Assembly: GCF_002196705.1 (NCBI RefSeq)
Contig: NZ_NADJ01000037.1
Coordinates: 62,001 to 126,000, forward strand
Reading direction: 5' to 3'
Source: Desulfosporosinus sp. FKB
GTDB taxonomy: Bacteria > Bacillota > Desulfitobacteriia > Desulfitobacteriales > Desulfitobacteriaceae
DNA length: 64,000 bases
Position 1 is the first letter of the stretch; each line of letters opens with the position of its first letter. Below are positions 1-64,000 of this stretch, one piece after another. The translations under genes were made by a program, and so were the position numbers. The notes beneath the pieces are model-generated. The model did no database searches. It was not told the DNA's origin and saw only the letters and a program-made list of their open reading frames with translations.

Positions 1-1106
1 TTTACATAAATGCAAATACCTATTGACTTTAAAGCGTCCCCAATCACCCTTTGCCTATTGTTAACTATCATATTAATCAATTCATTAACACAAGGATTAA
101 TCTTGGTCAACACCAAAGGATCATAAAATGCCAGCAAGCTCCAAGTTCCAATAGATGTACGGTAACTACTTGATGAGAGCTCTTTTCGAGTTGAAAACGG
201 GGAAATGTTGTCATTTACCATTATTTTACTACAATCTATGTGTACGATTCTTTTAGCTGTATTTGCTACTCTTTGGAAGTCAAGCGTCGAATAGACCGAA
301 AGACACGCTTCATGATGAGCAAGCCAAAAGCCCATCATTGTTAGGCCGGCATGTGAAATATCTTCCCAGCCGCTTTCACCATAATAATATGGCCAGTAAC
401 TCCAATAATAGCTATTTGACGTTTCATCCCATCGAAAACACGTTTGGAAGTAGTTGAATCCTTTGACGGCTTTCTTTTTATGGTTTGATGTGGCGCATAA
501 CTTATCAAGAAGTACACAAGCAGCAAGATAAGCATTACCTCTGTTAGGCATAGTAACCTTACCGGCTTCATCGAAATTACCATAATTCGGTTCAACAGGA
601 TAACCGGTTATAAGTGAGAAATCCATCCAATTATCGGGGGTATTGTGTGCCTCCAGTGCATCCCTACAAACCAACAAGTAGATATCCAATCGGTCAAAGT
701 ATCGTTGAATACCTAATGTCATTACCACTTTAATAAAAAGAAGTATTGGCATACATATTACGGCAGTGTGGACGGGATAGGCATGTATCCTACCGTACTG
801 GCCCCCATCATTCCACACTGGTAATTTTATTCCTGTACCCAAATAACTTTCTACATCCAAATCAGTGTCCCGCTGGCTAATAATCCACTCAATTTGGGGA
901 ACCATCCAGTCAAGGTATTTTACGTCACCTGTTGCTTTAAACATATAGTACAAACTAACCCCGATTGCACCCCAACCCCAAGCAAAATCACCGCCTCTAT
1001 ATGATGTATTCACTTCTGCAAACCATTTACCCGCGGACACGCCAGTGTGGTATGGGTCCTTGTTTTTATATATCCAGTCAAAGACTTCTTGCGCTGAATC
1101 TTTCAT
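1..1106 (-). CDS. Alpha/alpha-barrel carbohydrate-active-like protein (3' end outside window)
   Basis: An uninterrupted frame runs from an ATG at 1106, preceded by a GGAGG site, to the left edge of the window, giving about 368 residues with no stop. The product is rich in Trp, Tyr and Gly with repeated helical stretches (GGDFAWGWGAIG near residue 38; SGWEDISHAGLTMMGFW near 254), which resembles (alpha/alpha)6-barrel glycoside hydrolase or glucuronyl-epimerase-like folds. There is no signal peptide, so it is probably cytoplasmic. I cannot assign a substrate or family. It is divergent from the LUD gene. The absence of a stop is due to the window edge, not to breakage. Confidence 0.6.
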   Translation of the reverse strand, partial: MKDSAQEVFDWIYKNKDPYHTGVSAGKWFAEVNTSYRGGDFAWGWGAIGVSLYYMFKATGDVKYLDWMVPQIEWIISQRDTDLDVESYLGTGIKLPVWNDGGQYGRIHAYPVHTAVICMPILLFIKVVMTLGIQRYFDRLDIYLLVCRDALEAHNTPDNWMDFSLITGYPVEPNYGNFDEAGKVTMPNRGNAYLAACVLLDKLCATSNHKKKAVKGFNYFQTCFRWDETSNSYYWSYWPYYYGESGWEDISHAGLTMMGFWLAHHEACLSVYSTLDFQRVANTAKRIVHIDCSKIMVNDNISPFSTRKELSSSSYRTSIGTWSLLAFYDPLVLTKINPCVNELINMIVNNRQRVIGDALKSIGICIYV

Positions 1107-1353
1107 ATAAAACCTCCATTCCGACGCTGTTGCACAATCCTGCGAATAAATTATCTTCATTACTGAAAACTGACTTTAACTCAAATATATGTAGCATTCC
1201 TTTTAGATAGTATCTACCCTAAAAGTGCATACTTTCATATTTTTAACTATTATATATAATTATACATATAGCTCGCTTCTAAACTAAACGTTGGAGCAAA
1301 AATAATAACAGGTTTAAAAGTCGTTATTTAAGCAAGAAATAGGGGGAATTATC

Positions 1354-1992
1354 ATGGAAATTAATGAATGGCATAATGAAACAATTGGGTGCAAGGCTGT
1401 TGAAGCTTTAAAAAAGAATGAATTTGACGCGGTGTACTTTGCAACCGCTGAGGAAGCGGCGGCTTTTATTATGAATCACGTTAAGCCAGAAATGACCGTA
1501 GGTTTTGGCGGGTCAATGACAATCAAGAACATGGGAATTCAAGATAAAGTTAACGCTGTGGGTGGCAAGGTGTTGGACCACGGTGCGCCAGGTATTGCCC
1601 CAGAAGAAAAGATAACTATTTCTCGTCAGGAAATGCTGAGTGACTTGTACCTGTGCAGCAGCAATGCCATTACTCTGGACGGTATGCTAGTAAATGTTGA
1701 TGGCTTAGGAAATCGAGTCGCTGCCATGAGTTTCGGTCCAAAAAAAGTAATTATCGCAGCTGGTGTCAACAAACTTTGTAAAAATGAAGCTGCCGCCTTT
1801 GCAAGATTAGAAGGGATTGCAGCTCCTATGAATAATAAAAGACTGGAGACTCCCAATCCTTGTACTAAAAACGGTGTATGTGTTAATTGTCAAGCCCCAA
1901 CCAGAATATGCAGGGTATATTCTGTAATGAGGAAGAAGCCGATGGCGGCAGATATAACGGTATTAATTATTGGTGACAGCTGCGGATATTAA
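1354..1992 (+). CDS. LUD-domain protein (LutC/YkgG-like)
   Basis: A 212-residue protein with an AGGGGG site 8 bases before the ATG. It has the LUD (DUF162) pattern: an N-terminal helix, then VGFGGSMTIKNMG around residue 50, LDGMLVNVDGLGNRVAAMSFGP around 110, and a Cys-rich tail (NPCTKNGVCVNC) near 170. Members of this family take part in lactate utilisation (LutC) or in related redox functions. No LutA or LutB neighbour is present, so lactate oxidation cannot be claimed here. The tail cysteines suggest metal or cluster binding. The end of the gene is followed by 120 bases and a separate membrane methyltransferase-like gene. Confidence 0.85.
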   Translation: MEINEWHNETIGCKAVEALKKNEFDAVYFATAEEAAAFIMNHVKPEMTVGFGGSMTIKNMGIQDKVNAVGGKVLDHGAPGIAPEEKITISRQEMLSDLYLCSSNAITLDGMLVNVDGLGNRVAAMSFGPKKVIIAAGVNKLCKNEAAAFARLEGIAAPMNNKRLETPNPCTKNGVCVNCQAPTRICRVYSVMRKKPMAADITVLIIGDSCGY

Positions 1993-2115
1993 TTCTGCAA
2001 AGGGCATTATTTAATGAAAGATATTGCAATTGCCTCTTCTTCTCTATTTTGGGTATATTATTGTTGAGGGATTTTACGGAACAATAAGCTCCAGGTAGAA
2101 ATTGGAGGGTTTGTG

Positions 2116-2793
2116 ATGAATAACTTATTAGGTAGAACATTAGCCGGATTTATAATGCTTATAATTGCTCTGGCTGCATTTGTTTTTTTACCTGCATGGA
2201 CAATTAATTACCTGCAGGCTTGGATCTACCTGCTAACATTTTCAATTTCGGTAATACTTATAACTCTATACTTATTTAAAAAGGATCCGCAATTGTTGGG
2301 ACGTCGTCTCAAAGCAGGAGCAACCGCCGAGAAGGAAAAGAGCCAGAAAGCGATACAAGCCCTGGCAAATTTGTTTTTCTGTTTTATTTTCATTTTTGCA
2401 GGGCTTGATTTTCGCTTTCATTGGTCCCGTGTACCCCTAAATATTAGTTTGTTTGCCAATGTTTTTGTTTTATTAGGATTTTACATAGTATTTCTGGTTT
2501 TCAAAGAGAACAGCTATACTTCCGCTATAATTGAAGTAGATAAAAATCAGAAAGTCATTTCAACAGGACCCTATAGGTTAGTGCGTCATCCTATGTATTC
2601 TGGGGCAATACTCATGATGATATTTTCACCTATTGCTTTAGGTTCATATTGGGCTGTACTCTTTGTAATGCCGTTAATCCTTACCATTGTTCTTCGGCTT
2701 TTGGATGAGGAAAAATTCCTATCTAAAAACCTCTCAGGTTATACAGAATATTGTAAAAAGGTTCGTTATCATTTAATACCTTTACTTTGGTAA
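2116..2793 (+). CDS. Isoprenylcysteine carboxyl methyltransferase-like membrane protein
   Basis: A 225-residue integral membrane protein with about five hydrophobic segments. The C-terminal half holds the family signature GPYRLVRHPMYSG (about residue 155), followed by a hydrophobic pair of helices and the acidic stretch LLDEEKFL, the SAM-binding pattern of the ICMT/PEMT superfamily (Pfam PF04140-like). The true target in bacteria is usually unknown. Starts at GTG 2113 and ATG 2116 are adjacent; GGAGGG six bases before 2116 favours the ATG. It converges with the cinA-like gene. Confidence 0.8.
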   Translation: MNNLLGRTLAGFIMLIIALAAFVFLPAWTINYLQAWIYLLTFSISVILITLYLFKKDPQLLGRRLKAGATAEKEKSQKAIQALANLFFCFIFIFAGLDFRFHWSRVPLNISLFANVFVLLGFYIVFLVFKENSYTSAIIEVDKNQKVISTGPYRLVRHPMYSGAILMMIFSPIALGSYWAVLFVMPLILTIVLRLLDEEKFLSKNLSGYTEYCKKVRYHLIPLLW

Positions 2794-2828
2794 ATATCTA
2801 AAGACGTTCAGAACGCTCCAGTAGGGTG

Positions 2829-3338
2829 TTACACGTTGACCTTAAAATTTAATATCGCCTTATGTATCGATTCAAGAACATCCACCACTCTTTTTAGCAC
2901 GATTTCTGTAACAAATTGTTTTTGATCATGCCTCTCCATTATCGGGACATTTATTTTCTCAGCGATTGCTTGCTCCGCTTTGAACACTATTGAGAAATAG
3001 ACAACCCCCGGTTCACTGCCTTCATTATGTAAATCAATATTTGCGAAGGTTCCGGTTACCCCAACACTAAAATCAGCTTGGGTATTCTTCTGACCAACAA
3101 CAGCCATGGCCTTTGCACACTCTAAGCTATATACACCATAGTTCTCAATAATATCTTCAGAAATTCCAATAGCTAGTTTTTGGCGGTTTGAATAAGTAAC
3201 ATAACCCCCTGGAGTGACATCTGATGCTCCTTCTACATCTGTAATCGTGGAAATGATATGTCCTCCTGTACAACTCTCAACAGTTGTGATGGTTGCAGAC
3301 AGCTCTTTAAGCAGCTCTACAACCTTTTTTGCACTCAT
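2829..3338 (-). CDS. cinA: CinA C-terminal domain protein (NMN amidohydrolase family)
   Basis: A 169-residue stand-alone CinA C-terminal domain. The diagnostic ESCTGG motif sits near residue 21 and PGGYVTYSN near 43, with SVGVTGTFA near 92. This domain deamidates nicotinamide mononucleotide to nicotinate mononucleotide in pyridine-nucleotide salvage. The usual N-terminal molybdopterin-binding-like domain of full CinA (about 410 aa) is absent, as in PncC-type proteins. The ATG follows a near-perfect AAGGAGGTGA site. Nearby genes are functionally unrelated. Confidence 0.9.
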   Translation of the reverse strand: MSAKKVVELLKELSATITTVESCTGGHIISTITDVEGASDVTPGGYVTYSNRQKLAIGISEDIIENYGVYSLECAKAMAVVGQKNTQADFSVGVTGTFANIDLHNEGSEPGVVYFSIVFKAEQAIAEKINVPIMERHDQKQFVTEIVLKRVVDVLESIHKAILNFKVNV

Positions 3339-3453
3339 AAAAACTTCACCTCCTTAGGAATGATCGCCAACCTTATCAAAAGATATTTCAAAACTATTCT
3401 GGGACAAATTATAAATTTATGTCTTAAGCTAGTAAAGTTCTGCGCACCATGAA

Positions 3454-3489
3454 GAGAAAACCTCCGGAGATGGCTTCGGAGGTTTTCTC
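3454..3489 (-). terminator. Terminator after UroD-family gene
   Basis: A 13-bp perfect inverted repeat (GAGAAAACCTCCG and its complement) with a 10-base loop, starting two bases past the stop of the UroD-family gene and running into T-rich sequence on the minus strand. Confidence 0.85.
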
Positions 3490-3491
3490 CA

Positions 3492-4469
3492 CTAAAACAT
3501 TTCCTTGCTTACTTTATCAATCTCGGCGCTAACACAATCATAGACACCGGGGAAGGAACTAACGCCCAAGCCCTGGGTTAAACAGGGAATGAAGTAAAGC
3601 TTTCCGCAATTTGTACAGGCTCTTCTAACTTCTTCCCCACAGATCTCCTGCGTCCAGTCCGGGAAATCGATGGTACCGCTGTCCAAATCGCCCATGAAAG
3701 AGATTTTCCCGCCGTATTTCTTGATCAGCTCAGGCGTGTTATTGGTCGTCATGACTCCCTGCCAGATGTCAATTCCCATTTCAATCATATAGTCAACGAG
3801 GTTAGCGGCATAGGAATCGCTGTGATGTACGATAAGTTCGACGCCATTGGCTTTATAGAAACCGTAGACTTTTTTATAAGCGGGTAAATAAAACTCTTCG
3901 AACATTTCCGGAGAAATAAACGAGTTTTTCTGACTGCCCCAATCGTCATGATGAAAAAGTGCATCGGGATGGATGTGGTTGATTATTTCTTTTGCATAAG
4001 CCAGCTCGAAATCAACTAGGTAATCGATGAGTTCATGCATGGCTTCTGGCTCTTCATATAAGGCCATCAGAGCATCTTCCATGCCCATGAGATTATGGCA
4101 CTGTTCAAAGATTCCGGGTGCAACAAACGCTGTCACGAATTTTTCATTGCGGTCCACAGAGTTGGCATGCGCTACGGCTGGAGCCCAGAATTCATCAGAC
4201 GTCGAGATCACTGGTGCTTTGACGTACTTTTTCCACTCGGTAATATCTTTCAATACCTTGTGCTCTTCATCATGCACAGGAAACTGACCGATCTGTCCTT
4301 CGGGCCATCTATAAGTGATTCCCCAGCTGTTTATGCCCTCCCCTCCGATCGGAAGCTTTTTATCAAAACGGGTTTCCATGATTATTTCCATGAATTCATA
4401 CTGGTTGACAAAACGATCAGGTTTGCCACCTCTGATTGTTTCTAACAAATTCTGTCTTGGGGTTAACAT
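3492..4469 (-). CDS. Uroporphyrinogen decarboxylase family protein (likely corrinoid methyltransferase type)
   Basis: A 325-residue UroD-fold protein (PF01208). Recognisable segments are LLETIRGGKPDRFVNQYE at the N-terminus, HHDDWGSQ near 175, HHSD near 216, SFMGDLDSGTIDF near 255 and a Cys pair plus IPCLTQG near 300. True HemE has a conserved N-terminal RQAGRY motif, which is missing, so a haem role is unlikely. Anaerobic Firmicutes carry many such paralogues acting as methyltransferases with corrinoid proteins, but no corrinoid protein is adjacent, so the substrate is unknown. AAGGAGG precedes the ATG. Confidence 0.8.
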   Translation of the reverse strand: MLTPRQNLLETIRGGKPDRFVNQYEFMEIIMETRFDKKLPIGGEGINSWGITYRWPEGQIGQFPVHDEEHKVLKDITEWKKYVKAPVISTSDEFWAPAVAHANSVDRNEKFVTAFVAPGIFEQCHNLMGMEDALMALYEEPEAMHELIDYLVDFELAYAKEIINHIHPDALFHHDDWGSQKNSFISPEMFEEFYLPAYKKVYGFYKANGVELIVHHSDSYAANLVDYMIEMGIDIWQGVMTTNNTPELIKKYGGKISFMGDLDSGTIDFPDWTQEICGEEVRRACTNCGKLYFIPCLTQGLGVSSFPGVYDCVSAEIDKVSKEMF

Positions 4470-4753
4470 GATTCGGCCTCCTTATTACTACTTTCAGATT
4501 AGATTCGAAGATTTTCAACAGCCACCACAAGCAGGTTTAAAATAGCAATGTGTTGAATATGTATAGCGATTTTATTATCTTCCGAAACACGTCAAAATAC
4601 AAGATGTCTTTGGTTACAATATCCAAATTGCGGAAAGATTTAACTAAAGCAAGATAACATCCCCATTATTCGTCATTAAACATTATAGCCAATCTTACCA
4701 AATAGAATGGCAGAGATTATTAACAAGCGAAGTGCTTCCCAGTATTTGACACT

Positions 4754-4960
4754 CCCACGGCTGAAGCCGGTGGGATTCTTGGGTGATTAAACCAAAATCT
4801 ATTTCTAGTGTCGGAGTATGACCCCAAGTTCAGGGCTATGCCATTAGCCCGTCCTAGAGCAGTACACAATGGTACTCTAGGCTGATAGCCTGTTACCAGC
4901 TACCACAGTTGCTGAGATTATATTAATCGCCCCAACTCGATCTCGATGAGCCTTAAATCC
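4754..4960 (-). ncRNA. Probable TnpB guide RNA (omega/reRNA) at element end
   Basis: In IS605-type elements, TnpB is guided by an RNA that overlaps the 3' end of tnpB and extends to the right end, with the guide lying just beyond the element. The sequence between the tnpB stop (4877) and the hairpin at 4754-4774 fits that layout. The 5' limit is not determinable from sequence alone; the predicted guide would be read leftward from about 4750. Confidence 0.45.
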
Positions 4961-5974
4961 ACATTCACATTGATACGTTCTGTCTTTAGCATGGTTACGT
5001 TTACCACAAGACGGGCATGTTTGGCTAGTGTATTTAGGATTGCCGTATTCAACTCGAATACCTGCCAGAAAGGCCTTGTACTCGATAAACGATGCTAGGC
5101 GATAGAAGCTCCAAGTATGTAGATTCTTCTCGTTTTTACGGCTTGTTCTTGCCGTCTGGCGTATACCAGAAAGTTTTTCTAATCGAATGACTTCCACATT
5201 GTTTTCTTTCGCGAAATTCACGATCTGTCGGCTCACTTTATGGTCAGTATCTTTCATCCAACGTTGTTCTTTATCATGGCGTTTTCGTATAGCTTTGAGT
5301 TTCTTCAGTTTGCCGAGTTTTCTACGAACTGACCGATGTTTACGCTTGATAAACTTATTTTGTCTGCCATTACCGAAGAATTTGGTTTTACCAGATTCAG
5401 TTGTAGTCACAGCAGGAACTTTAAGCCCTAAATCAACACCCATAACCTTATCGGCTATATTGAGTTGTTTAGCAGCTTCGACAGCGATTTGAGCCATATA
5501 GTTACCTGACTTTTGCGTTATTCTAAGGCTGCCCAATTTACCGATCAGCCGTTCTTGCTGATAATTCGTTAGGATAGCTTCAATCTCAAGACGCTGTGAT
5601 TTGCCGTCAATAATTACAGGAAACGAGAATATATTGCCTTTAATCGCATAGTTTTGATTGTTCCAGATAGCTACCGCTTTTTTGAGTATAGGGACTTTAA
5701 TTTCTTTCTGTTCTTCAGGTTTTAGTTTGGCGTTTGCTTTAACCGTTTTTTTGTACTTCGTGAAAACACTCTTGGCCTCTCGAATGGCTTGATTTTTAAC
5801 GGCACTGGGTAGGATCGCCACTACATCTTTACTTGAATATTTGAGATGCGCGTCTGCTGAAATGAAGTCTGAAACAACCTGATTGACCAAGCGTATGTAC
5901 TCTTTAGTAGTTTCACTGAGTAGCTGACGTTGTTCACTTGTCAGCTGTAGCTTGATTTTTATGGTGATTTGCAA
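4877..5974 (-). CDS. tnpB: RNA-guided endonuclease TnpB
   Basis: A 365-residue TnpB (OrfB). The N-terminal OrfB HTH region is followed by the RuvC parts: GVDLGLKVPAV (first Asp), RLEKLSG (Glu) and DRVGAINI (last Asp). A zinc ribbon, TCPSCGKRN...YQCECG, lies between the second and third parts. All three catalytic acids and four cysteines are present, so the protein looks functional. The frame opens farther upstream, but TTG at 5974, which follows GGGGGTG, gives the conserved start of the family. TnpB helps retain the element by RNA-guided cleavage of empty sites. Confidence 0.93.
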   Translation of the reverse strand: MQITIKIKLQLTSEQRQLLSETTKEYIRLVNQVVSDFISADAHLKYSSKDVVAILPSAVKNQAIREAKSVFTKYKKTVKANAKLKPEEQKEIKVPILKKAVAIWNNQNYAIKGNIFSFPVIIDGKSQRLEIEAILTNYQQERLIGKLGSLRITQKSGNYMAQIAVEAAKQLNIADKVMGVDLGLKVPAVTTTESGKTKFFGNGRQNKFIKRKHRSVRRKLGKLKKLKAIRKRHDKEQRWMKDTDHKVSRQIVNFAKENNVEVIRLEKLSGIRQTARTSRKNEKNLHTWSFYRLASFIEYKAFLAGIRVEYGNPKYTSQTCPSCGKRNHAKDRTYQCECGFKAHRDRVGAINIISATVVAGNRLSA

Positions 5975-6181
5975 ATGCTCACCCCCTTGTTTTTTGTTCC
6001 GCAATGTATCGCTGAATAAATCCCCAGATAATTCCACTTATAAATTCCTTTATGCTTTCCACATATATTTTAGATATCCTTCTGATGAAAATTCTTTTAT
6101 TCTTTTATTTTTTCACTTTCGTATAATATTTAATATAGGATATTGTACTTATATGCCAGTTTTGGATAGGAGGAGAAAACC

Positions 6182-6697
6182 ATGAGACGCTTATATCTTA
6201 GCTGTATCATATTAACATTAGTTATTTTAATTATCGGAGTATTTGCATATCTATGTAGGTTTATTGAACCAAAAATATCAATAACAGCAGCGATAAGGCC
6301 GATCACTATTTCTGACTATAATAGAATTAAGGAACGTAAGGATGAATCATTTGCTTCTTCAAAAATAGATGATTTTAGAAACGTAAGTATAGCAATCAAA
6401 TATACAGAACCATTAGCTCTAATTAAAAATAGAAAGATAACCTTTGAACACCTATCGAAAACAATTGCAAAGGGAGGAAAAGTTATTGATTTAAGCGGAG
6501 GGTATAGCGAGCAAGATAACAAAAATGAGCTGAAGGCAGAATATACCGAAAGTGCAGAGGTCTATCTTAACGGGCAAAGCGTTTATTTCTTTAAAGATTT
6601 ACTTGCTGACGATAAAATTCGAATAAGTTGGGATAAACTCGGAACAGGGAAAGAAGAGAGGGTTTATTATTTAAGTGATCTGATTGAACTTAAATAA
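6182..6697 (+). CDS. Membrane-anchored protein of unknown function
   Basis: A 171-residue protein with one N-terminal hydrophobic helix (about residues 4-24), then a charged, mostly beta/alpha extracellular-looking domain with no cysteine-rich or catalytic motif that I recognise. The ATG follows AGGAGGAGAAAACC. It is flanked by the IS element and a shared hairpin at 6733-6762. A secreted or surface role is inferred from the single helix only. Confidence 0.6.
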   Translation: MRRLYLSCIILTLVILIIGVFAYLCRFIEPKISITAAIRPITISDYNRIKERKDESFASSKIDDFRNVSIAIKYTEPLALIKNRKITFEHLSKTIAKGGKVIDLSGGYSEQDNKNELKAEYTESAEVYLNGQSVYFFKDLLADDKIRISWDKLGTGKEERVYYLSDLIELK

Positions 6698-6732
6698 TGT
6701 TATAACGCATTGCCAATTTCTTTTATAAGAAA

Positions 6733-6762
6733 AAATCCAGAGCATTTCGTTGCTCTGGATTT
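6733..6762. terminator. Bidirectional hairpin terminator
   Basis: A 12-bp inverted repeat (AAATCCAGAGCA and complement) with a 6-base loop. On the minus strand it is followed by six T, so it fits best as the terminator of the structured RNA to its right; it can also end the plus-strand gene at 6697. Confidence 0.8.
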
Positions 6763-6962
6763 CATTTCACCAATTAAATTCCCCGCAAAGCCGTTTAGAT
6801 TATTTGGTTTTTACCCCGCTCTCGCAGGTGGGCATTTTCACCCTACTTTTCAGCCTTCCTCTAAAAGCAGAGGCCTGACCTAATCAGTAAGTTTCTCAAA
6901 TTCCCGAAATTTCAAATAGGATCAAAACCAAATCAGATCTTCGCACATCGCAGGTTTGTTGG
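6735..6962 (-). ncRNA. ssrS: Structured small RNA, 6S (SsrS)-like
   Basis: A free-standing transcription unit without a reading frame. A consensus promoter (TTGCTT, 17 bases, TATAAT) predicts a start at about 6962 and a strong terminator ends it. The ends pair as a long interrupted stem (GATTTGGTTTT near 6935 with AAAACCAAAT near 6810; GCGAAG with CTTTGC outside it), the middle is a large unpaired bubble, and a short hairpin (CCTCT/AGAGG) caps it. A rod with a central bubble is the 6S RNA plan. The family call is from shape, not from a model search. Confidence 0.5.
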
Positions 6963-6968
6963 AAGTTC

Positions 6969-6997
6969 ATTATAACAAGTTTAAGTTTAAAAAGCAA
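6969..6997 (-). promoter_or_regulatory. Sigma-A promoter of the 6S-like RNA
   Basis: Minus-strand -35 TTGCTT at 6992-6997, a 17-base spacer and a perfect -10 TATAAT at 6969-6974. It is the best housekeeping promoter in the window. Confidence 0.8.
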
Positions 6998-7044
6998 TTA
7001 GGGAATTTATGGTTAACATATGATCTTGCCTTCCATCACAAACT
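6974..7044. repeat. Dispersed 71-bp repeat, copy 1
   Basis: About five sixths identical to 22598-22669, same strand. It covers the -35 box and the region upstream of the 6S-like RNA promoter. See copy 2. Confidence 0.7.
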
Positions 7045-7161
7045 GGCATCGATAATTAGCTCTCCCAAGGTTTTCGGTCCGCCTTTTTCGCCGGGGGAAT
7101 GATTAATTTATTCTGTGGAATTCCATTGATAAATCAATCATGACGTTATTATCAATTTCAT

Positions 7162-7425
7162 TTATCCTCCAGCACGTAAAAAGTTTAAACTGAAAGCCAA
7201 AATTAAGGGTTCTATAAGTTCCTTGTTGCCACGGAACTTAACTTTTATCGCTGGAAGCTTAAATGAGCCTATGTGAATAAAACTTTCTTCGCTTACTTCG
7301 ACATTCGACTCGCGAACAATAAATTTCCCATCGCTGACTTCTTCTCCATTCATACTTTTAAAATAGTCAATTATTTCCACCCTCCGGATTCCTCTCATTT
7401 CTAGTGCTTTTTCGGCAAATATCAT
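7162..7425 (-). CDS. Small protein of unknown function
   Basis: An 87-residue protein beginning MIFAEKALEMRGIRRV, with an AGGAG-type site before the ATG. It has no transmembrane segment or cysteine. Two halves of alternating hydrophobic residues suggest a small alpha/beta domain. It lies 250 bases downstream of the molybdopterin operon on the same strand but is separated from it by a terminator-like hairpin, so a role in tungsten or molybdenum handling is only a guess. Confidence 0.5.
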   Translation of the reverse strand: MIFAEKALEMRGIRRVEIIDYFKSMNGEEVSDGKFIVRESNVEVSEESFIHIGSFKLPAIKVKFRGNKELIEPLILAFSLNFLRAGG

Positions 7426-7517
7426 TTCGATACAGCTCCTGTTAGTTAGTTGGTTAAATACTTTTCACCAATTTGCCTAAATTAACCAGAGTGTCGAGGG
7501 AATTTGCTGGAGAAAAA

Positions 7518-7539
7518 AGAGAAGTTCCTTAACTTCTCT
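7518..7539 (-). terminator. Terminator of the moa/moe operon
   Basis: Inverted repeat AGAGAAGTT/AACTTCTCT with a 4-base loop, followed by T6 on the minus strand, 140 bases past the last moeA-type gene. Confidence 0.7.
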
Positions 7540-7675
7540 CGATCGCCTCGATTGATCCACTATTTGATATAATAAACCGTTATATAATCCCTCAATAAAT
7601 TAAGAATGCATTCAAAGCATAAGAGCACCAAAGCTGCTGCTAGCGTTAGAGTTTGCGCCAGCTTTTCATTTTTAA

Positions 7676-9583
7676 TCACGTATAAAATATTCCGGTTTCC
7701 CTAACGTCATATCCGCCAAGAGCAAGGACAGCTTCTTGGAAATCCTTACTTTGAACAACCGAGATCATTGCTTGCATACGCGGTTCTTCAAGATATTCAA
7801 TGGGTATCGCCAGATCATAGCGTTCTTCCCCAATAAAAATGTAATCCAAGCCCAGAGCTTCTGCTGCACTTTGAATGCCCAGCCCCACATCCGCTGATCC
7901 CGAAGCGACCGCTACGGCAACACCTAAGTGCGTAAATTCCTCCCGGTCATACCCTATAATTTGTTCTTTATTAAGACCTTGCCTCTGAAGCAGGTAATCC
8001 AATAATACTCGAGTTCCAGATCCACCCTGACGATTTATAAATCGAATCCCTGGCCGGACTAAATCTTCCAAGGTTCTTATATTAAGAGGATTTCCCTTGG
8101 GTACAATAAGAACCTGCGTTCTGTATACCAAATTCATCAAGGCAACATCTCTTTCCGGCAAGAAGCGCTGTAGATATGTGCGGTTATAGTCCCCAGTTTC
8201 CGGATCGAGTAAATGAATTCCTGCAAAATGTGCTTCCCTTTTGCGTAAAGCCAAAATTCCGGTAAGACTGCCAACGTGCGCTGAGGCTAATCCTCCATTT
8301 CCTCCCCTGGCCTTCATATGACTGCTCAAAACGTCAAGAGTAAGATCATGGGATCCAATGCAAACTAAGGTTTCCTCTAACTCGGTGACAGGCCGCAGTA
8401 ACTCAACGGGCACAGTCTCTCCTTCATGAAACCCTTCCTGCAAGCGGGGAACCCGAAGTATCCCATCTGCTCTAACCAGACTCATGGTCACGCCTGCCCC
8501 CCTGCTCAAAGGAGCAGCAACCCAACGATCGCCGACCTTTCCTACTTTAACCCTGACAAATTCTTCACTTCCTAAGGAGGAGAAGACTTTCTTGCTGATA
8601 ACTGCATCGAGGGTCGATGGTGGTATTTTGCTTAATCCCTGCAAATTCTTGACCCAAGGCTCTAAGAACAAATGGGCAGTCAGAAAAGCAGATACCGGGT
8701 AACCAGGGATGCCAATCGTTGGCTTTCCCTGAACTTCCCCAAGAGCAACCGGTTTACCAGGCTTGATTGCAACACCATGAAGATATAGCTCACCATGTTT
8801 TTCAATTAACTGGGCCGTATAGTCATCGCGTCCCTGTGAGGATCCTGCGATGATGACCAGAATATCTTGCGATTCGGCCATCTGCAGCATAGCTTCTTCC
8901 AATAAGTATGGCTGATCCGGCGTTATCGGCCATACTGTAGCTTCTCCACCCCATTCTTGAACTAAAGAAGCAAGCACACGGGAATTTGAATCCACAATAT
9001 CACCTATCTGTAGTTCTGCCTCAGGTGGACGTATTTCGTCTCCGGTCGGTAAAATCCCCACTCGCGGCTTACGGCGAACTTCGACTTGCAAAACCCCACC
9101 GGCTAATAATGCCCCTTGATCTTGAGGACGAATGAGATGATGTATTGGGAGAAGCACTTCTCCTTCTACAAGATCTTCGCCAACCGGCCGAACATGGTTC
9201 CAGGGAACGACTGGAGCCTGCAGCAAGATGCCGCGTTCACCTACTTGCAATACATCTTCCAGCATAACCACCGCGTCCATCCCTTGAGGTATAGGGTCTC
9301 CTGTGTCGACTTGAACCGCCTGGACCCCAAGTTCTAACCAACGCGGCTCGCGCTCCGAAATCCCAAAGGTATCTTTAGCCCTAAGAGCATAGCCATCCAT
9401 CGCCGAAGCAGCAAAATGAGGCGAACTTCTCTTAGCGCGAACAATAGTACCTGTAACTCGATGTAAAGATGAACAACTATCCACAATTTCATTTTTAGGC
9501 ACACAGCATTCCGCAAGCTTTTCCATCATTAAAGACAGCCCTTCTTGCCAAGCCATACTTTTCAGATATATTCTGCGTTCCAC
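7676..9583 (-). CDS. moeA: MoeA fused to a PBP-like sensor domain
   Basis: A 635-residue fusion. Residues 1-405 are MoeA (metal insertion into adenylylated molybdopterin): HFAASAMDGYALRA near 55, DTGDPIPQGMDAVVM near 93, ILPTGDEI near 177, GIPGYPVSAF near 290. Residues about 415-635 are a periplasmic-binding-protein-like domain (PF12727 type) with GSHD, FAGIHLLDPETGDYN and GSADVGLGI. The same domain forms the C-terminal part of the regulator at 17634. The glycine loop usual in MoeA (GGVSVG-like) reads AGSSQGRDD. Such fusions are known in anaerobes; oxyanion binding by the added domain is inferred. It is last in the operon, 35 bases after the other moeA. Confidence 0.9.
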   Translation of the reverse strand: MERRIYLKSMAWQEGLSLMMEKLAECCVPKNEIVDSCSSLHRVTGTIVRAKRSSPHFAASAMDGYALRAKDTFGISEREPRWLELGVQAVQVDTGDPIPQGMDAVVMLEDVLQVGERGILLQAPVVPWNHVRPVGEDLVEGEVLLPIHHLIRPQDQGALLAGGVLQVEVRRKPRVGILPTGDEIRPPEAELQIGDIVDSNSRVLASLVQEWGGEATVWPITPDQPYLLEEAMLQMAESQDILVIIAGSSQGRDDYTAQLIEKHGELYLHGVAIKPGKPVALGEVQGKPTIGIPGYPVSAFLTAHLFLEPWVKNLQGLSKIPPSTLDAVISKKVFSSLGSEEFVRVKVGKVGDRWVAAPLSRGAGVTMSLVRADGILRVPRLQEGFHEGETVPVELLRPVTELEETLVCIGSHDLTLDVLSSHMKARGGNGGLASAHVGSLTGILALRKREAHFAGIHLLDPETGDYNRTYLQRFLPERDVALMNLVYRTQVLIVPKGNPLNIRTLEDLVRPGIRFINRQGGSGTRVLLDYLLQRQGLNKEQIIGYDREEFTHLGVAVAVASGSADVGLGIQSAAEALGLDYIFIGEERYDLAIPIEYLEEPRMQAMISVVQSKDFQEAVLALGGYDVRETGIFYT

Positions 9584-9618
9584 GATTATCTTACCCCCAT
9601 TCCATCAGTTATCCATAG

Positions 9619-10860
9619 TTAACGGATAAGCCGAAAATAGACATCATTTCCAGCCTCTATACCCTCCGTATCCAAGCCGATGTGTACTAGAGCATCAGCC
9701 AGAACCATCGTCCGTATTAAACCGGATTTTCCACGAATCGGTTCAACTACCCACTTTTCTCCGTTTGAACTAAGTTGGACTCGAATAAATTCCTCCCGGC
9801 CACTCCCAGAGTATAAATTCTGGGTTATTGTTCCCTTAGGCAAGGGCTCGGTTTTAGGATGTAAAACAGAGGCATCTAACCACGGACGGACAATTGTATC
9901 AAATACGACCATCGCAGAGGCTGGATGACCAGGGAGCCCAAAAATCAGTTTCTGATCCACGATTCCGCCAATAGTAGGCTTACCTGGTCGTAATGCTAAG
10001 CCGTGAAAAAGCAACCCTGGCTCTCCAAGTTCGTCAATAAGCTGAGCAGAAAGATCTCTCGAACCAACGGAACTCCCGCCGGAGAGCAGAACTATATCGT
10101 TTTCCTGTAACATCGTAGTTAATATTGTGCGCATTTTTTCTAAGTCGTCCTTGACAATACCATAGTGGTGAGCTTCGGCACCACAAGCAATGGCTTGCCC
10201 AAGTAATGTATAGCCATTGATATCTCTTGACTGGCCAGGCTGCGGTATTTGATCCGGCGGAATAATTTCATCACCGGTAGAAAGAATCCCAACTCGGAAT
10301 CGTGGCAAAACTGGGACGGTCACTAACCCTTGAGAAGCCAGAAGCCCCATTTCTTGTGCTCTAATTCGAGTAAATTCCGGAAGTATAACCTCTCCTTTAC
10401 TCAGATCCTCTCCAATATCAATAAGATTTTCCCCAGGTGCAGCAGACTTAGTAACACCATAAAGTCCATCCCCAAAGTTTTCGAGATGCTCAATCATTAC
10501 AACAGCATCTGCACCTTCCGGAAGCATTCCTCCTGTGGGGATTAAAATGCCAATCCCCTTCTCTAATTGTTCCGCAGGAGCCTTGCCCATGAGCACTTCC
10601 CCGCGGCATTGGATTAAGGCCGGCATACTCTCACTGGCTCCAAACGTATCCACAGCCCGAACAGCCATTCCATCCACCGTTGATTTGCGAAAATGGGGCA
10701 GGTCACAGGTCGCCGGTATATCCCGGGCTACAATACGTCCTAATGAATCTTCCAAAGAAACCTTTTCAACGTGTTGATATAAGGAGAGAACATAGGGTTT
10801 TAAGGTTTCGATCGCCTCTGTTAATGTTTTGACTTTAAAAAGTTCACTGCTGCTTCCCAT
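9619..10860 (-). CDS. moeA: Molybdopterin molybdenumtransferase MoeA
   Basis: A 413-residue canonical MoeA with all domains: HFRKSTVDGMAVRA near 57, PTGGMLPEGADAVVMIEH near 106, GILSTGDEIIPP near 190, LLSGGSSVGSRD near 256 and GLPGHPASAM near 306. It inserts molybdate or tungstate into the pterin dithiolene. Having two different MoeA proteins beside a tungsten enzyme and a tungstate importer parallels archaea that use MoeA paralogues for different metals; which one handles tungsten here is unknown. The start follows GGAGAAGGAG and lies 27 bases after the moeB-like gene. Confidence 0.93.
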   Translation of the reverse strand: MGSSSELFKVKTLTEAIETLKPYVLSLYQHVEKVSLEDSLGRIVARDIPATCDLPHFRKSTVDGMAVRAVDTFGASESMPALIQCRGEVLMGKAPAEQLEKGIGILIPTGGMLPEGADAVVMIEHLENFGDGLYGVTKSAAPGENLIDIGEDLSKGEVILPEFTRIRAQEMGLLASQGLVTVPVLPRFRVGILSTGDEIIPPDQIPQPGQSRDINGYTLLGQAIACGAEAHHYGIVKDDLEKMRTILTTMLQENDIVLLSGGSSVGSRDLSAQLIDELGEPGLLFHGLALRPGKPTIGGIVDQKLIFGLPGHPASAMVVFDTIVRPWLDASVLHPKTEPLPKGTITQNLYSGSGREEFIRVQLSSNGEKWVVEPIRGKSGLIRTMVLADALVHIGLDTEGIEAGNDVYFRLIR

Positions 10861-10887
10861 GTCTCATTAACTCCTTCTCCTCCAAAA

Positions 10888-11574
10888 TTACTTAATCTTA
10901 AACCTTTCAAATTCCATGGTTAGCAAATCAACTTGCAGCCAAGCATTCCTCAAAGAGGGCTGGCGCCCAATAAGTATTTTTACAGTTTCAGCAACACTTA
11001 AGCAAGCCAAAACTCCAGGTGTAAACGCTGGATTACCCCAAGTCTTCTCAACACCATTACCTCCGCGTCCGAATAACCACTGAGCACTAAAATCCCCCGG
11101 CAAACTCACTCCCAGCTGACCATACCAACCCGCGATACTGGCATATACCAAAGGCAAATTCATTTGGTGACAGACCCTCTCCAACATAACACGAGTTTCT
11201 CTGGAATCAAGGGCATCACACACGAGATTGACTCCCTGTAAATGTTCGGGACCGGTATCTTCTCTAAACCAGCCTTTAATAGCATCAACATGGATCTCAG
11301 AGTTTACAATTTTTAATCGTTCCTGTGCTGCTTCTACTTTCCACTGTCCGATATTAAGCTCTGTAGCCATGATTTGGCGGTTAAGGTTACTTATTTCGAA
11401 ACGATCACCGTCAAAAAGGATTAATTTGCCAACCCCAATACGGGCAAGTTGTTCGGCAATATGCCCCCCTAAACCACCGCAGCCAACAATTGCAACTGCG
11501 GAATTCGCTAATTTTTGCTGATCCTCATCGGTTAATGTTTTCTTATTACGACGATACCGGCCTTCGAAAACCAT
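10888..11574 (-). CDS. moeB: MoeB/ThiF-family adenylyltransferase
   Basis: A 228-residue E1-like enzyme that adenylates the C-terminal glycine of a MoaD/ThiS-type carrier. It shows the nucleotide loop VGCGGLGGHIA (about 32), FDGDRFEISNLNRQ (about 56, with the catalytic Arg), and CDALDSRETR (about 120). The two CxxC zinc pairs of E. coli MoeB are missing, so this is the shorter HesA/ThiF-like type. Its start codon comes directly after the moaD stop (TAA then ATG), and the GGAGG for it lies inside the last moaD codons, so the two are translationally coupled. Confidence 0.9.
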   Translation of the reverse strand: MVFEGRYRRNKKTLTDEDQQKLANSAVAIVGCGGLGGHIAEQLARIGVGKLILFDGDRFEISNLNRQIMATELNIGQWKVEAAQERLKIVNSEIHVDAIKGWFREDTGPEHLQGVNLVCDALDSRETRVMLERVCHQMNLPLVYASIAGWYGQLGVSLPGDFSAQWLFGRGGNGVEKTWGNPAFTPGVLACLSVAETVKILIGRQPSLRNAWLQVDLLTMEFERFKIK

Positions 11575-11799
11575 TTATCCCCCTCCTACTGGTGGAAATA
11601 GCGCCAAGGTATCATCATTATGCAACACAGTATCTGGCTTGGCATCCTTCCCATTACGATAACAGATGGCTATTTCTTCAGGTGTAATGTTTAAGGATTG
11701 GATAACATCAAGAACGCATGTTTCTTCGGGAAAGTCAAACTCTCTGACCTTAAAACGCCCATCGCGAAATGTAGCGAACAATTTAACGATTACACGCAC
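11575..11799 (-). CDS. moaD: MoaD-type ubiquitin-like sulfur carrier
   Basis: A 74-residue beta-grasp protein ending PVGGG; the terminal Gly-Gly is thiocarboxylated and gives sulfur to the pterin dithiolene as the small subunit of molybdopterin synthase. GTG at 11799 follows GGAGG with an 8-base gap. First gene of the four-gene cofactor operon. MoaE, MoaA and MoaC are not in the window, so the pathway is completed elsewhere. Confidence 0.92.
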   Translation of the reverse strand: MRVIVKLFATFRDGRFKVREFDFPEETCVLDVIQSLNITPEEIAICYRNGKDAKPDTVLHNDDTLALFPPVGGG

Positions 11800-11869
11800 C
11801 TTCTGTCCTCCATTCTAATCCATGATTTGATCGCAAAGTCTTGTCCACATTGAATTACTCAAAATCATA

Positions 11870-11912
11870 CTACCTCAAATGGGGGACCATAAAGATCCCC
11901 CATTTGAGGTAG
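11870..11912 (-). terminator. Terminator after AOR
   Basis: A perfect 17-bp stem (CTACCTCAAATGGGGGA and complement) with a 9-base loop, 38 bases after the AOR stop and before moaD. It should insulate the cofactor operon from AOR transcription, or allow only part of it through. Confidence 0.9.
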
Positions 11913-11949
11913 CATACAGTATTATCGAGTCAATCAAAGATATACCCTG

Positions 11950-13746
11950 CTAAATCCCTAATTTTGCAAGAGTTTCGGCAGTTGGTACGCCATTTTCGTC
12001 CCAGCCACGTTCGGAATAGTAAGCAGGCAGAAGTTCAGGTAATCTATGAACACTTCCTTTGGAACTTCCCGATTGAATCGGAACCTCTAATAAACGTTTT
12101 GGAAGTGTGTCATCTGCTTTAGTCATGCCTATGCGCAAATTCTGCAAGCGTTCTAGGTTCCAAATTCGTTCTCCACATTGCAGGATTTCTTCATCCGTGT
12201 AGTTGCATCCTGTCACAGCATTGATTATTTCGGTGTAATCAGAGAGCCCCAAGGCAAACGAAGTGAATAAGCACATTCCAATAGAATCAATCACAGCCGT
12301 GAGATCTTGAAAAATCTTAACCCACCCAGCTTTTCCTTCAAGGGAGTCTTTATCCAGTTTTTGCGGTAAACCAAGAATCTCTGGAGAAACCATGTATCCT
12401 CGAACGTGACAACCGCCGCGATTATTTGTAGCATATTGAAGTCCATGGCCTTGGATACCGCGTGGATCATATGCCGGAATATCGAGCTTCTTAACTGACA
12501 TAGACAGTTCCGGATGACCATACGCTTCAGCCAAGCGATAAGAACCAGCAGCCAATTTAGCTCCTAATGCACCTTCGGCATACCCCATTTTACGTGTCCA
12601 TTCAACCATACCTTGGCTATTTCCAAATTCCAGAGGTACCCCTTCCAGTTCCTCTTGCTTAATATATCCACGTTGAACAAGTTCCATGGCTACTGCTATG
12701 GTACAACCAGCTGAAATCGAATCCATACCTAGTTTGTTGCATAAGTCATTGGCAACATGAATCGCATCATAGTCATGAACACCGCAGTCTCCGCCAAAGG
12801 ACCATACTGCTTCGTATTCAGGGCCGCCACCTTCTCCGCCTTTCCATTTGTTATAACGACCGCAAGCAATGGGGCAACGGAAACAGGGGTCTTTTTTGAT
12901 CAAATGCTTTTCGGTCATTGTTTCGCCACTGGTCAGATCGGCATCGGGATCATAGGAATCCTGAAAATTTTTGAAAGGAAATATTCCGCTCTCATTGATA
13001 ATATTAACAAGAATAGCTGTCCCATATGTTGGAAGTCCTTGACCTGTTACACCATTTTCTTTAATTTTAGCTAAAGCCGAACGGAGAACTTTTTTCATAT
13101 CATCCGGTTTAGCATTTTCGACCTTGCCTGTTCCACGGCATACGATCGCTTTGAGGTTCTTCGAACCCATTACAGCACCTACACCACTACGCCCGGCGGC
13201 ACGAAATTTATCATTCATGATCGCTGCGTTCATGGAAAGGTTTTCACCTGCAGGGCCAATAGTTAAAACTTTTGCTTTTGGATCTCCAAATTCCTCTAAG
13301 AGAGCAGCGGTGGTGGCATAGACATCCTGTCCCCAAAGATGAGCAGCATCTTTAATTTCTACTTTATCATCGAGAATGGATATATATTGTGGATTTACCG
13401 CTTTGCCTTCTAAGATTACCATATCCCAACCGGCAAACTTTAATTGTGCTCCCCAATATCCGCCCGAGTTGGAAGACGCAATGGCTCCATTAAGAGGAGA
13501 TTTTGTGACAACCATGTAACGTCCGCCTGTGGGAGCGTTGGTACCTGTCAGAACTCCTGCAGAAATAAATATCTTATTTTCTTGTGAAAGCGGATCCACA
13601 TCAGGGCCTACTTCATCAAAACACATTTTTCCGCCAAGACCACGACCGCTTAAATATTTTTTAGCCAGTTCCATATTTAAAGGCTCCGTAGTTATTTTCC
13701 CTTCTGTCAAATTAATACGTAATATTTTTCCTGTATAACCAACCAT
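11950..13746 (-). CDS. aor: Tungsten aldehyde ferredoxin oxidoreductase
   Basis: A 598-residue AOR-family enzyme that oxidises aldehydes to acids with ferredoxin, or reduces acids. The N-terminal domain shows GRGLGGK near 35 and TNAPTGGRYMVV near 69. The [4Fe-4S] ligands are C288, C291 and C295 (CFRCPIAC) with C492 (SIGMC) as the fourth. The pterin-binding segment AAGRSGVGAVMGSKNLKA is near 183. An upstream ATG at 13761 is possible, but ATG 13746 follows AGGAGG and gives the standard MxGYTGKIL start. It has a sigma-54 promoter and lies divergent from the tungstate importer. Confidence 0.95.
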   Translation of the reverse strand: MVGYTGKILRINLTEGKITTEPLNMELAKKYLSGRGLGGKMCFDEVGPDVDPLSQENKIFISAGVLTGTNAPTGGRYMVVTKSPLNGAIASSNSGGYWGAQLKFAGWDMVILEGKAVNPQYISILDDKVEIKDAAHLWGQDVYATTAALLEEFGDPKAKVLTIGPAGENLSMNAAIMNDKFRAAGRSGVGAVMGSKNLKAIVCRGTGKVENAKPDDMKKVLRSALAKIKENGVTGQGLPTYGTAILVNIINESGIFPFKNFQDSYDPDADLTSGETMTEKHLIKKDPCFRCPIACGRYNKWKGGEGGGPEYEAVWSFGGDCGVHDYDAIHVANDLCNKLGMDSISAGCTIAVAMELVQRGYIKQEELEGVPLEFGNSQGMVEWTRKMGYAEGALGAKLAAGSYRLAEAYGHPELSMSVKKLDIPAYDPRGIQGHGLQYATNNRGGCHVRGYMVSPEILGLPQKLDKDSLEGKAGWVKIFQDLTAVIDSIGMCLFTSFALGLSDYTEIINAVTGCNYTDEEILQCGERIWNLERLQNLRIGMTKADDTLPKRLLEVPIQSGSSKGSVHRLPELLPAYYSERGWDENGVPTAETLAKLGI

Positions 13747-13836
13747 AATCTTCCTCCTCATGATTATCTTATTTCAGCACAAAAATTTTATAATAGTTGA
13801 ACAAATTAACTAAGACGAATATGACAAATATATAAA

Positions 13837-13851
13837 GCAATTCTAATGCCA
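13837..13851 (-). promoter_or_regulatory. Sigma-54 (-24/-12) promoter of AOR
   Basis: Minus-strand TGGCATTAGAATTGC matches the RpoN consensus TGGCAC-N5-TTGC with exact GG-N10-GC spacing. The predicted start near 13825 leaves a leader of about 80 bases before the AOR start. The alcohol dehydrogenase has the same kind of element. Confidence 0.75.
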
Positions 13852-13915
13852 ATATAAAGTGTTATAATAATTTTTTGACTTGCTTGAATATTTATCAATC
13901 CAAACCAAAATACAT

Positions 13916-13960
13916 CCAATTAAAACAAATTAAATCAAATTAGATTAAATTCAAAACAAC
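13916..13960. other. Phased A/T-tract DNA between AOR promoter and upstream sites
   Basis: AAATTA-type tracts recur with a 10-base period (about 13925, 13935, 13945), expected to bend DNA. A second AT repeat (AATTAAACCA at 14111 and 14131, spaced 20) lies farther upstream. Position between enhancer-like motifs and the sigma-54 promoter suggests an architectural role. Confidence 0.45.
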
Positions 13961-14009
13961 TTTGCAAAATCAATTCTTAAAATTGTTGTGAGGTAACGCA
14001 AATTAAATA

Positions 14010-14051
14010 GTGCTCCAAATTAGAACAGTCCAGAATTCAAACTGCTCCAAA
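14010..14051. promoter_or_regulatory. Paired upstream activator motifs of AOR
   Basis: Two copies of [GC]TGCTCCAAA at 14010-14019 and 14042-14051, spaced 32 bases, 160-200 bases upstream of the -24 box. The same motif pair with 33-base spacing precedes the alcohol dehydrogenase. This is a typical arrangement for a sigma-54 enhancer-binding protein, whose gene is not in the window. Confidence 0.55.
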
Positions 14052-14150
14052 CTTAAACATTTTTGACCATTAAATCAAAAAGCGAAACAAGATTTAATCA
14101 AAATAATTATAATTAAACCAAATTATATTAAATTAAACCAAACTTAATTA

Positions 14151-14180
14151 TTGACGGCCAAATATATTGGAGGTTATACT
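14151..14180 (+). promoter_or_regulatory. Sigma-A promoter of wtpA
   Basis: -35 TTGACG at 14151-14156, 18-base spacer, -10 TATACT at 14175-14180. A small palindrome (TATCTGATAGATA, 14180-14192) overlaps the start region and could be an operator. Confidence 0.5.
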
Positions 14181-14201
14181 ATCTGATAGATAAGCAGGTA
14201 G

Positions 14202-14243
14202 CCACTAATGTTGCCTTAAAACTTAAGTACAAAGAATTAGTGG
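14202..14243 (+). promoter_or_regulatory. Leader inverted repeat upstream of wtpA
   Basis: CCACTAAT at 14202-14209 and ATTAGTGG at 14236-14243 form an 8-bp stem with a 26-base loop in the untranslated leader. It could be an RNA structure or a regulator site for the tungstate-responsive protein encoded at 17634. It does not match a riboswitch I know. Confidence 0.4.
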
Positions 14244-14286
14244 TGACTGATTGTAAAAATATTTTAATTTGGGAGGAGTTAGAGAA

Positions 14287-15291
14287 ATGAAAAAAAGAAT
14301 AATACCATTATTACTAGTCGCTATCCTTACTGTGCTCACTGGGTGCGGTACAAGTAGCGGAAATAGCAGTTCAGGCGGAACCAGCAGCTCCACTCCTGAT
14401 AAAAAAGTGACATTAAACATTTTAGCGGCAGGAACTTTAACAGTGCCGTTTAAACAAGTTGATGAAGCTTTTCAAAAGAAGTATCCTAACGTAACCGTAC
14501 ATCCTCAATTTGGCGGCAGTGTTAAGATGGTTAAACAAGTTACGGATTTGAAACAGCCGGCTGATCTAGTGGCAGTAGCCGATTATACCGTTATCCCTAA
14601 ATACATGTTTGGCAGCAATGGTCAGCAAAAATATGCCGATTGGTATGTTGGTTTTGCCAGCAATGAAATTACCTTTGTTTATACGAATCAAAGCAAAGGC
14701 CACGATAAAATAACACCGGATAACTGGTATCAAGTGCTTGCTGAAAAAGGTGTGCAAATTGGTCGCTCGAATCCTGACACTGATCCTTCCGGCTATCAAA
14801 CCTTACAAATGTTAAATCTAGCTGAGAAATACTATAAAGCTCCTGACTTAGCCAAGAATATTCTGGCCAATGCTCCGGCAACAAATATCCGCGATACAGA
14901 AACTGAGCTTTTAAGTGCTCTTCAAGCCGGACAGATTGATTATTTAGCAATCTATAAATCTGATGCCTTACAGCATGGATTAAAATACTTACAATTACCA
15001 GCCCAAATTAACCTCAGTGATCCTAAATATGCCGATTCCTACAAAGAAGCCAATGTACAAACAAAGAATGGAAATCTGACCGGCATGCCAATCGTTTACG
15101 CTTTGACCATACCCAATAATGCTGCAAACGCAGATTGGGCGCAGAAATATGCCGCTTTCCTCTTCGGACCTGAAGGGCAGGCAATCTTCCAAAAAGACGG
15201 TTTCGGAATGCTGCCTAAGCCTTATGCCAATGATGTCAGCAAAGTCCCTTCCTCTTTAAGTTCGTTAGTCAGCTCCTGGCCGCAAAAATAG
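14287..15291 (+). CDS. wtpA: Tungstate-binding lipoprotein WtpA
   Basis: A 334-residue ABC solute-binding protein. The signal peptide ends in the lipobox LTGC, then a Ser/Gly linker. Family segments are ILAAGTLTVPF near 45, PADLVAVADYTVIPK near 95, the anion-binding GRSNPDTDPSGYQ near 157 and PIVYALTIPNNAAN near 270. These match the WtpA/ModA branch that binds tungstate or molybdate; AOR next door favours tungstate. ATG 14287 follows GGGAGGAG. It is followed by a hairpin and then wtpB, an arrangement that can make the binding protein more abundant than the permease. Confidence 0.88.
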   Translation: MKKRIIPLLLVAILTVLTGCGTSSGNSSSGGTSSSTPDKKVTLNILAAGTLTVPFKQVDEAFQKKYPNVTVHPQFGGSVKMVKQVTDLKQPADLVAVADYTVIPKYMFGSNGQQKYADWYVGFASNEITFVYTNQSKGHDKITPDNWYQVLAEKGVQIGRSNPDTDPSGYQTLQMLNLAEKYYKAPDLAKNILANAPATNIRDTETELLSALQAGQIDYLAIYKSDALQHGLKYLQLPAQINLSDPKYADSYKEANVQTKNGNLTGMPIVYALTIPNNAANADWAQKYAAFLFGPEGQAIFQKDGFGMLPKPYANDVSKVPSSLSSLVSSWPQK

Positions 15292-15299
15292 TTATAAAA

Positions 15300-15334
15300 A
15301 CACATCAGATGGAGTTTAACTCTATCTGATGTGT
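15300..15334 (+). terminator. Intercistronic hairpin between wtpA and wtpB
   Basis: ACACATCAGAT and its complement with further pairing in the centre (GAGTT/AACTC). It lacks a good T-run, so it may protect the wtpA mRNA 3' end or terminate partially. Confidence 0.7.
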
Positions 15335-15440
15335 TGACGTATTATGGTAATTTCAAATTCGTAGGATAGCATAATATTTTGCATTTACTTATTGGTAATA
15401 ATACAATGTTTTAATAAATGGTCCTAGGAGGAAGTTTCGG

Positions 15441-16235
15441 GTGGGTAACCGTATATTTTTTCTGTTATTTTGGTTAGTTGGCAGTATTATTCTGGCTTTT
15501 ACCCTCATCCCTTTAGTAAATCTTTTTCTTACTCAACCTTTATCATCAATTGTGAATGTTGCCGGGATGCAGGATGTTCGGGCTTCAATTTATTTAAGTA
15601 TGATTACTGCTGTCATAACGGCTTTATTAGCCGCTATATTGGGGACTCCCTTAGCTTATCTGTTAGCAAGACGTTCATTTCCTCACCAGGCAGTTATTGA
15701 AGCGATTGTAGATTTACCTTTAGCGGTACCCCATACGGTGGCCGGTATATCCCTTTTATTCATTTTTGGGAGAAATGGTCCTATTGGCAGAATAGCCCAA
15801 CATTTTGGTTTAAGTTTCTGGGGGAGTTCCTTAGGTATTATTATAGGAATGCTGTTTGTCAGCTCGCCGTACATGATTAATGCTGCTCGGGAAGGTTTTG
15901 AGAGTATTGATATTCGTTTAGAAAAAGCAGCCCGTACTTTAGGAGCTACTCCTAGACAAGTCTTTTTACATGTATCTCTTCCTCTCTCATTACGGAGTAT
16001 CCTGACAGGGATTGTACTTACCTATGCTCGTTCCATTGCCGAGTTCGGGGCAGTAATTGTCATGGCTTATTATCCGCAAACCGCACCGGTCAAAATTTAC
16101 GAACTCTTCCTTAGCGGGGGTATAGAACAAGCCGCAGCAGCAGCAGCACTTTTGTTGTTGATCACTCTTTCCACGTTTGTACTTTTCCGATATTTTGCCT
16201 ACAAGCCTAGGCTAAAACAGTATCATAAGAATTAG
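15441..16235 (+). CDS. wtpB: Tungstate ABC transporter permease WtpB
   Basis: A 264-residue permease with six hydrophobic helices. The EAA-type loop reads EKAARTLGATPRQVFLHVSLP (about 171-191), the contact site for the ATPase. ARSIAEFGAVIVMAYYP near 202 is typical of ModB/WtpB/CysT proteins. GTG at 15441 follows AGGAGG. The ATPase gene is about 200 bases downstream, separated by a structured insertion. Confidence 0.9.
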   Translation: MGNRIFFLLFWLVGSIILAFTLIPLVNLFLTQPLSSIVNVAGMQDVRASIYLSMITAVITALLAAILGTPLAYLLARRSFPHQAVIEAIVDLPLAVPHTVAGISLLFIFGRNGPIGRIAQHFGLSFWGSSLGIIIGMLFVSSPYMINAAREGFESIDIRLEKAARTLGATPRQVFLHVSLPLSLRSILTGIVLTYARSIAEFGAVIVMAYYPQTAPVKIYELFLSGGIEQAAAAAALLLLITLSTFVLFRYFAYKPRLKQYHKN

Positions 16236-16376
16236 TGAACTCGTTCAGCTAATATCCTGTGGACAGTTTCGCTGAAAGCGCCTAGCCCATAACAGATGCT
16301 ATCGCGCTGCAGGATGGACTCTACCTCCACCGAAGCAAGGTATGGGAACCACTCCCACTTGAAGTGGGAGTTTTGC
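16236..16376 (+). ncRNA. Structured remnant, lone IS605/ISC-type guide-RNA-like element
   Basis: About 140 bases, starting at the wtpB stop, contain several short inverted repeats and end with the perfect palindrome ACTCCCACTT-G-AAGTGGGAGT (16351-16371). That end resembles the subterminal hairpin of the tnpB element at 4754. There is no tnpB or iscB gene beside it. I read it as a solitary omega-RNA/HEARO-like remnant inserted in the operon; family assignment needs a covariance model. Confidence 0.45.
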
Positions 16377-16438
16377 GATTGAATAAAAATAAGAGAATCG
16401 ATTTTATGCCATTAAAAATGAAAGGTACTGTTGAAGTT

Positions 16439-17569
16439 ATGACTATCCAGGTTGAAAATCTTACGCTGCAAATTGGAAGTTTTAGACTTAAAGATATTAG
16501 CTTGAATGTACCGACAGGCAAAGTAGCAGTTATCCTCGGCCCAAGCGGTTCTGGAAAATCAATATTATTGGATGCTCTTGCCGGATTTAGCCGGCCACAG
16601 AGCGGACGAATTCTCCTCGACAGTCAAGACATAACTGCGCTTCCCCCGGAAGCAAGAAAAATCGGTTTTATGTTCCAAGATAATGCCCTTTTTCCTAACC
16701 TTACTGTGCGCGAAAACATTCTATTTTCACTTCGGTTTCGCAATAGAAGAACGCCGGCTGACGATAAAGAATCCAAGATAGACGTTGGACAAATTATGAG
16801 GATGCTTCACATCGATCATCTAACCGATCGTGCTATTGGTGGATTAAGCGGAGGAGAAAAGCAACGTGTGGCTTTGGGTAGGGCCCTGGTTAGAAACCCT
16901 CGGATTTTTTTATTCGATGAACCCATGTCAGCTCTTGATGCTCGGGCTAAAGAAGAGCTGCAAATAGAATTGAGTGAACTATTACATAAATTATCTCTCA
17001 CAGCAATTTATGTTACCCATGACCAAGCGGAAGCCTCAGCCTTGGGAGACCTTATCTGTATTATGGAAAATGGGCAATTAGCTCAGACAGGAACTCATGA
17101 CGAGATATTTCGCCATCCTAACTCACCTTTTGTTGCCAAATTTGTCGGCATGGAAAATTTATTTGATGGTAAGGTTATTGAACTACACCCGGAGAGCGAC
17201 AGACGCTCACTGGTTAGTGTTCAAGTTATAGGGACCGACGGTTCATCCACCGCCTTTACAATCATTACGAATCAAGAGGTTAAACTTGGAGAACAAGTAT
17301 TGATTGGGATACGTCCGGAAGATTTAATTATTCAACCCAGATCCCCTAAACAACAATTCATAGATAATGGCGATAAAATTTTCGCAACTATAAAGGATAT
17401 CGTACCCTGGGGTATCGTCTATAGGCTTCAAATGGAAGGACCGTTTTTGATAACAGCTTATCAGAACCATCAAAACATCGAGAAACTCAATTTAACTGAA
17501 CAACAGTATGTGCAGGTGACGTTCCCATCAACTTCGCTCCATCTTATCAAAAAAGGGCTAAAGGATTAA
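16439..17569 (+). CDS. wtpC: Tungstate ABC transporter ATPase WtpC
   Basis: A 376-residue ATPase. Walker A GPSGSGKS near 34, Q-loop FMFQDNALFP near 77, signature LSGGEKQRV near 133, Walker B FLFDEPMSALD near 154 and the switch His (VTHDQAE). Residues after 235 form the accessory TOBE-like domain. The frame is open back to a GTG at 16364 inside the structured insertion and to ATG 16406, but ATG 16439 gives the normal family start; it lacks a strong ribosome site. It energises tungstate import with WtpA and WtpB. Confidence 0.9.
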   Translation: MTIQVENLTLQIGSFRLKDISLNVPTGKVAVILGPSGSGKSILLDALAGFSRPQSGRILLDSQDITALPPEARKIGFMFQDNALFPNLTVRENILFSLRFRNRRTPADDKESKIDVGQIMRMLHIDHLTDRAIGGLSGGEKQRVALGRALVRNPRIFLFDEPMSALDARAKEELQIELSELLHKLSLTAIYVTHDQAEASALGDLICIMENGQLAQTGTHDEIFRHPNSPFVAKFVGMENLFDGKVIELHPESDRRSLVSVQVIGTDGSSTAFTIITNQEVKLGEQVLIGIRPEDLIIQPRSPKQQFIDNGDKIFATIKDIVPWGIVYRLQMEGPFLITAYQNHQNIEKLNLTEQQYVQVTFPSTSLHLIKKGLKD

Positions 17570-17585
17570 ATACGTACGAATCAAA

Positions 17586-17621
17586 GGCAGGGTATAATTT
17601 CTTCTAAAATTATACCCTGCC
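17586..17621. terminator. Bidirectional terminator between wtpC and its regulator
   Basis: A stem of about 15 bp (GGCAGGGTATAATTT and complement) with a 5-base loop between two convergent genes. Confidence 0.85.
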
Positions 17622-17633
17622 TTCAACATTCAA

Positions 17634-18548
17634 TTATGTATTTAATAGAATTTTCCCTGTCATTGAAGTATCGTATCCGGTCTGCTGGTTAACGGCCTGG
17701 ATAAATCCTGGAGATCCTAAAGTATTAAGCAACTGATTCCAAATAGATGTTTTTGCTGTCTTACCCAAACAGACTAGATCATATCTTTCTTGGAATAGCG
17801 GGATAAAATCAAGGCCAAGTCGTTTTGCGGCGGCTTTTACTCCAACGCCCACATCGGCTTGTCCGTTAGCGATAAGACAGGCAAGGGCCGAGTGGGTAGT
17901 TTCTTCGTGAGCGTAACCCTGGATTCGATCAGGTGAGATTTTTTTCGCTTGTAAGAATGAGTCAATTCGCAAACGAGTACCGGATCCTTTCTGGCGGTTA
18001 ACAAAACGAACCCCTACTTGAGTCAGATCGTCCCATGTCTCTAGATTGAGAGGATTTCCAGAAGCCACGATGAAACCTTGCTGACGTTGAACTAAGTTTA
18101 CAATGCAAACAGATTCATTGGGGATAATATGACGGACGTAAGAAATATTATAATCTCGTAAATCGTTATCCCACAGATGTATCCCTGTAATATCTGCTTC
18201 CCCGTTGTAAAGTGCAATTAGCCCGTCCATACTTCCTCTAAAAGAAAGTGACGTTTCAATGGGAATCGCATTATGCTTAAGAAATTCAAAGAGTAGTTCT
18301 ACGACCGGGTCATGACTTCCAATAAAACAAAGACTTGGTTGTGTCAGATTCTCCGATGGTATAGTCTTAGAAGTTTTATAGTTACTCATTGTTCCGTGTA
18401 AATAATGGTCAAGTACAGCAGGATCTACCCGAAGTTGTCGGCCAATGCGCTGAGCAGGAATCTCTCCCCGTTTTATCAGCTCATACATGGTGTACGTCGA
18501 GATTTTTAGTATTTTCGCTGCTTCAACCGGAGTCAGTGTTTGACTCAA
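17634..18548 (-). CDS. One-component regulator: excisionase-type HTH plus PBP-like sensor
   Basis: About 304 residues. An N-terminal MerR/excisionase-family HTH (LTPVEAAKILKISTYTMYEL, RGEIPAQRIGRQLRVD) is followed by a PF12727-type substrate-binding domain (GSHDPVVELL, ITGIHLWDNDLRDYN, NGQADVGVGVKAA). The C-terminal domain is clearly related to the tail of the MoeA fusion at 7676. The likely role is control of tungstate or molybdate genes by sensing the oxyanion in the cytoplasm; this is inferred from context. TTG 18548 after AGAGGGTG is preferred over ATG 18572. Confidence 0.85.
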   Translation of the reverse strand: MSQTLTPVEAAKILKISTYTMYELIKRGEIPAQRIGRQLRVDPAVLDHYLHGTMSNYKTSKTIPSENLTQPSLCFIGSHDPVVELLFEFLKHNAIPIETSLSFRGSMDGLIALYNGEADITGIHLWDNDLRDYNISYVRHIIPNESVCIVNLVQRQQGFIVASGNPLNLETWDDLTQVGVRFVNRQKGSGTRLRIDSFLQAKKISPDRIQGYAHEETTHSALACLIANGQADVGVGVKAAAKRLGLDFIPLFQERYDLVCLGKTAKTSIWNQLLNTLGSPGFIQAVNQQTGYDTSMTGKILLNT

Positions 18549-18786
18549 TGTAGTCACCCTCTGTATAATCATAATTCGTGAACTTAATAGGGTTGTCTAA
18601 AAAGCAAATCAATACGGCAAATTAAACTGTAAGGGTTTAGCTTGAACCTGAATAATGAAGACACTGTCCCAATATTTATGATATATTAAATGATCTTGAA
18701 AATCAAATACTTCTTTTTTTGCTCTAACATAATATAGTCTCTCAGAATGATTAAAGCCGTAGTTTATGTTTAATACCCAAAGGTGG

Positions 18787-20763
18787 CTAAAGAGAATTAT
18801 ACACAATTTCAGCAATGTCCTGACATTCGATCACCTTTTCGGAATTCTGCGCTTCTTTAGTTAGTGTTAATAAACACAAGGAACAGGCGCTGGCAAGAAG
18901 ATCTGAATTGGTCCTAAGCACTTTTTTCATAAGGAGGCTGCTAATACCCTCCTTCTCTTTGTCTTTTATCCATATTCGGCCTCCCCCGGCTCCGCAGCAA
19001 AATGCCATGTTTCGATTACTTTTTTTCATCTCTATCAGTTCCAGTCCGGGAATTGAAGTTAAAACAGCCCTAGGTGCTTCGTAAATCGAGTTATACCTTC
19101 CCAGATAACATGGGTCATGAAAGGTGACTTTACATTGATTGGCCTTTTGTGGTTTAATTTTCCCTGATTTGATAAGATCTGCAATTAGCTCTGAATGATG
19201 CATAACATTATACTGTCCTCCGAGCTCTGAATATTCGTTTTTAAGGGTATGAAAACAATGTGGGCAATGAGTAACGATCGTTTTAAACTCATATCGATTT
19301 AAGTTTTGGATATTTTCAAGGGCCAGCTGTCGAAAAAGTTTTTCATTTCCTAATCGCCTTACCGTACTTCCACAACATTCTTCTTCCTTACCTAGGATGG
19401 CATAATTTACCCCTGCCTGTTCTAAGATTTTAATCATTGCCTGGGAAACCTTTAAATTGCGGGAGTCAAATGTCCCATAACATCCTACCCAATACAAAAT
19501 ATCTGTTTGCTTTACCTTACTAAGAAGAGGTGCCGATGTTCCTCTGCCTAAATATTCCTTTTCATCGAAACAGAAGCTTAATCCCCAGGGGTTACCTTTT
19601 AGAGCAATATTATCGAATTTCGTATAAACTTCAAGAGGATAGCCAGTTTCCATTGTAGCTAGATTGCGTCTCAGATCTACAATTCTTTTAATATGCTCCA
19701 TATTGAGCGGGCATTTAACTTCACAAAGTCCACATGTTGTACAAGACCATAACGTCTCTTTGGAAATTATGGTATCAATTAAGGGAATCTCGAAAGTCTC
19801 AGCTATATTTTTCGAGTTAGCGTGTCTTTTAAAATCCTGAATCATCCCTCTTGGCGTAAGGGGATCTCCACTTGCATAAGCCGGACATCCCTTTTGACAC
19901 CTCAGGCAGGAAACACAAGCGTCAAATTCAATAAGTTGTTTTTTGCTGAAATCCTTTAGCCGGGCAACTCCAGTGTCATGTTCTTGTTCTGTGATTGGAT
20001 CAGCCGTGGTCAAAGTTCCAAGAGAGGATGAAGGTTTGAGGATAATATTTAGTGAAGATGCAATCATATGAAATAGTTTTGAGTATGGAATATACGCAAT
20101 AAGTCCTATACCTATAATCATATGAAAATACCATAAGCCGGTATAAATTGAGTGGGCCGCTTTAACTGATAATCCGGATTTCTTGGCTAAAAATGAGAGA
20201 AATAGCCCGACAGGTGTCCATACTGCCCAACTGTCACCGATAACATATATCCTTAAACCCTCTAAAATAAAGCCCGTTAAAAGAATTGCAAAAACCAGAA
20301 AAAGCAAAAAGCCATCGTCAAACGTATAATCAGAATGGTCACGTTTGGTGATATAACGTTTGTAGGCTGCCATAAGTGTTCCTATCGTCGCCAGCAGTCC
20401 GAATATATCCATTAAAAAGCTAATAACCAGATACTTTATGCCATAAAATATTGGTATTTTAAAATCCACTTGAAGTCCTATCATTACTGTTCCTATCAGT
20501 AAAATCAAAAAGCCATAAAACATACCCAGGTGCATAAGGCGGCGAAAAGTTCCCTTGAAAATTTGATTATTATGCATAGATAAGTCCGAAATGAACGCTT
20601 TATATCTATAGCCTAAGTTATCAAATGGCCTTGACCGTCCTTGTCCCCAACGTCTTAGCTTTTTAACAGTGCCAATTAAAAAAATCAGGAAGGATACTAA
20701 GGCCCAAAGATACATTATACCCTCCCCGTTTGTGTTCCAAAACAAGGGTCTTGTTGCTCCCAT
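18787..20763 (-). CDS. HdrD-like membrane Fe-S oxidoreductase
   Basis: A 658-residue protein. Residues 1-250 hold about six membrane helices of the nitrate-reductase-gamma/HdrE type with His residues able to bind haem b. Two [4Fe-4S] ferredoxin motifs follow (CVSCLRCQKGCP and CTTCGLCEVKCP, about 285-360). The C-terminal part has two CCG domains (ECCGSTVRR and FCCGAGGGR), as in HdrD and GlcF. It probably passes electrons between a cytoplasmic partner and the quinone pool. Location between tungsten regulator and alcohol dehydrogenase suggests, without proof, a link to AOR-derived electrons. GGAGG precedes the ATG. Confidence 0.88.
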   Translation of the reverse strand: MGATRPLFWNTNGEGIMYLWALVSFLIFLIGTVKKLRRWGQGRSRPFDNLGYRYKAFISDLSMHNNQIFKGTFRRLMHLGMFYGFLILLIGTVMIGLQVDFKIPIFYGIKYLVISFLMDIFGLLATIGTLMAAYKRYITKRDHSDYTFDDGFLLFLVFAILLTGFILEGLRIYVIGDSWAVWTPVGLFLSFLAKKSGLSVKAAHSIYTGLWYFHMIIGIGLIAYIPYSKLFHMIASSLNIILKPSSSLGTLTTADPITEQEHDTGVARLKDFSKKQLIEFDACVSCLRCQKGCPAYASGDPLTPRGMIQDFKRHANSKNIAETFEIPLIDTIISKETLWSCTTCGLCEVKCPLNMEHIKRIVDLRRNLATMETGYPLEVYTKFDNIALKGNPWGLSFCFDEKEYLGRGTSAPLLSKVKQTDILYWVGCYGTFDSRNLKVSQAMIKILEQAGVNYAILGKEEECCGSTVRRLGNEKLFRQLALENIQNLNRYEFKTIVTHCPHCFHTLKNEYSELGGQYNVMHHSELIADLIKSGKIKPQKANQCKVTFHDPCYLGRYNSIYEAPRAVLTSIPGLELIEMKKSNRNMAFCCGAGGGRIWIKDKEKEGISSLLMKKVLRTNSDLLASACSLCLLTLTKEAQNSEKVIECQDIAEIVYNSL

Positions 20764-21030
20764 TAGAAACCTCCGATTTATGATTTTGAATGAAAACTCA
20801 TTTGAGTCACCTTAATTATAATATAAAATCCAACTATACAACTGAATTTTTGATCAAGCTCTTGAACTAGATTTCGAAATCCGACCATTATCTATCCTAT
20901 AGAAACCATACGAAGAAAACAAAACTGTTGATCTTATTTAATAGAAAAGCCCCTCGTCTCTTGGATCGAAGGGGTGTAGGGTAGGCGGAAATAGAGAGAT
21001 TGTCGAGCTATGTAATAATGATTAAGACAT

Positions 21031-21066
21031 CAAAGAGAGAAGCCTGAATATTAGCTCCTCTCTTTG
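21031..21066 (-). terminator. Terminator after alcohol dehydrogenase
   Basis: CAAAGAGAG and its complement with a 17-18-base interior, 70 bases past the stop. The T-run is weak. Confidence 0.55.
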
Positions 21067-21139
21067 AATTAGCTTTATTCTTTATTAATTATTTTGGAAT
21101 TTTTTCGCACAAAGCTTCTCGTACTGATAAATATACCGC

Positions 21140-22303
21140 TTACATTGCGTTTTTATAAATTTGAATCACTTGTTCCAGGGTTGCTGTCCGCGGATTGGTC
21201 AATTGACATGCATCCATTTTTGCATTACCTGCCATGAGGGCAAAGTCTTCTTCTTTGACTCCAAGTACAGATAATCCTGTGGGAATTCCAACATCTTGAG
21301 AAAGTGTTGCAATTGCGCTGAAACATTTTTCAGCAGCTTCTCTGGCCGAAAGTCCTGTAATATTTTCTCCCATGGCTTCAGCAATCTCTCCAAAACGTTC
21401 GAGATTACCTATCATGTTAAAGCGTGATACATGCGGCAAAAGGATGGCGTTACAAACACCATGAGGTAAGTTATAAAAACCACCTAATTGATGAGCCATA
21501 GCATGAACATAACCTAAACTGGCATTATTGAAAGCCATACCGGCCAATAATTGAGCATAGGCCATTTGTTCACGTGCTTGAAAATCATCGCCATTAGCTA
21601 CGGCTCGACGCAAATATTTACTAATTAATTTAAAAGCCATCAGAGCTGCCGAATCCGTTACAGGCGTGGCTATTGTGGAAACATAGGCTTCCACAGCATG
21701 GGTAAGGGCATCCATTCCGGTAGATGCTGTCAGACTAGGCGGTTGTTTCATCATCAATAGGGGATCATTAATGGAAACATTAGGGGTTACATGCCAATCA
21801 ACAATAGCCATTTTGATATGTCGTGCTAGATCCGTGATAATGCAGAATCTTGTCATTTCTGCAGCAGTTCCAGCGGTAGTATTGATAGCTATCATTGGAG
21901 CCATCGGCAAAGGAGATTTATCCACACCTTCATAGTCATTAATTCTTCCACCATTTCCAGCAACAAGTCCGATCCCTTTGGCACAATCGTGCGAAGATCC
22001 TCCGCCTACGGATACAATAAGATTACAGCCCTCTTTTGTATAGAGGTCAAACCCATCATGAACATTTTTGTCGGTTGGATTCGGTTCAGCCCCTCCATAA
22101 ATAACAACATCGAGACCTTCTTTTTTGATGATATCAGCAATATCTTGAGCCATCCCGATTTTTTCAAGGAAGGCATCAGTTACCAAAAGTACTTTTTTTC
22201 CACCCAATAATTTAGCTTGTTTTCCAGTCTCTTGAGCTGCTCCAGCTCCCATGAGGTTCACGGTTGGCATATAATAGCCATAAACTTGATTAATAATTGC
22301 CAT
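21140..22303 (-). CDS. adh: Iron-containing alcohol dehydrogenase
   Basis: A 387-residue group III (Fe-type) alcohol dehydrogenase. It has the nucleotide loop GGGSSHDCAKG (near 96), TTAGTAAEMTRF (near 138) and the metal ligands in the DALTHAVEAY and HAMAHQLGG...LPHG motifs (near 193-280). It interconverts alcohols and aldehydes with NAD(P)H. The frame extends upstream to 22396, but ATG 22303 after GGAGG gives the family length. A sigma-54 promoter lies 88 bases upstream; the same control as AOR suggests sequential alcohol to aldehyde to acid oxidation. Confidence 0.93.
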   Translation of the reverse strand: MAIINQVYGYYMPTVNLMGAGAAQETGKQAKLLGGKKVLLVTDAFLEKIGMAQDIADIIKKEGLDVVIYGGAEPNPTDKNVHDGFDLYTKEGCNLIVSVGGGSSHDCAKGIGLVAGNGGRINDYEGVDKSPLPMAPMIAINTTAGTAAEMTRFCIITDLARHIKMAIVDWHVTPNVSINDPLLMMKQPPSLTASTGMDALTHAVEAYVSTIATPVTDSAALMAFKLISKYLRRAVANGDDFQAREQMAYAQLLAGMAFNNASLGYVHAMAHQLGGFYNLPHGVCNAILLPHVSRFNMIGNLERFGEIAEAMGENITGLSAREAAEKCFSAIATLSQDVGIPTGLSVLGVKEEDFALMAGNAKMDACQLTNPRTATLEQVIQIYKNAM

Positions 22304-22390
22304 ATTAGTTTCCTCCATTTGCTTTTGATGTTTCGTTTTTTGCTTAATGGTTTCTTCGTTTGCATTATTCTCGGGATCATCCATAAAATA

Positions 22391-22407
22391 AAGCAAAATT
22401 CATGCCA
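22391..22407 (-). promoter_or_regulatory. Sigma-54 (-24/-12) promoter of alcohol dehydrogenase
   Basis: Minus-strand TGGCATGAATTTTGCTT has exact GG-N10-GC spacing and TGGCA...TTGCT cores. The predicted start near 22381 leaves a leader of about 78 bases. Confidence 0.8.
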
Positions 22408-22534
22408 AAAAGTAAGAAAATTTTAGTAATTAATTTCACTTAGAGAGAAATCAGTGATAAGTTAATATTGAATTAAATGAATGATGTATAAATTCACACT
22501 TTATAGAAATATTAGTTTCGTTAATGTGTTAGTA

Positions 22535-22575
22535 TGGAGCACTTTGTTCAAGACAGGCGCATTATTTTGGAACAC
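22535..22575. promoter_or_regulatory. Paired upstream activator motifs of alcohol dehydrogenase
   Basis: TGGAGCAC at 22535-22542 and TGGAACAC at 22568-22575, each followed by TTTGT, spaced 33 bases and 130-170 bases upstream of the -24 box. Each resembles a GARCA-N3-TGTTC half-palindrome. They match the AOR motif pair. Confidence 0.55.
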
Positions 22576-22597
22576 TTTGTAGACCATTGGCTAATTA

Positions 22598-22669
22598 ACA
22601 AGTTTTAGCTCAAAAAGCAAATAGGAATTTTATGGTTAATATATAATATTACCTTCCATTACAAACTTG
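22598..22669. repeat. Dispersed 71-bp repeat, copy 2
   Basis: About five sixths identical to the sequence overlapping the 6S-like RNA promoter (6974-7044). Here the -35-like TTGCTT is kept but the -10 is degraded (TTAATT), and no 6S-like RNA follows. Confidence 0.65.
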
Positions 22670-22843
22670 ACTCAGAGCGCACCGACAAGGATTTAAGTTA
22701 TTGTGCTTAACAAATAAATACATCTGTGGATGTTCTCGACTTCTAAATAATATATTATAATTAATATAATAATCTGTTCCAGTTTACACTCCCACAAGTA
22801 ATTTCTTAATGCTTATTGTTACATCTGAAGGAGGTATAACAAG

Positions 22844-23449
22844 ATGATCGAAGAACAATTTCAGGAAAGATACAAATCTGGAAATACACCTTGGGATAAC
22901 GGCAAACCCGATTTCAACCTTATTCAGACTGTAACAACGATGGACATAAAACCCTGTCATGTATTAGAAATCGGATGCGGAACTGGCAATAACTCTATAT
23001 GGCTTGCACAAAATAACTTTGATGTTATTGGTATCGATGCTTCAGAGATTGCGATACAGAATGCTTTTGAGAAAGCTTCAAAAGCCAAGGTCAATTGTTC
23101 CTTTATCGAGACGAACTTTCTTAAAAACAAAATTGAAGGCGCACCATTTGGCTTTGTCTTTGATAGAGGTTGTTTTCATGTATTTAATTCGGATCAAGAA
23201 CGAATTATCTTTGCTAAAAAAGTATCAGCCAATCTGGAAAAAGACGGTCTCTGGTTGAGTATTGTTGGCAACGCTGATGAACAACGTAATCATCCAGGTC
23301 CACCTCAGCGTAATGCCAGAGATATAGTTAACTCAGTGGAACCTTACTTCGAAATTCTTTCGCTCGTTTCAAGCCATTTCGAATCCGACCGTCCGAACCC
23401 TCCTAGAGCTTGGGTTTGTTTAATGCGAAAAAGGAACTCTTCCTTTTAG
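22844..23449 (+). CDS. Class I SAM-dependent methyltransferase
   Basis: A 201-residue Rossmann methyltransferase. The SAM site VLEIGCGTGNNSIWLA is near residue 44, followed by VIGIDASE near 65 and the FDRGCFHVF segment near 107. The N-terminal WDNGKPDF pattern is that of thiopurine methyltransferase/TehB-like proteins. The substrate is unknown; small thiols, selenium or tellurium compounds are known substrates of relatives. Monocistronic, with a GGAGG site and a terminator at 23574. Confidence 0.85.
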   Translation: MIEEQFQERYKSGNTPWDNGKPDFNLIQTVTTMDIKPCHVLEIGCGTGNNSIWLAQNNFDVIGIDASEIAIQNAFEKASKAKVNCSFIETNFLKNKIEGAPFGFVFDRGCFHVFNSDQERIIFAKKVSANLEKDGLWLSIVGNADEQRNHPGPPQRNARDIVNSVEPYFEILSLVSSHFESDRPNPPRAWVCLMRKRNSSF

Positions 23450-23573
23450 TGCCACCTCTTTATAATCTTGACAAATTCTTGAAACAATGCTCATAAAATA
23501 TCATGAATTTTATTGTATTCTAATTGCAGAGGAAATCACAAAGATAAAGATAAGAAAAACCATGAAAAAGACT

Positions 23574-23603
23574 AAAAGCCGCCCTTGCTGTGGGGCGGCT
23601 TTT
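23574..23603. terminator. Bidirectional terminator
   Basis: AAAAGCCGCCC and complement with a 7-8-base loop, between the convergent methyltransferase and MarR-GNAT genes. Confidence 0.9.
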
Positions 23604-23621
23604 AATTTGAAACCTTTACTT

Positions 23622-24584
23622 TTAAAACTTAAATGAATCCAAATTTCCTATAGGTAAGTCCAACTCATAGGTTCGTTCGATCAGTTTCTTTCCCCACTCC
23701 TTATTTTCATGTTCCGCCACTTTCTTAAACCCTACCTTCATGTACATTTTGATCGCAATTTTCTGGTCATCTGTAGTCTCCAGAAATACCTGCTTATATC
23801 CTTTCTCCTGGCAATATTTCATAGCTTCATCTAACAAAGTGTTTCCTAAGCCAATTCCTCTGAATGATGGATGGAGAATGAACCATCTTAACTGAGCCCG
23901 TGCCGCAGAATGTCCAATAATAGCAACGGCGCCAATTATTTCTCCATTCGCTTCTGCAAACCAGAATCTATCCTTTTCCGCGTTGTAATTATTAAACATA
24001 TCGAAAATAGTTTTGCAGACATAACCTTCAAACATATAGTTATATTTACATTCTTCAGCATAAAACCTTCCATGAAGATGAATTAAATAGCCCACATCTC
24101 CCGGTCTCAATTCACTGCGAATTGTAATCTTTTCTTTGATTTTTAGAGGGTTTTCTGAGAAAGCGTTTTGGATCGTTTTCATACTTTCTACAACGCTCAT
24201 TTTATCTTGTTCTGGCAGACAGCTGATTAATTTATAGATTTGAGCATTAGACAGATCATCCAACGTTGAAAGAGTATTTTTGCCTTTATCCGTAAGGTAA
24301 AGGTAATATAACCGACCATCTTCCGGGGATTGTACTCTGTATATAAGGCTATCATTCTCAAAGCGTTTTAATATTCTGCTTAGATAACCCGGATCAATTT
24401 TTAACTCGTCTATTAATTTCTTAGCTGTACAAACTTCCATATGTTCAATATCGTATAAGACCCGAACTTCTGCAAGCGAAAATTCGCTTTCATAAATATG
24501 CTTGTCCAGTAATCCCAAAATATTAGTGTAGAACCGATTGAAGCTTCGAATGATTTGTATCAAATTCATGTACTGCGAATTCAC
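23622..24584 (-). CDS. MarR regulator fused to GNAT acetyltransferase
   Basis: A 320-residue two-domain protein. Residues 1-145 are a MarR winged helix (CTAKKLIDELKIDPGYLSRIL as recognition region, then the wing SPEDGRLYYLYLTDKG). Residues 160-320 are a GNAT fold with the acetyl-CoA loop HPSFRGIGLGNTLLDEAM and a C-terminal GFKKVAEHE. This fusion is a recognised bacterial architecture, though its targets are rarely known. GTG 24584 follows GGAGGG. Confidence 0.88.
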   Translation of the reverse strand: MNSQYMNLIQIIRSFNRFYTNILGLLDKHIYESEFSLAEVRVLYDIEHMEVCTAKKLIDELKIDPGYLSRILKRFENDSLIYRVQSPEDGRLYYLYLTDKGKNTLSTLDDLSNAQIYKLISCLPEQDKMSVVESMKTIQNAFSENPLKIKEKITIRSELRPGDVGYLIHLHGRFYAEECKYNYMFEGYVCKTIFDMFNNYNAEKDRFWFAEANGEIIGAVAIIGHSAARAQLRWFILHPSFRGIGLGNTLLDEAMKYCQEKGYKQVFLETTDDQKIAIKMYMKVGFKKVAEHENKEWGKKLIERTYELDLPIGNLDSFKF

Positions 24585-24723
24585 GATGGACCCTCCTCCT
24601 CAATATAGTCACTTAATTAAATATGATATAATTTTAATAAATTATTTGACTTTGTCAACTATTTATTTACACTTTTTCAAATTGGCATGAATATAACTCT
24701 ACTCAGGTTCAAACTGTCTGGTC

Positions 24724-25377
24724 TCATTCATATTGAAGGATAACAATCTCTTTATCTTCTTTGTATTCTCTTATATTGGCTTTATCAATGTCCAATTCCT
24801 TACACGTTTTAGCCTTTAACCCTGAAGCAGCAATGAATTTATCGACCTTTTCAAATAAAAAGCCAAGTAACCCGAACGCCTTTGTCCGGTAATGCATCGG
24901 GATCACAATTGCCGGATTAAGCTGCTTCATAACTTGAACAGCATCCAGTGCATCAATGGTAGCGCGTCCACCAACGGGAAGCAGGAGTATGTCTACGGTT
25001 CCTATTTCGTTAATCTGAGTATCTGTCAGCATATGTCCCAGATCGCCGCAGTGGCAAACATTGATTCCATCGATACTAAAGTTATATACCGTATTTTTTC
25101 CTCTTTTGCTGCCCAAAGCCTTGTCATGAAATGTTGCTACCCCTTTTATAGCAATACCATTTACCGCAAAAGTTCCGAGTTCGTTGATATGGGTAAAGCT
25201 GCATTTGACTGCATTAACATTATTATGATCGCTGTGATTGTGACTGGTTGATACGATATCCGCTTCAATTTCAGGCAGCTTATAACCCAACATATTTTTA
25301 AACGGGTCAGTGAGTATTTTTGTTCCATTTTCCGAAGTTATCAGAAAACATGATTGGCCTAACCATTTGATTTTCAA
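24724..25377 (-). CDS. Metallo-beta-lactamase-fold hydrolase (UlaG-like)
   Basis: About 217 residues of the UlaG/L-ascorbate-6-phosphate lactonase-like MBL group. The metal motif reads SHNHSDHNN (HxHxDH), with HCGDLGH and IPMHYRTKAF as further ligands. These enzymes cleave varied small substrates and often stay unassigned. TTG at 25377 follows AAGGGGTG and gives the usual KIKWLGQSCF start; an ATG farther upstream (25410) has no site. Two operator-like palindromes lie in the promoter. Confidence 0.85.
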   Translation of the reverse strand: MKIKWLGQSCFLITSENGTKILTDPFKNMLGYKLPEIEADIVSTSHNHSDHNNVNAVKCSFTHINELGTFAVNGIAIKGVATFHDKALGSKRGKNTVYNFSIDGINVCHCGDLGHMLTDTQINEIGTVDILLLPVGGRATIDALDAVQVMKQLNPAIVIPMHYRTKAFGLLGFLFEKVDKFIAASGLKAKTCKELDIDKANIREYKEDKEIVILQYE

Positions 25378-25430
25378 TTTGCGGCACCCCTTTTTATGGT
25401 TGATCAGCACATTTCATTATGTTAGCAAAA

Positions 25431-25480
25431 GTGGAGTGTTCTCCATTTAGTATAAATAGTATAAACGGAGATCGCTCCAC
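25431..25480. promoter_or_regulatory. Double operator flanking the promoter of the MBL gene
   Basis: Two GGAG-N4-CTCC palindromes (25433-25444 and 25467-25478), with outer bases also mirrored (GTGGAG...CTCCAC), flank an AT-rich core with a TATACTA-type -10. Such an arrangement suits a dimeric repressor of TetR or MarR type; the regulator is not evident, though the MarR-GNAT gene is next door. Confidence 0.55.
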
Positions 25481-25587
25481 TTGTCAAGATGATCAACAAC
25501 CAACTTACCATCAAAAACAGGTTAGATTTCCGTCAGCTTGAAGTACAGGTCTACATCAAATTGTCAATCGGTTTTGCCGTTTTGAAT

Positions 25588-25623
25588 ATAGTCCCCTCGA
25601 CAGCCTGCTTGGGAGGGGACTAT
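25588..25623 (-). terminator. Hairpin after EamA transporter
   Basis: ATAGTCCCCTC and its complement with a 14-base loop, 17 bases past the stop; no clear T-run. Confidence 0.55.
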
Positions 25624-25639
25624 GAAATTTGCCAAAAAA

Positions 25640-26548
25640 TCACCCTTGACGGTTCAAATGATGTTTCAAAGGATAGGGTTGTTTCAATTTATCTAATTTA
25701 AGCAGCAAAACTCCGGATACAATAAGCAACCCTCCAAACAGTTGGCCGCTTGTTAGTGTTTCTCCTAAAATGAAACTAGCTAATAAGGTCGTAATTGCAG
25801 GTTCTATGGTACTTAAGATAGAAGCTCGGCTTGCGCCTAAAAGGGATAGCCCTTTTTGATAACAAAAAAGAGGAATAATCGTACATAATATGGCTGTTCC
25901 AAGGCCTACGGTCCACAGGGTCAACTGAGAGTGCCCCGAAAAGACATTGATTGGAGGATAAATTACAATGGTGGCAAACAAACAAATGATGGTTATACAA
26001 GCAGATACGGTAAATGGATCCGACTTTTCGGAAAGATACTGTCCATTGATATTGTACAGGGCATAAAATAAGGCAGATGCAACAGCATAAAAAAGTCCCG
26101 ACATACTCATTTTTTGCCCAGACATGTTTCCGGCATCTACAACCAGCAAGCAACCGATAAAGGCGATAAGCAAAGTAACTACCTTAACGAATGATATTTT
26201 CTCTTTAAAAATTAAGGTGGACATAAGTACAACCATTAGAGGATAGGTATAAAGCAATATATTTGTAATGATGACAGACATATGCTTAATGGAGAGAAAA
26301 TAGGTATATGAACATCCAAAAAAAAGTAAGCCCTGGAGGGCTAATTGAATAGAACAAGATTTAGATATCTTGAAGCCCTTTTTTCTACTGACAAATAGGA
26401 TAAAACCCATTAAGCTGCTGGCTATGAAAAATCGTGAGAATAACATATGATCCATGGTTAGGCCTATGTTATACCCCCATTTTATGAATATGGGCAAAGC
26501 CCCATAGCCTATGGCAGCTAAAATAATTAATAAATAGCCATTTAGCAT
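25640..26548 (-). CDS. EamA/DMT-family transporter
   Basis: A 302-residue protein with ten predicted membrane helices as two repeated five-helix EamA units (about 5-140 and 150-285). These are drug/metabolite exporters of amino acids, nucleosides or other solutes; substrate unknown. The conserved STIEPAITTLLASFILGE segment is near 240. AGGAGAAG lies upstream, where a 3-codon ATG-ACA-TGC-TAA frame overlaps the start. Confidence 0.88.
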   Translation of the reverse strand: MLNGYLLIILAAIGYGALPIFIKWGYNIGLTMDHMLFSRFFIASSLMGFILFVSRKKGFKISKSCSIQLALQGLLFFGCSYTYFLSIKHMSVIITNILLYTYPLMVVLMSTLIFKEKISFVKVVTLLIAFIGCLLVVDAGNMSGQKMSMSGLFYAVASALFYALYNINGQYLSEKSDPFTVSACITIICLFATIVIYPPINVFSGHSQLTLWTVGLGTAILCTIIPLFCYQKGLSLLGASRASILSTIEPAITTLLASFILGETLTSGQLFGGLLIVSGVLLLKLDKLKQPYPLKHHLNRQG

Positions 26549-26704
26549 GTCATTGTTTCACTTCTCCTAACACATATTACCCGATACTTAAAATTATAGG
26601 TAACGAACCGACTATTTACCAATACCTAATGATTATATAGGGTATACACAAAATTTTAGTAATTTTACGTGTACCAAAAAAGTGAACCTAGAAATGCCAA
26701 TATA

Positions 26705-27946
26705 TTATGAACCTAAAACTTTACAAGTACCTTTGTTCATAGCTGCTACTGCCGCCGCCACCAGAATTATTCCCATTACGGCAGGCGCGTAATGTCCAAG
26801 TGATACATACAATCCACCTCCAAGGATAGGCCCGATAATTCGCGTCAAAGCCTGAACGGACTGACTGCCTCCTTGAACCCTGCCTTGCTCATCGGAGCTG
26901 ACAGCACTGGAAGTTATCCCATTTACTGCCGGGCCAAAAATGGCATCTCCAAAACCGAACACAATTGTACCTGCGATAAAAAATGGAAAGTATAAGAATA
27001 TACCGGATACCGCAATGAGAGCATAAGCTATAGTCTCAGAAACCATGCCAAGAACTGCTATTTGTGACACTTTGAGTTTCTTCAGAAGCTTGGGCATTAT
27101 AAGACTTTGAGTAATAATATCCAGTACGCCGAGAATAGAGAACATAACTCCTATTATTGTCGGACCCCATTTAAAGGCATCTTTGGCGAATTGTGAAAAA
27201 AGGGTTTGCAGAGAACCGGAGGGTACTCCGAGCAAGAATATCGCAATGAAAATCCATTTTAGATTATTGGTAGAAAATATACTTGCTAATTGAGTAAATG
27301 GATTCAACCTCGCTAAGGAGATTGTATCCATTCTGCGGTCTTTGCTAAGACTTTCGGGCATATAAATGGCCCCATAGACGACATTTAACAAAGTTATTAT
27401 TGCTCCAAAATATATGGGAGTAGAATAGCCGAAATTAGCAAGCAATCCGCCTAGACTAGGTCCGATGATGGAGCCTGCACCAGCCGCTGCGCCAGCCCAT
27501 CCGAAGTATTTCGTTCGCTGATCCGCTGGAGTGATGTCTGCAAAATATGCCAAGGTGGTGCTTATGTTACCGCCTGTAAGCCCATCTATTATGCGTCCCA
27601 GAAACAGTACCCACAGAGCTCCGCCTATACCAAAGATCAAGTATCCGGCAGCGGAGCCCAAAAGGCATATTATGAGTATCGGACGGCGACCATACCGATC
27701 GCTCAAAGCTCCAAGACCGGGAGCCGCCAAAAAAACGCAGACCGCGTAGATGAAGGTCAGCAGTGCAACGACTATAGCCTGATTTCCAGGACTCTTTACA
27801 AAGGGTTGTACCAAAAATGGGACAACAGGTGCTGTGAGACCGAAACCTATACCATAAAGAAATACGGAAATCAGACCGAATATTAAAGCATTCTTATTAA
27901 CAGTTTGTTCTATAGATTTTGTATTAATTGATTTTAATTCGCTCAT
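26705..27946 (-). CDS. MFS multidrug-type efflux transporter
   Basis: A 413-residue major-facilitator protein with twelve helices, of the TetA-like drug:H+ antiporter type. Motif A is GALSDRYGRRPIL near 80 and motif C is GAAAGAGSIIGPSLGGLL near 150. The frame is open to 28027, but ATG 27946 after GAGAGGAG is the likely start. The promoter is covered by repeated operator sites matching the adjacent MarR gene, so the exporter is probably induced by a ligand of that regulator. Confidence 0.9.
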   Translation of the reverse strand: MSELKSINTKSIEQTVNKNALIFGLISVFLYGIGFGLTAPVVPFLVQPFVKSPGNQAIVVALLTFIYAVCVFLAAPGLGALSDRYGRRPILIICLLGSAAGYLIFGIGGALWVLFLGRIIDGLTGGNISTTLAYFADITPADQRTKYFGWAGAAAGAGSIIGPSLGGLLANFGYSTPIYFGAIITLLNVVYGAIYMPESLSKDRRMDTISLARLNPFTQLASIFSTNNLKWIFIAIFLLGVPSGSLQTLFSQFAKDAFKWGPTIIGVMFSILGVLDIITQSLIMPKLLKKLKVSQIAVLGMVSETIAYALIAVSGIFLYFPFFIAGTIVFGFGDAIFGPAVNGITSSAVSSDEQGRVQGGSQSVQALTRIIGPILGGGLYVSLGHYAPAVMGIILVAAAVAAMNKGTCKVLGS

Positions 27947-27967
27947 CAAGATTTCTCCTCTCGAAAA

Positions 27968-28048
27968 AAAGTGGTTATGTTTCCTTGGCAACATAACCAC
28001 TTTAGCATTGTATTGTTTCCTTGTCAACTATATTGTTTCCGTGTTAAT
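27968..28048. promoter_or_regulatory. Promoter with three MarR-type operator copies
   Basis: The minus-strand promoter is TTGACA (28022-28027), 17 bases, TAAAGT (27999-28004). Three copies of TTGTTTCCNTGNCAA-like sequence occur at 27977-27992, 28013-28028 and 28033-28048; the first sits in a long inverted repeat (27968-28003). Copies overlap the -35 and -10, as expected for repression. Confidence 0.65.
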
Positions 28049-28050
28049 TA

Positions 28051-28104
28051 TAAAAAGAGGAGAGTATCCTACGTTGATATTCCAACGTTTTGACACTCTC
28101 CCCT
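28051..28104 (-). terminator. Terminator after MarR gene
   Basis: On the minus strand a long imperfect stem (GGGGAGAGTGTC with ATACTCTCCTC, inner ACGTTG/CAACGT) is followed by T5. Confidence 0.75.
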
Positions 28105-28117
28105 TTAGGCTGATTTA

Positions 28118-28609
28118 TTACAATCCGTTATTCAAATTCATTTCCATTTGCCATTCTACACTTTGTTTCTTGATTTCTGCATCCAAATGTCTTCTATACG
28201 TTTCCACGAAGCTTAGCATCGTATCAAATTGTTCTTCGGTTACCTGCTCAAATACGACTTTATCCCGCTCCTGAAACTCTTTATGCAGTTCCTCATGGAC
28301 TTTGTAAATTTCTTTCCCTTGCGGAGTCAAGCGAAAATAGATTTCTTTCTTGTTAACTGGCTTCTGGTAGCTTTCAATAACGCCTTTTACAATGAGCTTC
28401 TTAGCTATTTTACTTATGGCTCCCCTGGTCATATAAAAGGACTCCGCAAGTTTTGTCACATTGGAATCCTCATTTCTTCCGATGTATTCAATGCAATGTA
28501 CTTCAGAAGACTTATAACCCTTAAGACTGTCTTCCATCTTCCTATTAAGAAAAACCATCTTGTTGTATAAGTCCCTGAAGCCCATCATGAGCTGTTCTTC
28601 TTTGTCCAT
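28118..28609 (-). CDS. MarR-family transcriptional regulator
   Basis: A 163-residue MarR protein. The winged helix spans about 40-110: NVTKLAESFYMTRGAISKIAKKL as recognition helices and NKKEIYFRLTPQG as the wing. ATG 28609 follows GGGAGG; a start at 28642 lacks a site. It is transcribed toward the MFS exporter it probably represses. Confidence 0.88.
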   Translation of the reverse strand: MDKEEQLMMGFRDLYNKMVFLNRKMEDSLKGYKSSEVHCIEYIGRNEDSNVTKLAESFYMTRGAISKIAKKLIVKGVIESYQKPVNKKEIYFRLTPQGKEIYKVHEELHKEFQERDKVVFEQVTEEQFDTMLSFVETYRRHLDAEIKKQSVEWQMEMNLNNGL

Positions 28610-28779
28610 GGCCAGTCCTCCCACCCGTTGGTGCATTAACAATATTATATTAAACTTTTGTTTCTATTTCAACAATACTAAAGTAGTTATTCAAAGCACC
28701 TATCTTTATAGATAAATCTTTTCTTATGCTGTTCTTAGGCGGGTTAGGAGCATGTTCTGACACGTTATTCTCTTTATAT

Positions 28780-28816
28780 AAAAAGACGTCAAGATTTGTT
28801 CTTCTGACGCCTTTTT
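28780..28816. terminator. Terminator after racemase
   Basis: AAAAAGNCGTCA and its complement with an 11-base loop and T5 on both sides. Confidence 0.8.
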
Positions 28817-28902
28817 GTTTTACTCAGTAAATTTATTGTTTTGGGGCGATAAACAAGCTCGGACACTCGATTAGTCGGTTTAGCATCTATGAACTAACAC
28901 GA

Positions 28903-29592
28903 TTAAGCAAGAGCAAAATTTACAGCCTCTTTAGCATGAAGTTCGGTTGTATCAAACAATGGCACTGTGGAGTCTTCAGATTTAACTAATAGACCAATTT
29001 CTGTACAGCCTAGAATAATTCCCTTCGCGCCCAGCTCAATTAAGTTCTGAATAATACGCTGATAGTTAGCCCTGGATTCTTCTAAGATTTGTCCCAAGCA
29101 TAGTTCATTAAAAATCACATCATTTACAATTACCCTATCTGCTTCCTCAGGAATCAAAACCTTGATGCCCTGAGCCTCTAAACGCGCTTTATAAAAATCT
29201 TGTTCCATTGTATATCTTGTTCCCAAAAGACCAACAACATTGATTCCTTTCGAAATAACTTCTTGCGCCGTGACATCAGCAATGTGCAATAATGGTATAT
29301 GAACACCGGCCTGGATCTCCTCTGCAACTTTGTGCATAGTATTGGTACAAATAATAATAAAGTCAGCACCGGCGGCCTCTAGACTATGGGCAGCACCTGT
29401 TAGAATTTGAGCAGCCTTTTCCCACTCATTATTCCTTTGGCAAACTTCGATTTCCTCGAAGTCAACACTGTAAAGAACGCATTTAGCGGAATGTAAACCT
29501 CCGAGCCTCTGCTTAATTTCTTCATTAAGAATACGGTAATATTCAGAGGAGGATTCCCAACTCATCCCACCAATTAAACCTATTGTTTTCAT
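28903..29592 (-). CDS. Aspartate/glutamate racemase family protein
   Basis: A 229-residue Asp/Glu/hydantoin racemase-fold protein beginning KTIGLIGGMSWESS. Both catalytic cysteines are present (CTNTMH near 83 and GCTEIG near 195). It likely interconverts the enantiomers of aspartate or a related amino acid. ATG 29592 directly follows an in-frame TTG; GGGGGAG lies upstream. Two PLP-dependent genes precede it on the same strand, suggesting an amino-acid-related group. Confidence 0.9.
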   Translation of the reverse strand: MKTIGLIGGMSWESSSEYYRILNEEIKQRLGGLHSAKCVLYSVDFEEIEVCQRNNEWEKAAQILTGAAHSLEAAGADFIIICTNTMHKVAEEIQAGVHIPLLHIADVTAQEVISKGINVVGLLGTRYTMEQDFYKARLEAQGIKVLIPEEADRVIVNDVIFNELCLGQILEESRANYQRIIQNLIELGAKGIILGCTEIGLLVKSEDSTVPLFDTTELHAKEAVNFALA

Positions 29593-29640
29593 CAATACTC
29601 TCCCCCATAATTCCCTCCACCGTTGGTACGCTATCCCAAA

Positions 29641-30825
29641 TCATATAAACTGTTTCAAAGTTTCTCCAAGATATTTAATACCTTCAATTATCCTCTCCTC
29701 AGGCATGTTAGAATAATTGACCCTAAAGGTGTTCTCTTTTCCGCCGTTAGGAAAGAAAGAACCCCCCGGCACAAAGGCGACTTTATTTTCTAGACTTTTT
29801 TCCAAGACGTCTCTGGCATTAACGTTCGCGGGCAGCTCTACCCAAGCAAATAATCCCCCTTGAGGTCTCGTAAAGGTTACACCATCTGGAAATTCCTTTT
29901 CCATAGCTTGGACCATTATAGTTTTCCGTCTCTTATAAACTTCACGTATTATAGCAATATGCTCATCAATATCATACAACTCAAGGTATTTGGCAATTTC
30001 CCTTTGGGCAAGGGTATTGCTTTGCAAATCTGTCCCTTGTTTTACAAGTACATACTTCTCAATAACCGACTTTTCACCTGCAACCCAACCAATTCTATAG
30101 CCTGGACAAAATGTTTTGGAAAATGTTCCATAACAAAGCACACTACCTGCCTGGTCGAAGGATTTAACAGATGGTAAATTTTCACCTTCAAACCTCAGTT
30201 CTCCATAAGGATTGTCTTCAATAATCATAACATTGTGCTTTGTTGCCACCTCAACCAGATATTTTCTTCTCTCAAGGCTCCAGGTTCTTCCCGTTGGATT
30301 TTGAAAGTCAGGAATGATGTAAATTAATTTCACTCGTTTAGTGTTTTCCAAAATCCGATCCAGTTCTTCCGGTATCATCCCCACATCATCTGTAGGAACC
30401 TCTACAAACTCGCAGCCATAAGCTCTGAAGGCACTTATAGCAGCAAGGTATGTCGGGCTTTCACATAGTACAATATCTCCTTCATCAAGAAAAACTTTAC
30501 CCGTAAGGTCAAGAGCCTGCTGAGAACCGTGGGTTATAAGTATATTTTCGGAATCGAAGCTAGTTCCTAACCGTTGATTCATTCTTTGCGCTATCCATTG
30601 CCTGAGTGGGGCATATCCTTCCGTGGCTGAATATTGTAACGCTTTTGCACCTTCTTCCTCAAGCACAATTCTGCATACTTCTTTGATTTCTTCTACAGGG
30701 AAAAGCTCTGGTGCAGGCAAACCTCCAGCAAATGAAATATACTCTGGTCTCTCAGCAACCTTTAAAATCTCTCTGATCTCGGACGCCTTTATGTATTCCA
30801 TTCTCTTTGCATACTTAAAATCCAC
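29641..30825 (-). CDS. PLP-dependent aminotransferase (2-aminoadipate/LysN type)
   Basis: A 394-residue fold-type I aminotransferase. SFAGGLPAPELFP is at the N-terminus, HGSQQALDL near 100, IPDFQNPTGRTW near 170, and the PLP lysine lies in GTFSKTFCPGYRIGW (about 235). It resembles LysN/AroH-type enzymes with broad amino-donor use. GTG 30825 follows GGAGGAG and gives the family start; a longer frame to 30924 would overlap the gene upstream. It is 44 bases after a MocR-type paralogue. Confidence 0.88.
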   Translation of the reverse strand: MDFKYAKRMEYIKASEIREILKVAERPEYISFAGGLPAPELFPVEEIKEVCRIVLEEEGAKALQYSATEGYAPLRQWIAQRMNQRLGTSFDSENILITHGSQQALDLTGKVFLDEGDIVLCESPTYLAAISAFRAYGCEFVEVPTDDVGMIPEELDRILENTKRVKLIYIIPDFQNPTGRTWSLERRKYLVEVATKHNVMIIEDNPYGELRFEGENLPSVKSFDQAGSVLCYGTFSKTFCPGYRIGWVAGEKSVIEKYVLVKQGTDLQSNTLAQREIAKYLELYDIDEHIAIIREVYKRRKTIMVQAMEKEFPDGVTFTRPQGGLFAWVELPANVNARDVLEKSLENKVAFVPGGSFFPNGGKENTFRVNYSNMPEERIIEGIKYLGETLKQFI

Positions 30826-30868
30826 ACTAACTCCTCCTTCATCTCGCTTAAAATGAAAACCATCTATC

Positions 30869-32386
30869 TTAAACAATGGGATTGATCTCCAGTGCGGGAT
30901 AAACGTCGCAATGATTTTGCTCATCTATCAACTCTTTCATAGCCACACACAATCTTTGAATCCCATCCGTGATATCTTTAAGTTCTTCAAAGGTAAAGTT
31001 TAAACGTATAAAATCGTCACCCTGCCCCGAGGTAAAGAAAGGAGTTCCCGGGACGAAAACTACCTTGCGTTCTGCTGCCTTGGTAATTAGTTTTGATGCT
31101 GAAACTCCACATGGAAGCTTACACCAAATGTAGTAGCCTCCTCTAGGCATATTCCATAGTAAATCTGCCGGTGCATTTTTGGTCAGCGCATCGTACATTG
31201 CATTTCTTTTTTCCCGATAGTCTTTGCAAAGCCTGGGAATATGCGCTTCAAGTCCCCCGCTTCTAATAAACTGTTCAATAATCCACTGTGATAAACTGCT
31301 GGAATGTAAATCCATGATTTGTTTCGCAGCTGCAAATTTTTTTATGACCTTTTTATGCGCCGTCATCCAGCCCAATCTCAAACCTGAATAAACAGTTTTG
31401 GAAAAGGTACTTAAGTAAATTACATATCCGTCATTATCCATTGCTTTCAGCAAAGGAAGTGAATGACCTTCATAACAAAGGCCCCCATAGGCATCGTCCT
31501 CAATAATCAGAACCTTGTATTTATAGGCCAGTTCAATCAGTCGTTTTCTTCGTTCCAGCTCCATTTCAGTCCCTGTAGGATTGTGAAATGTTGGTATTGT
31601 ATAAATCAATTTGGGTCTGTACCTTTGTAATAGCTGTTCAAGTAAGTCGACTCTCATACCCTTTTCGTCAATCGGAATTCCCATAACTCTGGCACCGATA
31701 GATTTGAACACTTGTATCGCGGGAAAAAATGATGGTTCTTCAACGACAACGATATCCCCTGGATCAAGTATTATCCTTGCTGCCACATCCAGACCTTGTT
31801 GTGAACCCGAAAGAAGCATGATTTCATCATAGCTGCAATATACTCCTCGTTTATGCATCAAACCGGAAATGGCTTCACGCAACGATGTGAAGCCTTCTGT
31901 AGGAGAATGCTGCAAAGGCTTATAATTTCTGCTTTCAATTAATTCTTTCTCGATGCCGAGAAAAGCATTTAAAGGACCATTTTCCGGAGAAGCCATTCCT
32001 GTCGCAAAAGAAATTACGTCTTTTCTGCTTGCTAAGGTTAACAAGTCCTTTAGAATATAGGAATCAAAATCATTAGCATGATGGCTAAAAATTTGGTTCC
32101 AAGCAGGTTCCTGTGAAGTGAAGTTACGCAAATCCGACTCATCCTGAAGACAGGAAAGTACTACAGTTCCATTTCCAACATGAGAACCAACCAGTCCTTC
32201 AGCTTTTAACTCGCGATAAGCGTTCAAGATTGTCGTTCTATTAACGCCAAGACTTTGAGCCAACTTCCTTTCAGGAGGAAGTCTGAAACCGGGTGAAAGC
32301 TCCCCGGATATAATCATCCGACGTATCTGCTCAAAAATTTGAATATAAACAGGTGTATGATTTCCTCTATCAACGACAAGCCTCAT
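30869..32386 (-). CDS. MocR/PdxR-type GntR-aminotransferase regulator
   Basis: A 505-residue fusion of an N-terminal GntR winged helix (LPPERKLAQSLGVNRTTILNAY near 38-60) and a fold-type I aminotransferase domain (SGSQQGLD, PTFHNPTGTEM, STFSKTVYSGLRLGW with the PLP lysine). These proteins bind PLP aldimines and regulate nearby genes, often B6 or amino-acid metabolism. The aminotransferase 44 bases downstream and the racemase after it are likely targets or co-transcribed genes. Confidence 0.88.
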   Translation of the reverse strand: MRLVVDRGNHTPVYIQIFEQIRRMIISGELSPGFRLPPERKLAQSLGVNRTTILNAYRELKAEGLVGSHVGNGTVVLSCLQDESDLRNFTSQEPAWNQIFSHHANDFDSYILKDLLTLASRKDVISFATGMASPENGPLNAFLGIEKELIESRNYKPLQHSPTEGFTSLREAISGLMHKRGVYCSYDEIMLLSGSQQGLDVAARIILDPGDIVVVEEPSFFPAIQVFKSIGARVMGIPIDEKGMRVDLLEQLLQRYRPKLIYTIPTFHNPTGTEMELERRKRLIELAYKYKVLIIEDDAYGGLCYEGHSLPLLKAMDNDGYVIYLSTFSKTVYSGLRLGWMTAHKKVIKKFAAAKQIMDLHSSSLSQWIIEQFIRSGGLEAHIPRLCKDYREKRNAMYDALTKNAPADLLWNMPRGGYYIWCKLPCGVSASKLITKAAERKVVFVPGTPFFTSGQGDDFIRLNFTFEELKDITDGIQRLCVAMKELIDEQNHCDVYPALEINPIV

Positions 32387-32788
32387 ACCAAATCACCTCA
32401 TTGGATTCATCCAATTAAATTATTAACCCAAAACACACCCAAATCAACTACCAATACCTTAGTTTTTTATTCAGCCAATTGATAATAATGCACTTCAATG
32501 GTTCTGCATTGAAGTGCCAAGGTCGGAAATATTTAAAACTATAATTGTTTATAGAGAAACTTAGGCCTTAAATAAAAGTTTAAGTTAGGACTGGATCTCC
32601 TAATTCTTAATACACTTTCATCTGAGGCCTAAGCTTTGATCTATTCTGCATCATCGTCATTCTGTAATGTATCGAACAGAATACATATATAATTACGCCT
32701 TCGATATAACACGCGGTCTTAGATGTGCCTCGATTGACTTGTCAATATAGAACAATGCATAGATAGCTATTCAAGTAAGCAAGTTTTC
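32387..32788. other. Intergenic region with two inverted repeats and a coding fossil
   Basis: There is a perfect hairpin at 32490-32516 (GCACTTCAATG arms) and a distant pair CTTAGGCCT/AGGCCTAAG (about 32560 and 32625). On the minus strand, 32700-32785 reads as an open tail ending RPRVISKA and then a stop, which may be the C-terminal fossil of a lost gene. No complete gene seen. Confidence 0.4.
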
Positions 32789-33193
32789 CTACTCAAATTC
32801 AATCTTATCTTTCTTTCTGTATACAATACCATTAAACCTAGCAATAATTTCCTTATTCTCATCAAATACATCAACATTATAATTTCCGATTTTCTTAGTT
32901 GATGATACTTCTTTGGCTTCAGCAATGAGTGTACATCCTTTAGGGGGACGAAAATACGATATAGCAGCATTTATCCCAAGAGAAACTTGTCCATATGAAT
33001 TAGACGCAGCCGCAAATGCAAAATCTGCCAGCGTAAATATTGCTCCTCCATGCACAATATTAACAGCGTTTAAGTGCTTATCGGTGATCTCCATCTTGGC
33101 TTTTGCATATCCAAGCTTCACTTCGACTAGTTTGATTCCTGCCAGAGCTGCGAACTGATCATTTTCTAGGTAACTCATAATGTTTTCGTTCAT
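32789..33193 (-). CDS. PaaI-type hotdog thioesterase
   Basis: A 134-residue hotdog-fold acyl-CoA thioesterase of the PaaI/YdiI group. The core HGGAIFTLADFAFAAASN (about 48-65) carries the usual HGG and acidic catalytic positions. It hydrolyses aryl- or acyl-CoA; the substrate cannot be read from the sequence. ATG 33193 follows AGGAGG. Confidence 0.88.
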   Translation of the reverse strand: MNENIMSYLENDQFAALAGIKLVEVKLGYAKAKMEITDKHLNAVNIVHGGAIFTLADFAFAAASNSYGQVSLGINAAISYFRPPKGCTLIAEAKEVSSTKKIGNYNVDVFDENKEIIARFNGIVYRKKDKIEFE

Positions 33194-33274
33194 TACGTCC
33201 TCCTGACAATACAATTTTTATGAACTTCCCCACTCGCCACTGGCTATCATGTACAAGGCGTTTAATTCCCTACT

Positions 33275-33904
33275 CTATTTCCCTTTTTCAAGGCTTAAAT
33301 CATGGAATTTCCAAAGTGTGACTAGGGAGATAACCGAGCCGCATAAAGCGAAAAACATATCCCACTGGGTATCCCATACATCTCCTTGAGTTCCAAGAAA
33401 GGCAGCAGCCGCACTACCTGTAGCCTCTGCTACACCCCACTCAATTAACTCATATGAGGCACTAATCGCAAGACAAATGCAAATTACCAGGAATGACAAA
33501 AGTTTACCTCTCCTTATAGGTGACTTTCGCAACAGTATTTCCCTGGAAATAATTGCAGGAACAAAACCCTGTACAAAATGGCCTAAACGGTCATAATAAT
33601 TCCTTGCTAAGTGAAAATGATCCCGCACCCAATTGAAAAATGGCATTTCAGCATACGTGTAGTGTCCACCAATAACAAGAATTAAAGCGTGCAATAATAT
33701 TAATACATAGACTAAATTAGTCAGCCGAAACCGAGGATATGTAATAACGATAACTGCCAACCCTATGATGGCTGGTGATACTTCTAAAAACCAAGTAAAA
33801 AGATCCTTTGGATTGATGACAGACCAAATGAGGGCAAATAGGAAAATCAATAACAAACCGACATGAAGCGGTTCAATAGTCTTTAATCTTTGTACACGAC
33901 TCAC
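33275..33904 (-). CDS. YjdF-like (DUF2238) membrane protein
   Basis: A 209-residue integral membrane protein with six hydrophobic helices, YTYAEMPFFNW near 82, YDRLGHFVQGF near 104 and the C-terminal GDVWDTQWDMF, all typical of the DUF2238/YjdF family. Function unknown. GTG start with AGGGGAAG. Confidence 0.85.
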   Translation of the reverse strand: MSRVQRLKTIEPLHVGLLLIFLFALIWSVINPKDLFTWFLEVSPAIIGLAVIVITYPRFRLTNLVYVLILLHALILVIGGHYTYAEMPFFNWVRDHFHLARNYYDRLGHFVQGFVPAIISREILLRKSPIRRGKLLSFLVICICLAISASYELIEWGVAEATGSAAAAFLGTQGDVWDTQWDMFFALCGSVISLVTLWKFHDLSLEKGK

Positions 33905-34166
33905 CTAACTTCCCCTTTCAAGAATTTTGCTGAATAAGTAAATACTCTTCACAATCCTATCCCAACCTTAGAAATGAACTAACTTCTTCCCTCCTACTTA
34001 TTCCATCATTATCTTATATTTCCTGCATAAAGTCAGCAATAAAAGCAAAGGGAGTGCTCATTCGCTCTGGCATCGATTATTCATTCATTGCATTGTAATT
34101 TGGTTTTAATTGGTTATTAATTATTGGTTAAAAAAACAGCATCAAAATGCTGCCGTGGAAAAAGGC

Positions 34167-34630
34167 TTAACCTTGACCAAGGTCATCGATCAGCCATGGT
34201 CCATTATCACTTTCTCTAATCAAAGTAAAACTTTCAGTTTGAATTCCACTAGGCCATGGTCCTTTTCTATATAGAGATACATAAGTAACTTTGTACGCCA
34301 TAACGTTGTTCGGTTTAACTCCGTTAACTGACCCGCGGCCACAACCCAAATATGCATTAACTATTGTCATATCGTTATTTCCAATAATTAAAGGTTTTAT
34401 AAATACTAGATTGTCAAAGTCAAACTCCACATTTGATTTGTCATGCCATCCGGTTAATGTGGATAACAATCCCTGCCTATTTTTCTCATTGTAGAATTTA
34501 AAGTAGTTTTCTATTACTTGTTTTGGTTGTGATAATTATTGGTGCTAATAGGAACGCTTCCATTGCCACATCTCATCAAAGTAAACACAAATAGGCTTAT
34601 AAGTCCTAGGATTACTAAAGTTTTCTTCAT
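34167..34630 (-). pseudogene. Frameshifted DUF4829-type lipoprotein
   Basis: The first part, from ATG 34630, encodes a signal peptide with a weak lipobox (LMRC), then stops after NNYHNQNK. The next frame continues without a break as PKQVIENYFKFYNEKNRQ and through a DUF4829-like domain to 34167. One base missing in the CCAAAACAAG stretch (about 34515) restores a 154-residue protein. It may be a recent mutation or a sequence error. The downstream part alone would be about 100 residues. Confidence 0.65.
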
Positions 34631-34982
34631 GATACCCCTTACCCTCGAAGATTTCGTTTATCATCCTTTAATCACATTTACCATACCCTGCTCTGGGACT
34701 GACAAAACAATTCCTTTACATCTTCTCGAAATTGTTCAGGCTGTTCAGGCGTCTTATGAGCTTCATGGATAAATCTAAAGTAGTCTTTTCCCCGATCCGG
34801 GAATGGTCATCTGTCCTGATTTTTTCAAAATTGAATCACTATTTCTCTTATAATATTCTTTTTTTCATGCGTCCTATTTACAAAATAGCGAAGAAATAGT
34901 TACAGAATTCTTAATTTGACCTCTCTATTTTTCTATAGTTTTGCATTAACATCTTTTCTGAACAATCTTCATTATTTTTTAT
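34631..34982. other. Intergenic region with a possible gene fragment
   Basis: The minus strand 34678-34806 is open for about 42 codons (KDYFRFIHEAHKTPEQ ... SRVW, then stop) with coding-like composition and no start. It may be the tail of a decayed gene. I recognise no family. Confidence 0.3.
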
Positions 34983-36200
34983 TCAAATCGCATTTTCAAG
35001 CAAGTCTTCTTTATGTATAGCACTTTTCTTTTCCTTTAATAGGACAAAACCGTATGCCAATATAAAAATAACCATAAAGATGTCAGAAAATCGATACATT
35101 ATAGCATAACTCTTAATTTCTGCAATGAGGCTTAATACTATTGAACCAATTGTAAAGCTTAAGTCCATTGAGGATAGGAACGTTCCATTTGCCGCACCTA
35201 TACGCTCAACTGGTGATCTGTTTATCGCCCAGGCCTGTAATGATGGCTGAACAGCACCATATCCAAACCCATAAAATAGTGACGAAATGACCAAAGTAGT
35301 AACAGAATGTACGTAGGAGAGTATTATGAGTCCTATGATCATTGATATTGCTCCAGGTATAATTACTACAGCATGACCTTTTCTATCAAATAACTTTCCG
35401 ACAAAAGATCTTGTCACTAAAATCATTGAGACATGTCCAATAAAATATATCCAAATGTTAGATAGCTTTATTTCTTGACCATATAACATTATATAACTCA
35501 TTATTCCACACAAAGGAATTACCAATAAAAAACAAAGAAACGATGGAAACAACGCTCTCTTTTCAAATAAATCTCTCAATACAATGATATTTTCTTTTTT
35601 AGGTCCTAACCTTTGGATCTTATTGTGAGGAATCTTTAATAATTGTAATAATAGTATTGCAACACCAACTAGAATTATAGAAAACACAGCTACTACATTG
35701 AATTTATAACTATTCATAACCATAATTGCTATAATTGGGGCTAAAGACATCGAAATTATCATAGATAGTGAATAATATCCCATTCCTTCGCCTCGAAGTT
35801 TACCGGGAACCATTTTCGAAACTATGGCAGCAATAGCTGTAGATGACATTCCCCAACCAACCCCTTGAAGAATGCGTACTACTATGACTGCCGAGATTGG
35901 AAGGAACATATAAGAAAGAGTACATAAAGCTAAAATAAAGAGTCCAATTACTAAAAGCGGCTTCCTATCAACTTTATCAGCCAGATATCCGGTAACTGCC
36001 CTACATATAAGTGAAGATATAGAAAATCCACTAACTACTAAACTGGCTTGTAAATTACTCCCGCCAATCTGTTTTGCAAACGCAGGTAAAGTTGGTACCA
36101 AAAGATAAAAAGCTATGTAAACAAATAAATTTATGCTTAAAATCAATGTATAACTCTTTGTCCAAAGTCTGTCCGAAGAATTCAAATTTAGTCTTTTCAA
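34983..36200 (-). CDS. MFS transporter
   Basis: A 405-residue protein with twelve helices. Motif A reads GYLADKVDRKPLL near 68 and ILQGVGWGMSSTAIAAI near 108. A YfcJ/drug-efflux-like member; substrate unknown. It starts with TTG directly after the MarR stop (TAA-TTG), with GGTGGAG as site, so the two genes are translationally coupled and the MarR protein probably controls the transporter. Confidence 0.87.
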   Translation of the reverse strand: MKRLNLNSSDRLWTKSYTLILSINLFVYIAFYLLVPTLPAFAKQIGGSNLQASLVVSGFSISSLICRAVTGYLADKVDRKPLLVIGLFILALCTLSYMFLPISAVIVVRILQGVGWGMSSTAIAAIVSKMVPGKLRGEGMGYYSLSMIISMSLAPIIAIMVMNSYKFNVVAVFSIILVGVAILLLQLLKIPHNKIQRLGPKKENIIVLRDLFEKRALFPSFLCFLLVIPLCGIMSYIMLYGQEIKLSNIWIYFIGHVSMILVTRSFVGKLFDRKGHAVVIIPGAISMIIGLIILSYVHSVTTLVISSLFYGFGYGAVQPSLQAWAINRSPVERIGAANGTFLSSMDLSFTIGSIVLSLIAEIKSYAIMYRFSDIFMVIFILAYGFVLLKEKKSAIHKEDLLENAI

Positions 36201-36647
36201 TTATTTCTCCACCTTTTCTTGAATAGTTATATTTCTTTTTATTTTCGAGAGAACACGTTTATAAGTTTCAATTTCCTCACCTGAAATTCCCAAGACTATT
36301 GTTTCAAACAAATTTTCAAGAAGAGGTGTCACTTGTTTCTTTAGGTTTATCCCTTTCTCAGTCATATGTACTCTAAATGCTCTTCTATCCTTTTCATTAG
36401 GTTTTCTTTCAACAAATTTTTTTCTTTCTAAAATATCCAATATCCTTGCCAAAGTAGGTTGATCCTTATCTACATTTTCAGCTAACTGCTTCTGTGTGAT
36501 TTTATCTTGCTGTGATAGCTTCGATAATACAATCCACTGCTCAAGAGTAATATCATGCAATTCAAGTTTTGAGTTTAAATAGCGCATTATTATTTTATTA
36601 GTTTGATTTGTCAGTTGTCCTATCGATTCATCATAAGATTTGTACAT
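36201..36647 (-). CDS. MarR-family transcriptional regulator
   Basis: A 148-residue MarR protein. Recognition region ITQKQLAENVDKDQPTLARILDIL near 52, wing KPNEKDRRAFRVHMTEKG near 83. First gene of a two-gene unit with the MFS transporter. Confidence 0.88.
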   Translation of the reverse strand: MYKSYDESIGQLTNQTNKIIMRYLNSKLELHDITLEQWIVLSKLSQQDKITQKQLAENVDKDQPTLARILDILERKKFVERKPNEKDRRAFRVHMTEKGINLKKQVTPLLENLFETIVLGISGEEIETYKRVLSKIKRNITIQEKVEK

Positions 36648-36770
36648 ATTCCTAAACCCTCTCTTACTTGTTTAAACAATTATTGTTGCACTAATTATAT
36701 TTCAGAGAATAATCAAAGTCAACAACCCATATACAGATTTGACAATATGTTGTTTTATATAAAAAATCAT

Positions 36771-36810
36771 GGCCCTGCTTTAAGGTATAAGTTTCCTCAA
36801 AAGCAGGGCC
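36771..36810. terminator. Hairpin between MarR and YbaK-type genes
   Basis: GGCCCTGCTTT and its complement with an 18-base loop; the only structure in the 309-base gap 36648-36956. Confidence 0.6.
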
Positions 36811-36956
36811 GTTTATATTGGGTGCACCAATTTAGTTCGTCAATAAGCACACCACTACCTAGCCAGGACAAAATTGCAATAATAAAAATATTGTACCACT
36901 CGAAGTTGCGCGTGTGTATATTTTTGGCTTCTTCTGCCCGAAGAAGTGACTTATCC

Positions 36957-37508
36957 TTACAAATCCACCGGGATTGGCTGATGTCCGGTATAAGGCAAAA
37001 ACTTTGTGAGAAGGTCTGACGTCTTAATCTTTAAACTGGAAGTATTAACACAAGGATGACATCCTACATATTCGCTCTGCAAAACATCCTTATCAATAAG
37101 CAATTGTACAGATTGACTTATGTCATTCACAAGGCCTAATACACTAACTGATCCCGGTTTAATGTTCAATAGTTTTTCCATATCTGCCGCCTCGGCAAAC
37201 GATAACCTGGATGAATCAATCTGTCTCGATAAATCTTTTGTCCTAAACTTCTTTCGGCCTGGCATCATTAGCAGATAAAACCTTGTTCTTTGTGAGTTGC
37301 AAAGAAACAAATTTTTACATATTTCAATTTCCAATAGTTTTTCAACCTCATCACACAACTCAATGGATGGTGTTTCATCATGGTCGAGCCTGAAATATGG
37401 AATATCGAGTATTTCCAATAAATCGTAAATATCCAGTTCCTTTTTTGCCCGGTTTGCTTTGTCCGGTTTGGTCTTATAAATCGTGCGATCTATTTTAATA
37501 TTTTGCAT
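36957..37508 (-). CDS. YbaK/ProX-type aminoacyl-tRNA deacylase
   Basis: A 183-residue single-domain trans-editing protein. DIPYFRLDHDETPS near 35, the CKNLFLCNSQRTRFYLLMMPGRKKF stretch near 64-88, and SVLGLVNDISQSVQLLID near 123 match the PrdX/ProXp group, which removes alanine wrongly attached to tRNA-Pro. A role in translation quality control follows from the family. Confidence 0.85.
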   Translation of the reverse strand: MQNIKIDRTIYKTKPDKANRAKKELDIYDLLEILDIPYFRLDHDETPSIELCDEVEKLLEIEICKNLFLCNSQRTRFYLLMMPGRKKFRTKDLSRQIDSSRLSFAEAADMEKLLNIKPGSVSVLGLVNDISQSVQLLIDKDVLQSEYVGCHPCVNTSSLKIKTSDLLTKFLPYTGHQPIPVDL

Positions 37509-37583
37509 AGTTTACCTCATGTTTTCTATCTACGCATAACCAGCAGAAAGGGGTGCGTATAGGTATATAACCTCTATAATAAT

Positions 37584-37607
37584 GTCGGGATGCTGAAGCA
37601 TCCCGAC
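37584..37607. terminator. Hairpin terminator-like
   Basis: GTCGGGATGCT-GA-AGCATCCCGAC: perfect 11-bp stem, upstream of the YbaK-type gene and downstream of the Uma2 fossil. Confidence 0.7.
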
Positions 37608-37695
37608 TCAACTTACCGATCATATCATAATATTTCTGCTGCTAACTGCTTTGGCTGCCCAGTTTTACCTGAGCCTTTCTATATCAAAGTTCATT

Positions 37696-37916
37696 TTACA
37701 GAGCAGCAAAAACCGGATTAAGATCAATTACCAAGTCCGCTAAAGCGCTTAAGGATATTTTTTTCTTCATCTGTATACCTCTGGCCGTCCATAGCGCTTA
37801 TTGTTCTGTTACGTAAACACGCTCACGAACTTACCGTCTGGTTCTAAAATCCAATACTCTTTAAACTTCAAAAGCTTATCGTACCTTGCCGTTGAAGGAG
37901 ATGATGTATTTACCAT
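37696..37916 (-). pseudogene. Uma2-family nuclease remnant
   Basis: From ATG 37916, SPSTARYDKLLKFKEYWILEPDGKFVSVF matches the conserved core of Uma2 (DUF820) PD-(D/E)XK-fold proteins. A stop and two frame changes follow, but RYGRPEVY and the C-terminal LADLVIDLNPVF can still be read. About 70 codons of an expected 190 remain, without the N-terminal half. Confidence 0.65.
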
Positions 37917-38025
37917 ATTATAACACATCATCAGCGGGGCTATAAAGAGTATAATGTCTGCCTTAATGCAGATTTATATTTTTGCAAGCTATAGCGCCAA
38001 ATTGCTTGATCTGTATTTAACTCTT

Positions 38026-39243
38026 TTAGGCCTGCCGATACCCATCCAGAAAATCGCCTAGGCGGTCACAGGCAATTTTTAATTCCTCGATTTTGGGCAA
38101 ATATACGATACGGAAATGATCAGGCATGAGCCAGTTGAATCCACGCCCATGAACCATAAGGATGTGTTTTTCATGAAGAAAGTCCAGGACAAACTTTTCA
38201 TCATCAGTGATATGGAACCGTTTGGTATCAATCCGGGGGAAGACATAGAAAGCAGCTTTAGGTTTTACCGCCTGAAGACCAGGAATATTGTTTAAAGCAT
38301 TGACTATATATTCACGCTGCTCATAGATCCGTCCTCCGGGCAAAAGAGTGTCGTCGCATTTATGGATGTCAGAAAGGGCTGACTTAATGACGTACTGGGA
38401 TTGTACGTTTGAACACAACCGCATTGATGACAGAATGTTTAACCCGGCAATATAGCCGCGGGCATGTGACTTGTCTCCGCTTAAGCACATCCATCCGCAG
38501 CGGAATCCGGCGATCTTATGGGATTTTGAAAGGCCGTTCAGAGTTACAACAAATAAATCCGGAGCCAATGAAGCAATAGATGTGTGCTGAAAGCCGTCCA
38601 TCATAAGACGGTCATATATTTCGTCAGAGAAAATAATAAGACCGTGCTGCCGGGCAAGTTCTACAATCTGTTCCAATATTTCGGCCGGATAGACCGCACC
38701 GGTCGGATTGTTCGGATTGATAATAACAATGCCTTTCGTTTTAGGGGTTATTTTTCTGCTTAAATCTTGTATATCCGGATACCATTCGGACTGCTCATCA
38801 CAGATGTAATGGACGGCTTTTCCGCCCGCCAATGTGACTGCTGCCGTCCACAGCGGATAATCGGGCGCAGGAACGAGAATCTCATCTCCGTTATCGAGAA
38901 GTCCCTGCATAGCCATCACGATTAATTCGCTGACACCATTGCCGGTATATACATCGTCTACCCCAACATGGGGTATTTTTTTAAATTCACAGTAATTTAC
39001 GATTGCTTCGCGAGCTGAGAGAATACCCTTTGAGTCCGAATATCCTTCAGCATTGTGAAGATTTTCAGTCATCTCGTAAATTATTTCTCCCGGAGCATCA
39101 AATCCAAATGGAGCAGGGTTGCCGATATTTAAACGCAAAATATCGATACCTTGACTACGCATGCGCTCTGCTTCCTCAAGCACAGGCCCACGGACATCAT
39201 AACAGACATAATCTAGTTTCTTTGACATATTGAATGTTCTCAT
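38026..39243 (-). CDS. Aminotransferase (AlaA/AlaT-like), T-box regulated
   Basis: A 405-residue fold-type I aminotransferase. YSDSKGILSAREAI near 70, YTGNGVSELIVMAM near 95, IINPNNPTGAVYP near 172, and the PLP lysine in LNGLSKSHKIAGFRCGW near 240. It groups by pattern with AlaA/AlaT glutamate-pyruvate aminotransferases. A T-box leader upstream means expression rises when a particular tRNA is uncharged, which fits biosynthesis of that amino acid, possibly alanine. Confidence 0.9.
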   Translation of the reverse strand: MRTFNMSKKLDYVCYDVRGPVLEEAERMRSQGIDILRLNIGNPAPFGFDAPGEIIYEMTENLHNAEGYSDSKGILSAREAIVNYCEFKKIPHVGVDDVYTGNGVSELIVMAMQGLLDNGDEILVPAPDYPLWTAAVTLAGGKAVHYICDEQSEWYPDIQDLSRKITPKTKGIVIINPNNPTGAVYPAEILEQIVELARQHGLIIFSDEIYDRLMMDGFQHTSIASLAPDLFVVTLNGLSKSHKIAGFRCGWMCLSGDKSHARGYIAGLNILSSMRLCSNVQSQYVIKSALSDIHKCDDTLLPGGRIYEQREYIVNALNNIPGLQAVKPKAAFYVFPRIDTKRFHITDDEKFVLDFLHEKHILMVHGRGFNWLMPDHFRIVYLPKIEELKIACDRLGDFLDGYRQA

Positions 39244-39315
39244 GACAAATCACCCTTTTACAATATTTTTCGCAATCGCCCAACAGATCATTGCTCTTAC
39301 GTTCAACAGGCTAAA

Positions 39316-39590
39316 GCCCAAAATAAAAAGCCCTAAGCTGCTTTAATCAGCTTAGGGCGAAATAGCATATCCGTGTTACCACCTAAATTCAGAGGTTACT
39401 CTGCACTCTGTCGGCACAAAATGCCGCTTCCGTTATAACGGTCGGAACTCCGGTAAAGCTTACTGGATAAATATCATTCGGCTAAACAGCTCAGAAATGG
39501 CTTCCCCGTTTTCTTCATGAAGATTTTCACCAACCATCTTCTCTCTGCGCATATTAAAACAAGTACTATTTTTCGTCACAGCTTTGTATA
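39316..39590 (-). promoter_or_regulatory. T-box leader riboswitch
   Basis: The minus strand carries the T-box core AGGTGGTAACACGG (39371-39384) followed by a strong terminator (stem arms 39330-39340 and 39348-39358, then TTTTTATTTT). Upstream are stem I features: AGTA and AGAGAGAAGATGG, with GGTGAAAATC as the distal loop. Uncharged tRNA binding favours the antiterminator. The specifier triplet is not certain; alanine codons (GCT, GCC) lie in the expected area (about 39500). Confidence 0.9.
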
Positions 39591-39637
39591 TTTAATTTTT
39601 GCCATTATAGTTCATACGTTTAAAAAAGTCAATACAA

Positions 39638-40162
39638 TCAATAGTTTTTATCAGCGTAACCGACCCAGCCCTCTTCTTTAACTAGGGTTTTGTCAAACCC
39701 GCCGACTTTGAAATCTATTTCTTCAGACTGCTCTGATGAAGTTACAACAATCTTATCGTTATCAATATCAATAGTTATTGAAGTGTCTTTGCCTGCATAG
39801 TTCTCAAAAAGATATTCGATCTTATCCTTTGGTAATTCGATAGCAAACATGCCGCAATTGTACATGTTCTGTCTGAATATCCTTGCAAAATTTTCAGCAA
39901 TCACTACATTGATTCCATTGACTTCTAAAGCCCAGGGAGCATGTTCTCTGGAAGAGCCACAACCAAAATTAGCTCTTGTCACAATGACTGCTTTGTCCTT
40001 GACATCTTCTTTATTTTTAAATCCGGTAAGAGACAAATCCTCTAATAAATAAGGTTTTAAGGCCTCTTTAGTGATTTCAGTAAGGTACTTTGCTGGAATG
40101 ATTTCATCGGTATTGATATCACATCGATCCAAGAATAGAACTTTTCCGCTAAATTGTTTCAT
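39638..40162 (-). CDS. leuD: LeuD-type dehydratase small subunit
   Basis: A 174-residue swivelling-domain protein with INTDEIIPAKYLTE near 17 and NFGCGSSREHAPWAL near 65, diagnostic of the small subunit of 3-isopropylmalate dehydratase and related enzymes. It pairs with the LeuC-type gene 15 bases upstream. ATG 40162 follows GGAGGGAACA. Confidence 0.9.
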   Translation of the reverse strand: MKQFSGKVLFLDRCDINTDEIIPAKYLTEITKEALKPYLLEDLSLTGFKNKEDVKDKAVIVTRANFGCGSSREHAPWALEVNGINVVIAENFARIFRQNMYNCGMFAIELPKDKIEYLFENYAGKDTSITIDIDNDKIVVTSSEQSEEIDFKVGGFDKTLVKEEGWVGYADKNY

Positions 40163-40177
40163 TGTTCCCTCCATTAC

Positions 40178-41464
40178 TCACGCTTTATATAATTGTGAAT
40201 TTGTTATTTTCCCTTCGAGCGCTGAAGCTGCAGCTGTAGCAGGGCTCATCAGATGAACGGTACCGCCCTTGCCCATTCTGCCATTAAAGTTTCGATTTGT
40301 TGTCGAAGCACAGACCTCACCATCAGCAAGAACCCCATTGCTCATTCCAAGACATGCACCACAGGTTGGGTTTGTAACACAAAAACCGGCGTTTTGGAAA
40401 ATCTCAATTAATCCTTCTTTTAAGGCTATGGAAAAAATAGCCGGGGTTGCAGGGCTTACAATAGCACGCACGTCATCATTAATTTTTCTGTCTTTAAGAA
40501 TACTTGCAGCAATTCTCAGATCTTCGATACGGCCATTGGTGCAGCTTCCTATATAAACCTGATCAATTTTCGTCTCTGACATTTCCTTAACGGTTTTTAC
40601 TTGGTCCGGTTTGTAACCAAACGTAACCATCGGTTCTAAAGTCGTAACATCATATTCATAGACTTTTTCATAAGAAGCATCCTCATCAGAAACCCATTTG
40701 GTGTATTCTTTCAAGGCGTCTTCCTTCGTTTTAAATTCGTCTTTTATGAATTCCCATAAATACTCGACGGTTGTCATATCCGGGTAACAAATGCCACAAG
40801 TGCCTCCGGCTTCAATGGCCATATTACAGAGGGTCATACGTGATTCCATGGACATGGCATCGATGACCGGTCCTGTAAATTCTATGACCATGTTTGTAGC
40901 ACCGTTTACGGTTAATTCTTTAATAAGAAAAAGTATCAAGTCTTTGGCATAAACGCCGGGCTTTAAAGTGCCCTTAAGCACAAATTTAATGGTCTTCGGA
41001 AAGTGGAAAGCACAAACACCCTTAAGAATTCCTACTTCCAAGTCGGTCGTACCGACACCTGCTGCAAAAGCTCCAAAGGCCCCATGAGTACAGGTGTGTG
41101 AGTCCCCCATAATCACAGTATAACCAGGTCTTACGAATCCCTTTTCCGGAAATATGGCATGACAAACACCATTTCTTCCGATGTCAAAAAAGTCTTTGAT
41201 ACCATGCCTTTTAGCCCAATCCCGCAGTATCTTTCCTTGTTCAGCCGTTTTAGAATCTTTGGCAGGTGTTACATGGTCTATGACTGCTTTAATTTTCGTC
41301 GGGTCAAAGACTCTGTCCATTCCCCTTGCAATAAGATCCGTGATGGCAATCGGCGTGGTAATTTCATGACAAAACACCCTATCCAATTTTAAAACATGCG
41401 TATCTGGAAAAGGCATGTTTACCCTGTGCGCATCAAATATTTTCTCAGCTATTGTTTTACCCAT
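40178..41464 (-). CDS. leuC: LeuC-type aconitase-family large subunit
   Basis: A 428-residue aconitase-fold protein of the shorter, archaeal-like LeuC type. MGDSHTCTHGAFGAF near 128 and the cluster cysteines in YIGSCTNGRIEDL near 294 and NPTCGACLG near 352 are intact. With LeuD it isomerises 2- to 3-isopropylmalate; related pairs act on homocitrate or dimethylmalate. No leuA or leuB is near, so the substrate is uncertain. ATG 41464 follows AAGGAGAAG. Confidence 0.88.
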   Translation of the reverse strand: MGKTIAEKIFDAHRVNMPFPDTHVLKLDRVFCHEITTPIAITDLIARGMDRVFDPTKIKAVIDHVTPAKDSKTAEQGKILRDWAKRHGIKDFFDIGRNGVCHAIFPEKGFVRPGYTVIMGDSHTCTHGAFGAFAAGVGTTDLEVGILKGVCAFHFPKTIKFVLKGTLKPGVYAKDLILFLIKELTVNGATNMVIEFTGPVIDAMSMESRMTLCNMAIEAGGTCGICYPDMTTVEYLWEFIKDEFKTKEDALKEYTKWVSDEDASYEKVYEYDVTTLEPMVTFGYKPDQVKTVKEMSETKIDQVYIGSCTNGRIEDLRIAASILKDRKINDDVRAIVSPATPAIFSIALKEGLIEIFQNAGFCVTNPTCGACLGMSNGVLADGEVCASTTNRNFNGRMGKGGTVHLMSPATAAASALEGKITNSQLYKA

Positions 41465-41532
41465 TTTCTTCTCCTTGTTTTTCATCAAAATCTTCAAAAT
41501 TGACTGGTTGTATCAAATGTCTATACTCATTT

Positions 41533-41549
41533 TACAACAAATTGTTATA
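41533..41549. promoter_or_regulatory. Palindrome upstream of leuCD
   Basis: TACAACAAATTGTTATA, an imperfect palindrome of the LysR-site kind, about 70-85 bases before the leuC start. Regulator unknown. Confidence 0.35.
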
Positions 41550-41689
41550 GTATAAAAGTCAAATTTTGTGACCTGTTTAAAAACTATTTTACAATTGTTT
41601 ATTTCAAAAGTTATAGAAGTCCAATACTCGATATTTTCAATAGGCAACGGTTACTGTCACATACAAGAACAAATACAGCAATGTATGGT

Positions 41690-41773
41690 TTACGCGACAA
41701 AGGATGTCCTTCCCATAGTAAGCTGATCCATGGCTGCCTGTACCATACGTTCCGTACGTGTATCCACCGACTC
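41690..41773 (-). pseudogene. ABC exporter ATPase fragment
   Basis: The frame ESVDTRTERMVQAAMDQL then TMGRTSFV and a stop matches the segment after Walker B of multidrug-type ABC ATPases (SSVDTRTE ... GRTSFVIAHRLST). Nothing recognisable surrounds it in the 640-base gap 41465-42107, so this is a small fossil. Confidence 0.6.
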
Positions 41774-42107
41774 TCTTTCTGACCTCTCTCTTATTTGCCT
41801 TTATGTTACAGTTATTTCTTGTCTCATATCCTCAAGAAACTTGCTGCAGCTCTCGGTGTTAGTATTGCAGTACTAATCTGAGAACAATTTCCCAAACTCC
41901 TGGAAAAGAAATGGGGAGCATCGCTCACAACTTTAAAAAGTAGTTTCGCTACACTCCCGCACCACGCAAGACTCGACACTTGACCTCATGGACATCGTCA
42001 ACATTGAGCTTTAGCCTATTTCGCATTCTGTCAACCTGGTTAACTAATCATAAAACTTTCACCCAACCAGTCCATCATGCTTCGAAATTGGCCTTCTATT
42101 GTGTCTA

Positions 42108-43721
42108 CTATTTTTTGTCCTTTGCCTGTTCATCAACAATGTTCAGTATTTCCTCTGTTGGGAATGCGCTAGCACTTCCCCAGAAGTAGAAAATAACTGC
42201 TCCTATCATCGCGACAACTTGGTCCATGGGGTATTTGATTAAGTCTTTGCCACCGAACTTAGAGCTTCCGAGGTAGCTGATGGCGATCATGAAAAACATA
42301 TAAACCACAAGCCAGATGCCAGCTTTAATATGCTTACCAATATTTTTCCGTAAATCAGGCCGAACTACCAGAAAACCGACAAATAGTATGAGACCAAAGA
42401 GATTGGCAAGCATTACGACCGAATCGGTTGCCCAACCACTCCAATAAATGATCATAGTGCTAACGATAAAAGCAATACCAGCCACAAAGCTGAAGCCTTT
42501 AAGAACAAAAGGACGGTGAAGTCCGGGAGCAGTTCGGCGAAGGGCTACGAGGCTAATTGGGCCAATCATATACGTGAAGACAACTGCTCCAGATACAACT
42601 CCGACTAATTTTCCCCACGAAGGGAAAGGGGCTGTCCAAACCAAGGCTAGCACCATAGTCAGCCAGAGAGCAGGCCGTGGAACCCCTGATTTAGCATGTA
42701 CTTTCTTAAATACTCCCCACCAAAAACCATTTTCCGACTGAGCCATGATCAAGCGTGAGGTGGTCCCCATGTAAATGTTACCAGTCCCAGCAGGAGAGAT
42801 AACCGCATCTGCAAAGAGGATTGCGGCGAGCCAGTTAAAGTTAAGAAGCATAGCTAACTGGGCAAAAGGAGAACGAAAATTAATATGCCCCCAACCTTTA
42901 GCCAGTTCACTCGCAGGTAAAGCCCCAATAAAGACAGTTTGTAAAAGAATGTATAAAATGATACCCAAGCCAATCGCGAGACCAATCGCTAAAGGGACAT
43001 CACGCTGAGGATTTTTAGCTTCTCCAGCCATAACAACTGCTTGCCGAAAGCCAAAATACGAGAAAATAATCCCACCGGAAGAAATAGCTGTAAACACTCC
43101 TGGTACACCAAAGGGAGCAAAACCACCCGCTGCCATATTCCCGGCATGGAACTGTGTTAAAAGGACAATGACAGTTAAAGCAGGAGTTAGGAATTTTAAA
43201 GCGGTTATGATGGTATTACTTTTAGCAAAAGCCTTTGCACTAAGATAATTGAGGAAGAAAAATATGACGATTAAAATTGCTGCCAAACACCATCCAACGG
43301 CCGTCATCGCACCTGCAGTATTATTATAAAGCGATGGCACATAATAGCTAGCATACTGAACAACCGCTTCTGCTTCGATGGCAATAACCGTTGAATCTGC
43401 AAGTATGAGTGCAAAAGCCATCATGTAACTGACGAAACTTCCATGGGAGTACTGGCAATAACGTACAAGTCCTCCGGATTCGGGAAGCATGGCACCTAAT
43501 TCGGCATACACTAAGGCGATAAACATAACCGCGATACCACCGCCGAGCCAAGCAAAAATTGCGGATGGGCCAGCGAGATTACCCGCCTTCTGCGCAGCGT
43601 ACAACCATCCGGAACCGATTATGGCACCCAATCCCATCATTGTTAAATCAAGCAAACCAAGTTCTCGTTTTAGCCCTTGCCTCATACAGCCGCTTTGTCC
43701 TGATTTTTGCGGACAAAGCAA
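42108..43721 (-). CDS. APC-family amino acid permease
   Basis: A 537-residue protein with twelve or more helices of the APC superfamily. GAIIGSGWLYA near 33 is the substrate-binding unwound helix, with AELGAMLPESGGLVRY near 74 and FSYFGFRQAVVMAGEAKNPQRDVP near 222. The start is unclear: TTG 43721 sits two bases after AGAGGTGAA, while ATG 43685 lacks a site. A hairpin (CTTTGTCC/GGACAAAG, 43693-43718) lies between the two and may affect initiation. Substrate unknown. Confidence 0.88.
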   Translation of the reverse strand: MLCPQKSGQSGCMRQGLKRELGLLDLTMMGLGAIIGSGWLYAAQKAGNLAGPSAIFAWLGGGIAVMFIALVYAELGAMLPESGGLVRYCQYSHGSFVSYMMAFALILADSTVIAIEAEAVVQYASYYVPSLYNNTAGAMTAVGWCLAAILIVIFFFLNYLSAKAFAKSNTIITALKFLTPALTVIVLLTQFHAGNMAAGGFAPFGVPGVFTAISSGGIIFSYFGFRQAVVMAGEAKNPQRDVPLAIGLAIGLGIILYILLQTVFIGALPASELAKGWGHINFRSPFAQLAMLLNFNWLAAILFADAVISPAGTGNIYMGTTSRLIMAQSENGFWWGVFKKVHAKSGVPRPALWLTMVLALVWTAPFPSWGKLVGVVSGAVVFTYMIGPISLVALRRTAPGLHRPFVLKGFSFVAGIAFIVSTMIIYWSGWATDSVVMLANLFGLILFVGFLVVRPDLRKNIGKHIKAGIWLVVYMFFMIAISYLGSSKFGGKDLIKYPMDQVVAMIGAVIFYFWGSASAFPTEEILNIVDEQAKDKK

Positions 43722-44510
43722 TTCACCTCTTTTCTCTTTACTTCAATTTCAATAAAAGTTTAATTATAATAAAATACTTTTAATGATTTTAAACTATTAT
43801 ACAACTGAAATTGAAAGTAAAGAAATATGTTCGTAATTGTATTATTTTATAGTTATAAATAGTTTTAATTTTAATTATAATTTAAAAAATGGCAATCAAT
43901 ATTCCATACAATGGGTTAATATCTAATTTTAGTAAAAATACGGTTCGAAATAGATTGTAATCTTGATAATCTTGCATATAACAGAAAATATTTCATAAGT
44001 TAAATTATAATACAAAGCAATTATTTGGATTGATTAAGATTGGATACCCACAAAAGATAACAATAGTTATTTAATAATTAAATTGACTATCAAAGTTAAA
44101 AACTTAAAATATTTGACAATCTGGCGATTCATTGCCTCATATCAAATTTGCTATTCTTCAAGAAATTTTACAAATTTACTTTCTGAGAATATTCGTCCAT
44201 TGTTTTCGTTTCTCTTCCATTTCAAAGAAATATAGATATCTATTTCGGTATTCTCCATATCACCATCACCTTGATATTCTTGTTTGGGTACAGCAAAGAA
44301 ACCTCGATACAATCGTACCGGGGATCAGGCATCAAAAAAATGATTGAGAATTAAGCAAATGAAAGAACAATGCAGATTTAAGACGCATAACTAATTATGA
44401 TAAAAGTACCCCTGAAAAATAAGCTTGTTAGGAGAATTTTCACTGTATTTGCTCCATTATGGTGCTATATATTCTGGAATTAAAGGATTAATATTATTAA
44501 CAGTTGAATA
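43722..44510. other. Long AT-rich intergenic region
   Basis: About 790 bases without a gene I can support. Very AT-rich up to 44110. It contains the promoter regions of the divergent APC and kup genes and no clear repeat. Confidence 0.5.
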
Positions 44511-44513
44511 AAC

Positions 44514-44646
44514 AATCGCTGAATTCTCAGGAAGCGGGGGAACCATAAACGGGCTTATTGATTAGCCCAATGGGGTGAATCACAGAATGTGACGGGTTAT
44601 TTCTTTCGACCCGAACCCGGCAGCTAACCTCGTAGGCGTTGAAAGG
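44514..44646 (+). promoter_or_regulatory. Cyclic di-AMP riboswitch (ydaO-yuaA)
   Basis: The leader has the conserved ydaO elements in order: CAGGAAGCGGGGGAACCA, AATGGGGTGAATC, GGGTTATTTCTTTCGACCC, GAACCCGGCAGCTAACCTCG and TAGGCG. Binding of c-di-AMP switches off downstream expression. Control of a Kup-type potassium transporter is the classic use. Confidence 0.95.
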
Positions 44647-44654
44647 GGGATGAA

Positions 44655-44692
44655 AAACAAACCATACCTCTTGGTTTGTTTAAAACTTTTTT
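44655..44692 (+). terminator. Riboswitch expression-platform terminator
   Basis: AAACAAACC/GGTTTGTTT stem with a 9-base loop, then AAAAC and T6. Confidence 0.85.
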
Positions 44693-44700
44693 AACACTAA

Positions 44701-44720
44701 CCCCAAATGGGGTTTTTCTT
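44701..44720 (+). terminator. Second short terminator before kup
   Basis: CCCC-AAAT-GGGG followed by TTTTTCTTTT; a tandem partner of the riboswitch terminator. Confidence 0.6.
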
Positions 44721-44807
44721 TTGGTAAGGAAGCTAATCGCAAGGGAATTAATTTAAAAAGCAGGAGAAAATATAGCTAAACTATAAAGTGATATGAAGGG
44801 ATACATA

Positions 44808-46814
44808 ATGGAAAAGGGATTGAATTTCTGTAAAGAACGACCATTAACCACAGCAGGTATGCTCGTAACCCTCGGTGTTGTTTATGGTGATATTGGGACT
44901 TCACCATTATATGTAATGAAAGCGTTAGTTGAAGGAAATGGACAATTAAGTTCAATTACCAACGAGTTTATATACGGTTCCATTTCCCTTATTTTCTGGA
45001 CCATTACATTACTTACCACGATTAAGTACGTCCTCATCACACTCAAAGCAGACAATCATGGGGAAGGTGGCATCCTCGCACTATATTCGCTAATTCGAAG
45101 GAAGGGTGCCTGGTTCATTGTTCCGGCTATGATCGGGGCGGCAACCCTGTTAGCAGACGGTATTTTAACTCCGGCAGTTACCGTCACCAGTGCTGTTGAA
45201 GGATTAAAATGGATTCCCGCCTATATCAATAATTTCGGTTCAAATCAATCCACTGTGATTATAATTACCATTGTTATTCTTTGTGTTTTATTCCTCCTGC
45301 AACGTTCCGGAACTGAGATATTAGGACGATTATTCGGCCCGATTATGCTTTTATGGTTTCTCATGTTAGGCTTTCTAGGCATAATTCATATTTTTGGAAA
45401 CCTGAATATACTGAAATCACTATCTCCATACTATGGAATTAAATTGTTGTTTAGTGATCAAAATAAAGCTGGTTTTGCGATCTTGGGCAGTGTATTCCTG
45501 GCTACTACAGGTGCTGAAGCATTATATTCCGATTTAGGACATGTTGGACGGAAAAACATTTACGGCACTTGGCCTTTCGTTAAAATCTGCCTGCTTCTAA
45601 ACTATTTCGGTCAAGGGGCTTGGGTGCTACAGATTAAAGATAATCCTGGAATGCAACATCTGATTGATTTTAATCCCTTTTTTGAACTAATTCCAGGAAA
45701 CTTTCGCATTATCGGTGTCATCTTAGCAACTCTTGCAGCAATTATTGCTTCTCAAGCCTTAATTAGCGGTTCCTATACACTCGTTTCAGAAGCAATTAAA
45801 TTAGATTTATTGCCGAGATTAAAAATTTACTATCCAGCTATGTCAAAAGGTCAAATGTACATTCCAATCGTCAATCACCTTTTGATGTTTTCTTGTATCG
45901 GAGTAGTTCTCTACTTCAAAACTTCATCGCACATGGAAGCAGCTTATGGATTAGCTATTACAATTACGATGTTGATGACTACAATCTTGTTGTTCAATTG
46001 GCTTATTAAGAAAAGGGTATCGAGGTTACTCTCACTTCTCGTGCCTATCATTTTTGGGACATTGGAAATTGCTTTTTTCATTTCAAGTGCAGCAAAATTT
46101 TTTCGCGGCGGATTTATAACAGTGTTTATTGCTGCTCTGATTTTAATACTAATGATGTTATGGTATAAAGCAACAATTTTTGAACAAATCGTGACAAAAG
46201 AGGTATCATTGGAAGATTATATTGATAAGCTTGGAATGCTTAGAAATGATGAACAATTTCCGGTATACGCTACAAATTTAGTTTATTTAACAAGCAAATC
46301 TAAACCTGGAAAAGTAGACAAGGAAATTATTTACTCGATTTTAGATAAAAGACCAAAAAGAGCGGAAGTTTATTGGTTTATTAATGTTCAGGTAACCGAT
46401 GAACCAAGGACTATGACCTATACTGTTGAAAATTTTGGTACTGATTATGTTTTTAAGATTCAACTCCGTTTGGGATTTAGGGTTGAACAAAAAGTGAGTA
46501 GATATTTAAGGCAAATTGTGACCGATCTTATGAAATCGAACGAAATAAAAGAACAATTCCAATTATATGCTACAAATAATATCAATCGTAACATTGGGGA
46601 TTTTTGTTTTGTTTTAGTACGTGAAGAACTGGCTAATGATACCAACCTCGCTTTATATAAACAACTAATTATGCAATTTAAACTTCGCTTAAAGAAAATT
46701 ACGGTTTCTCCAGTAAGTTGGTTTGGACTTGAACATACTGATGTTAAAGTTGAGCATGTTCCTTTGCGTTTAGGAACCCCCGGGCAAATTAAACTTAAAA
46801 GAGAACCCATATAA
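44808..46814 (+). CDS. kup: Potassium transporter Kup
   Basis: A 668-residue KUP/HAK/KT protein. TLGVVYGDIGTSPLYV near 20 is the family signature, with twelve helices to about 440 and a cytoplasmic C-terminal region. It takes up K+ with H+. ATG 44808 follows AAGGGA; ATG 44793 is upstream in frame. The c-di-AMP riboswitch predicts shut-off when cytoplasmic K+ is high. Confidence 0.95.
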   Translation: MEKGLNFCKERPLTTAGMLVTLGVVYGDIGTSPLYVMKALVEGNGQLSSITNEFIYGSISLIFWTITLLTTIKYVLITLKADNHGEGGILALYSLIRRKGAWFIVPAMIGAATLLADGILTPAVTVTSAVEGLKWIPAYINNFGSNQSTVIIITIVILCVLFLLQRSGTEILGRLFGPIMLLWFLMLGFLGIIHIFGNLNILKSLSPYYGIKLLFSDQNKAGFAILGSVFLATTGAEALYSDLGHVGRKNIYGTWPFVKICLLLNYFGQGAWVLQIKDNPGMQHLIDFNPFFELIPGNFRIIGVILATLAAIIASQALISGSYTLVSEAIKLDLLPRLKIYYPAMSKGQMYIPIVNHLLMFSCIGVVLYFKTSSHMEAAYGLAITITMLMTTILLFNWLIKKRVSRLLSLLVPIIFGTLEIAFFISSAAKFFRGGFITVFIAALILILMMLWYKATIFEQIVTKEVSLEDYIDKLGMLRNDEQFPVYATNLVYLTSKSKPGKVDKEIIYSILDKRPKRAEVYWFINVQVTDEPRTMTYTVENFGTDYVFKIQLRLGFRVEQKVSRYLRQIVTDLMKSNEIKEQFQLYATNNINRNIGDFCFVLVREELANDTNLALYKQLIMQFKLRLKKITVSPVSWFGLEHTDVKVEHVPLRLGTPGQIKLKREPI

Positions 46815-47048
46815 GACAAAATTCAAGTTCCATCGCTAAACTTCTTAAATATAATTTTTAGCCTGCTCTAAAACTGATACGGACGTTTTTATACTCAAAT
46901 GGTAAAAGCCCGCAAGATTTTACATTTCTGTTAACGTTAGATACATATTCGCAGCTTCCCTTCTTGTAGATTAGTGTGTGGCAGCCTTATCTTGCCAAGC
47001 AGTTGCGTTTATGTCCTATCATAAAAACTATTATCTAAAGGGAAAACT
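46815..47048. other. Intergenic region, nothing seen
   Basis: Between convergent kup and the amino-acid importer; no structure apart from the terminator at 47049. Confidence 0.5.
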
Positions 47049-47079
47049 AAAAGCACAGGCAGAACCGGCCTGTGCTTTT
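47049..47079 (-). terminator. Terminator of amino-acid ABC operon
   Basis: AAAAGCACAGGC and complement with a 7-base loop and flanking T4. Confidence 0.85.
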
Positions 47080-47125
47080 AGAGTGGTTAACTCTTCCATC
47101 AGAAAGTTTATGCAAACTTCGTTAA

Positions 47126-47848
47126 TTAAAGTATTTTGCTTAAAAACAATTTTGTTCGTTCTTCCTTAGGATTGTTAAAAATTTCATCCGGGGTATTTTC
47201 TTCGACTATAATTCCATCATCCATAAATAAAACTCTATCACCCACTTCGCGGGCAAAGCCCATTTCGTGTGTAACCACTGCCATAGTCATTCCCTCTCTA
47301 GCTAAATCCTTCATGACAGCGAGCACTTCTCCGACCATTTCCGGGTCTAAAGCTGAGGTGGGTTCATCAAATAACATGACTATTGGATTCATAGCCAGAG
47401 CCCTCGCAATAGCCACCCTCTGTTGCTGCCCTCCTGAGAGTTGATCTGGATAAGCTCCTGCTTTTTCACTTAAACCCACTTTTTCCAATAAAGCAAATGC
47501 TCTTTTCTCGGCTTCTTCTTGAGAAACTTTCAAAACTTTGCGCGGTCCAATCGTTATATTTTCCAGTACAGATAAATGATGAAATAGGTTAAATCTCTGA
47601 AATACCATGCCAACTTCTTTACGAACATGACTTAAATTTGTTTTGCTATGCGTTATTTCTTTATTATTTACAAATATTTGCCCATCAGAGACTTTTTCCA
47701 AACCATTCAGACAACGTAAAAAAGTACTTTTACCTGATCCTGAAGGGCCAATGATCACGACTACTTCTTGTGGCTTGATCTCTAAAGAAATATTATTTAG
47801 AACCCTATGTTGGCCAAAATGTTTGGTAATATTTTTAACGCTTATCAA
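47126..47848 (-). CDS. Polar amino acid ABC transporter ATPase (GlnQ-type)
   Basis: A 240-residue ATPase: Walker [10 protein letters not shown] near 34, signature [15 protein letters not shown] near 136, Walker [18 protein letters not shown] near 158, and [21 protein letters not shown], typical of the polar amino acid family. It overlaps the permease gene by 14 bases. Confidence 0.95.
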
Positions 47849-48509
47849 TTTGCCACCTTCTTTCTAAGTATCCTGAGAGAGCTGTTAGCAGAAGGATGAT
47901 GGCTAAATAGATGACGGCAATTGCTGTCCAAATCTGTAAAGAGGCAAAGTTTGTGGATATAATAATCTGTCCGCTTCGTGTCAATTCAGTCACGGATATA
48001 GCTGATAATAAAGACGTATCTTTTATTGTTTGGATAAATTGATTAACCAAAGGCGGTACCATGCGTTTAAATGCTTGAGGCAAAATTATAAATCTCATAG
48101 TCTGAGGACCTGTCATACCAATACTTAAAGCAGCCTCTGATTGGCCGCGGTCCACTGCTAAAATTCCTGCACGAATAATTTCTGTAATATAGGCACCTTC
48201 ATTTAATGCTAAGGCTATAATCCCAGCAATTGGTGTAAAATAAGGATCAAACCATTTATGCAAAGGTAAAATCATAGGGATAGCAAAATAAATATAAAAA
48301 ATTTCCACTAAAAGAGGCAAACCGCGGAAAATATGAACATATACTTCACCAATTCGGCGTGAAATCTTAGAATGAGATAATTTAAGCAAGGCAAAAACAA
48401 GGCCCAAAACAGTAGCCAAAATAATTGACGCTATTGAAAACCAAACAGTTAATTTAGCCCCCTGTAACAACTGGGGCATAGCTGCTGATACTATTTGAAA
48501 AAAGTTCAC
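47835..48509 (-). CDS. Polar amino acid ABC transporter permease
   Basis: A 224-residue HisM/GlnP-type permease with five helices and the EAA loop [22 protein letters not shown] near 132-153. It forms the channel with the ATPase and receives substrate from the lipoprotein at 48605. Confidence 0.95.
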
Positions 48510-48542
48510 TTATGCCTCATTTCCTCCCTGATGATTTTAAAT

Positions 48543-48564
48543 GAGCGCAGCACTAGCTGCGCTC
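48543..48564 (-). terminator. Intercistronic hairpin in amino-acid ABC operon
   Basis: GAGCGCAG/CTGCGCTC with a 6-base loop between binding-protein and permease genes; no T-run, likely mRNA processing or attenuation. Confidence 0.65.
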
Positions 48565-48604
48565 AACGCATTTGATTCTTCAACTAAGCCATTTTGGAGT
48601 CGTT

Positions 48605-49408
48605 TTATTTATTAACTAAGCCATTGTTATCTGATTTGAAATATTGTCTGTAAAGTTTTTCATACTGTCCGTTGGCTTTTAATTTATCCAGTCCATCATT
48701 AATCTTTTGCAGGAGTTGAGAATTTTGTTTGGTAACTGCTATGCCATAATCTTCTCCTGTCAGAAGGCTGCCCACTACTTTAACATTGTTGTGTCCAGTG
48801 TTGATATAATTTAAGTTAACAGGATTATCGAAGACAACCGCTTGGGCTCCGCCATTTTGTAATTCATTATATGCATCATCAATATTATTAAATCGCTTCA
48901 TGTTAATTCCTTGATCTTTAGAAAGCATGATATCAGCTGTTGTACCTAATTTAACAGCCACCGTCTTGCCTTTGAGATCGGCAAGGCCATTGATCGTACT
49001 ATCATTCTTAACTAAAATTGACAGGCCCGAATGATAATAGGGTTTAGAAAAGTTAACTTGCTGCTCACGAGCTGATGTAATAGTGATGCCGGCTACAGCA
49101 ACATCAATCGTTCCAGTTTGAATTGCAGGTATCAGGCCTTGGAAATCCATGGTTTGAATAGGATCAGCAATTTTTAAATTCTCTTGAGCTGCAATAGCTT
49201 TGATCAAGTCGATATCAAAGCCAGTCACCTTACCATCTTTCATCATCTCAAACGGGGGAAACGTAACATCAGCACCTAACTTAATGACTTCCTGTTGACT
49301 CGTGTTATTCCCTGCTGAACTTGATGAACCAGTCGTGCCAGTTGTACCACAACCGACAAGTAATGCCCCCGCCATGATAGCGGCCATTAATACCTTTACT
49401 TTGCGCAA
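48605..49408 (-). CDS. Amino acid-binding lipoprotein
   Basis: A 267-residue SBP_bac_3 protein. Lipobox LLVGC at about residue 20, then Thr/Ser linker; DVTFPPFEMMKDGKVTGFDIDL near 49, and GITITSAREQQVNFSKPYY near 106. Binds a polar amino acid, perhaps glutamine, glutamate or cystine. Confidence 0.94.
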   Translation of the reverse strand: MRKVKVLMAAIMAGALLVGCGTTGTTGSSSSAGNNTSQQEVIKLGADVTFPPFEMMKDGKVTGFDIDLIKAIAAQENLKIADPIQTMDFQGLIPAIQTGTIDVAVAGITITSAREQQVNFSKPYYHSGLSILVKNDSTINGLADLKGKTVAVKLGTTADIMLSKDQGINMKRFNNIDDAYNELQNGGAQAVVFDNPVNLNYINTGHNNVKVVGSLLTGEDYGIAVTKQNSQLLQKINDGLDKLKANGQYEKLYRQYFKSDNNGLVNK

Positions 49409-50231
49409 AAATAACTCCTCCTTAATGATTCCCCATAATTTATAATATGTTTCTTATCCGCCACTCTTTTAAGACTATCTTTGAAAATTTCTACATCTTT
49501 TTGACAGCTTAAAGAATAGCAACTTATTACATATATTATTTCGTTATGCCTTTTACAATTCCCTTCTGTTTTTTATCAATTAAGCATGTATACATGCAAT
49601 ATAACGTGTATAATGTATACAAGTTATATTTTATTTACAAATCATTAATATCCTTGAAGGGATTTTTTTAGCAAGCGCTAATAATTGTGGCATAAAATTG
49701 AATGAGTCGTTAACGAATAATAATTTACAACTTAGGTATTCAAAAACTGCTCCCCTTTTGCAAATTAATTTTTATACGAAGCAACTCAAATTCAGCAAAC
49801 TTTCAAGAGATCTTCAATTTAACCTCAGGTTATACCCCCATACTTATGCATGAACGTATAATAAAACGCAAGTATATTGACTTAATATGGAGGCACTTCC
49901 TTGGAACCGACAGTACTAAGCTTTGGGGAATGTACCTCTTATCTTTTCTTACAATCATAACCCTAACAGAAATTCGCTTCGGGGTTCTTCGAAATGCACA
50001 AAGATAAGCCCCCACATACAATTAAGTGAGAGCTGTATCCCAACAGGTTTTATCGATTTATCGCAAAAAGCCCGCAAGGTCAGTAAATGTTCGAGGAAAA
50101 TAGTAACTATATCACTTTGGGCGCAGCCAGACCAAAGAAGCGAAGCTTCCCCCCAAAATTTCAGCAATTTATTAATTATTATAATGAGTTTAGATAAGTC
50201 CGCATTGGCAGGTTAGACCAAGCTAACTCAC
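49409..50231. other. Long intergenic region
   Basis: About 820 bases. Apart from the palindromes at 49584-49620, I see no gene. A short TTG-started frame of 19 codons after TATGGAGG at 49885-49960 is too small to support. Confidence 0.4.
49584..49620. promoter_or_regulatory. TGTATAC palindromes upstream of amino-acid ABC operon
   Basis: A perfect 14-bp palindrome GCATGTATACATGC (49584-49597) followed by GTGTATAATGTATAC (49606-49620). These look like two sites for a GntR- or similar-type regulator, about 180-210 bases before the binding-protein start. Confidence 0.5.
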
Positions 50232-50540
50232 CTATATCAATAGAATATAGTTTTGCACTCCATAGAAAAGCCTATAGATAATTACAACTTTTGTCATCTC
50301 ATCCATCTTATAAACCAGAACATAGTTATTAATTGTCGCCTTGCGATAACCATCTGCTTCTAAACGAACGTCATGGCATCTTTCATACATAAACGGATTA
50401 CTTTTTAAAAACCCGCAGCACCTTTCAACTTCATCTAAGAATGTTGCTGCAGCCATGGGATTATCGAGTTGTAGAGCGATATACGAAATAATATTGTCTA
50501 AGTCTTCATTAGCAAGTTCAGTAACCACAAGCCTATACAT
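50232..50540 (-). CDS. RelE/ParE-family toxin
   Basis: A 102-residue RelE/ParE-superfamily protein (YRLVVTELANEDLDNIISYIA at the start, FYGVQNYILLI at the end). Such proteins cleave ribosome-bound mRNA or poison gyrase; which applies is not clear. It overlaps the antitoxin gene by 8 bases. Confidence 0.88.
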   Translation of the reverse strand: MYRLVVTELANEDLDNIISYIALQLDNPMAAATFLDEVERCCGFLKSNPFMYERCHDVRLEADGYRKATINNYVLVYKMDEMTKVVIIYRLFYGVQNYILLI

Positions 50541-50793
50541 TGTATTTTTCTCGTATGTTTTTTATTGACGCATCTCCGTCTAGTACTTTCCCCAAAGATA
50601 TCTGGGCTTCAGCTGCAGCTAATTTGTTGTAAACATCAAGCATATATAGTTTTTCTTCGTACATTTTTACGCTCATAATGACCATGTCTCCATAACCGTT
50701 TTTGGTTATATAGATCGGCTCAGTTGCTTCTTGGCACATTTGAGAAATTTCACTTGTATTTTTTAAATCCTTAATCGGGATAATACGCGGCAT
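50533..50793 (-). CDS. Phd/YefM-family antitoxin
   Basis: An 86-residue protein with the Phd/YefM N-terminal fold (MPRIIPIKDLKNTSEISQMC, PIYITKNGYGDMVIMS) that binds DNA and neutralises the toxin with its C-terminal tail. GAGGAG precedes the ATG. Confidence 0.88.
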   Translation of the reverse strand: MPRIIPIKDLKNTSEISQMCQEATEPIYITKNGYGDMVIMSVKMYEEKLYMLDVYNKLAAAEAQISLGKVLDGDASIKNIREKYNV

Positions 50794-50810
50794 CTAATAC
50801 CATCTCCTCT

Positions 50811-50828
50811 ATGGTATTATTATACCAT
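50811..50828. promoter_or_regulatory. Operator-promoter of toxin-antitoxin pair
   Basis: ATGGTATTATTATACCAT, a near-perfect palindrome 18 bases before the antitoxin start, overlapping a TATAAT-type -10 on the minus strand; fits autoregulation. Confidence 0.7.
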
Positions 50829-51025
50829 AATTATGACCATTGTGTTAAAACATGGTTTGCCCTGATACTTCAGTATATATTACTCTTTAGCTTCTCATCA
50901 GTCGAATTCCATACCTTCAAGTCGCTGTCTCAACGTGGGCTGATGTTACTTCATTGTTGATCATTAGGGGTAAAAGTCCCCTCGTCTCGACTGTCTAATG
51001 ACTCAATCTTTGATACAAATTAACG

Positions 51026-51057
51026 ATGCACCCACTCTTTTTTCAAAGGGGGTGCAT
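51026..51057 (-). terminator. Hairpin after PRTase-like gene
   Basis: ATGCACCC/GGGTGCAT arms with a 16-base interior, 28 bases past the stop. Confidence 0.6.
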
Positions 51058-51084
51058 TGGCTTAAAAAGGGGAGCAATTTTAGA

Positions 51085-51723
51085 CTAATTTAACCTTTGG
51101 TCTAAGTTCCCCACACCTGGTATAAGCATGCCATCATGATCCACTTGGTCTGGATTTGTACAAACATAAATTTCAGCATGAGGTATTTCTCTTTTTAACT
51201 CATAAACTCCACGCTCACTGTAAAATGCACTAGCAATAATTATCCCTCTCGGCATATATTTTTCCAACGCCTTTTTGGCCAAGGAAATAGCGGTGCAGCC
51301 TGTGGCTAAAACCGATTTTGCAATAATAACAAACTCTACTGGTCTTCCAGTTTTTATATCCGGCAAATCGATTGATCTTATTGGCGAGGTATAAACATCC
51401 TCACCTCTACTTCCTCCAAAATCAATATATCCTCTATAACAGTCACCAATTACACTTGAAAGTCCATTGGCAAAATAGGCGTAATCGTCCTTTGTACTTA
51501 TAACTATATATTCTTTGGATGTGTCAATATTAAAACCTTTAAATTCTTCTTTCATTGGAGTATGTACTTTAACTTCTGAGGACATATTTTCCAGACAAAT
51601 TTCTTGTCCTACCATGACACCAAGCTCATAAAGACTTTTCCTTAACATTTCTTTATCCGTATTACAATCTCTGATCTTGGTTTCGATAATTGAAGCATAT
51701 TTATTAGTTATTACTTTATACAT
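51085..51723 (-). CDS. Uracil phosphoribosyltransferase-like protein
   Basis: A 212-residue type I PRTase-fold protein. The PRPP-loop position reads KSVLATGCTA rather than DPMLATGGS of true Upp, and the uracil-binding end reads PGVGNLDQRLN rather than PGLGDAGDR. It is the third gene of a tight cassette after the DUF4062 gene (4-base gap). The altered loop suggests another substrate or a sensing/effector role rather than uracil salvage; this is inference. Confidence 0.7.
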   Translation of the reverse strand: MYKVITNKYASIIETKIRDCNTDKEMLRKSLYELGVMVGQEICLENMSSEVKVHTPMKEEFKGFNIDTSKEYIVISTKDDYAYFANGLSSVIGDCYRGYIDFGGSRGEDVYTSPIRSIDLPDIKTGRPVEFVIIAKSVLATGCTAISLAKKALEKYMPRGIIIASAFYSERGVYELKREIPHAEIYVCTNPDQVDHDGMLIPGVGNLDQRLN

Positions 51724-51727
51724 TCAT

Positions 51728-52423
51728 TCACCCTCTTGACCATTCATCACATTTTACTTGTAAATCATTAATACATCCCCAGAAATCCCGGGCAATAGAC
51801 ATATGGTCATATTGAATTACTTTAGTTGTTCCTGCAATTGGGTATTCAAGTTCAACAAAGGTTTCTGCTACTCTATAAAATACTTTTGTTGTTTCAAGAG
51901 GTAATATTTGTTTTGCAACTCTTATAAAATGGTCTAAGTAGTTTAACTTTCTTCCAAGTTGCGCCCTCTCTTTTAGCCATTCAGTAAATGAATTTAACAC
52001 CATATCTTTTAATTGATGTGAATATTTAAATTTCGGTCTAAAGTATCCCGAATAATAATCACTCACTTTTTTTATAAACTCTTTTTGCTTGTCTTCCACT
52101 AAACGTTCGTCACAGTCTTTTAAAAATACCATTATTTTAGTAGGATCATCCTTAATTGCTACATCATACTCAGCTTCGGTTGCCGACTTATCCCCAACAA
52201 TTCCCATACCGTATCTTTCCGATAAAATAAGAATATACAGGTCGCAATTCCTAGCCATTTCAAGGGTTGCGTAGGCGCTACTTGATGAAACTGCAGTATT
52301 GTTAAAAGGTTCAGCCCCTATTAACTCAACGAATGGTATATTACTAAAACAACCTTTGATTGCGTCTCTCTCAGCTTCTAATCCACCGATTACTGAACTA
52401 ACCATTACATTTATTTTTTGCAT
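51728..52423 (-). CDS. DUF4062 (TIR-like) protein
   Basis: A 231-residue protein. The N-terminal half is DUF4062: NVMVSSVIGGLEAERDAI at 4-21, CDLYILILSERYG near 60 and SATEAEYDVAI near 79, with the Glu expected at the active-site position of TIR-like folds. The C-terminal half is unassigned. DUF4062 occurs in many immune-type and STAND proteins. It starts one base after the stop of the small upstream gene. Confidence 0.75.
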   Translation of the reverse strand: MQKINVMVSSVIGGLEAERDAIKGCFSNIPFVELIGAEPFNNTAVSSSSAYATLEMARNCDLYILILSERYGMGIVGDKSATEAEYDVAIKDDPTKIMVFLKDCDERLVEDKQKEFIKKVSDYYSGYFRPKFKYSHQLKDMVLNSFTEWLKERAQLGRKLNYLDHFIRVAKQILPLETTKVFYRVAETFVELEYPIAGTTKVIQYDHMSIARDFWGCINDLQVKCDEWSRG

Positions 52424-52424
52424 T

Positions 52425-52637
52425 TTAATCCCCTACGTTCCAATTCTCAATATCTTTTAGCGCAAAGTTACGAAAATCTTGCTTTCCCAAATCATAAGCC
52501 TTTAAGAGCCATTGTTTAGAAGTGTGATATTTAGTACTCCCATACCATATCTCAATTGGTACAATTTCTCTGTTATTTAATTCCCCCTTATAATTTTTGT
52601 ATTTAATGAAAATAATTTTTTCTTTATCATAATCCAT
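52425..52637 (-). CDS. Small WYL-like protein
   Basis: A 70-residue protein (NNREIVPIEIWYGSTKYH, then QWLLKAYDLGKQDFRNFALKDI) that resembles the stand-alone C-terminal part of WYL-domain regulators, which bind ligands or nucleic acid. First gene of the three-gene cassette. Confidence 0.6.
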   Translation of the reverse strand: MDYDKEKIIFIKYKNYKGELNNREIVPIEIWYGSTKYHTSKQWLLKAYDLGKQDFRNFALKDIENWNVGD

Positions 52638-52884
52638 ATCTTTAAACCTACTTCTGTTTTTTTAGTATAGTGTTAACATTTTAAACTGGTGGAACTTTCG
52701 TCTTTTTACATAAAGAAGTTTTTGCTGCCTATTGATTGGAAAAATTATATACATAAGCATTTGCCGATAAAAACTTTAATCTGTTGCAAATTATCCAACC
52801 ATGAAAATCAACCCTCAGTCGGCAAAGCCTTGAACTACAGGCTATCTTTATTAGATTTCAACCTTAATAAAGGCTTCTTAGCCT

Positions 52885-55713
52885 TTACCATTTAACCCCT
52901 AAATCAAGCTGGATATTTTTGAATATATTTGCCGAAATATGTGTTACATTGGGGTCCATTTCAAAAGTATCCCATTGGGGTGTTCCACCGAGTAAAAGGT
53001 TAAACCATTTCTCCCTATCTTTTAAAGTCTTATAAATACTCTCATCGATTGTATTTTTAATATAAGGATAAAACACGTCCAGTGTTTCTTTTCCGCCCTC
53101 ATCACGGAGCTTTGAGATGAGGCTATTTATTCTATCAATTCGTCCAACACGTTGTTCCATTGATGCCGGATTCCATTCCAAATCATAATGAATAATTCTT
53201 TTACATTCTACCTGTAAGTCAACGCCCTCTTGCATTGTAGGAGTAGCAATTAGAACCTGGGGATAAAACGGGGTATTAAACCCTGCTTTGATTCTTTCCC
53301 GCGCTTCTATTTTGGTTGCCCCTGTGATTATTGATACAACATCACTGCTTTTTAGTCCGAGAAGCATGGCCTCTCGAGTTGCTGAAGGGGCCTTCAAATA
53401 ATTGTCTATAAATCTATTATAAGCTTCTTCCCAGTCAAGTAAATCGCCACGTTTGAAGGTCTTATTAATACAAAAGCTGTCATCCTTATCGGGATATTTT
53501 ACATTGTTATTGCGAAGTTCAATATAGAAGCGTTTATCTTTTCGCAGAAAACTAATCATTGAGCCTACTAACTCAACACGTTCAGTTGGATTAATTTTAT
53601 TTAAATATGAAGCATACCGAACCCAAACCCCTTGGTAAGACATGATATTCTCAATTACCCTTAATGAAATGTTTCTTAGTTCATTGGCAGAGGCATCGCC
53701 CGATTCTATTTCTTCTTCATTTTGTATTAAGTTTAATCCCATTTCAATGTATTGGCCATTTAAAATATTTTGTATTGTTTCAAACCACGCCTCTGATTCT
53801 TTCTTAACTAAGCTCCTCCAATTAGTAATTTTAGCCAAAGTATATTTGAATACTACATGTTCGATTATTCTTTTTAGATACATGTAGTTTGCTTTCACGG
53901 TAGAATTGTACCTGACATATAATCTTGAAACTTCTTCCGAGATATCAGAGGGCTTGGGTAGTATGCTCTTTTGCCGGTTACAAAGTTTAATTGTAGGTAT
54001 TAATACTGAATAAATATAGTTTTCTTGTAATAACAACCAAGACGAATCCTGTTTATTGTAAAATCTTCTGCAGTAATTTTCAAAGCCCCTCAATCCATTA
54101 TCCGGAAATAAACGGTTAATGTCTGCCAAATAGGACTTATTTAGCCTATTAGATATATTTCTTTGAAGCTCTAAAATAGTTTCTACTCTATCGCAGAAAA
54201 TTAAAGTCTTCTCACCGTTTTTCAAATTAGCAACAACTTCGTTGGTAACTGTATTTATTTTCGGATGTCTTATTTGCTTAATATTCATTGCCCTTAGCAT
54301 ACTGAGCGCAGGCAAATCTCTTTCGTAAATAATTGTTTTTGAGGCAGTGTGAAAAGAAGAAGTAAATGACTGCTTAACATTGGCTATAAAAGTTCTATCA
54401 CCACGGGCTAGAATTTCATGAATAGCTTTTTCCATCAAAGCAAAGGGCAAGTAGGATTCTTTTGTGAGTGGTATTCCGTTTGTTTGCCCCGGATCCATAG
54501 CTCCAATAATTTCTCTACGATATTCATCTTTCCTCTTAACATTTCTAACTATAAGGGTTCTCATAATTTCTTCTAGGTGCTTTTTCTGTTCGCAAAGGGA
54601 TAAGTAAACCTGATAAGTTTCTTCAACGTCACAATTAATTTCCTTTACATGGTTGCCACTTATTAATTGTTCGAGAATGTAATTATCCGTTATACTTAGG
54701 TTTTTTACATATTGCTCAAATTCGTTTGTTTGACCAATGTACTTTTGCATTTCGATAAATAAGGATTTAACTTTATCCTTAAATCTGGTTATCTCTTCTT
54801 TTGATACTCTTCCAGCCTCAAATAAACGCATTATAGATTTTAATTCCCCTTCACTCAATTGAAAAGGGGTTGCGGTTAGGAAGATCGCCTTATCAAAATG
54901 CTTATATAAGGCACTTTCTAAGGACTGTCTCTTAACCGTATTCTCATTTTTCATTTTATGAGCTTCATCTAAAACGAGCAGAGACGCATTGGGGATGATT
55001 GAATTAATTACCTTTTGCCTTAATTCCTCAACTTTTTCGCGTATATAATCGACTTTTTCCTGACTAATTTTCCCCCACGACACATCAACTTTGTCTAAAT
55101 TCTGGTACCACGACTCATCTATATCTTGGTACGAAATTCCCATATCACTAAACTCAGAGGGGTCTTTTAGGCTTGTATCTCCTATTAAAGCATCTAATAC
55201 TTTTTCCCTTGTTCTTCCCCAAAATCGTTTGTGTTTAAACCAACAAGATAGGAAGAAGGTTTTTTCGTATTTCCAGCCCTTAGACGCAAATACATTCATA
55301 GGAATTAGTAATACCTTAGCACGTTTAGATTTATCGACAATCTCGCTGATATAAGAAGGATAAGAGGAATAACCTTCTTCTATCTTCGCAACTTGATTTA
55401 TCCCTATTAAAGAGCTGTTCTTATTGAGGTTAACTTCAATGAAATTTCTAATATCCTCATACCATTTGCTATTTAGAAGCCAATTGGGCGTCACAATTAT
55501 GACAGCTTTCTTGGGAAAAATACTCAAATAATATACCGCAGTCGCAAAAGCAACGTAGGTTTTCCCCATCCCTACATCGTCACCGAGGATAACCCCTGGT
55601 GATTCTTCCAAAATATTTATTAGAGTGGCGCACGTTTTGGTTTGAAGATCCGCCGATTTTTTATCGATGCTTTTTGCCAGCTCAAATAGTTTGTTTAATT
55701 CTTCGGTGACCAT
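52885..55713 (-). CDS. SNF2-family helicase
   Basis: A 942-residue SWI2/SNF2-type ATPase. Walker A GDDVGMGKT at 44-52, DEAH at 249-252, motif III TATPFQLS near 278, and C-terminal motifs LIATPTMQEGVDLQ and EQRVGRIDRIN near 840-870. It probably moves along double-stranded DNA. Last gene of the defence-like operon, 3 bases after the PLD gene. A long middle insertion (about 300-780) is not assignable. Confidence 0.9.
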   Translation of the reverse strand: MVTEELNKLFELAKSIDKKSADLQTKTCATLINILEESPGVILGDDVGMGKTYVAFATAVYYLSIFPKKAVIIVTPNWLLNSKWYEDIRNFIEVNLNKNSSLIGINQVAKIEEGYSSYPSYISEIVDKSKRAKVLLIPMNVFASKGWKYEKTFFLSCWFKHKRFWGRTREKVLDALIGDTSLKDPSEFSDMGISYQDIDESWYQNLDKVDVSWGKISQEKVDYIREKVEELRQKVINSIIPNASLLVLDEAHKMKNENTVKRQSLESALYKHFDKAIFLTATPFQLSEGELKSIMRLFEAGRVSKEEITRFKDKVKSLFIEMQKYIGQTNEFEQYVKNLSITDNYILEQLISGNHVKEINCDVEETYQVYLSLCEQKKHLEEIMRTLIVRNVKRKDEYRREIIGAMDPGQTNGIPLTKESYLPFALMEKAIHEILARGDRTFIANVKQSFTSSFHTASKTIIYERDLPALSMLRAMNIKQIRHPKINTVTNEVVANLKNGEKTLIFCDRVETILELQRNISNRLNKSYLADINRLFPDNGLRGFENYCRRFYNKQDSSWLLLQENYIYSVLIPTIKLCNRQKSILPKPSDISEEVSRLYVRYNSTVKANYMYLKRIIEHVVFKYTLAKITNWRSLVKKESEAWFETIQNILNGQYIEMGLNLIQNEEEIESGDASANELRNISLRVIENIMSYQGVWVRYASYLNKINPTERVELVGSMISFLRKDKRFYIELRNNNVKYPDKDDSFCINKTFKRGDLLDWEEAYNRFIDNYLKAPSATREAMLLGLKSSDVVSIITGATKIEARERIKAGFNTPFYPQVLIATPTMQEGVDLQVECKRIIHYDLEWNPASMEQRVGRIDRINSLISKLRDEGGKETLDVFYPYIKNTIDESIYKTLKDREKWFNLLLGGTPQWDTFEMDPNVTHISANIFKNIQLDLGVKW

Positions 55714-55716
55714 ATG

Positions 55717-57630
55717 CTACCCCACCAGTCCGTATGCTTTTAACATAACTTGATATTGATTTCGATAACTTCCTTTTGAAGTTTTAACAATCCTCTGAAC
55801 CGTTTTTATAGCTTCTTGCATTATGTCATTCAGCAGCCGATTCTTGTAATCTTCTGTTAACCAATCATCTTGGTATTCTATGTGTTCTATCACATTCCAA
55901 ATTTCTACCAGTAGTAAAAATGTCTCTTCTTCTCCGGTAACGCCCTGCTTGAAATCACTCAATATCATATTAACCAGATTTTTTATACCAATCGGCGCAG
56001 AAATATAGTTATTAAACGACGTTTCTGTGTAATACGGCAACTCTAACCCTTGTTTCAGAGCATCAAGAGCTTTAAAAAACCTCTGTAGGTTTTGTCTGAA
56101 AAATACCGTTATGGCAGCAGTCTTATCTTCGTATCTGCCTATGCTTAACTTTTTTAAGCGTTCGAGTTCGGTAAGACTTTTATATTTGCCAGCTAAATAA
56201 TCAATAATATCCTTCATTTCCAAGCTAAAGGTGATCTTTAAGTCTTCGGTCTCAATGCCTTCCTTATTGGGAATTAAAATTGGTACAAAAAATGTGTATT
56301 CTTTACAAACCACCTTAAGATCCTGTGGCTTTTTTAAGGAAAAGTTTATTATACGTTTCTCAGTTACCCTTTCGTCCAGTGTCATTATCAAATGACCGTT
56401 ATAGTATATCCCACAAGGGATAGCCATCTTGTTAATATTAAATTGAATTACTAAATTAGTTCCATCGTAAATAGCACTGTCTATAAAACAAACAGGTATT
56501 TTAGCCTGTTCGACTGGTTCTACAAAGGACAACATATCAACCGATACTTTGGTGCAATTCGGTATTAATAACTTTGACTTTGTATAATTCAAAACACCAA
56601 TTTCAATATTTCTTAAATCTCGCTCATTTGATCTCATTGCATTGTTGGTAAAATTAACCGAACCGCTTAGATAAAGGTTATAACCATTATCAAATTCGGC
56701 GTAAATTAATTTCGCATGTAAAGTCCTCGGAATGGGCTCCCCGTCTTCTCGCTCCCACTCCTTAGTAACAACGAACAACCCTATATCATCTTTGTATTTC
56801 TTGGTTATCTCCCCAAAAATACCTACAGGAGCGTTTACCATATATTGCTCTCCCTGTTTGTTAGCCGGAAAGCAGATCTTCATTTTAACATTTGGATATT
56901 GTAATTTAACCTCATCAATGAAGGACATGAGCAATGTGCTTTCGAGTTCCTGTTCCCTATCGTTTTCATAAAAAGGAGACAAAACCGTAATAGCTTTACA
57001 TTTCCCACGACAATTCTTTAATTCTTCCAATATCCTAGAAAAGACACTTTGTTTTGCACAAGTAGATAAGACTTTCGGAAATCCGTTAGTAAATGAGCAT
57101 TTCCCTAAAAACTTCATTATTTCCTGTACCGCGATAAGCTTATCCAATCCATATGTTACATTCATAAACATAAGAATGTGGTTAAGTTCCTCCGAAATTG
57201 AGTTTGACCCATCCAGATACAAATCCCCATGCCAGATAAGTTCTGCATTATAACAAAAACCCGATTTTGTGATATTTCCCGAAGCGATAATAACTCTTAG
57301 GAAATCCTTAAATAACAGCATAAAGCATTTAGGATGAAATGTTTCCGAGTTAACTACAACATGGTCATATAAAAAGGTTCTTCCACCGTTAAATTGTTTG
57401 GCATCCGATATAACCCCTACAGGTATTTCTTTTAACTTAAGGGCAATTTGATTTCTGAACTTAAGTTCATTTTCATTTGGATCAGCTTCAATCCCTAAGA
57501 AAGCGGGTAGAATATGCTGTTCAAATAGTTCAGGATCAAATCCATATGTCATAAATAAAGCAGCTAGGGGTAAGTTGCCTCCACTATCCAATAACTCAAA
57601 AATGTCAGTGTACTTTATCATATTTGCCAC
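55717..57630 (-). CDS. PLD-family nuclease with two HKD motifs
   Basis: A 637-residue protein. Two phospholipase-D half-sites are intact: H99/K101 with ASGN at 116-119, and H305/K307 with GSVN at 323-326, so the enzyme looks active as a nuclease. Residues after about 350 are unassigned. GTG 57630 overlaps the previous stop by 13 bases. Pairing with a SNF2 helicase suggests a helicase-nuclease complex. Confidence 0.85.
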   Translation of the reverse strand: MANMIKYTDIFELLDSGGNLPLAALFMTYGFDPELFEQHILPAFLGIEADPNENELKFRNQIALKLKEIPVGVISDAKQFNGGRTFLYDHVVVNSETFHPKCFMLLFKDFLRVIIASGNITKSGFCYNAELIWHGDLYLDGSNSISEELNHILMFMNVTYGLDKLIAVQEIMKFLGKCSFTNGFPKVLSTCAKQSVFSRILEELKNCRGKCKAITVLSPFYENDREQELESTLLMSFIDEVKLQYPNVKMKICFPANKQGEQYMVNAPVGIFGEITKKYKDDIGLFVVTKEWEREDGEPIPRTLHAKLIYAEFDNGYNLYLSGSVNFTNNAMRSNERDLRNIEIGVLNYTKSKLLIPNCTKVSVDMLSFVEPVEQAKIPVCFIDSAIYDGTNLVIQFNINKMAIPCGIYYNGHLIMTLDERVTEKRIINFSLKKPQDLKVVCKEYTFFVPILIPNKEGIETEDLKITFSLEMKDIIDYLAGKYKSLTELERLKKLSIGRYEDKTAAITVFFRQNLQRFFKALDALKQGLELPYYTETSFNNYISAPIGIKNLVNMILSDFKQGVTGEEETFLLLVEIWNVIEHIEYQDDWLTEDYKNRLLNDIMQEAIKTVQRIVKTSKGSYRNQYQVMLKAYGLVG

Positions 57631-58932
57631 CCTGTGTCCTCAATTAGAGTCATGATATTGGGTACCTTGTAACTATGAAGGTAAAGTAAATCTTCCGTTT
57701 TCTTTGGATAATCGTATCCCGTCGTTACAATTAGGTTTGTTCCATCTATGTAAATCCAAGAGCCCCCACCGCGTCGCTGCATAACATTATTGTGGTATTT
57801 AACCAAATGGATAATAAATTCTCCGTAATCCCCACTTTGCAGGTTTAAGGTATTCCATAATAGATTTTGAAAATCCGAACCATGATAGCTCTCTATTATT
57901 TCCGAATAATTATTTCTGGTTACTAGTTCCTTTATTATGTTCGTCTCAAAAATACTGTTTAAGTGCTCTTTACAAGCTGCAACACATCGAGATACCGGAA
58001 GGACCCCAAAAGTTTCATCAGCTGCTTTAATAAATGCACACCATAAACGGTTGAATACAATTGCTAAATTCTCAAAGGCCAAAATGGTTTTATAACCTTC
58101 TATCACCATTTGCTCCGGCTCAGTTGAAGCTGGGCTACTTACAATGTTTTTTATCGTTTCAAGTACATTGTCATTTTCGAAATCGTAACACTGAAAAATA
58201 TAACGCACTGCCACATTATTCTTGGAATTATCGAGAATATATTCTCTTAGTAAGGCCCTCTCATCAGGATGAAAGTTGTTATAACTAAAGCTATCCAAAC
58301 TTGTATGATATCCTAAAGATTTTAATGAAGCTCTCCCTTCCCGTTCTACAACCTTTTGTTCACTTATGGCCTTTAAAACCAAACGATCGTATATACCATT
58401 GTCAACAAAAGCCTTGGCTAATTTGGCTCCTTTGTGGGTTAAATTTAGCGATGAATCTACTAATTCAAGAGATTCCATACTTGTCCTATATGCGCCCAGC
58501 CCCCCCCAATTCTAGTTGTCTTGTAAGGAATTGAAATTCTTTCCCTAGCACTTGCAAACCATCTTGATGTGCCTTCAAAGCCCCACGTTTACCCCGAAAT
58601 TCTCTTTCTTTACCGTCACGTTCCATAAGTTTTCCATCATGATGAGATACTATTGCTCTTGCCCAATATTTCTCGTAGATCTTAAATATCTCCATTACAT
58701 CTTTTTCGTAGAAAGGTTTATTCAAAGATAGTAAATATTTTCTTGAAATGTAAATACCGTAGCAAACCATGCCATAGTATCTTGCACGAGAAGTCCTCGT
58801 TGTAAAGCTTGGTAGTACAATGTTACCTAACAACTGTGCAAAATAATCAAATGCCAACGGATCCGTAACACTCGATTCATTTTCCAAAGGCGCATATTTT
58901 GTCCAGGACAAATTGAAGTCGATCATTCTCAT
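57618..58932 (-). pseudogene. Unknown defence-operon gene, frame broken at G8 (possibly phase-variable)
   Basis: Two frames abut. 58932-58486 (148 residues, MIDFNLSWTKYAPLE...) ends just after a run of eight G (58500-58507), and the other frame goes on as MESLELVDSSLNL to 57618. With seven G, the frames join through ELGGLGAYRTSMESLELV to a 437-residue protein. I do not recognise its family; the middle holds WTKYAPLE, TSRARYYGMV and a C-terminal WIYIDGTNLIVTTGY. Coding density on both sides argues that it is one gene, off in this sequence. Confidence 0.8.
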
Positions 58933-58945
58933 TTCTCCCTAAAAA

Positions 58946-60934
58946 CTACCCTTTAGCTTGATTAATCAGATCCTGCCAACCTTCATAAATCATAACCATA
59001 GCCAGAGTGTCCAACTCGCAATATTGCAGTAGTGCTTTTTGAATTTCTGAACGCTCGTACTCGGACATTTCCTCAAACTGCATCCTGGCGTAAGCGGTTA
59101 AAGCTGCCCCACCATCACGCAACTCGTTACTATCGCTCAATAGAAGGTCAAAATCCTTTTCCGATATATCCTGAAACATATTGGGTAGTAACTTATAAGG
59201 GTCAAGGACTCGTCCATCTATAAACTTAATCCATTGCCATTCTTTGTAGTTCATACTGGGAATGCCATCATCGGCACCATAAATAGGGTCTGCATATTTT
59301 CTTTGGAGGAATTGTGAACTGTTAAGGATTGCAGGCAGGACCTGTTTAATAGAATTTGAGCCCTTGGTAGCCGGATCATAATAATATCGCTTGACCAATT
59401 CGCACATGTCAATCATGCTGCGATTACCTTCCCAATGATCATCGCTACTTTCCACAGAGTGTGTAATGGTACGAATAAACCCGCAAAGGGACTCCCGATC
59501 TGGAATATCATTGGTATCCTGCATGAGTTGCCGGTAAATAAGATTTAAGTAAGTGTTTTCGTGTGCTGCGTAACGGAAAATGCTCCCCTGGTCTTCACTC
59601 AGTTCCTTCTTTAACCTTCGAATGAAATCATAGTTGGGAAATACCCCCGGTACCGCGTTAAGATAATGTCCACGGTGTTCAATTCGCCCATCCTCATGTA
59701 CGACATGATGCGAAAACTGAAAGGCGATCCCTTCGTAAGGATACCTTCCCTTATTAAAGGGGATGGCCACCATCGTTGTTTCAAAATCGATAAAGTGCAA
59801 GGGATACACCCAGTTACGCATTTCCTGGTATAGATTTTCCCAATCAATCCAATAAGACATATCCTTGCCTTGTGCCTTTGTTACCTGAAGCCACTGCCTT
59901 TCACTTGCCGAGATGCCTTGTCTACCATCGGCTCTTGGATTAATATCATCCCTTGAAATATCCGTGATTTTAATCTTTCCTTCGTGGAGGCAACGTTCCT
60001 TCCTACGGAAATTCCAGATCTCAAATATGGTCGAGTCCTTAAAGTCTTTATCCTTCCAGCCCAAATTCTCCTTCCAACACTCATGGAAGCCGCTTTTCAG
60101 GTCTTGTTCTAGTTCGCTGTCCGTTGCTTTAAACTCGCAATCACCGCAATTGACAGTTGGCTGAGAAATAATTTTTTTATCCTTGGCATAGTGATCAGCC
60201 AAAAAGTTCACATACTCTTCGAAGGTCCCTGGTTGAGTACCAACATTAAAATCTTCGGTGTAGATAAAGGTGCAACAAGAATCTACCTTAATCTTGGTAA
60301 GTATCTTTTCTGCAAGGTCCTCAGCTGCTAATTTTGAAGACACCATGACTTTCTTTCTGCCATCCTCGTCCTTGGTTATTTTGAATTTCTGATTAAGGCC
60401 GTCTGTTGGACACAGGGCATTTTTATTGGCCATCATTAAATGGGCGGACACTGTATAGCCCGGAAAAGCGTGTTGTATTACATGCTTCTGGAAAGCAACA
60501 TCAGCTAAGTATGGTTTCCAAGTGGAACTGATTGACCCATTTTTATTATAAAACGCCGCATCAGAATCTCCGTCGAACGACTTGGCCTTGACCTCAAAAA
60601 GCTCAAAGTGATATTTGTTTTTCACCAGAATATCCGCACGGATAAAAAGATTCTCAAAGCGAATAGCCGCTTCATATATGATTACATGGTCCTTTTTTAG
60701 CAAATCATTAGTCTGTTCTAGGGCCTCCGCATAATCTAAGGTTCTTATCTCGTATCCGCCGGGAAAATAACATTTAGCCAATTCCCCAACCTGGAAGCCA
60801 CCGTCAGCCAAAGCTAATAGAAAAGGATCTTCAATTTTTTGGTTAACATATTCCGGCTTATTTGCATAAAACAGTTTGGTAGGACATTCTAATGCCAATT
60901 TAAAGCGAGATTTTGTTAAATATCTGGCCTTCAT
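58946..60934 (-). CDS. DUF2779 nuclease: Cas4-like plus RNase H-type exonuclease
   Basis: A 662-residue protein. The N-terminal PD-(D/E)XK part has D101 and EVK at 114-116, with four Cys (17, 263, 266, 286) laid out as the Cas4/AddB Fe-S cluster. The C-terminal RNase H-like part has HFIDFETT (D383, E385), HENTYLN and QYCELDT (D642). This is the DUF2779 architecture. CGGAGG precedes the ATG. It probably processes DNA ends; it is the nuclease component of the operon. Confidence 0.87.
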   Translation of the reverse strand: MKARYLTKSRFKLALECPTKLFYANKPEYVNQKIEDPFLLALADGGFQVGELAKCYFPGGYEIRTLDYAEALEQTNDLLKKDHVIIYEAAIRFENLFIRADILVKNKYHFELFEVKAKSFDGDSDAAFYNKNGSISSTWKPYLADVAFQKHVIQHAFPGYTVSAHLMMANKNALCPTDGLNQKFKITKDEDGRKKVMVSSKLAAEDLAEKILTKIKVDSCCTFIYTEDFNVGTQPGTFEEYVNFLADHYAKDKKIISQPTVNCGDCEFKATDSELEQDLKSGFHECWKENLGWKDKDFKDSTIFEIWNFRRKERCLHEGKIKITDISRDDINPRADGRQGISASERQWLQVTKAQGKDMSYWIDWENLYQEMRNWVYPLHFIDFETTMVAIPFNKGRYPYEGIAFQFSHHVVHEDGRIEHRGHYLNAVPGVFPNYDFIRRLKKELSEDQGSIFRYAAHENTYLNLIYRQLMQDTNDIPDRESLCGFIRTITHSVESSDDHWEGNRSMIDMCELVKRYYYDPATKGSNSIKQVLPAILNSSQFLQRKYADPIYGADDGIPSMNYKEWQWIKFIDGRVLDPYKLLPNMFQDISEKDFDLLLSDSNELRDGGAALTAYARMQFEEMSEYERSEIQKALLQYCELDTLAMVMIYEGWQDLINQAKG

Positions 60935-61032
60935 GATAATTCCTCCGCATGGTTAAAGAAAATTATTTGTACTTTACCAGGCAAGATTATGTAAATGTCA
61001 GGCATTGGCTTTCCTGGTTTTGTAGAATCCTC

Positions 61033-61338
61033 TTAGACTGAATACCCAAAATCCTGAAGCCTATTTCTACAAATCTCTCTCTCGGTATCTGTAAAAAGCT
61101 CTGTATATTCAGGCTTTAAAACAAGTGCCTCGACAGATAAATCTAATCTTTTGTGTTCCCATAATATTTCAAAGCCATATGTTCCACCTTCTTTAGAAAT
61201 CAATTGTTTTGCCGCTTGAAGTCCACCTTTTTGTGCAACTAACTGCATAAATCTTGTTGCATTATAACCGAGTTCCTTTTTGGCGATAACATATATATTT
61301 TTCATATCCTCATTAAATCGGTTTTCCAACATCCCCAC
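61033..61338 (-). CDS. Small protein common beside restriction/defence nucleases
   Basis: A 101-residue protein with GYNATRFMQLVAQKGGLQAAKQL near 24, GFEILWEHKRLDLSVEALVL near 55 and an EREICRNRL tail. I recall this pattern from proteins next to restriction-type genes, but it has no known activity. GTG 61338 follows AGGAGGGG. It lies 26 bases after the HNH gene. Confidence 0.7.
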   Translation of the reverse strand: MGMLENRFNEDMKNIYVIAKKELGYNATRFMQLVAQKGGLQAAKQLISKEGGTYGFEILWEHKRLDLSVEALVLKPEYTELFTDTEREICRNRLQDFGYSV

Positions 61339-61364
61339 GATAACCCCTCCTGTTCAATCTAAGC

Positions 61365-62119
61365 TCAAATGCCTCTTTCATTTAACATTTCTATTACTTC
61401 TTCCGCCGATAAACCAGTTTCTTTGATTACCTTATTTGCAAACGATTTAGCGCCAGAGCGATAATTGATTGCCCCCGTAATAATCGCATTGCAACCTTCC
61501 CGAAGCTGAACCCAGGACATGTGCTTATCCGTTCTAATCTGCTTAATAGCACTCCAAACATCAATTTCGTCTTCTATGTTTTCCGAACCGTTCCTTTGGT
61601 TGTTCTGCTCGATAAAATCGTGACCTTTTTTGCTTATATAATAGGTGGCCTACCATCTCGCATAGGATGATGCAATTCAGGCCTGTCTCCTAGCTCCTCG
61701 CCAGTAACAATGCATCTATTAACTGCAGCTCTACATGTTTGCTTAGCCGTACCTCCCAGTAAAAATCTGTCTGTTGCTGAAGATTCTGCAGAAACCCATT
61801 GTTTTAGGGAATTTAGCAGTAGAGAAAATGCCCTAAATTCATCTGGTAATAATTCTTGCATATGAGGGGGCAATGGATTAGACTGCAGAAAATCTTTTAC
61901 GGGTCCGTCTTCATTTGCCATTATGGACGCATGTTTGTTTAGTAAGGTTCCTATTTCTTCCAAGATACTGTCAAATACCTCACGAGTAATTTTTACGTTA
62001 AGAACATCAAGGTCCTGCTCTTTAATTAAATTCTCATAGTAAGTTATGTACTCTGCCATTAGGCTTACTTTTTCTTGCTTCGACAAAACGGTTTCACTTT
62101 TGTACCTTGTATAGGCCAT
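61365..62119 (-). pseudogene. HNH endonuclease gene with a one-base frameshift
   Basis: From ATG 62119 the frame ends at 61634 after CIVTGEELGDRPELHHPMRDGRPP. The next frame continues YYISKKGHDFIEQ to a stop at 61365. Adding one base in the CCACC stretch near 61647 gives a 251-residue HNH protein: C...H H and the KKGHDF end of the motif. The metal site would be cut short without it. May be real inactivation or an assembly error. Confidence 0.7.
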
Positions 62120-62164
62120 CCAATTATCCCTCTCTTATAGCTCGGATATTACTAGCTTTTTACT

Positions 62165-62563
62165 CTAACGGTTCCTTAATTTGATTATGTTACCTGGTAA
62201 AGCCTCGAACAGGTCCGGATAATGGCCGCACCTAGCCCTTATCTGGTTGTACTGAGCCTTCCCACCATCTTTCTGGCGATATAACCCTCGATTAAAAATC
62301 TCATCTGCGAGAACAGCTGCGTGCATTGAATTATGGTCTACTCCCGAAAGTACAATTCTCATTGCCTCTTGCAGTGTGTATTTTGGCGTTTCCGTATTCA
62401 TTTCCACAGAACCCATAGTAGGTTCATATTTTAGAATAATATAGACGGGTTGGTTGTCTTTAAGTAGGACCACCTTTCCGTTTCGCTCAACTGTCTGAAA
62501 TACAGAATCGGCATCCGATGTAATCTGCTCAAAGGGAATAAGGCTGTCTAATTTAACTTCCAT
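62165..62563 (-). CDS. Phd/YefM-like protein with extra C-terminal domain
   Basis: A 132-residue protein. Residues 1-48 have the Phd-like fold (SDADSVFQTVERNGKVVLLKDNQPVYIILKY); the rest (TPKYTLQEAMRIVLSG ... IRARCGHYPDLFEALP) resembles a winged-helix-like tail. First gene of the long operon. It may regulate it and bind the palindrome at the promoter. GAGGTG precedes the ATG. Confidence 0.65.
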   Translation of the reverse strand: MEVKLDSLIPFEQITSDADSVFQTVERNGKVVLLKDNQPVYIILKYEPTMGSVEMNTETPKYTLQEAMRIVLSGVDHNSMHAAVLADEIFNRGLYRQKDGGKAQYNQIRARCGHYPDLFEALPGNIIKLRNR

Positions 62564-62582
62564 TACTTATCACCTCGGAATA

Positions 62583-62629
62583 AAGGTATCAATTTCCAGG
62601 CTTTTTGTCAATATATTTGTACGTACAAA
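62583..62629 (-). promoter_or_regulatory. Promoter and perfect palindrome of the defence-like operon
   Basis: Minus-strand -35 TTGACA (62606-62611), 17-base spacer and -10 TACCTT (62583-62588); just upstream the perfect 14-bp palindrome TTTGTACGTACAAA (62616-62629), a likely operator. Confidence 0.65.
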
Positions 62630-62838
62630 ACGAATTATTGTATGAACAAAACTGTGCTTGTTTCTTGAAACTGTTAGTATCCTATAAGGACATAGTACAA
62701 GAATTTCAATATTAGCAGTTTAAGAGCCTTGTTCATTACAGACGGACTTCAAAATATGTTTGTTTCTTTTGCCTTTAGCACAATTATACTGATATAATCT
62801 TGCTATATTACAAAATATTTAAAAGGCAGGGTCACAAC

Positions 62839-63399
62839 ATGAGTAAAATTGTAGCATTTATCGGTAGTCCAAGAAAAAACGGATATACCTCTAAACTAAT
62901 TCAGGAAGTAATCAAAGGAGCTCAATCAAAAGGCGCTGAAGTAAAAATCTACGACCTTAACGATGAAGGTATCAAGGGCTGTCAAGGCTGTTTCTATTGT
63001 AGGAGTCATGAAGGCTGCGCTACTAAAGATTATTTACAACCAATGTATGAGGATATAAAAAATGCTGACGGTGTTATTTTTGGCTCACCCATTTATTTCA
63101 TGCAAATCTCAGGACAATCCAAGCAGTGGCTTGATAGAATGTACCCTATGCTTGAAGGCACTGGATTCCCATTCCAAGCCCGTTATCCTGGAAAAAAAGC
63201 AGTTACAATTTTCTCACAAGGAAACGCGAATAAAGATGCGTTTCAAGCTACTATCCAGTTCGTCAATGGTGCCTTCTCCGCGTTCGGTTGGGAGCTTACA
63301 GATAGCTTGCTTTGTTCACATACAGGTTCGCCTGATTTCAGACTCTCGGATGAATTATTAGAACAGGCATTTACTGCAGGAGAGTTACTTACTAAATAA
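62839..63399 (+). CDS. Flavodoxin-fold NAD(P)H-dependent FMN reductase
   Basis: A 186-residue flavoprotein. FIGSPRKNGYTSKL near 6 binds FMN phosphate; GCQGCFYCRSHEGCATKD near 48 is the Cys-rich loop of the iron-sulfur flavoprotein-like group, and GSPIYFMQISGQSKQWLDR near 79 is conserved. It reduces quinones or similar acceptors. ATG 62839 follows GGCAGGG. Confidence 0.9.
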   Translation: MSKIVAFIGSPRKNGYTSKLIQEVIKGAQSKGAEVKIYDLNDEGIKGCQGCFYCRSHEGCATKDYLQPMYEDIKNADGVIFGSPIYFMQISGQSKQWLDRMYPMLEGTGFPFQARYPGKKAVTIFSQGNANKDAFQATIQFVNGAFSAFGWELTDSLLCSHTGSPDFRLSDELLEQAFTAGELLTK

Positions 63400-63447
63400 G
63401 GAATACATTCCTAGTAAATTTTCATTTCCACTTAAAACCAATTCCAT

Positions 63448-63492
63448 CACCGAAATTAGATTCAGTTCTTAATCTAATTTCGGTGGTTTTTT
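63448..63492 (+). terminator. Terminator after flavoprotein gene
   Basis: A perfect 15-bp stem (CACCGAAATTAGATT and complement), 8-base loop, then T6. Confidence 0.93.
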
Positions 63493-63564
63493 GTATGTAC
63501 CTAACCAGCGGTTTGATAAGATGTAGAATGAAAGCTCTGGTGTTTTCAAGGTTTCAACATTCAT

Positions 63565-63813
63565 TCAAATCTTATACAAAAACCACTTACAACTACTCAA
63601 TTCGTACTTCAGCTGAAATTGCTTCATTAGCCCGTGAACCTCGCTCTGACACTCATAGACCTTCACACGGTTTCCAGCAAGCTTTTCTTCAGAGATTCTA
63701 ATAATCATCTCAACCTTAACAACATTGCCTTCATGCCGGAAGCGAATCGGACGCGGTGTACCGGGGATATCAAACCATGCTACCATTTCAATGGGAGCCA
63801 TAACGACCTTCAT
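63565..63813 (-). CDS. Small conserved protein of unknown function
   Basis: An 82-residue protein (MKVVMAPIEMVAWFD, GTPRPIRFRHEG, VYECQSEVHG, KYELSSCKWFLYKI). It resembles a clostridial family of about 90 residues that I recall near DNA-repair genes, without known function. ATG 63813 lies one base after the upstream stop; a longer frame (63909) overlaps that gene and lacks a site. Confidence 0.7.
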   Translation of the reverse strand: MKVVMAPIEMVAWFDIPGTPRPIRFRHEGNVVKVEMIIRISEEKLAGNRVKVYECQSEVHGLMKQFQLKYELSSCKWFLYKI

Positions 63814-63814
63814 C

Positions 63815-63976
63815 TTAACCACACTTCGCCCAATCACCCGTGATACACTCGGTGCATCCCCCGATATGCAACAGTTTGTTCCGACACACTGGGCATTGAT
63901 CGTGGACAATTAACCATTCTTCGCAGGGTTCCATGCAATACAATTTTCGCCCGCAGTCTTCACAAACGTCTCTCAT
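63815..63976 (-). CDS. Cys-rich small protein (probable zinc ribbon)
   Basis: A 53-residue protein starting MRDVCEDCGRKLYC; ten cysteines, several in CxxC pairs (CEDC, CPVC, CTEC), suggest zinc binding. GAGGGG precedes the ATG. It is translationally linked to the gene after it (TAA, one base, ATG). Confidence 0.7.
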   Translation of the reverse strand: MRDVCEDCGRKLYCMEPCEEWLIVHDQCPVCRNKLLHIGGCTECITGDWAKCG

Positions 63977-64000
63977 AGCTATCCCCTCTCAGTACATGTA

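Follow-up and report, generated by a model that had tools for sequence, protein, structure and literature searches.

A predicted sigma-54 regulon of a tungsten aldehyde oxidoreductase and two alcohol dehydrogenases in Desulfosporosinus sp. FKB

Results

Genes of the locus

We analysed a stretch of 64,000 nucleotides from Desulfosporosinus sp. FKB, referred to here as the window, whose features are collected in Table 1. It encodes an aldehyde:ferredoxin oxidoreductase of the tungsten family (AOR), with its nearest named relatives in Desulfosporosinus MAGs, and downstream of it three probable members of the same operon; the order AOR-thiF-moeA-moeA is also found in relatives. An iron-containing alcohol dehydrogenase (ADH) is encoded in the same window, and its start was taken as the ATG preceded by GGAGGA within a listed ORF that extends to 22396. 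A second ADH (ADH2), 94% identical to the first, is located at G000:C7:76277-77452. The divergent neighbour of AOR, wtpA, has a sigma-A-like promoter (14151-14180) and no sigma-54 box. Beyond wtpC, a protein with HTH_17 and PBP-like domains (17634-18572) is possibly a molybdate- or tungstate-sensing regulator of tungsten genes. Rfam models also matched a T-box leader (39350-39588, minus strand), a c-di-AMP riboswitch (44507-44653, plus strand) and a 6S RNA (6776-6959, minus strand) in the window.

Table 1. Positions of the genes, promoters and enhancer sites (window coordinates unless a contig is given).
Feature	Position	Strand	Details
MoeA and PBP-like fusion, probable AOR-operon member	7676..9583	-	NCBIfam NF011068, 718 bits; order kept in relatives
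MoeA-family gene, probable AOR-operon member	9619..10860	-	order kept in relatives
ThiF/MoeB-family gene, probable AOR-operon member, downstream	10888..11574	-	Pfam ThiF 2e-53; order kept in relatives
AOR, 603 aa	11950..13761	-	Pfam AFOR_N 2.4e-81, AFOR_C 4e-147
Sigma-54 (-24/-12) promoter of AOR	13836..13852	-	TTGGCATTAGAATTGCT; GG-N10-GC, perfect clostridial consensus
Enhancer site AOR-1	14010..14028	-	CTGTTCTAATTTGGAGCAC; 176 bp upstream of -24 box; 22.7 bits
Enhancer site AOR-2	14042..14060	-	ATGTTTAAGTTTGGAGCAG; 208 bp upstream; 32 bp from AOR-1; 15.9 bits
wtpA, tungstate-binding protein, divergent from AOR	14288..15291	+	TIGR03730, above its cut-off
wtpB	15441-16235		after wtpA
wtpC	16364-17569		after wtpB
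ADH	21140..22303	-	Pfam Fe-ADH, ADH_Fe_C
Sigma-54 (-24/-12) promoter of ADH	22392..22408	-	TTGGCATGAATTTTGCT; GG-N10-GC, perfect consensus
Enhancer site ADH-1	22524..22542	+	ATGTGTTAGTATGGAGCAC; 134 bp upstream of -24 box; 14.9 bits
Enhancer site ADH-2	22557..22575	+	GCGCATTATTTTGGAACAC; 167 bp upstream; 33 bp from ADH-1; 16.0 bits
Candidate activator gene	G000:C7:92029-93898		listed ORF L041:3989-5899, likely start ATG L041:4030; GAF-PAS-AAA+-Fis HTH

Sigma-54 boxes and paired palindromes upstream of AOR and ADH

A first-pass annotation of this DNA had placed GG-N10-GC promoters at 13837-13851 and 22391-22407; both are present, but each set of coordinates was off by one base. The boxes lie 91 (AOR) and 102 bases (ADH) upstream of the coding regions and fit the pattern TTGGCAYN5TTGCW, with GG and GC at -24/-12, which belongs to the consensus family applied to Clostridiales by Nie et al. 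2019 (PMC6615313). They are the sole matches in the window at 0-1 mismatch, and both are without mismatch, although two matches against 1.8 expected is not rare in itself. Perfect matches are another matter: the genome holds 31 and the reversed control 0, which makes a perfect box informative. Each of the 20 other AOR orthologues whose upstream sequence was compared (at least 72% identity) has a box in the equivalent position, and a box stands in front of each of the 28 ADH regions examined. One match to the sigma-54 gene itself was found in the genome (C30:104261, 197.6 bits).

Two GTGYTCCA/TGGARCAC motifs had also been noted per promoter, 32 and 33 bases apart and 130-200 bases upstream. We reproduced the spacing (32 bp at AOR, 33 bp at ADH) and the placement (176/208 and 134/167 bases from the respective -24 boxes). 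Three of the four copies match TGGARCAC exactly (14010-14017 on the minus strand, 22535-22542 and 22568-22575 on the plus strand), whereas the fourth, CTGCTCCA at 14042-14049, differs by one base. The motif is real, yet it is not a free 8-mer: it is one half of a 17-bp palindrome, TGT-N11-ACA, and the full operator, present twice per promoter, reads TGTTCCA-N3-TGGAACA, with one half weak in each ADH site. Counts of the bare 8-mer do not reach significance (5 against 2.56 expected, with 15 of 100 shuffles reaching as many), and in the genome the bare pair pattern does not exceed chance (4 matches against 5 for the reversed control). The case therefore rests on position and on the full sites.

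The palindrome was found de novo in sequence upstream of the orthologues of AOR, ADH and the activator, after this genome and its two closest relatives had been excluded. This search returned nTGTTCCAnnnTGGAACAn, with about 100 sites in 54 regions of other genomes; the likelihood gain was 513, compared with 70-95 when the sequence was shuffled. The compared regions share descent and so are not independent. The same palindrome was recovered without imposed symmetry. Its TGT and ACA are separated by 11 bases, within the 10-12 bp given for AorR sites by Nie et al. 2019. Across relatives, 42 of 44 pairs of neighbouring sites are spaced 31-33 bp, about three helical turns, and in the alignment of AOR upstream regions the sites and the box are kept amid diverged surroundings. 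An AT-rich array with a 10-base period (13902-13959) separates the enhancer sites from the AOR promoter, and a similar TTTTAATTTG array occurs in relatives. Curvature from phased A-tracts in the stretch between sites and promoter was considered and rejected, since a test for helical phasing gave no significant 10-11 bp periodicity.

Specificity of the paired sites in the genome

A 19-bp matrix trained only on other genomes was applied to 30 perfect sigma-54 promoters of this genome, over 400 bp of upstream sequence each. Two strong sites were found at three of them, AOR (22.7/15.9 bits), ADH2 (17.3/14.7 bits) and ADH (16.0/14.9 bits), and the next best promoter reached 11.3/1.3 bits; a coarse look around the 31st perfect sigma-54 site gave no site of at least 11 bits. 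The scan for a motif pair plus a -24/-12 box, proposed as a check on the first reading, thus returned only AOR, ADH and ADH2 among the 30 promoters, and the regulon drawn from AOR and ADH has to be widened to ADH2 (C7:76277-77452). A pattern scan of the genome for an exact half-site pair spaced 32-33 bp gave four matches, at these three promoters and upstream of the activator gene described below. Among relatives, a site pair is missing from 15 AOR paralogues of 37-69% identity and from one ADH paralogue; the best single site among them scores 11.6 bits.

Other half-site pairs were set aside. The one at C26:61975 (spacing within 36-39) lies inside an ORF, and those on C4 and C5 (spacing within 36-39) are copies of one repeated sequence. 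At C30:224955-225007 two TGTTCCACGTGGAACA palindromes stand 37 bp apart with a third about 520 bp further on, a parS-like arrangement. Two isolated sites with high scores, C30:168881 and C2:84562, also fall inside ORFs.

A candidate activator outside the window

The genome encodes about 31 full enhancer-binding proteins (EBPs), and no EBP gene was found within the window; a 658-aa ORF at 18787-20763, suspected by its size, is an iron-sulfur CCG-domain protein. The only activator gene found to carry paired sites upstream is the candidate on C7, which answers the suggestion that an EBP gene with the same motif be sought. Its product has an AAA+ domain with the GAFTGA loop, a Fis-type HTH, and the sensor domains GAF (1.6e-7) and PAS (1.2e-4, just under the curated cut-off). 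The paired sites lie immediately upstream of the gene, where a -24/-12 box is absent, an arrangement that suggests that the activator may control its own expression.

The linkage in relatives points to the same gene. In 18 of them (one of another genus) the orthologue of this activator is the divergent neighbour of AOR, 280-440 bp away, and the sites sit in the shared intergenic region. In other relatives, and in this genome, the neighbours of the orthologue are a moeA-like gene and a molybdenum aldehyde oxidoreductase operon; both copies occur together in some genomes. Orthologues from the two contexts have nearly identical recognition helices (GKIAPAAKxLGIGRNTLYRK), and the two groups interleave in the tree, indicating one activator family, of which the C7 copy is the sole member found in this genome. 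The activator gene is adjacent neither to AOR nor to the window ADH here, and thus lacks the co-localisation with these targets that is usual for EBP genes. At this locus the wtpABC tungstate transporter genes (14288-17569) occupy the place beside AOR that the activator has in relatives; with wtpA there, AOR has enhancer sites but not a local activator. The first reading, an EBP-type regulon with one activator coded outside the window, is thereby well supported: the layout is conserved in about 20 related genomes, and the C7 gene combines paired sites of its own with orthologues divergent from AOR.

The molybdenum operon beside the activator

The neighbouring operon, of the xanthine-oxidase family, has a conserved sigma-54 promoter (C7:90459-90475), and no strong enhancer site was found within 400 bp of it (3.2 bits). 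The nearest pair is the one before the activator gene, about 1.4 kb away and past the intervening moeA-like gene; in the relative L135 the corresponding distance to the nearest strong site is 7.8 kb. About 60 bp upstream of the molybdenum -24 box there is a different block, ATGGTAYCGYATTC (G000:C7:90459-90550; L041:2460-2551), which is largely kept in nine related loci, has no other perfect copy in the genome and may be where another activator binds. With no enhancer pair nearby and another block at the promoter, this operon is at most a possible member of the regulon. We consider it rather unlikely that one activator coordinates the tungsten (AOR) and molybdenum systems with the ADHs, the distant pair driving the molybdenum promoter and AOR being served in trans.

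Discussion

From the boxes, the sites with their spacing and conservation, and the activator-AOR linkage in relatives, we propose that AOR and ADH very probably belong to one small sigma-54 regulon, in which the predicted activator encoded at C7:92029-93898 would bind the paired palindromes. Enhancer binding, looping and ATP-driven promoter opening are established sigma-54 biology. In this case sigma-54 RNA polymerase would sit at the -24/-12 boxes, and the C7 activator would bind two 17-bp palindromes three helical turns apart, 130-280 bp upstream, loop to the polymerase and open the promoter by ATP hydrolysis. The trigger would be a signal sensed by the GAF/PAS part, most likely an alcohol or aldehyde. 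The output here would be AOR, probably with its thiF-moeA-moeA cofactor genes, together with the window ADH and ADH2.

The direction of the pathway is a separate matter. AOR and ADH are reversible enzymes, and Desulfosporosinus is a sulfate-reducing genus in which several members couple alcohol oxidation to sulfate reduction. For such an organism it is plausible that the regulon switches on alcohol-to-acid oxidation. The same regulon might instead serve the synthesis of alcohols from acids, AOR and ADH then running backwards, a role proposed for Clostridium. Nie et al. 2019 (PMC6615313) put aor and adhA under 'Alcohol synthesis', and mutants in the AdhR study (PMC7017808) were impaired in butanol and ethanol formation. 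Given the habit of the genus, we think synthesis a possible but unlikely role, and prefer oxidation.

With the boxes and sites taken as real, the activator might also be another EBP, such as the AcoR-like proteins encoded at C31:300873 and C35:384804. These are the next most similar activators to the C7 protein (35 and 34% identity), one of them is divergent to an aldehyde dehydrogenase gene, and the AOR-side activator of a Clostridium MAG (L152), which has the same palindrome, resembles them more than it does the C7 protein. However, no site of this type occurs near either gene, and each has its own neighbouring candidate target, an acetoin-dehydrogenase-type operon or the aldehyde dehydrogenase. 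It is the C7 family, not these activators, that flanks AOR in relatives with sites between, and paired upstream sites were found only at the C7 gene, making the alternative very unlikely. That AOR and ADH use ordinary sigma-A promoters, the boxes being relics or chance, is scarcely credible, since a weak sigma-A-like match upstream of AOR (13898-13870) stands against fewer such matches than in shuffles in both regions, none at ADH, and -24/-12 boxes retained in every orthologue examined.

In Clostridium, AorR and AdhR are already known to control aor and ADH genes through sigma-54 (PMC6615313, PMC7017808). In Nie et al. 2019 (PMC6615313) AorR is listed for Clostridium and Geosporobacter alone, its target being aor-moaD, and activator genes are co-localised with their target operons for most EBPs, though not all. 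The AorR regulon resembles ours in its sigma-54 consensus, its TGT/ACA sites 10-12 bp apart and its aor target, and differs in that one type of site is common to AOR and two ADHs here. AdhR of Clostridium beijerinckii, whose control of adhA1 and adhA2 was shown by mutants, reporters and gel shifts (PMC7017808), is likened to the C7 activator by domain order (GAF-PAS-AAA+-HTH) and shares sigma-54 dependence and several sites upstream of ADH genes; it has three sites per promoter rather than two, and its targets are adhA1 and adhA2 without an AOR. Activators of the AcoR/DhaR type have the same domain order, the DhaR model spanning nearly the whole C7 protein at 321 bits, below its cut-off of 551, but act on other targets (acetoin and dihydroxyacetone metabolism). 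The AOR-side activator of the Clostridium MAG shares only about 33% identity with the C7 protein and resembles other activators of this genome more closely, making orthology of the C7 protein to AorR doubtful. Because the C7 gene is not co-localised with AOR or the window ADH, we term its product AorR/AdhR-like rather than AorR.

What is new is the predicted Desulfosporosinus regulon with its candidate activator and the predicted joint control of AOR and two ADHs, read from sequence comparison. A testable activator, operator and target set can now be named for alcohol and aldehyde metabolism in Desulfosporosinus, with the prediction that the tungsten AOR and its partner ADHs are co-controlled there. 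In the Clostridium MAG the palindrome occurs three times between AOR and an activator gene of another lineage, which suggests that activators of two lineages, the C7 family and that of the MAG, may use the same operator. An operator common to two lineages would help to predict regulons of this kind in further anaerobes. At L152:5374-9127 in the Clostridium MAG and at L142:7879-11806 in a spirochaete MAG, an activator of another lineage stands before AOR with TGTTCCA-N3-TGGAACA-like palindromes between them.
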